Below, piece after piece: positions 1 through 30,846 of a stretch of DNA of 30,846 nucleotides. How positions within the stretch are numbered: the first letter of the stretch is position 1; each line of letters begins with the position of its first letter. Source of the DNA: a virus; IMG/VR virus record IMGVR_UViG_3300010370_000151, positions 1 through 30,846 of that record. The stretch is one strand, 5' to 3'. Made by a program: the position numbers and the translations under genes. The notes under the pieces are model-generated. The model searched no databases, was not told the DNA's origin, and worked only from the letters and a program-made list of their open reading frames with translations.

Positions 1-1057
1 CTATAAAACCTAAAGAAGTTAATATATTTGCACCAATATTAGCATTTGAGCCACCTCCAATTCTATATCTAACAAACATTGTTGTATTGGGTTTAGGTAT
101 TTCACCTAAAGCAATACTGTTAAAATAATTTGATATTTGTAATACGTAAGGATTATTTGTGTAACTTAACAAATATTGTTCATCAGAAAATCCTGAACCA
201 AATGTTAGTTTACAAAAACCGGTATCAGTATATTCTTTTAAAAATTTTCTAGTGACTTTTAACCACATACCAGGTTTTATTCCACTATTATCCGTATTTC
301 TTAACTGATTTGGCACGAAAACTTTATCTTCAGCTAATGAATCTACCTCATACCATCTTTGTCCAATATCCAAAAATTCCTCAGTAGTCGGGTTAGTTGT
401 TAAACCAACACCATCTTTTATTAAAATAGATTCAACAGAAACAACATTTGTATCTGGTAATATAACTTCTAAAAATGGAATTGCGTCAGTTGTATTTATT
501 GATTTTTTAAAAATTTTTGTAACACCATTAGATACTATTTCACGTTTTATTAATGTGTAACTAATAACTCTACCGTTACTATCAAAATTAGGGAAAAATC
601 TTCTATTTTCTATACCACCACTACTAAAAGGTGATGAAAAATCAATATCATCAATTGTTTCAAAAGTTTGTCCACCGCCAACAACTTGTGAACCATATCT
701 AATTATAGGTGCGTATCTAATATCGAAAGTATCACCAAAAACTGGAAGGGTAACTGCGAAATCAACTATAGTTACAGCAGATCTTTTACCAGGGATTTTA
801 AGACCTAAAGTTCTTGCTATATTCATAACAGAACGACGTTCTTGTGCGTAATCAATTTGAGTTTCATTGAACATACGGTCTGTATGGTATGACAACATAT
901 CGGAAACAGCCGCATTTAACTCAATTAACATGTTACCTATAGAAGCGTCATTAAAGTCATTATATAATTCTGGGTAAAAATGTTTTACGTAGTTTATTAA
1001 TTCAGTACGTACATCTAAGAAGTTACGTGCAAAATAATTTATTTTTTTCTCTGCCAT
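1..1057 (-). CDS. Baseplate wedge protein, T4 gp6 / phage gpJ-like (3' part outside window)
   Basis: The frame opens with ATG at 1057-1055 (MAEKKINYFARNFLDVRTEL) and stays open for 352 codons to the left edge, so the C-terminal part is missing. By family knowledge, gp6/gpJ proteins build the wedge ring of contractile-tail baseplates. Visible family features are the N-terminal helical stretch followed by YNDFNDASIGNMLIELNAAV and an SYHTDRMFNETQ segment near residues 50-75, the usual start of T4-like gp6 and related J proteins. The gene lies 12 bases downstream of the gp25-like gene, the standard gpW/gp25-then-gpJ order. The start follows an A/T-only leader with no Shine-Dalgarno, as in neighbouring genes. 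Family assignment is fairly sure; which T4 protein it matches most closely is inferred. Confidence 0.82.
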   Translation of the reverse strand, partial: MAEKKINYFARNFLDVRTELINYVKHFYPELYNDFNDASIGNMLIELNAAVSDMLSYHTDRMFNETQIDYAQERRSVMNIARTLGLKIPGKRSAVTIVDFAVTLPVFGDTFDIRYAPIIRYGSQVVGGGQTFETIDDIDFSSPFSSGGIENRRFFPNFDSNGRVISYTLIKREIVSNGVTKIFKKSINTTDAIPFLEVILPDTNVVSVESILIKDGVGLTTNPTTEEFLDIGQRWYEVDSLAEDKVFVPNQLRNTDNSGIKPGMWLKVTRKFLKEYTDTGFCKLTFGSGFSDEQYLLSYTNNPYVLQISNYFNSIALGEIPKPNTTMFVRYRIGGGSNANIGANILTSLGFI

Positions 1058-1069
1058 TTTATTATTTTT

Positions 1070-1456
1070 TTATAATTCTAATTCTACAAAGTCAGCAGAC
1101 TGAAAAGCTGCAAAAGTTGCAATGTAATCTAACCTCACAACAACAGCGTGTCTGTCAGTTTCTGAAGGTGTCACAGTTAATTGTGTTACATTCAAATTTG
1201 GTATGAATTTTTTTATAGCTTCACTTATTTCTAATCTAATCGCATTAGCTGAAGGTTGGTCATTTGGTTCAAAGATATATTGTCTTAAATTAGCACCAAA
1301 ATCTGGTAAGTAAAGTCTTTCTCCTTTATTTGTTAAAAGTAAATGTATTAAATCTGATTTTATTGCACGTTTAGCTTCAGTGCTCATTCTCAAGAATTTA
1401 CCTTCTGGATCATCTTGAAACGGAAAATCAATATTTATATAACTTTTTTGTGCCAT
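1070..1456 (-). CDS. 25: Baseplate wedge protein, gpW/gp25 family
   Basis: The product has 128 residues, the normal size for T4 gp25, a baseplate wedge subunit that contacts the sheath. The pattern is typical: a short N-terminal strand (INIDFPF), then a helix with KRAIKSDLIHLLLTNKGERL, then YLPDFGANLRQYIFEPND (residues about 50-67) and an amphipathic helix with EISEAIKKF. GER-x4-P-x-FG is the family signature. The start codon at 1456-1454 is preceded by AAAAA, with an ATATTTAT octamer 9 bases upstream. The preceding replication operon ends at a terminator just upstream, so this gene probably begins a separate late unit with the gp6-like gene. The start codon also forms one arm of a 15-bp inverted repeat, described separately. 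Confidence 0.92.
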   Translation of the reverse strand: MAQKSYINIDFPFQDDPEGKFLRMSTEAKRAIKSDLIHLLLTNKGERLYLPDFGANLRQYIFEPNDQPSANAIRLEISEAIKKFIPNLNVTQLTVTPSETDRHAVVVRLDYIATFAAFQSADFVELEL

Positions 1457-1523
1457 TTTTTATTTATAAATATCTGATTTTAAAATTTACTATTAAATTT
1501 TAAAAACTAAATGGCACAAAAAA
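1444..1523 (-). repeat. 15-bp perfect inverted repeat burying the gp25 start codon
   Basis: AAATGGCACAAAAAA at 1509-1523 is the exact reverse complement of 1444-1458, with a 50-base A/T-rich loop. In minus-strand RNA the 5' arm would pair with the gp25 ATG and its next four codons. The 5' arm shares its U run with the terminator at 1520-1543. The ATATTTAT octamer lies in the loop, so RNA started there would lack the 5' arm. The repeat is seen directly; the regulatory role is inferred. Confidence 0.75.
1466..1473 (-). promoter_or_regulatory. ATATTTAT octamer upstream of gp25, candidate late promoter element
   Basis: Minus-strand ATATTTAT ends 9 bases before the gp25 start codon. The same octamer stands 15-18 bases before three other starts in the window (9603, 24864, 29402). 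This copy lies closer to its ATG, so a transcript from it would have almost no leader. Overlapping bases also read TATAAATA (1461-1468), the T4 late promoter core, on the minus strand. No transcription data; role inferred. Confidence 0.4.
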
Positions 1524-1543
1524 ACCCTCCGAAGAGGGTTTTT
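1520..1543 (-). terminator. Rho-independent terminator ending the replication operon
   Basis: The stem pairs 1520-1529 with 1534-1543 (AAAAACCCTC against GAGGGTTTTT) around loop CGAA, which reads TTCG on the minus strand, a stable tetraloop. On the minus strand it ends in a run of seven T. It stands between the reductase gene and gp25. The A run on the other side could make it work on plus-strand RNA too. Confidence 0.85.
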
Positions 1544-1544
1544 C

Positions 1545-1655
1545 TTATCCATAATTTTTACGTATTTCGTAGAAAGCTGATAATATTTGTTGAGTTAAAG
1601 TTATATTGGGTCCCCAATTAATTTTTATCTCACTTTTTTTGGATTGTTTGTTTTT
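1545..1655 (-). other. 36-codon open frame directly after, and in frame with, the reductase stop codon
   Basis: After the reductase TGA (1658-1656) the same frame stays open for 36 codons to TAA at 1547-1545, just before the terminator. The translation contains KINWGPNITLTQQILSAFYE and then IRKNYG, which looks more like protein than random A/T-rich DNA. It has no ATG, GTG or TTG start in frame. It could be a short gene with an unusual start (ATA or ATT), a decayed gene end, a stop-codon readthrough tail, or chance. At this base composition a random run of this length is not rare. Confidence 0.25.
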
Positions 1656-3515
1656 TCAAACAACAACACATCCATCAGCTCCACAAGCTACTTCACCTGA
1701 AAGATTGGTATTATCATCCAATTCGATTACCCTTGTTAAATCAACATTAGTCAAGGACTTCATTAATTCATGATATTTTTCTTCGGTGATATCTTCAAAA
1801 GGAGCTTGTGTATAAGTTCCACCATTATAAGGCAACACTGACAATCCGTTATAATAATCTTTGTTGTCCCACATCCATTCACCAACAGATTCCCATTCAT
1901 CTTCTTTAATAGAAATTGTAGCTGATACATTGTGTGTATTAGAACCACTTCTGTGACCACCTTTTACCCATTCCTGAGAAACTTTTTTAACCCTTTCCAA
2001 AATTTGGAAAACTGCTTCTGTTCTCAAAATAGAATCTTTAGGGGCTTTTTGTGGGATTGAGATAACAGCTGTATCGTGTGGACGGAAATATTCATCTTCT
2101 ACAAGTTCAGGATGATTAACATACAAGTAACTGTAAATAGATTCGTTTTTACCAACTCGGATACGACGGATATAGTAATCATTGTGCCATGCATGAATCC
2201 CAGATGAGGTTCCAAGAACCAAAGAAGAAGTTCCAGATGGTTTCACAGTTGTACAACGAGCTGCTTTATTAATTCTAATTAAAGACGCAACTCTTTCGTT
2301 TTCTTCTTTTGAAATTTTAGCTGCTTTCTTCATATCGTAATTCAAAACAACACCAGAACCAATACCTGTCATACCGACACCGATAAGAGCTTCTTTTTCG
2401 GTTGTTTTTTTCCAAACATCACGTAGATAGTGGAAATCAGTATAACCAGCTTGTAATGTACCAATAAAGGTTGCTGCTTTTACTCTTTCTTCAAAATCTT
2501 CTTGTGATTCAATATCACTAGCGTTAATTTCACAAAGATTACAGAATTGATTTGGACGAAGAGCAATTTCACAACATGGGTTAGTTCCCCAATCTTTATC
2601 ATTTGTTAAATAAATTCCAGGTTCACCTGAACCACTTAATTCAATACGTTTCCACAAATCTGCAAAGAATTCTTTGGTTACTTTGTGACGAAGTAGTACG
2701 GCTGAGTTGTTTGCTCTTCCTCTTTGTGGGTTGTTTTCCCACCAGTTACCTGATTTACAAGAAATCATTTCATCATCATCAGCTGAGAATAAACTAATCA
2801 AAGCTGCTCGACGAATACCACCTGCTAATACTGCATCTGCGATATAACAAACAATATCATGAACTTCAATAGGAGACAATTTTTCACTATCTTCTTTGTT
2901 ATCCAAAACTTTTTTAATGTTATGGAGACAATCTTTAAGTGGTTGAGGACCTGGGGCTTTACCACCTGAAGTTACCAATCTTGCTCCTTTTGGACGAATG
3001 TCTGAAAAATCAAATATTGGTGTTGATGACTTGAAACCAAAATAAGATTCCATAAGTACTTTGATAGCGTCAGCCCATCCTTCAATAGAATCACCAATAA
3101 GGTATCTTCTAGTTCTGTTTGGGTTTGGTTTCTTTATTTCTGGTAATTTATCAACGTGGTGTTTTTGTACTGAATAACCAACACCTGTACCACCTAACAA
3201 CAAAAACATAGTTTCTGCAAAAGCGTCAGGGTGGTCAACTGGCATATAAGCACAATTGTAAATTCTATTTGGGCTTATTTCAATTGGTTTACCGCCAAAT
3301 TGTAAACTACGCATTGATGGAAGAACTTTTTTATCGTAAACCAATTGATAAACTTTTTCAATTTCTTCTTTAAGTTGTGGGTACTTTCTTTGGTGCATCT
3401 CTTTGTTTCGGGTCACCAATTCTTCCCAAGTTTCTCTTCTGTTTAACTCTGGAACGTACTTTGCGTACTTCATGTAGACAGTAATGTCTGAGAGTATTTT
3501 GTTTGAAATCTCCAT
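1656..3515 (-). CDS. nrdJ: Adenosylcobalamin-dependent (class II) ribonucleoside-triphosphate reductase
   Basis: This enzyme reduces ribonucleotides to deoxyribonucleotides using a cobalamin-generated radical, with no small subunit and no oxygen need. The 619 residues carry the whole cysteine set of the Lactobacillus-type monomeric enzyme: C88 (IYNCAY), C314 in NPCCEI (thiyl-radical position) with N312 and E316, C325 eleven residues later (QFCNLC), and C611/C616 near the C terminus (VACGADGC), the pair that re-reduces the active site. The spacings 314-325 and 611-616 match C408/C419 and C731/C736 of Lactobacillus RTPR. PSGTSS near residue 427 and the GGTGVGYSVQ loop near 108 also fit. It is last in the replication operon, 25 bases after the helicase, so it would supply precursors for phage DNA synthesis. 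The host or its surroundings must supply cobalamin. Confidence 0.93.
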   Translation of the reverse strand: MEISNKILSDITVYMKYAKYVPELNRRETWEELVTRNKEMHQRKYPQLKEEIEKVYQLVYDKKVLPSMRSLQFGGKPIEISPNRIYNCAYMPVDHPDAFAETMFLLLGGTGVGYSVQKHHVDKLPEIKKPNPNRTRRYLIGDSIEGWADAIKVLMESYFGFKSSTPIFDFSDIRPKGARLVTSGGKAPGPQPLKDCLHNIKKVLDNKEDSEKLSPIEVHDIVCYIADAVLAGGIRRAALISLFSADDDEMISCKSGNWWENNPQRGRANNSAVLLRHKVTKEFFADLWKRIELSGSGEPGIYLTNDKDWGTNPCCEIALRPNQFCNLCEINASDIESQEDFEERVKAATFIGTLQAGYTDFHYLRDVWKKTTEKEALIGVGMTGIGSGVVLNYDMKKAAKISKEENERVASLIRINKAARCTTVKPSGTSSLVLGTSSGIHAWHNDYYIRRIRVGKNESIYSYLYVNHPELVEDEYFRPHDTAVISIPQKAPKDSILRTEAVFQILERVKKVSQEWVKGGHRSGSNTHNVSATISIKEDEWESVGEWMWDNKDYYNGLSVLPYNGGTYTQAPFEDITEEKYHELMKSLTNVDLTRVIELDDNTNLSGEVACGADGCVVV

Positions 3516-3540
3516 TTTTTAATTTTTATTAAGTTATTAA

Positions 3541-4926
3541 TTATTTTCCTTTTTGTAACTCTTTTGCTCTTTGTATTCTTTCACGAACATGACTTTCTTT
3601 TTTATCTTCTTGTTTCTTTTCATAACCTAAGAAAGTTTGTGAACTATCGGTATCAATATGAACTTTTCCGTTGTCAAAAGTACAATCGTCAAAGATAACA
3701 CCATCTTTACCAAAACGTGATTTTAAAACTGCTATTGTTGCTCTACCAGCCTCTTTTTGTGGTAATGTTCTCGCAATTGACATAATGAAATGTCCGATTT
3801 GTGCCTTTTTAATGGAACCACCCATTTGGTCTCCTGTGACAACATCGGAACTAATTGAGCTTCTATTACCTTGTACTGCCGTCCAACCAACAATTCCAAA
3901 TTCATTTAACATAGATTCAAATCCACGCATTACGTTACCTTCACCCGACCATTCGTCAGAATAAATTTTTGATGATTCAACACAATCTATGTAATCTAAA
4001 ACAACTAAATCTGGTTTAAATCCTTTTGAAATTTCATGTCTAACGAAAGATTTTATCGTCTGCATAGTTACACCTTCAGAAGAAAACTTTTTGATTTTTA
4101 AATCATTTGTTTTGTTTAAAGTCACTTCTTTGTGTTTTTGTAAGACTTCTTCTTTTCTTTCGGAAAGTTCATTTAATTCAATCCCAGACCAACATGCCAA
4201 ATGTTTTCTTTTAATAACATCAGGCATATCCTCAAAAACAATTTGTAAAACATTATAACCTAAGTTGTAAGCAGTGTTTGAAATTTTAGTTAAAATAGTT
4301 GTTTTTCCTGTCCCATAAGGAGCTAAAACAACACCGAGTTCACCTCTTGAAAGACCTCCATCTGTGAGTTCATCGACACCATTAATTCCAGTAGGGATTG
4401 GGTGTCTGAAGTCTTTCTCTAAAACTGCTTCAATATTTTCACTTATAGATGTTCCATCATCTTTTTCTGAACCAACGGAAAGTGCTTCACGTAAAATTTC
4501 TGCACACTTCTCGTAATTATCAAAATCACCATTATCGATAATTTTGTTAATTTTTTCATTTGCTTTTTTGAGTTCTTGTTGACGACAAAAATTTAAAGCT
4601 TTCTGTTGTACAAATGCCCAATCTTCAACTACCAACTCATTAATTTCTTTTAACATTTCAAAAACATAGTCCTGAGTGACTTTATCTTTAATTTCCATTC
4701 TTAAAACGGTTTCTAAAGTGTCAGCTGTTGGGACTTTTTCGTATTTCTCATAGTAGTCCTTAATTTGGGCTACTATGAGACGAAAATACTCATTGTCAAA
4801 ATACTTCGCATGTACGATGTCAATGATTCTTTCAGAGAATTTTTTGTTAGCTGGATGTAGGAGTTGATTAATTAGTTCTGTTTGAAACTTATAACCGAGA
4901 TAGCCTAAAGTAACGTTTTTTGTCAT
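3541..4926 (-). CDS. 41: Replicative DNA helicase, DnaB / T4 gp41-like
   Basis: The 461 residues match the size and two-part layout of T4 gp41: an N-terminal helical domain (about 1-160) and a RecA-like motor. The motor shows Walker A APYGTGKT (residues 202-209), Walker B DLVVLDYID (about 306-314), a sensor glutamine in VQGNR (Q352), and KSRFGKDG (about 402-409), as in DnaB-type helicases. It would form the hexameric ring unwinding DNA at the phage fork and load with help from a primase or loader not present in this window. It follows the duplicated 140-residue gene after 44 bases; that gap holds a TATTTAT element, so a secondary start of transcription is possible. The C terminus is rich in Lys and Glu (KKQEDKKES). 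Confidence 0.9.
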   Translation of the reverse strand: MTKNVTLGYLGYKFQTELINQLLHPANKKFSERIIDIVHAKYFDNEYFRLIVAQIKDYYEKYEKVPTADTLETVLRMEIKDKVTQDYVFEMLKEINELVVEDWAFVQQKALNFCRQQELKKANEKINKIIDNGDFDNYEKCAEILREALSVGSEKDDGTSISENIEAVLEKDFRHPIPTGINGVDELTDGGLSRGELGVVLAPYGTGKTTILTKISNTAYNLGYNVLQIVFEDMPDVIKRKHLACWSGIELNELSERKEEVLQKHKEVTLNKTNDLKIKKFSSEGVTMQTIKSFVRHEISKGFKPDLVVLDYIDCVESSKIYSDEWSGEGNVMRGFESMLNEFGIVGWTAVQGNRSSISSDVVTGDQMGGSIKKAQIGHFIMSIARTLPQKEAGRATIAVLKSRFGKDGVIFDDCTFDNGKVHIDTDSSQTFLGYEKKQEDKKESHVRERIQRAKELQKGK

Positions 4927-4944
4927 TTCAAATCTTATTATTCT

Positions 4945-4951
4945 ATAAATA
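4945..4951 (-). promoter_or_regulatory. TATTTAT element upstream of the helicase gene
   Basis: The minus strand reads CTATTTATAG in the only sizeable gap inside the replication operon (4927-4970). The element ends 18 bases before the helicase start, the same distance as the octamer copy before the 24864 start. It matches seven of the eight octamer positions. Promoter activity is inferred only from position. Confidence 0.22.
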
Positions 4952-4970
4952 GAGCAAAGTATTTCTTAGT

Positions 4971-5393
4971 TTAGTATTCCACAGAAATATTTTCTTGTCC
5001 TAAAGTTTCTTGAATGTGGTTTATAATTTTAGGTATTAAATCTCTAATATCAACGCTATATCTAACTCTTTGTGGATAAACATTACCAGTAAATCTTCTA
5101 GCTGCAACTATCTTTTCATCGATTCTAATTTCGAAATCAAAAATGTCTTCTTTTTCGTAAATAGAAGTTCTATTTATTTGTTCTGGGTCTTGAATACCGT
5201 ATGGGTTAAATTGATTCCAAATATAATCAATTGCCTTGTCTTTTAGATTATCTTGAATCATTTCAACACAATTATTAGCACAATACATAATGTCAAGTGA
5301 ACTAACAACTTTTTGGTTGAACTTTTTAACTGCGAAATACCTTTGGCAAATAATGTTACCGTTGATTCTAAGAATAAATTCGAATTTTTTCAT
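4971..5393 (-). CDS. Unknown 140-residue protein built from a tandem duplication
   Basis: I do not recognise a family. The protein is an internal duplication: residues 4-50 and 85-131 align without gaps over 47 positions with about 15 identities, including F-x-F-x-x-R-I, R-x-F, the Q-x-V core, S-x-DI and IQ-x-x-L. Each unit looks like two or three strands followed by a helix, which suggests a pseudo-dimer; the linker (51-84) is probably helical. There is no signal peptide or membrane segment. The start ATG overlaps the exonuclease stop by four bases (ATGA), so the two are translationally coupled. Its place between exonuclease and helicase suggests a replication accessory role, for instance helping load or regulate the helicase, but this is only context. 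Confidence 0.7.
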   Translation of the reverse strand: MKKFEFILRINGNIICQRYFAVKKFNQKVVSSLDIMYCANNCVEMIQDNLKDKAIDYIWNQFNPYGIQDPEQINRTSIYEKEDIFDFEIRIDEKIVAARRFTGNVYPQRVRYSVDIRDLIPKIINHIQETLGQENISVEY

Positions 5394-6412
5394 ATGTCTG
5401 ATTTTTTAAAATTTGTTTTTTCTTTTTTTGTTAACTTAATAAAGGGTTCTAGGAAACTTATATAACCGTTTTCACCACCAGGTAAAACATACATAACACC
5501 ATCTTCGAACATCATTTTTAAGACATTTTTATAATCTCTGCCTTCGGGATTTAAAGGTAAATTTATTAGATTTAAAACTTCTTCTTTTGCCTCATCGGTT
5601 AATAACGGTTGATGTAGGTCGATGATGATTTTGTTAATCTCATAAACATTACCTTTGTGTTTCCCTTTGGTTTTTCCTTCGATAATTGCATCAAATATCT
5701 TTAAATTTTTTTCTTCTTTCAAGCTTTTTGTTCTTTCCAGAATCTCTTCTAAAGTTACTTTTCTTTCTTTAATCTCAGGAAAATAATTTATGAGGGTTGT
5801 TTCTGATACACCTTCAATGCCTTTTATATTGTCAGTCGAACATCCTTCTATTATTTTCACTAAACCAGCATTCTCATAGTAATGTTCAAAATACCAGCCA
5901 TAGTTTCCAATACCAAGTAAGGTTTTTTTGTCTGCCAAATAAAGACTCACCTCTTCTGAAATTAATTGACAGAGGTCTCTATCATTTGTGTATATTATAA
6001 CTTCCTCATTTTGTTTCTTATTAAGAGCATAGTAAGCTAACAAATCATCCGATTCACAATCAGGATTTTCATATTGTCTGAGAAATAAATCTTCTGCGTA
6101 AGCTTTAACCCTTAATTTTTGAATTTCGTAGTTTTGGTCAAAGAAGGTTGGCCTATTGTTTTTATAATCGGGATAGTAATTTAGACGTAAATAACCTCCT
6201 CTTTCACCATCCCACATTATAATAACTTTATCAACGGTTAACTCAACAATTAATTTTCTAAGTGTTGCGTAAAATTGATATATACCACCAATATGTGTTT
6301 CTTTATAGAATAGATTTTTGGCTCCATTATAAGAACGTTTCATTAAAACGTTGCCATCAATAAGTAAAGTTTTGCTTTTGGTTTTTCTTTTAACCGTCTT
6401 AAGACCTGTCAT
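5390..6412 (-). CDS. rnh: 5'-3' exonuclease / flap endonuclease, T4 RNase H-like
   Basis: This is a PIN/FEN-type nuclease that would remove RNA primers from Okazaki fragments. The acidic metal-binding residues appear in order; numbered from an upstream ATG at 6439 they are D28 (LLIDGN), D77 (MWDGERGG), E129, D131 and D132 (ESDDLLAYYA), D153 and D155 (YTNDRDL) and D203 (STDNIKGIEG, the helix-hairpin-helix entry). The total of 340-349 residues is close to T4 RNase H (305). Two starts are possible. ATG at 6439 overlaps the previous gene by 41 bases; ATG at 6412 overlaps by 14 and precedes the basic stretch KTVKRKTKSK just before the first strand. I prefer 6412. It is coupled to the next gene through a 4-base overlap. 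Confidence 0.88.
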   Translation of the reverse strand: MTGLKTVKRKTKSKTLLIDGNVLMKRSYNGAKNLFYKETHIGGIYQFYATLRKLIVELTVDKVIIMWDGERGGYLRLNYYPDYKNNRPTFFDQNYEIQKLRVKAYAEDLFLRQYENPDCESDDLLAYYALNKKQNEEVIIYTNDRDLCQLISEEVSLYLADKKTLLGIGNYGWYFEHYYENAGLVKIIEGCSTDNIKGIEGVSETTLINYFPEIKERKVTLEEILERTKSLKEEKNLKIFDAIIEGKTKGKHKGNVYEINKIIIDLHQPLLTDEAKEEVLNLINLPLNPEGRDYKNVLKMMFEDGVMYVLPGGENGYISFLEPFIKLTKKEKTNFKKSDI

Positions 6413-6611
6413 TATCCATAAAATTAAATGGTTTGACAATTTGTTTTTCTGTTTCTTCGGTTAATATACCCAAGTGCTTTAATTCTTTAATAATGTTCCC
6501 TGAATAATGATCATGAAGATAATCTTTAATCATATCATGAATGATATGCTCCATTTCAGTTGAACGCATATTAGAAATTACTTCTTGATATTTGGACCAA
6601 TCTATTTTCAT
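6399..6611 (-). CDS. Unknown 70-residue protein between uvsX and the exonuclease
   Basis: I do not recognise this protein. It is short, mostly predicted helical, with many His and acidic residues in the middle (EHIIHDMIKDYLHDHYSG) and no Cys. It has no signal peptide or membrane segment. It starts at ATG 6611, sharing one base with the uvsX stop (TAATG), and its end overlaps the exonuclease start region, so it is translated as part of the operon. Tight coupling on both sides argues that it is real. Its position suggests an accessory factor for recombination or replication, but nothing in the sequence defines a function. Confidence 0.65.
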   Translation of the reverse strand: MKIDWSKYQEVISNMRSTEMEHIIHDMIKDYLHDHYSGNIIKELKHLGILTEETEKQIVKPFNFMDNDRS

Positions 6612-7645
6612 TATTCTATTTCACCAAATATTTGGAAATCATTTGCTTCCTCTTCTTCTAGAGCAAAATCTGAACCACCTGAAATACCTAACTTTTCTTT
6701 CCAAAAATCAGAGTACTGTTTTTTGTATTGTTCAACAGCTTCAGGTGTATCTTCGATATAACCGTGTGGTACAGCGATTATCTTACCATCTTTGTAACCC
6801 AAACCATTGACGTGGTTTTTAAGAACTGATATTTTAGTTCTAATACCAAAACCAACTTTTCTTTTATCTTTGGTTGCCATGATATGTGAGATACCTGATT
6901 TCTTTTGGTTACCGAACAAGAAAACCAAAGTAGATGCTAACCAAATAGCCTCACCACCTTTTGCTTTAATCTCTGGTTGTCCAAAAGGATTATCTGGTAA
7001 GTCAACCCAAGGTTGGTTTACAATAACCAAACTGTTTTCATACGGATAATCTTCTTTTTTAGATTTTGAAATACGACCACTGATACCTAAACCAATTTTA
7101 TCAGCCAAAGCAGATGCGTTATGCATTTTACCACCTTTACCTTCAAAGGTCATTTTACAAGGTACAGAACCAACTGAATCCCAGAAGAAAGCTAAACTAT
7201 GTGGTAGTTCTCCTTTTTCTTGAAGATTCAGAAGTTCATTCATATAGTCGGTGATTTCTTCAATATAATCAAAGTCATCACGGAAAAAGAAAAAACCTTC
7301 CCATTCTCCTTCAGCATTTTTTTCACACTGAAAACCTAATTCTTTTGCGTGGTCAAAAGACCATTTTCTTTCGGTAATAATAAAAACAGGAAGATGTCCT
7401 TTTTTCTGTGCGTCAGCAGCGGCTTTAATTAAAGCAGTTGTTTTAGAAGAGTTACTATGCCCTAAAAACATTGAAATCCCACAAGTCACAGGTCCTGGAA
7501 GACCACAAGCTTTATGAAAAGCTTCTCCACAATCAAAATATTGGGTTTCTTTATATTTGGTTTTAACACTGAACTTATTTTTCAAAGCGTCCAATGAAAA
7601 CTCTTTTTTACCAATAGATTTCTTTTTTTCTGTTTTTTCTGACAT
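6611..7645 (-). CDS. uvsX: RecA-family recombinase, T4 UvsX-like
   Basis: UvsX forms filaments on single-stranded DNA and drives strand exchange and recombination-dependent replication. The 344 residues show a Walker A-type loop LGHSNSSKTT (about 61-70, Lys68), Walker B LAFFWDSVGS (about 151-160), a QPWVDLPDNPFGQP loop near 211-224 and KAKGGEAIWLAST near 228-239, like the DNA-binding loop and following helix of RecA/UvsX. Serine rather than glycine precedes the P-loop Lys; T4 UvsX, as I recall it, also lacks that glycine, so this supports the family. The N-terminal 30 residues are basic. It lies 10 bases after the gp32-like gene, its functional partner in T4. Confidence 0.87.
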   Translation of the reverse strand: MSEKTEKKKSIGKKEFSLDALKNKFSVKTKYKETQYFDCGEAFHKACGLPGPVTCGISMFLGHSNSSKTTALIKAAADAQKKGHLPVFIITERKWSFDHAKELGFQCEKNAEGEWEGFFFFRDDFDYIEEITDYMNELLNLQEKGELPHSLAFFWDSVGSVPCKMTFEGKGGKMHNASALADKIGLGISGRISKSKKEDYPYENSLVIVNQPWVDLPDNPFGQPEIKAKGGEAIWLASTLVFLFGNQKKSGISHIMATKDKRKVGFGIRTKISVLKNHVNGLGYKDGKIIAVPHGYIEDTPEAVEQYKKQYSDFWKEKLGISGGSDFALEEEEANDFQIFGEIE

Positions 7646-7655
7646 AACTTAAATA

Positions 7656-8498
7656 TTAAAATGGCATTTCATCATCGTTACCCATATCAGCATCTTCGTC
7701 AACCACTGGAGCTGTATATTTGGTACTGGTTGTCCCTGTTTCTTTTTTGGCAGTTTCTTCACCTTTTGCAACAAACTTCTCCAATTTCTTATCCCAAACA
7801 GGATTTTCACCATTTGCAATAATTTCAAGGTAATCTATCGGTGATGCTTTATAAACCGTTTTCCAAGTAGTTTCATCTTTTACCCAAAGATTTGCTTTGG
7901 TTTTATCGGTTGTCAACATAGAAGGGTCTTCTGCCATGATAGAAGTAATTTTAGTACTATTCTTATCACCACGACCTAACATGATAACCAAATCACGTCC
8001 TTCTCTTGGGTCGGAAAGATCACCTTTTTTAGTGAAAAGTGGAATCATTTTATCTAGTTCACCTTCACCTTTAAAATTGTGACGAAAACGCCAAATCTTA
8101 ATACCATCTTCTTCTTTTGCTCGGTCAATAACACGAGCCATATAGAATTTAGAAGCTTTGTAAGCTTTGGCAAGTTTTTTGTCTTCTTCACTACCAGTAG
8201 CTTTTAAAGCCTTTTCTACTTCACACAATGGACAAGTTTCACCGTCATTGTGTTCTCTACAATAAAGTTTTCTCCATTGTCCGTTAACCTGCATCACATG
8301 AAAGTAACCTTCTTCAAAAGGTGAACCACCTTTTGCTTTAGAAGGCATTAAACGAATTGTCATTTCGCCTGTTTTTTCCCCTTCTTCAAGACGCGGATTA
8401 AAGTACTTGGAAAAATCTTTTTCCTCGAATGTTTTACCACCTGAAGTACTTTTATTTTTTTCGTACTGATTCATGATGGCATCTAATACATTGCTCAT
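7656..8498 (-). CDS. 32: Single-stranded DNA-binding protein, T4 gp32-like, with a zinc site and an SSB-like C-terminal tip
   Basis: This protein coats single-stranded DNA in replication and recombination. The 280 residues resemble T4 gp32 (301). The zinc ligands are H67, C80, C89 and C92 (YCREHNDGETCPLC), with the H-C and C-x2-C spacings of T4 (H64, C77, C87, C90). The N terminus has a short basic/aromatic arm, and a central OB-fold-like region carries the zinc loop. The acidic tail ends NDDEMPF, much like the DDDIPF tip of bacterial SSB that recruits partner proteins. It is first in the replication operon, 41 bases after a host-type promoter and behind a terminator, so it is probably expressed early or in the middle phase. 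Confidence 0.88.
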   Translation of the reverse strand: MSNVLDAIMNQYEKNKSTSGGKTFEEKDFSKYFNPRLEEGEKTGEMTIRLMPSKAKGGSPFEEGYFHVMQVNGQWRKLYCREHNDGETCPLCEVEKALKATGSEEDKKLAKAYKASKFYMARVIDRAKEEDGIKIWRFRHNFKGEGELDKMIPLFTKKGDLSDPREGRDLVIMLGRGDKNSTKITSIMAEDPSMLTTDKTKANLWVKDETTWKTVYKASPIDYLEIIANGENPVWDKKLEKFVAKGEETAKKETGTTSTKYTAPVVDEDADMGNDDEMPF

Positions 8499-8538
8499 AA
8501 TACTTTTTTTAAATTGTTAAACATTAAATTACTTATTA

Positions 8539-8568
8539 CAAGTATAAGTCAAAATAATTTATTGTCAA
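8539..8568 (-). promoter_or_regulatory. Host-type promoter of the gp32 replication operon
   Basis: The minus strand reads TTGACA, then TATACTTG with 19 bases between TTG and TATACTTG. This fits the Bacteroidota pattern TTG-N19-TAnnTTTG with one mismatch and also reads as TTGACA-N16-TATACT in the general bacterial pattern. It lies just after the terminator of the previous unit and leaves a leader of about 35 bases before the ATG at 8498. Confidence 0.7.
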
Positions 8569-8574
8569 TAAAAA

Positions 8575-8593
8575 AAGGGGGTTGAACCCCCTT
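8575..8593 (-). terminator. Rho-independent terminator after the acidic 262-residue gene
   Basis: AAGGGGG pairs with CCCCCTT around TTGAA, followed on the minus strand by a run of T (complement of 8570-8576). It ends the unit that includes the acidic protein gene and separates it from the gp32 promoter. Confidence 0.85.
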
Positions 8594-8614
8594 CTTTACT
8601 TTTAATTTTTATAA

Positions 8615-9403
8615 TTAAATTTTTCTTCTTTTTTGTTTTGATTCAGGAACAAAAGATTTTTTAACATCTGTTGAACTATAATCTTTAACTTCATCTGGGT
8701 TTAACTTCCAAACTTTAACATCACCATCTGAACTTTTACCGTCAGGTTTTCTAGAAGTTATTTCGTAATTGTCTTTTAACTTTTCATCATCCCAATAATC
8801 AGTTAGTTTAACATTAAAAGGATAAGAGTCCAAAGAACGTAATTCTAACTTTTCTTTTGGTTTTTGTGATTGTATATCTGCCTTAATGACATTTAACTCA
8901 TTTGCAACAGTATCAATTTTTGATAGAGAGTTCTGTAAAGCGTCAAATTTTACCATTAAGTCTTGGATCATATTCTTACCTTGTTCTGCCGCGTTTACTG
9001 CTTTTTCAGCGTAACCCTTGGCATCGTCAGCTCTCTTAACAATATCAGTAACATCAATTTCTTCAGTTTCTTCGTCACCACCTTCTTCATCTTCAATTTC
9101 GTCGGCTGCACTAAACTCATCTGCGGTGCCAAACTCATCACCTTCTTCTCCGCCTTCTTCACCACCTTCCTCTGTTCCCTCTTCAGCACCAAAATCAAAA
9201 TCAGTGTTTTCTTCTCCACCTTCCTCTGTACCTTCTTCAGCTGCAGGAGCTTCTTCACCTTCTTCTGGGTCCTGTTCTTGTAACATTTCAGGGTCAGCAG
9301 CATAACTGTGATATCTTTTTTCATTTATAGATTCACCACCAATTTTTGGATCGTAACCCAATAATTGTTTATATCTTTTTAAATCTTCGTTTAAGTTTGC
9401 CAT
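8615..9403 (-). CDS. Acidic repeat-containing protein of unknown function (262 residues)
   Basis: I do not recognise a named family. From residue 40 to about 118 the chain is almost all Glu, Gly, Asp and Ala, with EEGTEEGGEE twice. Then comes a helical, probably coiled-coil region (about 119-180, AKGYAEKAVNAAEQGKNMIQ), a globular-looking C-terminal part (SLDSYPFNVKLTDYWDDE) and a basic end (SKQKRRKI). This disordered-acidic, coiled-coil, folded layout recalls phage scaffold or virion-associated proteins, but there is no direct evidence. It follows the 65-residue gene after two bases and is closed by its own terminator, so both belong to one short unit. The acidic part is coded by imperfect DNA repeats and probably varies in length between relatives. 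Confidence 0.75.
   Translation of the reverse strand: MANLNEDLKRYKQLLGYDPKIGGESINEKRYHSYAADPEMLQEQDPEEGEEAPAAEEGTEEGGEENTDFDFGAEEGTEEGGEEGGEEGDEFGTADEFSAADEIEDEEGGDEETEEIDVTDIVKRADDAKGYAEKAVNAAEQGKNMIQDLMVKFDALQNSLSKIDTVANELNVIKADIQSQKPKEKLELRSLDSYPFNVKLTDYWDDEKLKDNYEITSRKPDGKSSDGDVKVWKLNPDEVKDYSSTDVKKSFVPESKQKRRKI
9159..9241. repeat. Two 29-bp direct repeats 54 bp apart in the acidic gene
   Basis: The stretches 9159-9187 and 9213-9241 share 26 of 29 bases (core CACCTTCCTCTGT on the plus strand) and code EEGTEEGGEE twice. They show expansion by duplication of an 18-codon unit inside the acidic region. Confidence 0.75.
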
Positions 9404-9405
9404 AA

Positions 9406-9603
9406 TTAAATTGTATATTCACTTAATAATTGTCTACCGTCGTTGGTAATTATTTTTTTGTGTTCTCTTTTAACAATTTCTTCAGGGGTTTTCATTTGAC
9501 ATTCTTGGTCAAGACATTCTTCACCCTTATTTTGTTTTAGAAAAGCATCTAATTTACTATTAATTTCTTTTTCTTTTTTGTTGTTGTTGTTTCCTGTTAA
9601 CAT
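9406..9603 (-). CDS. Small conserved-looking phage protein (65 residues)
   Basis: The protein is highly charged: an Asn/Lys/Glu-rich start (NNNNKKEKE), two cysteines in CLDQEC at about 30-35 that could bind metal or pair, and a C-terminal segment VKREHKKIITNDGRQLLSEY. I recall a similar K(K/I)I-x-x-DGRQLL ending from short proteins in T4-like genomes, but cannot name the family. It begins 22 bases after the previous gene, with an ATATTTAT octamer 15 bases before the ATG, and is followed after two bases by the acidic gene. Function is unknown; a structural or assembly role is guessed from the shared unit. Confidence 0.65.
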   Translation of the reverse strand: MLTGNNNNKKEKEINSKLDAFLKQNKGEECLDQECQMKTPEEIVKREHKKIITNDGRQLLSEYTI

Positions 9604-9618
9604 AAAAGTATTTTTTAT

Positions 9619-9626
9619 ATAAATAT
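9619..9626 (-). promoter_or_regulatory. ATATTTAT octamer before the 65-residue gene
   Basis: Minus-strand TGATATTTATATAAAA begins within the stop codon of the preceding gene, and the octamer ends 15 bases before the ATG at 9603. Spacing is almost the same as before the starts at 24864 and 29402. Candidate late promoter; two octamers inside a coding region (near 10209 and 10235) show it also occurs by chance. Confidence 0.35.
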
Positions 9627-10030
9627 CAGTCTTTCAGGAAAAATCTGGTAATGGTTATTATTTCCAAGATATTATCTTTTATTAAAATGATTTTATCTTT
9701 AAATTCTTGCCAATCAATAGAAAATTCTTTGTGGTTAATATTTCCATGAAGTCCACTTTTATTTTCAATTAATTTATTTAAGGCATTAATGGTAAAAAAA
9801 GTATCCCCTTTTTTATGTATTTGGATTGTCCTCGGTAATTCTTTTTTAAAATTTATTCGTTTTTCGGCATCAACATAAATTTTATAAGTTAAAAAGACAT
9901 CCCCCTTTTCAGTTTTAAAAAAGAAAACATGTTCTTTTTTAATATTAAATTTTTTATTAAGTCTATTTAAAAAGTTTGGGATTTCGGATTCTTCAATGAA
10001 GGACGCTAGTAGTAGAGTTTTTTGTTGCAT
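9626..10030 (-). CDS. Unknown 134-residue protein
   Basis: No family was recognised. The N terminus (TLLLASFIEESEIPNFLNRLNKKF) looks like a strand followed by a helix; the rest alternates strands (HVFFFKTEKGDVFLTYKIYV) and helices, so a small alpha/beta protein is likely. It has no cysteine. The start ATG at 10030 lies 38 bases inside the end of the previous gene, and no later methionine could serve as a start, so the overlap seems real and implies translational coupling. It is rich in Lys, Ile and Phe like its upstream neighbour, and the two probably work together in an early function. Confidence 0.65.
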   Translation of the reverse strand: MQQKTLLLASFIEESEIPNFLNRLNKKFNIKKEHVFFFKTEKGDVFLTYKIYVDAEKRINFKKELPRTIQIHKKGDTFFTINALNKLIENKSGLHGNINHKEFSIDWQEFKDKIILIKDNILEIITITRFFLKD

Positions 10031-10610
10031 CTTTATATATCAGATATGGTATATATTTGATGTCAAAATATTTTAATTCGGATTTAAATTCTTTTTCTTT
10101 GTTTTCAAAAAAATTGCTTTCTTCCCTTAGATATTTTAACACTTCTTGACTATTAAAAGAAATGAATTTTAACAAATTCAAATCAATCGCAATTATTTTG
10201 GCATTGTGATAAATATACACCATGCCATCACCATATAAATATGTAAAGCTTTTAGCAAAAGTTTTTAATTTCTCTAATAATTCATCAGTTGTTTTTATGT
10301 TCAAAATTAAAGGATCAAGAACATAAAACGGGATATTTTTAACAAAATCATCATATGATTTTTTTATAAAACTTTTAATATCAGATTCAAAAATATTTCT
10401 TTTTTCTGGAATCGAAAAAGTCCAATAAAGATTATTATTAATTTTTTTATTTAAAATAGAAGCATTTGGTAATTTTTTCTTGGTTTCTTCCCAACCAATA
10501 AATAAAGTCGGCAAATCATTTGGTTCCCAATCCTCAAAAGAAAAAAGATTAAAATTATTTGGGATTGATGTTAATTCATCATTAGATACAATATTGCCGA
10601 CAAAAATCAT
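9993..10610 (-). CDS. Unknown 205-residue protein, first gene of the unit reading left from 10610
   Basis: No family was recognised. I choose ATG 10610 (MIFVGNIVSNDELTSIPNNF) rather than the upstream ATG 10688, because the latter overlaps the divergent gene and lies upstream of the minus-strand promoter at 10619-10648. The chain is rich in Ile, Lys, Asn and Phe, with a segment like a folded ATP- or lipid-free core (FSFEDWEPNDLPTLFIGWEE) and helices DIKSFIKKSYDDF and DELLEKLKTFAKSF. The phrase LPTLFIGWEETKKKLPNASI suggests a compact alpha/beta fold. It overlaps the 134-residue gene by 38 bases. Host-type promoter control suggests early expression; early phage proteins of this size often affect host processes, but nothing here proves it. 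Confidence 0.65.
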   Translation of the reverse strand: MIFVGNIVSNDELTSIPNNFNLFSFEDWEPNDLPTLFIGWEETKKKLPNASILNKKINNNLYWTFSIPEKRNIFESDIKSFIKKSYDDFVKNIPFYVLDPLILNIKTTDELLEKLKTFAKSFTYLYGDGMVYIYHNAKIIAIDLNLLKFISFNSQEVLKYLREESNFFENKEKEFKSELKYFDIKYIPYLIYKDATKNSTTSVLH

Positions 10611-10639
10611 TGCAGATTCAAAAATATTTTTTATCTTTG
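10610..10639 (+). promoter_or_regulatory. Host-type promoter of the zinc-ribbon gene
   Basis: TTG at 10610-10612, 19 bases, then TATCTTTG at 10632-10639: an exact match to TTG-N19-TAnnTTTG. It points right and leaves a short leader before ATG 10665. It interleaves with a minus-strand promoter of the same type. Confidence 0.72.
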
Positions 10640-10648
10640 TTATATCAA
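10619..10648 (-). promoter_or_regulatory. Host-type promoter of the leftward unknown genes
   Basis: On the minus strand TTG at 10648-10646, 19 bases, then TATTTTTG at 10626-10619: an exact match to TTG-N19-TAnnTTTG. Its start point would fall only a few bases before ATG 10610, giving a nearly leaderless RNA. It overlaps the rightward promoter, so polymerase should be unable to use both at once. Confidence 0.65.
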
Positions 10649-10664
10649 AAGATAAGAAATAAAA

Positions 10665-11120
10665 ATGGAAAAAGAAACCACCCACCAATTAAAAAATGAA
10701 AACATTCAAAACTTCATTTTTGCTGGTAACGCAACTTTTACCGTTGTCAATGAAACAACTGGAAACCGTTTTACTTTTAGGGTTAGAAATGCTGCTTTTG
10801 GGAAAAAAGATGTTACCTCTGATGTTTTCTTTGTTTCTGTTTTAACAGGTCAAGATAACAATTCTGCTTATACTTTTTTGGGTTCTTTTTTTAACAACAA
10901 AAACAAAATATATCGTCGTTCTGAAAAAAGTCGTGTTAGTGGTGATGCCCTTTCATCAAAAGTTGTAACTTGGTTTTTTAACCACTTCATTGGTAATGAT
11001 GGAAACTATCCAACCGTAAAAGTTTATCACGCAGGAAAATGTGGAAAGTGTGGTAAAAAATTAACCACACCTGAATCCATCAAAAGTGGTTTAGGCCCTT
11101 ACTGTGGGAATAGGGGATAA
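10665..11120 (+). CDS. Unknown protein with C-terminal zinc-ribbon (DUF6011-like) motif
   Basis: This is the only complete plus-strand gene in the window. Residues 1-120 form a domain I do not recognise, with strands FIFAGNATFTVVN and NRFTFRVRNAAF, then DVFFVSVLTGQDNNSAYTFLG and a basic stretch IYRRSEKSRVSGD, reminiscent of a small beta-rich nucleic-acid or protein-binding domain. The end carries C126-x2-C129 and C147 in GLGPYCG, with H122 just before, the pattern of the short zinc ribbon annotated as DUF6011 in many phage and plasmid proteins. It has its own host-type promoter and converges on the giant hub gene with a 10-base gap. Role unknown; early expression is likely from the promoter type. 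Confidence 0.8.
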   Translation: MEKETTHQLKNENIQNFIFAGNATFTVVNETTGNRFTFRVRNAAFGKKDVTSDVFFVSVLTGQDNNSAYTFLGSFFNNKNKIYRRSEKSRVSGDALSSKVVTWFFNHFIGNDGNYPTVKVYHAGKCGKCGKKLTTPESIKSGLGPYCGNRG

Positions 11121-11130
11121 AGAAAAATAA

Positions 11131-14100
11131 TTATCCACCACATTTAAATGCATCATTACCAGAACAAAAATTATTTTTCCACACATTAAATTGAGGGACC
11201 GAACCAAATCCATAACTATAATTTTTTAAAGACCAAGCAATTATATAATTTTGATTAGTGGGGTCTGTAGCATTATCATTAAAACTTGGTAAGTCAGTTG
11301 TTGGATTTCCTTTATATTCACCTTCCCATAATGCATAAAGTTGTGGGCCTGTAAATGAATTAGCAATAAAACCACCACCAAATTCTTTTTGAAAAATAGC
11401 CGCAGTAATTGCTCTAACGAAATCTGTGGCCGTAGGGTTATTACCTGAACTAACATCAAAATCCCTATAATAAGAAAATAATTCATTACCACCGTAACCT
11501 GCATTTATGTCTCCAGGTATAAATCTAGTATTTACATTACCTGAACCGTCTTTTATTGCGGCATCTCTTAATATTTGATATCTTTCACCATATGGTGCTG
11601 TCGGACTCCACTCAGGTTGTTGTCCGTCTGTAACTAATTTATCATTAATGTTTTGTAATGTTGTCCAAGTAAAAGTCGGCACTACTTTTTGAATATTTTT
11701 ACCGACACTATTTATGTAATGATTTGTACAGTCCGTATTTGGTGTGGCGTAAATCATTAAAAACGTCATTAAAGTGTTTCTTGGTCCGGTAAAACCATCT
11801 GCAACGCCTTTTTTATTATTTATAACACTTCTTTGTAATTGTAATGCCGCTTGTACACCCCAAATGATATCATCATAAACCGCATAGAAACCAGGAGCTT
11901 TAGGGTCAAATGATGCTAATGTCATAATAGCGCCATAACCACCTCTAAGATTGCCTGGGTTATTACAACCAGTTGGACCGTATGAGAATGATGCGAAACC
12001 TTTACAATTTGCTGGTCCAGAACCTGCGGGTTGATTAAATAAAGGTATTTTTGGGGGTGTTATTACTACCGGTGAGAATCCACTTAGTGGTTTTTGTGGT
12101 GCTCTTGTTGTAATATTTGTTGTATTAGTTAAAATAGAGTAATTGTTATTAGCCCCACAACTTTTAGGTCCTGTTGATGCACTAAGTGAACCAAGTGAAA
12201 CTGTTAAACCGACTCCACCACCAGTTGGTGGTGTCAAACCTAACGCAACTGAAACACTAGTTACAATTGGTACTACAGTTCTTGGTTGTCTAACACCCTT
12301 AAAATTGGTTGTTATACTATTAGGTTTAATATTATGTGTAACATCTGTTATGATATAAGCCCCACTAAACATAGGTATACCTTGTAAATCAAAATACATC
12401 ATGGGTTGAATCATCATATTACCCATTGTTTCAATACTACAACTATAAGAACGTGTTAAGTATGCACTATTAAGATTTTGCCCTTTTGAGGTTGTTGTTG
12501 TTCCTTGACTTTCTGCTAACCTATCTAAAACTGCAAGTGATTCGGCAGTTTCCGTAAATTCTGTTTGGTCTAGTTGTATATTTCTAAAGTGATTTTGATT
12601 TTGTTTACCATATAAAACTTTAAAAGCAGTAAAACCACCAGATGCAATATCATTTGGTTGTTGTATGTCTTCTAAACTAAAACTATCATCTCTAACGTTG
12701 TTTAACACTGTTTTGAGTTCGTCGTTATCAATTTTACAATTGGTTTCACCTATTTGTAGATTTAATTTTCTGGAAGCTCCACCAACATACATACAAACAA
12801 AAAGAGGTCCACAACCTGCATCGTCAAGATTAAGAACTGGTCTGAAAATATCTTTTGTATCCTCCACATCTAAACCATTTCCTGTAAAATTAATATATGT
12901 TGGTAAACCAAAAAACAAGTACTCATTTTCAGATAAGATATCACTTATGATCTGATAAAGAGATAATCTGTTATTATCTTTAATTTCATCTAATCTTCGA
13001 ATATCAATAACTGATTGATTACCGATATCACCCCAAACACGATTAACGTAAACAAAATAACTAGCTAAAGTTCTTTGTTTTTTATCAACAACTGGACCAT
13101 TTTTTTTACAGTAAACTGAACTAGCACCGCCAATATTAAAAAACAATTCTCCATCACCTGTTGTTCTTTGAAGCCATTTCTCACTCAATGATTTAAAAGT
13201 TCTATACATTGCTAATTTTAAATCATTATCTTTTGCCGGATCTACACCGCCTCCACCACCACCTCCACCGCCACCTGGTGGTGTAAGTTCATCTTTTCTT
13301 TTTTGTAAATTAGCTTTATAGGTATCATAAAAAGTTGTTAAATATCTTTCAAAATCACTTTTTCTAACAATAAAACCATCTTCATTAGGGTCTTCAGCGA
13401 TAAAACTATTTGAAGAAAAAGGGTCACTATCGGGTTTAGGCATTTCACTTTCGTCTTGGTAGCCGTACCAAATTTTAGGTGTGGAGTTACAAACATACCA
13501 AATTTCTTTAAATAAAGGTTCAACTTCACCTGCATCAAGAACCAATACAACTCTATCTTCTGCATTAATTTTAGTTAAAGCAGCGGGACTGCCTGAACCT
13601 TTTTTATACACATATTTACCACTACCAATTAATTGATTATCAGCTATAGTAGGTGGGTTTGGCCCGAAATTAAGTGGGTCTATTTTTTTTAACATATCTT
13701 TCCATTCTTGTGAAGTTGCAAACTTTTCAAACTCCTCAACAAATATGTCTTTTACAGCATCTGGTAAATATTGCATTATCATACCTAAACTACCATCTGC
13801 TTGCCTACTTCTTTCTGGGTATTTATTAAATAAAGTATTATCTGCTGAATCTATGTCAACATAAGGTGATAGAGCATAACCTCTATTACCTCCACCAACT
13901 ATTTTTGTGGTAGCTCTAACAGGTTGTATTGTTTGGTAATCTAAGCCTCCTAGAAAAGAATTTTCCATTAAAAGAGTAAAACTAGCACCTTTTCCTGTTG
14001 ATAAATTTTTAACAGGGGAATCTAAAGCTAAAGCTCCTGTAATATCGGGTGATATATATGGTATATGATGTGGTGCTATATAAGCTTGTGGCCAAGAAAA

Positions 14101-17100
14101 TTGATCTTTCTTTATGAGGTCTGAAAAACTATAACCTAAAAGTTCAGTCCATGGTGATAATTTACCAAGATAAGTTGAACTTGTACCTGGGATATTACTA
14201 TTATACCTACCAGTTCCACCAAAATAATAAAAAGCACCAACTAAATCTGGGGTACCTACTGAAATACCGTTTTCTATTGTAAAACCACCAGCAGTACCAC
14301 CCTGAGCTGATACACTAGGTCTTGATCCATCTTTTAAAGCATCAGAATAACTTTGGGGGCTAAATACTGATTTTGGTGTTTTAGTAAAATCTATAGCGTT
14401 GTATGTACCGTAAACCCCATCTATATAATTTTTAACGTTCCATCTATTACCTGCAGGGTTATAGGACTTTCTAGAACCTGGAGCTGAACTTAAGTCAAAT
14501 GTTGGTTGAACTAATGGGTCATAACCGTTAATTTGAACTTGTGGTTTGTTTAAGTCACAATTAAAACAAAGAATTGTTTTTCTCCATTTAGCACCTTTTG
14601 CTGACCCTGTAAATTCTCGCCAACGCCATAATTGAGATCCAAATGCTAAAACCCAAAATTTAGGTATTTCATTTATTGCTGCTATATTTTGAAAAGCAGT
14701 TGAAGCCCAAGGCATTGAACCTCTATCGGTGTCAACAACTAGTTTAGACTCAGGTCCTCCATAAGTTTTTAATTTAAAATTAAGAGGGAGGTTAGGATCG
14801 GGTTGAGAGTATTTAGAAAGTGGGAATTTATTACCAGCAGAATCGTAAGCTTGTGACATTCTACCATCACCTGATATTAATCTAACTGTAAGTGGTGTTG
14901 GTTTAAAACTGTTTAAAAAAAGATAAGCTAAGTTTTTAAATTGTGTTGGTTCGTCATAGATTAAACTACCTGTAGCTAGAGATCTAAAATTATTAACATT
15001 ATCTAACCAAAGTGGTGTTGCTATTAACGGTGCGTAAAAATGATTTTTTGCGAAAATTTTACCTTTTACATCTTCTAAATCATAAGAGGCAGTCACTGGG
15101 TTGGTTGTAATATTTCTCTTTTGTCTGAAAATAATGTCTATACCAACAACATTATTGTTATTAGTATCATATTTATCATAAAGCCAAAAAGATAAAAAAC
15201 CAGCGTTACTGAGTTCACTACCCATAGACGATGAAGTCTTTGCCCCATCAACAGGTGAATATTTACCTAAAGTTGAGTATAGTATTTCACCGTTAAAATC
15301 AGGTGAATTTTGACTGCCACCAATTTTTACTAAATTATTAATATCCAAACCCATAGCGTCTTTATATATAGGATTACCGAATCCTAAATTAAAAGCTTTC
15401 ACACTGTTTGTATATTCACCATTAACAAAATCTTTAATCGTTTGATTTGATAACACGATGTCACGTATGTTATTAGTCGTGATATCAGCTGGTTTAACTA
15501 TTTTTAGTAAATATTTACCCTTATCCATTTTAAAAGGATTGGGAAAAATTTTAATTGGTACACTTAGTCTGAAATTTATAAATCCATCCTTTGGTTTAAA
15601 AACATAATACTCTTCATCACTGTCTATTTCTGTATCATAAACTTTACCGGAAGATGTGAGTTTATTTTTTGAAGAGAGAGTATAACCATCTGTATATATT
15701 TTGGTTAAATTTATAGCCTTTGTTACATAAGGAAAAGTAGCGTCTGCTTGATTACCGAAAGAACTAACATTTTTTAATTGATCAATTACAGATTGTATAA
15801 AAACAGTGGCAGTACTATCGGTTATCCAACTATCTAACTGACTTTTATTATTGGTTGAATTTAAAAGATTAAAAGCGTCTATTTTTGCGGCTGTACTTGC
15901 GTAAGATTCAGAAAATTTTGCAATATTTATTGGTCTTCTTGAGAACATGGCATCTCTAGTTATTCTCATTGGATTCATTATTGTATGATCCAAGGCAACA
16001 AAAAGTCTATCACCTATTGTTTTTAAAACAGTATTTCTATTAGTATTTCTATTAGACCAACCATTTGGTTTATCCTTTACCCAATATTGGGATTCAAGTG
16101 GATTTATAGGAATGTAATTATCGTATGTTGGAGTGCCGGCACCAGGTGGTGGAGATGGGTTAAATAGAGCTTCAATTGCTTTTTGGTATTTAATGAAAGC
16201 GTTTAAGAAATCTTCAACAAAAATAAGTTCCGGCCAACTTTTATCTGGCTTTCCTTTTTCATAAAAATCTGGATTAATTCCTGGATATTTTTCAATTTCA
16301 CCAGTACCAATTGAACTACCTTCAATAACACTATATGTTGGCCAAGAATAAACTTTTTTGTTACTTGTCTGGGAAGCTTGTATATCAGTACTCTCTACTT
16401 TTGCACCAACATTGGTATCTGAAGTATATTTATTTAAATCTTCTGCTAAATGGTACTTTTCAGCTTTAGTGGAAACTTCTTTTAAAATCTCCATGAAAGC
16501 TTGAGTATTTGCTAATAAAATTGTGAAAACACTCCTAATTGTAGGTGAAAACTTTAATTCTTTTACAATTTTTGCTTCACTTATGTCACTAGCGGCATCA
16601 GTTGTTAAATCTATTGTTCGTCTTATTATATTTATATCATTATCTATATTTTCTAAAATATAACCAAAATCAATATAATAGTTATTTGTAGTCTTATCTG
16701 ATGAAACATAACCTAATGATGAGAAAGAATTTGTATTTCCCGCAGTACCGCCGGCAAACCAAGGTTCATTTGTTAATTCAGGTACGTCAAAAATAGGGTA
16801 TCCTGAAGAGGGGACCGTTGGGTTTATTACTGTCGCAGGATTACTTGACTGTAGTGTAAAAGTAGCTTTTGGTACACCACCTCCTGTTATTTTTGTATAT
16901 TTATCGGCTTGTTTTAAAACTTCTTTTATTGCTGATAAAAAAGTACCACCGTTTCTATTAAAAATTTCATACAATTTTCCACCAGATGCTACTTGACTGG
17001 TCATTATTGCACTACCTAATGAATCTTTACCAAAAACTATTTTTAAGGGTCTTTCACCATTGATACTACCACTTTTTAATGAAGTTTTTTCTACTGTGTA

Positions 17101-18141
17101 AGTTGAACCTAATTCTTTTACTGCTTTTTCAACTAAATTTCTATATCTTAAATAAAAATCTAATAAAAATGTTAAAGATTGTGCTTCTTCATAGTTAGGA
17201 TTAGCTATTGCTCCCAATAAACCACGACTTGCTTTATCTAAAAATGTTTTTAAACTCTTAATTAAAGTAAAAATATTAATACATTTGCCGTCAGGACAAA
17301 AGGTATCTATATTCATTTCGACAGCACCAATATTACCAACAGACTCTATATTATTTTTATAAAAATCAATTGTATCTTGGTATACTTTTTTTAGTTTCAT
17401 GGCAAAGTTATATCTTCCTCCAGCAATTTGATCTAAAAACGGTGCTGCCATGATATAGCCCATTAAAATATCCGATAAAAAGGCAAAAGAATAACCAACA
17501 AATTCTGCTTTACATTCAAAATTTCCTGTATCAGAATTAAATTTAGCATTAAATTTCACTAAATTTAAATAGTAAGTAACAGCTTTCCCATAGTAACCTT
17601 TAACTGTCAATTCAAAAATAGGATATGGTAGTTGGAAAAAGAAACCGTATGGTGAACAAGAACCTTGTTCAAAAAGTGTTGCCCCACGAACATCGATAAA
17701 ATCAATTGTAATCATAGGTGCTGCCTGACTTTTTATTGCAATGTCAATATTAGTTATAGCAAACCCTTGTGGGTCATAACCTTCACCAGCACCAATTGCT
17801 TTTATACTACCAATACCGCCTATCTGAGTCCAGTCTGTAGTTAATCCGTTAAATAATTGTTCAGAACTTACACTATTCTCTTGATTACCTGCACCAACAG
17901 AAACTACCGTACCTTGTAATACTGTAAGATTATACGTTTTATCAGGTGTTGCAGTAATCAAAGTTCTATTTCTGGTTCTAGCTTTTAAATCAACAAAAAT
18001 AAATAAATCCTCTAGTGGTACACCTTCCATACCAGGATTCGGGTCTATTAAAGTGTAGGCGTTAGAACCTTTTTGTGATGCAACAGTTGAACCTTCGTTT
18101 TTTAAAATGATTGGGTTATATTCTGTGGGGGTATAAGACAT
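11131..18141 (-). CDS. Giant baseplate hub-like protein with C-terminal peptidoglycan-hydrolase-like domain
   Basis: At 2336 residues this is the largest protein in the window. The N-terminal part (about 1-230) includes FFQLPYPIFELTVKGYYGKA and resembles tail/baseplate proteins. After a long unknown middle, a ten-glycine run (1623-1632) acts as a hinge. Residues about 1640-1960 resemble T4 gp27/gpD-like hubs (FKVLYGKQNQNHFRNIQLDQ, then MMIQPMMYFDLQGIPMFSGA). After a Pro/Gly linker, the C-terminal domain (about 2045-2336) carries NNPGNLR near 2060 and YDDIIWGVQAALQLQ plus YATPNTDCTNHYINSVGK, the pattern of virion-associated lysozyme/transglycosylase-like domains. This matches the job of T4 gp5-gp27: hub plus cell-wall cutting at infection. 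It starts one base overlapping the small LysM-like gene. The catalytic residue is not identified. Confidence 0.78.
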   Translation of the reverse strand: MSYTPTEYNPIILKNEGSTVASQKGSNAYTLIDPNPGMEGVPLEDLFIFVDLKARTRNRTLITATPDKTYNLTVLQGTVVSVGAGNQENSVSSEQLFNGLTTDWTQIGGIGSIKAIGAGEGYDPQGFAITNIDIAIKSQAAPMITIDFIDVRGATLFEQGSCSPYGFFFQLPYPIFELTVKGYYGKAVTYYLNLVKFNAKFNSDTGNFECKAEFVGYSFAFLSDILMGYIMAAPFLDQIAGGRYNFAMKLKKVYQDTIDFYKNNIESVGNIGAVEMNIDTFCPDGKCINIFTLIKSLKTFLDKASRGLLGAIANPNYEEAQSLTFLLDFYLRYRNLVEKAVKELGSTYTVEKTSLKSGSINGERPLKIVFGKDSLGSAIMTSQVASGGKLYEIFNRNGGTFLSAIKEVLKQADKYTKITGGGVPKATFTLQSSNPATVINPTVPSSGYPIFDVPELTNEPWFAGGTAGNTNSFSSLGYVSSDKTTNNYYIDFGYILENIDNDINIIRRTIDLTTDAASDISEAKIVKELKFSPTIRSVFTILLANTQAFMEILKEVSTKAEKYHLAEDLNKYTSDTNVGAKVESTDIQASQTSNKKVYSWPTYSVIEGSSIGTGEIEKYPGINPDFYEKGKPDKSWPELIFVEDFLNAFIKYQKAIEALFNPSPPPGAGTPTYDNYIPINPLESQYWVKDKPNGWSNRNTNRNTVLKTIGDRLFVALDHTIMNPMRITRDAMFSRRPINIAKFSESYASTAAKIDAFNLLNSTNNKSQLDSWITDSTATVFIQSVIDQLKNVSSFGNQADATFPYVTKAINLTKIYTDGYTLSSKNKLTSSGKVYDTEIDSDEEYYVFKPKDGFINFRLSVPIKIFPNPFKMDKGKYLLKIVKPADITTNNIRDIVLSNQTIKDFVNGEYTNSVKAFNLGFGNPIYKDAMGLDINNLVKIGGSQNSPDFNGEILYSTLGKYSPVDGAKTSSSMGSELSNAGFLSFWLYDKYDTNNNNVVGIDIIFRQKRNITTNPVTASYDLEDVKGKIFAKNHFYAPLIATPLWLDNVNNFRSLATGSLIYDEPTQFKNLAYLFLNSFKPTPLTVRLISGDGRMSQAYDSAGNKFPLSKYSQPDPNLPLNFKLKTYGGPESKLVVDTDRGSMPWASTAFQNIAAINEIPKFWVLAFGSQLWRWREFTGSAKGAKWRKTILCFNCDLNKPQVQINGYDPLVQPTFDLSSAPGSRKSYNPAGNRWNVKNYIDGVYGTYNAIDFTKTPKSVFSPQSYSDALKDGSRPSVSAQGGTAGGFTIENGISVGTPDLVGAFYYFGGTGRYNSNIPGTSSTYLGKLSPWTELLGYSFSDLIKKDQFSWPQAYIAPHHIPYISPDITGALALDSPVKNLSTGKGASFTLLMENSFLGGLDYQTIQPVRATTKIVGGGNRGYALSPYVDIDSADNTLFNKYPERSRQADGSLGMIMQYLPDAVKDIFVEEFEKFATSQEWKDMLKKIDPLNFGPNPPTIADNQLIGSGKYVYKKGSGSPAALTKINAEDRVVLVLDAGEVEPLFKEIWYVCNSTPKIWYGYQDESEMPKPDSDPFSSNSFIAEDPNEDGFIVRKSDFERYLTTFYDTYKANLQKRKDELTPPGGGGGGGGGGVDPAKDNDLKLAMYRTFKSLSEKWLQRTTGDGELFFNIGGASSVYCKKNGPVVDKKQRTLASYFVYVNRVWGDIGNQSVIDIRRLDEIKDNNRLSLYQIISDILSENEYLFFGLPTYINFTGNGLDVEDTKDIFRPVLNLDDAGCGPLFVCMYVGGASRKLNLQIGETNCKIDNDELKTVLNNVRDDSFSLEDIQQPNDIASGGFTAFKVLYGKQNQNHFRNIQLDQTEFTETAESLAVLDRLAESQGTTTTSKGQNLNSAYLTRSYSCSIETMGNMMIQPMMYFDLQGIPMFSGAYIITDVTHNIKPNSITTNFKGVRQPRTVVPIVTSVSVALGLTPPTGGGVGLTVSLGSLSASTGPKSCGANNNYSILTNTTNITTRAPQKPLSGFSPVVITPPKIPLFNQPAGSGPANCKGFASFSYGPTGCNNPGNLRGGYGAIMTLASFDPKAPGFYAVYDDIIWGVQAALQLQRSVINNKKGVADGFTGPRNTLMTFLMIYATPNTDCTNHYINSVGKNIQKVVPTFTWTTLQNINDKLVTDGQQPEWSPTAPYGERYQILRDAAIKDGSGNVNTRFIPGDINAGYGGNELFSYYRDFDVSSGNNPTATDFVRAITAAIFQKEFGGGFIANSFTGPQLYALWEGEYKGNPTTDLPSFNDNATDPTNQNYIIAWSLKNYSYGFGSVPQFNVWKNNFCSGNDAFKCGG

Positions 18142-18467
18142 TAACTATTAATATTATACAAAACGTTATAATTAGTAATTGCTCTTTGATATGCTTGTAA
18201 AGCCGAAGTAAGTGGATAAGGTATACGAATTGTTGTACCTTCAGGGATATCAAATTCTAAACCACCGTAAATTGGATTTGCTTGCATAATTAGCCAACCA
18301 TAATATGGTGATCCATAATAGTTGTTTGATAAAATGTCAAGTCTAGTTCTTTCAGTATACTCAACCAAAATATCATTCGGAAAAGTTGGTATTTTTATAA
18401 AGGGTAAAACTTTAACTTGATTATTGAATCTGAAGTTTTGATATCTATCGTAATATGACCTTGCCAT
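18141..18467 (-). CDS. Small baseplate protein, LysM / gp53-like
   Basis: The 108-residue protein carries RTRLDILSNNYYGSPYYGWL (about 41-60), then IMQANPIYGGLEFDIPEGTTIRIP. This D-x-L-x2-(I/L)-x3-YYG-x-P-x-x-W-x-(I/L)-(I/M)-x-x-AN-P pattern is that of LysM-like baseplate proteins such as P2 gpX and the T4 gp53 C-terminal segment, which joins baseplate wedges. It has no signal peptide, so it acts in the virion rather than the wall. It starts 49 bases after the 2115-residue gene and shares one base with the next gene (TAATG), consistent with a baseplate assembly set. LysM-like class is fairly sure; exact equivalence to gp53 is inferred. Confidence 0.72.
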   Translation of the reverse strand: MARSYYDRYQNFRFNNQVKVLPFIKIPTFPNDILVEYTERTRLDILSNNYYGSPYYGWLIMQANPIYGGLEFDIPEGTTIRIPYPLTSALQAYQRAITNYNVLYNINS

Positions 18468-18516
18468 TTTTTGTATTTTAAAAAAAAATTAATATTATTT
18501 AAGTGTTTTAAATTTA

Positions 18517-21500
18517 TCACGGTACCCCAGTTGGTTGTAATTGTAACTTAATTTCCAATTCTATTATATAATTTTCGTACTTTTTCCCGATTTTAATGTT
18601 TCTCCCTGGTAGATAATATATGACAAGATTAAAATTACCGTTACCAAACCAATATGCTGGAGCTTTTACTTTTTGAAATGCGTCACCACCTGTTAAATCT
18701 CCGTCATAAAAAGGTAACATTGTATCGTTATTTGGGAATTTTTCAGGATTAAATCCGCTTGTATAATAATTGAAACTCATGACACCTTTACCTTCTAAAT
18801 TAAGTGTTTCTTGAGTTCGTAATAATTTAGGTATAACAAAACCCCATTCTGAACGAAGACCAAGTTTTTTAAAATTCACTTCATCACTAAGATCAAAATT
18901 TCGATCAGTACATTTTGAAAAATCATCTGGGAGACAATTAAATATTTCAAAAGCTTTAACCATTGTAGTATCACCTGGCGTTGGGTAAATAAGTGTCGGT
19001 CCAATTCCTAATACTATTGGGTTTGGATCACGGTCAAAATTCCCTGCTATTGGTTCACTAGTATTAAATCTAGTATCTGTTATTTGTAAAATAATGTATT
19101 TTCCGTTTGGTCTAAGAATACTGACATATGTTATTAAATCTTTATTTTGTATAATTTTACCCCAATCTGGATTAGAAACATTAACACTATCTGCATTCAT
19201 ATCCAATAATTTAATGGTGACCCTTGAATCTGTAATAGGAGTCAGTAATTCTGTAGCGTTTTGTATTTCTGGTTCAGGTTGTCCATTATCTCCAGGTGCT
19301 GTAGGAAGACTTACTGTGTCTTTTTGTTCTTCATTTTTTTCTTTTTTCCTAAAAAGTCTACCGAAGAAACCTTTACCTTCATCTGTTTGAGTGGTTGCTT
19401 GTGTAGGTGTAGGTGTTGCAGCTGGTGGTATTTGAGACGTAGAGGTTACAACTGGTGGTGGTAAAGTTGGTGTACCAGGTGGTAATTCAGTACTAATAGT
19501 AACTTGACCGTTATCTGATACGGTAACATCTGGTTGTGAACTAGGTGGTGGATCACCTTGATTTGAAGCGTTTATCACATCAGTTAAAGTTTGACTTTGA
19601 TTTGTTAACGTTAACTGATTGGTTGTATTAACCGTTGGTACAGCATTTTGTTGTATAACACTATAACCAACGGTTAAATCACCGAATGTTTGTTCTGGTG
19701 ATAATAAAGCACCGTATATTAAATCTTGTCTTGTTGTTATAGCTTCGTCTAGTTGTACTTGAACCGCTGGTCTATAAACACCTGTATTTGCGTAGAAATT
19801 ATAAGAAACAGCATTTTGTAATTGTTTAATTGGTCCACCTAATGAACTACCACCAATAAATTTAAAGCCCATACTAACTTTTGCCAACATTGGCTGAACT
19901 CCAATACCTTCTGGATTTAAATCCCATTGTAAAGGGTCATAAGTTATATTAACACTTTCAATAACTATTTTAGTGTTATAAAAATCACCAATACGTAAAA
20001 TACAAACTGGGGGTCTACCAAAAACCATATTTGAAGGAACGTCGTCTGCCAATAATTGTGGTCCTTGTCTTGTACACTGATGTAAGAAAGTTAATCTACT
20101 ATTCAACCCTTCTGGGGTAATTGAATGGAAAGCGGGATGAAAATATTTAATTTTTTCTTTTAGTGACTCATAAACAAAAGGTTGTTCCCTTTTCATTGAT
20201 TCAAAATAGTCACATTCAGTTATGAAAAATTTCTGTAAAGATTCTGCAACTATTTCACTAAATTTTTTATTTTCTTCACCTATTTGTTCTGATAATAGGT
20301 CGGCTTGTAAAGCTGTAGATGGTATTAAAGTTATTTTTACATACCTTAATTCTTTTTGTGTTCTAGAATTACTTAAAATATTAACATCACCAGTGGTATT
20401 ATTAATGTAGTTTTTAACACTACACGGGTTATTAGGTTCTGTTGGTGCACTACTATCGTAAACACCTAAAGTACTAACATAACCCATTTGAGAAGAATCG
20501 GTGTAATAAACCCTAAATAAAGGTGTACCTGAAACTGTACCATTGTTTATAAAATTAAAAGGACGTGGTTGATTTCTATTGGTAATACCGTAATTAAAAT
20601 CTAAATCCCACCTTTCTTTACTGTCAGCTAAAGTAGTTTCTACAGGGTAATTAATATAATTAGGGTCTCCATTAAGCTTTGGTGGTCCTCCTTGGAGTTC
20701 TTCTTTGGCTGCTAGTTTTCCTAATAAATATTGTTTCATTGATAAAACCCTATTTTTAACTAATTCAGAAGGATTCCAATATGGAAGTTGTCCAGTACCG
20801 ATTTGGTTTGGCCAAGGACTTATATTTTGACCATTTTCACGTAGAAAATCAACTTCAAAACCTAAGTAACCTATGGGTCCAAAATCACCAGATTTTTTTT
20901 CATATTTACCTGCAGAAGCTTCTATTTTTATTTTATAATTTTTACCATCTTCTGTAACAAGAAATTTAGCTATAGTATCTAACCATTCGGAAATTGGTTT
21001 ATCTTGAACCATGTTCATGTACTTATATCCTGATAAACAACTAGGACTATAAAAAGATTTCCAACTAGTTGGTGATATACCTACGGAACTGGGTGTTCCA
21101 TCTAAATTGTGTGTTATTTCGTATGTTAAATTTTGATTCATATCAGAAATACCGTCATCAAAATAAATTTTTATTTCTTTTGGTATTTCTGTGTATACTG
21201 CTCTATCGTATTTTACAATTTTTGAACTTGTGACACCACTATTTACTATTGTTATGGCTGTCGCACTTTCTGTAAGTGTTGTTTCACCTGTTATTTTATA
21301 ACCTACATGTCGACAAGATTCAAATGGGTTTGGGTCGTAAATAAACCAGCTAGGTGGGTTAAAAGCTAAATCTAATTCAGTAGAACCAGTAAAACAATTT
21401 GTTGTTGCGGAAACTAAAAAACCCGGTAGTGGTTCTGGAGTACCATTCTTTCTAAAGGCTAATTGATATTCATTATAACAAGTTGTTGTGCCCGCGGATA

Positions 21501-24500
21501 ATGTATAATAAGTTGGGCAAGTAACAGTTGCGGCCGAAAAAATTGTTGTTTCTCCTGTTATTTTAAAACAAGTTGTTGTATTAGCAGAAAGTTGGTAACC
21601 TGAACTACAAACAATTGTTGCCCCACTTCTTATAGTAACACCAGCAAGTGTACTATAACAAGCGGCAGAAAGAGGAAAAAATGGATCAAATACATATCCT
21701 GAAGGACAACTATAAGTCACAGGTGTAAAAGAATAGGTACCACCAGTGTATTTGTAACAAGTTGTGGTATTTGCGGAAAGTGTGTAAGTAGGGTCTGAAC
21801 AATTTACAGTAGCAGAAAGAGTACTACCTGAAGGTACATTTAAACCACATCTAATATCACATCTTGTAATAGAACCAGTAGGAAATAAATCTATAAGTGG
21901 TGTGTAACTATCTGGGCAAACCAAATTAAATTGTGATGTTCCAGTAATCCCAGGTTGGCATGGTCCGATAAAAACATTTGTACCACCTGTTGTTTTAGTA
22001 CAAAGATTAATACCCGCATCGTATGTATACCCATCAGGACAATTATAAGTTGTTGTAGTCGAAGCAGTTACTGTTTGTTCTAAAAAAGAAACCGATGTTA
22101 TTCCAGAAAACAAAGAGTTTCCCGGTAAATTTGTTCCCACTGTGTTAAGTAAACCTTGCAAAGGTACAATTTGTTCTTGTAACCACTTATCTCTTAATCT
22201 TTCAGTTTCAGCAAAAGCTTCATTTCTTGTTGGTAAATAATCAGCAAAAATTTCTTTTAAAGTTTCATTATCAGTACCAGCAAAAAATGAATGCAAAGGT
22301 CCATCAGGGTTATTTATATTATTTTTAAGATTATCCCTTAATTCATTTAAAACTGAAGGGTGGTCTACTATTATGGTAAAATCTAAAGTACCACTTCTTT
22401 CAGTATTATTATATGTATAAACATTTTCACCTCTACCAATAAACTGTGTTGCTTCCCAATTAACGGTTACAGATTCAGAAAAATTAATATCATAAGGTGG
22501 AAACCACATGATTCTTCCACCATTTGGTCCTATTTCACATTGTGGTAGATAAAGTGTTTGTGGAGCATCTTTCCATGCCAAATTTTCAATTGAAAACATA
22601 TACGGTATTGCAGCTCCTTTTACTGAATTTTGATTTATGACTGCTCTAAGTAAGTCTTCTTTCTCAAAAGCAATTTTTGGCATTCCAGTTCTATCTTCAT
22701 TCCAGTTCATGGTCATATTCTGATTGTTTTCCTGACCACGCCACCAATTACCACTACTTCTAACCAAATCTTTCCATTGACTGTATTTTCTACGTGAAGA
22801 CCAAGAACGTGTGAAATATTCACCTCCAGTTCCGTCTTGGAAATTGTAATTTCTAGCGGTGTTACCCATTGAAGACCTGTAAGGAGATTCATCGGGTTTT
22901 TTAACACCTGTTGAATGCCCTAAAATATCTGTATCTATTCTTTGGGAATAATCTGATTTACCATTAAAGGCTTCCGCTGAGTTAAAATAACCTATATAAT
23001 TTGCCGCATCTCCCCTTTTAGATTTATTTACTAAATTTTGTGTAAATGATAAAATACCTTTTTTAAATGGATTATTACTTCTAACTCGCCAATCAACATT
23101 TTCATCGATAGTACCTCTTTGTAATACAGGTATTTCTCTTTCTGTTGATGTACCTAAATATTTAGTATTTATTTTACTACTATCGTATATAAATCCAACA
23201 TCACCACCGCCAAAATTACTTTTTTCTGAAAAAGGAACACCAACTGAATTAAAAGCCTCACTCGTACCAAAAAAACCACCATATTGATCTTCTTTTACAT
23301 CTTCTAGTGGTGTAATTTCTGTTTTATTTAAATCAGTACCTTTGTTAAATTTTTCGTAACTACCTTCTAAATTAGGTCCTAATTTATTTGTGTTAATTGC
23401 ATCAAAAATAAGACTTCTAGTTGCATTACCAGTTCTATCTAATAATCCAGCTTTGATGTCTACCTCATTAATATTAGTAGGTACAGCTTGATTACTTAAG
23501 GTTCCGTCTTTATTAAAAATACTGATATTAAAATCGTAATCTTGTAAATAACTAACTGGGATACTAAATCCAGCAACATCCCCAAAAGTATCTAAAGCGT
23601 TTAAAGCAATGTTAGCTGCTCTAGTTATTTTAAAATCGGAAAGAACAAAGGCACCACCAGCAAACAAACTAAAAGGACTAGTGTTAATAATTCCAACAGT
23701 TTGATCTATAGAATTTATTCTGATTCTTTCTTTTAATTCTATACCTCTTCTTTGACGAGCTATTTTATCTAATTCCGATATATTTTGACCGTCTGGTAAA
23801 TAGTTTATACCTGAACCTTCGGTACTAAAAGGAACAACACCAACACCTAAAGTACGGTTTAATAATTCATCCCTAAGATCACCCTGTACACCTAAATTAT
23901 ATTCAATTAAGCCAGTGTTGGCTTTAATCATGATTTCTTGTATTACAGAATCATAAGAAATCAAATCTTTAGGACCGTATTTATTTTGTTTTTTCTCGTT
24001 TTCTATAAGTTGTGTTGAACCATCGACTGGTAAACCATCTTGAAACCAATTATCAATACTACCAGCAAAACCTAAAGTTAAAGTTGCAGGTATTCCATAT
24101 TGAGATTTATATGTATTATTCTCATTTTGAAATATGGTAGCATAGTTAGGGTACCAAGTAGTTAAATCATTAAAAGAAGGATTTCTTGTTAAATTATCAT
24201 CTAAAGGTTGTGTAAAATCATTAATCTCTGAGGGAGTATTTGAAACTACTGTAACATCAGGAAAATTTTGTAATTGTGTTGGTGGTTGGCTAACAAAAAC
24301 TGCAGCATCTGTACCTTTATCTGAATCATCAAATCCTGCATTTAAAATTGCTGGATCAACATTTGGTGGGTTTAAACCTAAATTGTTATTTAAAGGTTGT
24401 GTAAAATCATTTAAAAAATCTGGATTGTTAGCTAAATAAGTTAAATCAGGTAAATTAACGACTGTTACGTTTGGATTAAATAAATTTGCAGCATCTTGTC

Positions 24501-24864
24501 CTTGACCAGCTTGTGACGGACTACTTGAACCTATAGTGTTACTTACATTTGGATCAATATTTTGTAAATTACTACCTATATTGGTACCAAAAGGATTTGT
24601 GAAGTTATTAGTTTGTGAAGGTGTATTAGCTACGGTAGATAAATCTGGTACATCTATAACATTAAATTGTGATTGTGAAACATCGTACTCTACTCCTAAA
24701 CCACCTTGTGAAGGTGTAGTAATTCCTAATGTGTTAGCAATTGCTGGGTCAATATTTTGTAAATTATGACTATATAAATAAGTTAGAAATTGACTGTCAC
24801 TTATTGGTCCAAAATTAAGACTATCAAAATAATCTATATTGTAGTTAAAAGGGTTTACTGACAT
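18517..24864 (-). CDS. Giant baseplate/tail structural protein with N-terminal and Cys-rich repeats
   Basis: The 2115-residue protein starts with three 65-residue repeats (33-227). Residues about 760-840 (IMWFPPYDINFSESVTVNWE, then FIGRGENVYTYNNTERSG) resemble tail-tube/baseplate domains of the XkdP or tube-initiator kind. A cysteine-rich repeat region spans 942-1129. Another conserved-looking segment, about 1588-1680, includes PVCILRIGDFYNTKIVIESV and DPLQWDLNPEGIGVQPMLAK with MGFKFIGGSSLGGPI, again like a beta-rich tube or baseplate domain. A Pro/Thr/Gln linker (about 1768-1825) and a basic stretch (GFFGRLFRKKEKNEEQ) precede the C-terminal domain. It follows the tape measure gene and precedes two baseplate genes, so a baseplate or tube-end role is likely. 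An ATATTTAT octamer lies 18 bases before its start. Confidence 0.72.
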   Translation of the reverse strand: MSVNPFNYNIDYFDSLNFGPISDSQFLTYLYSHNLQNIDPAIANTLGITTPSQGGLGVEYDVSQSQFNVIDVPDLSTVANTPSQTNNFTNPFGTNIGSNLQNIDPNVSNTIGSSSPSQAGQGQDAANLFNPNVTVVNLPDLTYLANNPDFLNDFTQPLNNNLGLNPPNVDPAILNAGFDDSDKGTDAAVFVSQPPTQLQNFPDVTVVSNTPSEINDFTQPLDDNLTRNPSFNDLTTWYPNYATIFQNENNTYKSQYGIPATLTLGFAGSIDNWFQDGLPVDGSTQLIENEKKQNKYGPKDLISYDSVIQEIMIKANTGLIEYNLGVQGDLRDELLNRTLGVGVVPFSTEGSGINYLPDGQNISELDKIARQRRGIELKERIRINSIDQTVGIINTSPFSLFAGGAFVLSDFKITRAANIALNALDTFGDVAGFSIPVSYLQDYDFNISIFNKDGTLSNQAVPTNINEVDIKAGLLDRTGNATRSLIFDAINTNKLGPNLEGSYEKFNKGTDLNKTEITPLEDVKEDQYGGFFGTSEAFNSVGVPFSEKSNFGGGDVGFIYDSSKINTKYLGTSTEREIPVLQRGTIDENVDWRVRSNNPFKKGILSFTQNLVNKSKRGDAANYIGYFNSAEAFNGKSDYSQRIDTDILGHSTGVKKPDESPYRSSMGNTARNYNFQDGTGGEYFTRSWSSRRKYSQWKDLVRSSGNWWRGQENNQNMTMNWNEDRTGMPKIAFEKEDLLRAVINQNSVKGAAIPYMFSIENLAWKDAPQTLYLPQCEIGPNGGRIMWFPPYDINFSESVTVNWEATQFIGRGENVYTYNNTERSGTLDFTIIVDHPSVLNELRDNLKNNINNPDGPLHSFFAGTDNETLKEIFADYLPTRNEAFAETERLRDKWLQEQIVPLQGLLNTVGTNLPGNSLFSGITSVSFLEQTVTASTTTTYNCPDGYTYDAGINLCTKTTGGTNVFIGPCQPGITGTSQFNLVCPDSYTPLIDLFPTGSITRCDIRCGLNVPSGSTLSATVNCSDPTYTLSANTTTCYKYTGGTYSFTPVTYSCPSGYVFDPFFPLSAACYSTLAGVTIRSGATIVCSSGYQLSANTTTCFKITGETTIFSAATVTCPTYYTLSAGTTTCYNEYQLAFRKNGTPEPLPGFLVSATTNCFTGSTELDLAFNPPSWFIYDPNPFESCRHVGYKITGETTLTESATAITIVNSGVTSSKIVKYDRAVYTEIPKEIKIYFDDGISDMNQNLTYEITHNLDGTPSSVGISPTSWKSFYSPSCLSGYKYMNMVQDKPISEWLDTIAKFLVTEDGKNYKIKIEASAGKYEKKSGDFGPIGYLGFEVDFLRENGQNISPWPNQIGTGQLPYWNPSELVKNRVLSMKQYLLGKLAAKEELQGGPPKLNGDPNYINYPVETTLADSKERWDLDFNYGITNRNQPRPFNFINNGTVSGTPLFRVYYTDSSQMGYVSTLGVYDSSAPTEPNNPCSVKNYINNTTGDVNILSNSRTQKELRYVKITLIPSTALQADLLSEQIGEENKKFSEIVAESLQKFFITECDYFESMKREQPFVYESLKEKIKYFHPAFHSITPEGLNSRLTFLHQCTRQGPQLLADDVPSNMVFGRPPVCILRIGDFYNTKIVIESVNITYDPLQWDLNPEGIGVQPMLAKVSMGFKFIGGSSLGGPIKQLQNAVSYNFYANTGVYRPAVQVQLDEAITTRQDLIYGALLSPEQTFGDLTVGYSVIQQNAVPTVNTTNQLTLTNQSQTLTDVINASNQGDPPPSSQPDVTVSDNGQVTISTELPPGTPTLPPPVVTSTSQIPPAATPTPTQATTQTDEGKGFFGRLFRKKEKNEEQKDTVSLPTAPGDNGQPEPEIQNATELLTPITDSRVTIKLLDMNADSVNVSNPDWGKIIQNKDLITYVSILRPNGKYIILQITDTRFNTSEPIAGNFDRDPNPIVLGIGPTLIYPTPGDTTMVKAFEIFNCLPDDFSKCTDRNFDLSDEVNFKKLGLRSEWGFVIPKLLRTQETLNLEGKGVMSFNYYTSGFNPEKFPNNDTMLPFYDGDLTGGDAFQKVKAPAYWFGNGNFNLVIYYLPGRNIKIGKKYENYIIELEIKLQLQPTGVP
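21478..22041 (-). repeat. Cysteine-rich repeats in the 2115-residue tail protein
   Basis: Residues 942-1129 hold about six imperfect units of the form C-(P/S)-x-x-Y-x-L-S-A-x-T-T-T-C-(Y/F)-K, often followed by x-TG-(G/E)-T. Clear copies are YTLSANTTTCYK, YQLSANTTTCFK and YTLSAGTTTCYN. DNA echoes the repeats (ACAAGTTGTTGT and close variants recur on the plus strand). Cysteine pairing suggests small disulfide-linked or metal-binding knobs. They are inserted between beta-rich structural domains. Confidence 0.75.
24184..24768 (-). repeat. Three tandem ~65-residue repeats at the N terminus of the 2115-residue protein
   Basis: Units at residues about 33-97, 98-164 and 165-227 share NLQNIDP (or NPPNVDP), a middle DV-x-DL or NLPDL, then A/SN-(T/N)-P and NDFTQPL-x-x-NL. 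DNA identity remains in places: TAAAGGTTGTGTAAAATCATT occurs near 24200 and 24391, and TCAATATTTTGTAAATTA near 24553 and 24750 (plus strand). This points to fairly recent duplication. Confidence 0.8.
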
Positions 24865-24882
24865 TTAAAATATCTTTTTCTA

Positions 24883-24890
24883 ATAAATAT
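24883..24890 (-). promoter_or_regulatory. ATATTTAT octamer before the 2115-residue gene
   Basis: The octamer ends 18 bases before ATG 24864. A second copy lies at 24939-24946, in the loop of an imperfect inverted repeat. Candidate late promoter, based on shared position with other starts. Confidence 0.38.
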
Positions 24891-24910
24891 TTACTTTTAT
24901 AAAATTTATT

Positions 24911-24970
24911 GCTAATATTAAAGCAGATCTCCGGTTATATAAATATTATGAATAAAGCTTATATATTAGC
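24911..24970. repeat. Imperfect 14-bp inverted repeat between the tape measure and 2115-residue genes
   Basis: GCTAATATTAAAGC (24911-24924) and GCTTATATATTAGC (24957-24970) pair at 12 of 14 positions around a 32-base loop that holds an ATATTTAT copy and the only G/C-rich bases of this gap (CTCCGG). The stem could act as a weak terminator, RNA processing site or protein-binding site; there is no T run. It fills half of the 115-base gap. Confidence 0.5.
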
Positions 24971-24979
24971 TATTATTTA

Positions 24980-27853
24980 TTAGCCTCCTACTGGTCTCTT
25001 AGCGGCTCCAGCCACTCTACCGTTATTATCCGCGTTAGAACGATTAACAATAGCATTTTTAAGGTCTGACAAGAATGATGAACTACTTAATAATTCTTGT
25101 TTAATACCAGATAAGGTACCCTCACCTTTAACTTTAATTTCACCACTAACTTTTAGATTATCATCAAAAGTAATTTTTGTTTGTCCGTTTAATGAAGCCA
25201 TCCAGTTTGATAAATCTTTTAGAGCATCTAATTTTCTTTCATCAAGAGAATTTATAGCTGTGATTGCTTTTGTAACACTTTCACCTCCACCAGCTGCCGC
25301 TAAAGAATCAGAAACCTCAATCATTGATTCGGTTACGGAATTTAAAGTTATTAAACCTAAAACACCTAAGACAGCAGCTCCAGATAGTGCAATTAAAGCA
25401 CCAGATAAAAGACCCATACCCAAGGCCATTGCACCAAAACCTAATCCTGCCTGAAATAGTCCAGCTCCATTTTGTCCTATTACTGCGAACATACTAGTGA
25501 AAGAATCTACTAAAACCGAAAAACCTAATGAAGCTACAGCTACTGCACCACCAATCATTAATAAACCTAAACCTATACCATCAATAACAAGTATGGCAGC
25601 CTTACCTACACCCGACATACCCAATAACCCCATTGCTGCAACAAACAAACCTAAACCAACAGTTAAACCTATCATTGTTGCACCCAAATCATTTTGTTTA
25701 ACTATAAGAGCTGCATCAGCAAAAATTTCTATAGCTTTTGCAAGCATTATAAAAGCGGCACCAACAGCCAATATTGTAGCGGATTGACCCAAATTAAAAG
25801 TATTTGCAATACTTGTGTAGTTTTTTACTGTTTGAGGTCCAGCGGGTATTGGTGAAGATTTTTGTAATACAGAGATATTTGGTTTTAAATTTTTACCCAT
25901 AGCCATACCTGTACCTCCTTTATATGCACCACCCATAGCACCACCCATAGCACCACCCATACCACCACCAGCCATTGCAGCACTAATTTCTCCAGCAACT
26001 ACAGTTCCAGCGGCTATCATTTGACCAGATATAACCTTACCTGCGGCTCCACCTTGCGCCAAACCTGCCGCTACCCATTTTGCTATATTAAATATTCCCC
26101 AAGCGGCAGCTACACCAAGTAACATCAGTTTCCAATTGTTTTCGATATAGGCAAAAACGGCTTTAATATCTTTATTCCATTGTTCCCAGTTTTTTTGGAA
26201 ATCTTTTATCCAATTACCAAGATTTTCCCTTAAATATACAGCACCGTCAATTAAAAATTGACCCCAATCCTTTATTTTAAAAGCTAAATTTTTCATCCAA
26301 CCAGTCATGGTCGTTGCTAACATATCTGTCAATGGTTTAAGTTCGGTCATTAAAGCCTCTAATAATGGCCAAGTTGACATCATAACCTGATTTACAAAAT
26401 TTTCCCATTGTTCTCTCATTCCAGTAGCTTGTTGTGCCGCTTCTTCAGCACTTCGTCTTCTTTCTTTAAAAGCGGCCAATTCCGAAACACTTAGACTTCT
26501 TAGGTCTTTTAGCATAGCCTTTCCATCTTTACCAACACCCAAATTTATTTGAGCTCCTCCACCTTTGGTGAATTCTGATAAACTCGCTATTAAATCCAAA
26601 TCATCTTCACCAAATTTACCACCTAAAAGACCTTCAACTTTTGTTAATTTTGCTGTTTGTTTTGCAGAACCAGCTAATTCCTCATAACTTAAACCAAGAG
26701 CTTGTGCTGCCTCTTTTAATCTATCTAATTCATACGCACTAACTTCAAATTCACCTGTTTTAGCATTAAAAACTGCCGACGCTGATGCGGCTTTTGCTAA
26801 TTGTTTGGTTAACTCTTCAGGTGCATTTCTAGCCTTATACATTAATTGAAATGGGTCACCTAAAGAAGCCAAACTTCCACCAAGAACTTGTAATTGAGCA
26901 GCAGCCTCTACCGCACCCTCAATTCGGAAAACTTTATCCGCAACGGCAGCGACTGATTGCATACTGAGTTTAAATTTCTCAGACATTTTTGCCATTTCTT
27001 TTAAACCGTTAAGACCTGCTTTAAAGTTTAATTTATTCATTAAACCTAAATTCTCTTGAAACTTCTTAATGATTTTTCCAGAATTCAATCCCATTGCACT
27101 GGCTTCCGATGACATGTTCCAAATAAACTCACTTGCTTGACTAGCTCCTAAACCAAAGGCTTCCATTTCCCCAGTTAATTGGGCCATACCTTGCATACCT
27201 AAACCAGTCGCCTTACCGATTTTGGCCATATTAATTAAGGCACTTTGACCTAGTAATACTGTTCTACCTAATTCTTCACTATATATTTTTTGAGCTTCAA
27301 ATGCATCTGCAACGGAAACACCGTATTTCTGCATATTCATACTAGCACCCAGAACATTCTGTCGCATAGTATTCATACCTGAAGCACCTAAACCAATAGA
27401 AGCGGCAGCATCACGAGCTTTTTGGTCAAATTCAAGGAATCTTGTTATTGATTGAACTATAAGACCTAGGACACTTTCTAAAATACTACCTATTGAACCA
27501 AAAACACCACGCATTACAACACCAGTACTCATCATTGATTTGTTGATACCTTGTAACTGGGTTTTTTCTTTTCTTAATTCTTCATTTGCCTTTTTTAATT
27601 GTGCTAATCTTTTTTTGTCTTCTTCACTTGTGCTTTTAGCTAACTTATTAATTTCTTTTTCGTTAGCTTTAATAGCATTGTTCATCTTCCTAATATCATT
27701 ATAGTTTGCAAGAATTTTACCACTATAAGACGCAAGGGAACTTATATTTTTAACTTGACTCTTTTGAGCATCAGCTATTTGTTTATCTAATTTTAACTGT
27801 TCTTTTCTGGCCTCTAAATTTGATTCAAAATTGTCAGGTGTTCCATCTACCAT
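24980..27853 (-). CDS. Tail tape measure-like protein
   Basis: The layout is that of tape measure proteins, which set tail length and pass into the host envelope during DNA entry. Residues about 10-110 are a charged coiled coil (KANEKEINKLAKSTSEEDKK), followed by an Ala/Gly/Met-rich helical region and, after about 560, a chain of hydrophobic helices (LMLLGVAAAWGIF, ATILAVGAAFIMLAKAIEIF, a long run through GLGLLMIGGAVAVASLGF) that look membrane-capable. A Gly/Met/Ala linker (GGGMGGAMGGAMGGAYKGG) lies near 630. At about 1.5 angstroms per residue, 957 residues would correspond to a tail near 140 nm (inference). It sits between the 514-residue unknown (four-base gap) and the 2115-residue protein, the expected place. 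Confidence 0.75.
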   Translation of the reverse strand: MVDGTPDNFESNLEARKEQLKLDKQIADAQKSQVKNISSLASYSGKILANYNDIRKMNNAIKANEKEINKLAKSTSEEDKKRLAQLKKANEELRKEKTQLQGINKSMMSTGVVMRGVFGSIGSILESVLGLIVQSITRFLEFDQKARDAAASIGLGASGMNTMRQNVLGASMNMQKYGVSVADAFEAQKIYSEELGRTVLLGQSALINMAKIGKATGLGMQGMAQLTGEMEAFGLGASQASEFIWNMSSEASAMGLNSGKIIKKFQENLGLMNKLNFKAGLNGLKEMAKMSEKFKLSMQSVAAVADKVFRIEGAVEAAAQLQVLGGSLASLGDPFQLMYKARNAPEELTKQLAKAASASAVFNAKTGEFEVSAYELDRLKEAAQALGLSYEELAGSAKQTAKLTKVEGLLGGKFGEDDLDLIASLSEFTKGGGAQINLGVGKDGKAMLKDLRSLSVSELAAFKERRRSAEEAAQQATGMREQWENFVNQVMMSTWPLLEALMTELKPLTDMLATTMTGWMKNLAFKIKDWGQFLIDGAVYLRENLGNWIKDFQKNWEQWNKDIKAVFAYIENNWKLMLLGVAAAWGIFNIAKWVAAGLAQGGAAGKVISGQMIAAGTVVAGEISAAMAGGGMGGAMGGAMGGAYKGGTGMAMGKNLKPNISVLQKSSPIPAGPQTVKNYTSIANTFNLGQSATILAVGAAFIMLAKAIEIFADAALIVKQNDLGATMIGLTVGLGLFVAAMGLLGMSGVGKAAILVIDGIGLGLLMIGGAVAVASLGFSVLVDSFTSMFAVIGQNGAGLFQAGLGFGAMALGMGLLSGALIALSGAAVLGVLGLITLNSVTESMIEVSDSLAAAGGGESVTKAITAINSLDERKLDALKDLSNWMASLNGQTKITFDDNLKVSGEIKVKGEGTLSGIKQELLSSSSFLSDLKNAIVNRSNADNNGRVAGAAKRPVGG

Positions 27854-27857
27854 AAAA

Positions 27858-29402
27858 CTATTGTGTTACTGGTGCTATCTGTATTGTTGCCGGAAAATTT
27901 TCTTTGAAAATCTCTTCTCCACCAAATTTCGGGCCAACATTTATTACGACATTAGGTTGTTTTAAATTGACATTTAATCCTGATGTTTGACCAATAAAGG
28001 CCTTAGTACCAAACTCAATTACAAACATTGTGCCATTTGTATCTTTTTTACTTATTCTAATTTTTGCGTTTTGTCCCACTAGATTTTTAACCACATCAAA
28101 AGCTTTCTTTTGTTCGGTATCAAATTTGTTAGGGTCTTTTGCTGTTAATGTGACAACCACATTTGCACCTTCTTTTGGTAAAGCTTTTAAAGTTCCGTCC
28201 CATTTTTTAAAATCAAAATTACCTGTTGCAGGTATTTTACCTGTTGCAACACCGTAATTATATATGTCACCATCTCTTCTAACTTTAGCTTTTGGACCTA
28301 ATTCAATACTTTTTGTTAATATTTTAGCTGTAATAGGTTGACCCCCAGTTTTTGTAGTTGGGATTTCTGTCGTACCTTCATCAGGATTCCCGTCAACTTC
28401 TAAAAGTAATTTTTCTATTTCATCAAAAACACTTTCTTGTTTTTGTCCTCTATCAGTAATTGTAGTATTAATTCCACCTTTATCAGTTGTTGTCGGTGAG
28501 GGTTTAGAAGTTCCTGTGCTTAATATTTTTTTATTATTAACAATAAATTGAAAAAAACTGGTCAGGTCGGACATCATTTTTTCTTTATTTACTTTTTTCT
28601 TATCTTCTTTTTCACCACCTTCAGTTCCTTCACCACCTTCAGCTGAACCAACTTTAACTACTTCCTCACATTTAACTTTAATAGTAGCCTCAGATTTGTC
28701 ACCCTTTAATTTAACTTCAACCTCACCTTCAACCACATTTTGATTATTTACGTTAACAACGATATAATTTTTTTTCTCATATGTAATTTCGTCATTAATT
28801 TTTAAATCTTCACATTTAGTTTTTTCTTCTGTTTCTGTTTTTTCGGTTTCTTGACCTACAACTTTTGAAAGATTTCTACTGATTTCTACATTATAAAATT
28901 TACCCTTACCGTCACTAGAATCTACAGTTATAGCTCTAATATTTTTTTTGGAACCAGGTAATTTGGTTTCTAAATCGGACATCTTAAAAGAGATTGTAAA
29001 AACATCTTCACTACCTTCCTTTTTAACATCCAAAACCAAATTAGAATCATTTGTAAGTTGTGTATTAATTCTTGTTAATGTATCTCTAAAAAGTTCTGGT
29101 TTTGGTAATTTAAATTCTCCTTGAACATCTGTTGCGTCCTGTAACACAAAAGTAAATTTAAAAGGTTCAATCCCTAATTGTTCTAAAGTCATAATACCTT
29201 GTATGCCAGGTATATCATAAACACCTAAACTACGTAATCTATCTTTGACATCTTGTGCTCTGGATTGTGCTTTTGCCAATCTTTCTTCCGCAGAAGCTTC
29301 AATTAAAAAAGATTTTTTAATATACTCTTTATTTAAAGGATCAAAAACAACAGGATTTAAAGCCTCATTTAATTCCTTTGATGTTAATTTTTTTATTTTC
29401 AT
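27858..29402 (-). CDS. Unknown 514-residue protein upstream of the tape measure gene
   Basis: No family was recognised. The N-terminal 60 residues are helical and charged (EASAEERLAKAQSRAQDVKD). Residues about 65-180 look like a strand-rich domain. An acidic, low-complexity linker (about 250-275, EGGEGTEGGEKEDKKKVNKE) and a Thr/Pro/Gly-rich stretch follow, and the C-terminal third (about 355-514) is another strand-rich domain with ALPKEGANVVVTLTAKDPNK. Two or three folded domains joined by flexible linkers fit a tail or virion component. It starts behind a terminator with an ATATTTAT octamer 17 bases before ATG 29402, so it probably opens the unit carrying the tape measure and baseplate genes. 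Confidence 0.7.
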   Translation of the reverse strand: MKIKKLTSKELNEALNPVVFDPLNKEYIKKSFLIEASAEERLAKAQSRAQDVKDRLRSLGVYDIPGIQGIMTLEQLGIEPFKFTFVLQDATDVQGEFKLPKPELFRDTLTRINTQLTNDSNLVLDVKKEGSEDVFTISFKMSDLETKLPGSKKNIRAITVDSSDGKGKFYNVEISRNLSKVVGQETEKTETEEKTKCEDLKINDEITYEKKNYIVVNVNNQNVVEGEVEVKLKGDKSEATIKVKCEEVVKVGSAEGGEGTEGGEKEDKKKVNKEKMMSDLTSFFQFIVNNKKILSTGTSKPSPTTTDKGGINTTITDRGQKQESVFDEIEKLLLEVDGNPDEGTTEIPTTKTGGQPITAKILTKSIELGPKAKVRRDGDIYNYGVATGKIPATGNFDFKKWDGTLKALPKEGANVVVTLTAKDPNKFDTEQKKAFDVVKNLVGQNAKIRISKKDTNGTMFVIEFGTKAFIGQTSGLNVNLKQPNVVINVGPKFGGEEIFKENFPATIQIAPVTQ

Positions 29403-29419
29403 TAATAATCTTTTCTTTA

Positions 29420-29427
29420 ATAAATAT
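29420..29427 (-). promoter_or_regulatory. ATATTTAT octamer before the 514-residue gene
   Basis: The minus strand reads TGATATTTATTAAAG, ending 17 bases before ATG 29402 and just downstream of the terminator at 29438-29465. A promoter is needed here for the tail unit if the terminator is efficient; no host-type TAnnTTTG box was seen in the gap. Confidence 0.42.
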
Positions 29428-29437
29428 CATGAAAAAG

Positions 29438-29465
29438 AAAAATGGAGGTCGAAACCCCCATTTTT
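29438..29465 (-). terminator. Rho-independent terminator after the gp26-like unit
   Basis: The stem AAAAATGG-A-GG against CC-C-CCATTTTT has one A-C mismatch and loop TCGAAA, with a T-rich tail on the minus strand. The stop codon of the overlapping small frame lies at its entry. It separates the gp26-like unit from the 514-residue gene. Confidence 0.75.
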
Positions 29466-29657
29466 TATTTTTTACTTTTTGATCTTACTTTATCGTACTC
29501 CTGTTTCTGTTCCTCCAATTCTTTTTGCCATAAATCAAGATAAATACGACGTTCCCAGACTGGCATTGACATTACGGATTCATATGAAAATCGCATATGT
29601 TTTACTAAATAAAAGATCTCACGTCGTAAACCTAAACTATATTCTAGCGTTAGGCCA
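29465..29657 (-). CDS. Overlapping continuation frame (T4-like small hub/assembly protein); probable frameshift product
   Basis: This frame codes GLTLEYSLGLRREIFYLVKH, then MRFSYESVMSMPVWERRIYL and a charged tail ending KSKK. The core REIF-x-LV-x-H-x-FSY-x-x-V-x-x-MPVWERR-x-Y resembles a short conserved protein found near gp26 in T4-like phages. The conserved part begins before the only internal ATG (29593) and reaches into the end of the gp26-like gene, and there is no GTG, TTG or ATG start between 29593 and 29779. An ATG at 29779 would require a 143-base overlap with another coding frame. The simplest reading is that ribosomes enter this frame by +1 (or -2) slippage on a T7 run at 29657-29663. 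The left limit is certain; the entry point is inferred. Confidence 0.55.
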
Positions 29658-30413
29658 AAAAAAGTTGAGTCCGATGGTAACTGGAGCTTGAAATGGACCT
29701 GTCGGTCCCTCCACTTCCACCGACATTTTAATACCTGGTTCAATAGAGTCTGAGTATTCTCTAAATTTAAGAGAATCAAAAGCTGGCATTACATTAACAA
29801 ATTGTTGAATGTAATTGATGTCACGATTACCATCAATCTCTTTAATTTGTGCCTGTAATCTATAAGTTAAAGTATTAGAAACTTGTGATTTAGTTGCTTT
29901 TTCATATTTTTCTGCACGACTAAGAATACTTTTTTCATCACCGACAGTTAAAAGTTTAAATTTTATTGTTTTTTTAGACTTTGGTAAAACAAAAGTAAAT
30001 TCACCCCTTTCATCCGGTTGTAAATCTTCAGGCAATTCTTTACTTTCCAATTCACCCAAATCTATATCGTACTCAAACTCAACACCACTATTTGGGTCGG
30101 TCAATTTAACTGGATAAATTTCACCGTAACCTGTTGCACGTAACCAAATCATGATAGCATTTCTATCCCCGATTAATAATTGGTCATAAGGTACAGGTGA
30201 TTCTTTAATTTTTCTTTCTAATAGATAATCGATTACTTTTCCACTTTTAATTAAATTTTGAGAGGTTAGGATGTTTTCATCCATGGCTGTTAGATATTCT
30301 ATTTTTATACTACCATTTTGATTTGGGTATAACAAACCTTTTGAAGGTAATGGTATGACATCAAAAGGGGCTTGAAATTGAATTTCCTGTGTTTGTGGTT
30401 GTTGTTTTGACAT
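29637..30413 (-). CDS. T4 gp26-like baseplate hub / tail assembly protein
   Basis: The 258 residues begin with a short Gln-rich tail, then PFDVIPLPSKGLLYPNQNGS and EYLTAMDENILTSQNLIKSG, a pattern I know from T4-like gp26-type proteins, followed by LLIGDRNAIMIWLRATGYGE (about 100-120) and PVKLTDPNSGVEFEYDIDLG. The P-S-K-G-L-x-Y-P motif and GDR-x-A-I-x-x-x-LR-x-x-x-YG segment are the diagnostic parts. In T4, gp26 takes part in hub assembly. Here it sits two genes upstream of the tape measure, the place used by tail assembly chaperones in other tailed phages, and overlaps a second frame, as those chaperones do. The start ATG 30413 lacks a nearby Shine-Dalgarno; a TATTTAT lies 76 bases upstream. 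Confidence 0.7.
   Translation of the reverse strand: MSKQQPQTQEIQFQAPFDVIPLPSKGLLYPNQNGSIKIEYLTAMDENILTSQNLIKSGKVIDYLLERKIKESPVPYDQLLIGDRNAIMIWLRATGYGEIYPVKLTDPNSGVEFEYDIDLGELESKELPEDLQPDERGEFTFVLPKSKKTIKFKLLTVGDEKSILSRAEKYEKATKSQVSNTLTYRLQAQIKEIDGNRDINYIQQFVNVMPAFDSLKFREYSDSIEPGIKMSVEVEGPTGPFQAPVTIGLNFFWPNARI
29655..29663 (-). other. Candidate slippery site (T7 run) for programmed frameshifting
   Basis: In the gp26-like frame the codons are AAC TTT TTT TGG, seven codons before its TAG stop. Skipping one T gives TTT TTT GGC and leads into the overlapping frame. A Phe tRNA can re-pair perfectly after slipping in the T run. The shift direction would be +1 or -2, not the -1 of lambda G-T. Function is inferred. 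Confidence 0.4.
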
Positions 30414-30575
30414 TTTAAAACTTTTTTATTACACTTATTATTTTATAATTAACCTTAAAAGTTATTTCTTAATTGTAAAGGTTATAAAAATAAATACTTG
30501 AATAGACATTTTTTATAAAATTTTTTGATATTGTCAATAATATTTCTTATTTTTGTTTTATAAAATTATGTAAAG
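30414..30575. other. Divergent intergenic region
   Basis: This 162-base A/T-rich gap separates the leftward gp26-like gene from the rightward peptidase-like gene. It holds a host-type promoter for the rightward gene (30525-30555) and, for the leftward gene, a TATTTAT element (ATAAATA on the plus strand at 30490-30496) but no TAnnTTTG box. I see no other gene in it. Confidence 0.6.
30525..30555 (+). promoter_or_regulatory. Host-type promoter of the peptidase-like gene
   Basis: TTG at 30525-30527, 20 bases, then TATTTTTG at 30548-30555, matching TTG-N19/20-TAnnTTTG. The start codon is 20 bases further on, so the leader is short. Confidence 0.65.
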
Positions 30576-30846
30576 ATGAAAATGACGGAAGAAAAATTTA
30601 ATCGTTTAAAAGAAGTTCTCTCCATACCGACACATTCACAAAATGAAAAGTTGATGATTGAGTACCTTCAAAAAGTTCTAACCGAAAAAGGTTATGACCA
30701 TTACACTGATGAACACGGCAATATTTATGTTACCAAAGGTGAGAGTGAAAATTATCCTTGTTTTATTGCTCACACAGATACAGTTCATAGAGTTAATTTG
30801 AATTTGGCTGTTGTTGAGACATATGAAAAAGGTAAAACAATTCTTA
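30576..30846 (+). CDS. Metallopeptidase-like protein (M20/M28-type), 5' part only
   Basis: The frame runs from ATG 30576 to the right edge, 90 codons; ATG 30582 is an alternative start. The N terminus (KFNRLKEVLSIPTHSQNEKL) and EYLQKVLTEKGYDHYTDEHG with NIYVTKGE resemble the opening of M20, M28 and M42 aminopeptidases. CFIAHTDTVHR carries the first zinc-ligand pair H66-x-D68 of these enzymes. The remaining ligands and catalytic Glu lie outside the window, so activity cannot be judged. It is transcribed away from the tail block from a host-type promoter, so it is likely early. A peptidase of this kind is unusual cargo for a phage; roles in peptide or cell-wall peptide turnover, or in blocking a host system, are all possible. 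Confidence 0.75.
   Translation, partial: MKMTEEKFNRLKEVLSIPTHSQNEKLMIEYLQKVLTEKGYDHYTDEHGNIYVTKGESENYPCFIAHTDTVHRVNLNLAVVETYEKGKTIL

Follow-up and report, generated by a model that had tools for sequence, protein, structure and literature searches.

In an uncultured phage, the tail of the terminator that closes the early replication operon is perfectly complementary to the start of the following gp25-like baseplate gene, and a late promoter motif lies between the two complementary arms. On balance we think it reasonably likely that this arrangement serves as a translational timing lock, in which the arm in the terminator tail would hide the gp25 start in read-through RNA while RNA begun at the late promoter would remain free. 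The wiring at gp25 looks like a real timing switch because related phages show it at the terminase gene, where the two arms have undergone paired mutations.

Organization of the gp25 locus

The window, by which we mean the whole stretch of DNA that was analyzed, comprises 30,846 nt (positions 1 to 30,846 of the uncultured virus record IMGVR_UViG_3300010370_000151). A similarity search with the gp25 region found no DNA similarity to any named phage. Upstream of the gp25-like gene, the minus strand carries a replication operon of ssb-like, UvsX-like, exonuclease, DnaB-type helicase and RNR genes, the last of these being a class II type RNR (1656..3515; phrog_367, E 5e-133). A frame without a start codon (1545..1655; KNKQSKKSEIKINWGPNITLTQQILSAFYEIRKNYG*) continues in frame after the RNR TGA. 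Compared by eye, it resembles the small ORF L003:493-630 as well as the C-terminus of the GIY-YIG-like protein L009:4115-4891, and it has the appearance of a vestigial small gene or homing endonuclease, such as relatives possess at this place.

The intrinsic terminator of the replication operon (1518..1543, minus strand) consists of CCCTC-TTCG-GAGGG-T7 (1518-1538) and an A5 flank (to 1543) that is able to lengthen its stem. The upstream, or blocking, arm TTTTTTGTGCCATTT (1509..1523) is composed of the U tract of the terminator together with the 9 bases that follow it. There follow an A+T-rich hairpin of 12 bp (1478..1505), the octamer ATATTTAT preceded by a G (1466..1473), and the downstream arm AAATGGCACAAAAAA (1444..1458), which takes in the start codon of gp25 (1456-1454) as well as its first codons. 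The gp25-like baseplate wedge gene itself (1070..1456; phrog_261, E 4.5e-24; phrog_43, E 4.6e-13) is the first of a tail operon whose next gene (2-1057) runs off the contig. A T4-type TATAAATA is present at 1468-1461 (minus strand) and overlaps the octamer.

The original prediction of a perfect 15-bp inverted repeat was borne out, since plus-strand positions 1444-1458 and 1509-1523 are exact reverse complements, as was the predicted location of the octamer in the loop: the order on the minus strand is terminator, upstream arm (1523-1509), octamer (1473-1466) and downstream arm (1458-1444) with its ATG. Judged by its motif, a promoter at this place between the arms would yield RNA devoid of the 5' arm. 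Such complementarity is not expected by chance. When the 98 nt upstream were put through 20,000 dinucleotide shuffles, the longest match to the start region was 14 bp, reached 3 times. Of 695 gene starts examined in the window and in related genomes, that of gp25 had the best repeat, the runner-up having 12 bp.

Predicted folding of the gp25 start region

RNA spanning 1430-1545 (minus strand) folded in silico at -31.7 kcal/mol (z -6.4), as the original prediction would have it, and none of 200 shuffles did as well. The best fold forms ~10-12 bp of the arm helix, because the A tract in the stem of the terminator can compete for the U tract of the upstream arm. We likewise calculated the cost of opening the start region. 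Consistent with the claim that the start is hidden only in read-through RNA, the predicted cost was 12.0 kcal/mol in read-through RNA vs 1.7 kcal/mol in promoter-begun RNA; with ~80 nt upstream included, the read-through value corresponds to z 7.9 against shuffled upstream sequence. Respective costs were 14.4 and 1.2 kcal/mol in relative L003 (z 4.9), and 9.0 and 1.3 kcal/mol in relative L006 (z 2.9). When only the upstream sequence was shuffled, this level of occlusion was reached in 0/40 trials for the window, 0/40 for L003 and 1/40 for L006. Among the four octamer sites that precede genes in the window, the start was occluded at gp25 only (opening cost 13.4 vs 3.7±1.7 shuffled, z 5.6), and the same opening-cost calculation found no start occlusion at the other three (z -0.7 to 0.5).

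The predicted fold of read-through RNA thus places a helix over the gp25 start, as in T4-type sequestration, albeit one whose size varies with flank length. With longer flanks the predicted opening cost drops from 12 to 2-8 kcal/mol, because the U tract can pair with the terminator A tract and because of rival folds. Since the cost depends on the flanks, equilibrium folding predicts repression of uncertain strength.

Conservation among gp25 relatives

We compared 52 loci related at gp25. The upstream arm is complementary at 15/15 positions in L003, L004 and L005, and at 14/15 in L006, where a family-wide A replaces the pairing G of the window and produces one A.C mismatch. Two exact-pattern scans added no members to these four. 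More distant relatives retain terminator and octamer, as well as a TTTTTTATGC tail and a conserved stretch, but are devoid of the complementary CCATTT. In fold calculations, gp25 starts outside the closest clade of the window were not unusually occluded (z about 0), L015 excepted. Most relatives therefore retain gp25, terminator and promoter but not the complementary arm, the very observation that the original prediction had named as counting against it, and a rule for gp25 at large does not hold. We confine the claim to the lineage of the window rather than regard it as refuted, because T4 gene e itself lacks its structure in Aeh1, 44RR and other phages (PMC3014915).

Identity among the window, L003 and L006 is ~90% over the 70 nt before gp25, compared to 38-47% at four-fold sites, indicating that the region is under selection. 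Since all 70 nt are conserved alike, conservation of the arm taken by itself is unspecific. We saw no compensatory changes between the gp25 arms GTGCCATTT/AAATGGCAC among the few relatives that carry them. Hence, as judged from sequence comparison, the case for a lock from gp25 alone is suggestive.

Three further elements in this region were considered and set aside. Pairing of the internal A+T-rich hairpin (1478..1505) is lost in L003, and it was rejected as a conserved element. By eye, the ATGC... frames of a possible short leader peptide after the terminator differ or stop immediately between relatives, arguing against a conserved leader ORF. Finally, L038 shows a G007-type match between the gp25 start and the terminator loop that has disappeared in L040. 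We also observed a conserved segment of ~45 nt (ATTTACATTTNATATTTT...TAAATT...) lying between terminator and octamer in L007-L046, distant relatives in which this segment has no pairing with the start.

The octamer as a late promoter motif

In a 318-kb relative, GATATTTATA occurs in 35 copies vs 8 for its reversed control, with strong strand and position bias, and of the 154 copies of the ATATTTAT octamer, 73 sit no more than 60 nt ahead of a gene start. Its positions in the cultured Flavobacterium phage immuto (NC_055915) identify the octamer as a late promoter, for it is found there ahead of the terminase, sheath, tube, hub, tail spike and virion protein genes. By these sequence measures, this group of phages, whose hosts probably belong to the Bacteroidota, has a genuine promoter motif in ATATTTAT.

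Distances from octamer to ATG peak at 4-5 and 12-17 nt (269 sites). Read with T4 late-promoter geometry, the short spacing of 4-5 nt implies that many late RNAs of these large T4-related phages are probably leaderless. Both spacing classes were seen in L055-L070 (G001), L075-L084 (G003) and NC_055915 (L191-L193).

A search for a late, gp55-like sigma factor in these phages yielded weak similarities only and no firm identification. The candidate, L189:1291-2064, is a conserved protein of 257 aa with a weak match to phrog_234 (E 8e-4), a Pfam Sigma70_r2 match below the cut-off (E 0.006) and a weak profile match to T4 gp55; against phrogs it gave no hit at E 0.05. Together with L194-L197 it represents a conserved protein of 257-260 aa with weak similarity to sigma-70 region 2.

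Paired changes at the terminase gene and other late genes

Screening of other octamer sites identified the terminase large-subunit gene, at which G001 reads AAATAATGTTCT-cg-ATATTTAT-atattaaa-AGAACATTATTT-c-ATG, with the octamer in the loop of a hairpin that abuts the AUG. In relatives the two arms change together (AACAATGTTCTT/AAGAACATTG, AATGATGTTCCT/AGGAACATCATT and AATAACGTTCT/AGAACGTTATT). In an alignment of 9 sequences, 93.5% of cells were paired vs 41-58% in slid controls, 6 cells in three pairs had changes in both arms, and 2/500 shuffles reached the covariation score. A second late-promoter-led gene, in L064, possesses a 14-bp repeat with an A-U to G-C double change (AAG/CTT to GAG/CTC, L178 vs L179). 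Compensating changes of the kind sought in related phages were seen at the terminase and L064 genes and not among the few relatives at gp25. The literature available to us contained no equivalent for terminase or in Flavobacterium phages. The G001 terminase large subunit (L061:7749-10904) also contains an intein with a LAGLIDADG domain (Pfam).

In other relatives with leaderless terminases, the bases around the start codon, GGCATGA, can pair with the terminator tail TTTTTTCATGCC; the pairing energy goes down to ~-13 kcal/mol, compared to -2.15 on average for other leaderless genes. Permuting the leaderless terminases among themselves gave no significant result, since their tails are near-identical. 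The terminator tail is again the blocking arm at these genes, indicating that the fusion of arm and terminator tail, unfamiliar when it was first noted at gp25, is present there and recurs elsewhere, albeit not in all relatives.

We measured the generality of the layout with a permutation test in which upstream and downstream segments were swapped among promoters. Proximal arms paired better than expected over 130 non-gp25 sites with terminase included (p 0.006), and modestly above expectation over 191 sites without gp25 and terminase (z -2.3 to -2.6). Neither distal control segments nor genes without the octamer displayed excess pairing. Given the modest excess over the 191 sites and the three unoccluded promoters of the window, we rejected a general rule for all late promoters; the start-hiding layout is a property of selected genes, not of every late promoter.

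Three homing-endonuclease genes carry the promoter in a hairpin loop, namely L056:6088 (LAGLIDADG), L017:4263 (HNH-type) and L005:237 (HNH/NUMOD3). At L056:6060-6094 the hairpin around the late promoter is followed by T5, so that the same hairpin may both terminate upstream RNA and hide the start. In L005:1-2243 the RNR gene appears fractured into intein-like N- and C-terminal pieces with the separate HNH/NUMOD3 gene between them, and the ATATTTAT that precedes this gene lies within a TACCTCCC/GGGAGGTA repeat. Also in L056, a jumbo phage record, TTTTAACATA/TATGTTAAAA flank the promoter and start codon of a ribosomal protein S21-like gene (15425-15619; PF01165).

Proposed mechanism and alternative explanations

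We propose the following sequence of events at gp25, for which we infer the transcription start, the read-through and the effect on translation. Polymerase escaping the terminator of the early replication operon would make a read-through RNA in which the terminator tail UUUUUUGUGCCAUUU would pair with the gp25 start AAAUGGCACAAAAAA, so that early RNA would not give rise to the baseplate protein. At late times of infection, a polymerase directed by the phage would initiate at ATATTTAT inside the loop, and the resulting RNA, starting a few bases before the AUG and without the upstream arm, would be translated. Terminator and lock would then constitute a double barrier. The predicted system thus silences read-through RNA at the level of translation in the manner of T4, but in a version that places the lock in the terminator tail.

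The most serious competitor is that the repeat is a by-product, in which a frequent (C)ATGC or GTGC terminator tail and an A-rich start pair partly for free and drift completed the repeat in the lineage of the window without any function. Such a tail does follow the U tract of 18/51 terminators located within 60 nt upstream of an octamer vs 5/81 others, and less than 1% of all T runs; the instance in the window lies at 1518-1512. The retention of TTTTTTATGC by gp25 relatives without pairing to the start points the same way, as does the family-wide A of L006 opposite the pairing G of the window. Drift alone does not readily account for the CCATTT/AAATGG extension, which lies outside the general tail and is kept in L003, L004, L005 and L006 despite the low identity at four-fold sites, nor for the covariation of the same layout at terminase. 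We therefore regard a by-product as unlikely, albeit deserving of serious consideration.

Control at the level of DNA, with flanking repeats that act as an operator or cruciform around the late promoter to govern initiation without any RNA lock, would suit the compact cases, as repeats at terminase and the L064 gene are symmetric about the promoter. The gp25 arms, in contrast, are far from symmetric about the octamer. In addition, arm sequences are wholly different between genes (GTGCCATTT, AATGTTCTT, AAGTTTTCTTT, CATGCC) and covary instead of keeping one motif, arguing against a shared operator and rendering this explanation very improbable. Less probable still, to the point that we give it scarcely any weight, is a structure that aids translation by bringing a distant ribosome-binding site near the start, as with the split site of T-even gene 25. 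T4 gene 25 does possess an enhancing hairpin between its Shine-Dalgarno sequence and AUG (PMC3014915), but the AUG at gp25 is itself inside the helix, inspection found no Shine-Dalgarno-like sequence upstream of the blocking arm, and the helix is absent in more distant relatives. The T-even arrangement, a Shine-Dalgarno sequence upstream of a small hairpin that shortens the spacing, was accordingly not found here.

The translational timing lock remains our preferred reading for gp25. Its extension to a large T4-related uncultured phage group, in which the terminator tail would double as a start-covering antisense arm with the late promoter in the loop, leaderless terminase included, and the (C)ATGC/GTGC tail would be a trace of this use, is a tentative proposal that we consider possible, if rather doubtful.

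Comparison with known systems

In T4, early read-through RNA sequesters the start or ribosome-binding site of e (lysozyme), soc, 49 and I-TevI, which becomes accessible when the RNA begins at a late promoter within the structure (PMC3014915, PMC2988022). The gp25 locus resembles these genes in that a late gene follows an early unit, the late promoter lies between or within the arms, read-through RNA is predicted to hide the start while late RNA would be devoid of the 5' arm, and the structure is restricted to a lineage. It differs in its promoter, the octamer ATATTTAT rather than the T4 consensus TATAAATA, in the hiding of the AUG itself (predicted) with no Shine-Dalgarno sequence present, and in a blocking arm that is the tail of an intrinsic terminator, an arrangement known from sequence and predicted folds.

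According to a review that cites Gruidl et al. 1991 (PMC2988022), T4 genes 25 and 26 belong, like soc, e and 39, to the genes repressed through sequestration. The two systems share a homologous gene 25 baseplate protein and a late gene whose transcription overlaps a recombination or replication unit. In T4, however, gene 25 follows gene 26 and precedes uvsY, whereas gp25 here follows RNR and a terminator, and the best-studied hairpin of T4 gene 25 is a translation enhancer.

The homing endonucleases Aeh1 mobE and T4 segB also combine a late promoter with a start-hiding hairpin (PMC2988022). The L056, L017 and L005 endonuclease genes, with their promoters in hairpin loops, are comparable to these and to I-TevI, and the L005 gene, like mobE, lies within a fractured RNR gene. 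Unlike mobE and segB, they represent other endonuclease families with another promoter, and the L056 hairpin also resembles a terminator.

Taken together, these comparisons suggest that a mechanism known largely from work on T4 extends to a distant group of uncultured phages whose starts are devoid of Shine-Dalgarno sequences, with covariation at terminase. Since the cultured phage immuto shares the promoter motif, the late-promoter part is testable now. A single element is predicted here to combine termination with translational silencing, and such an element could explain the silence of structural, packaging and homing-endonuclease genes in early RNA.
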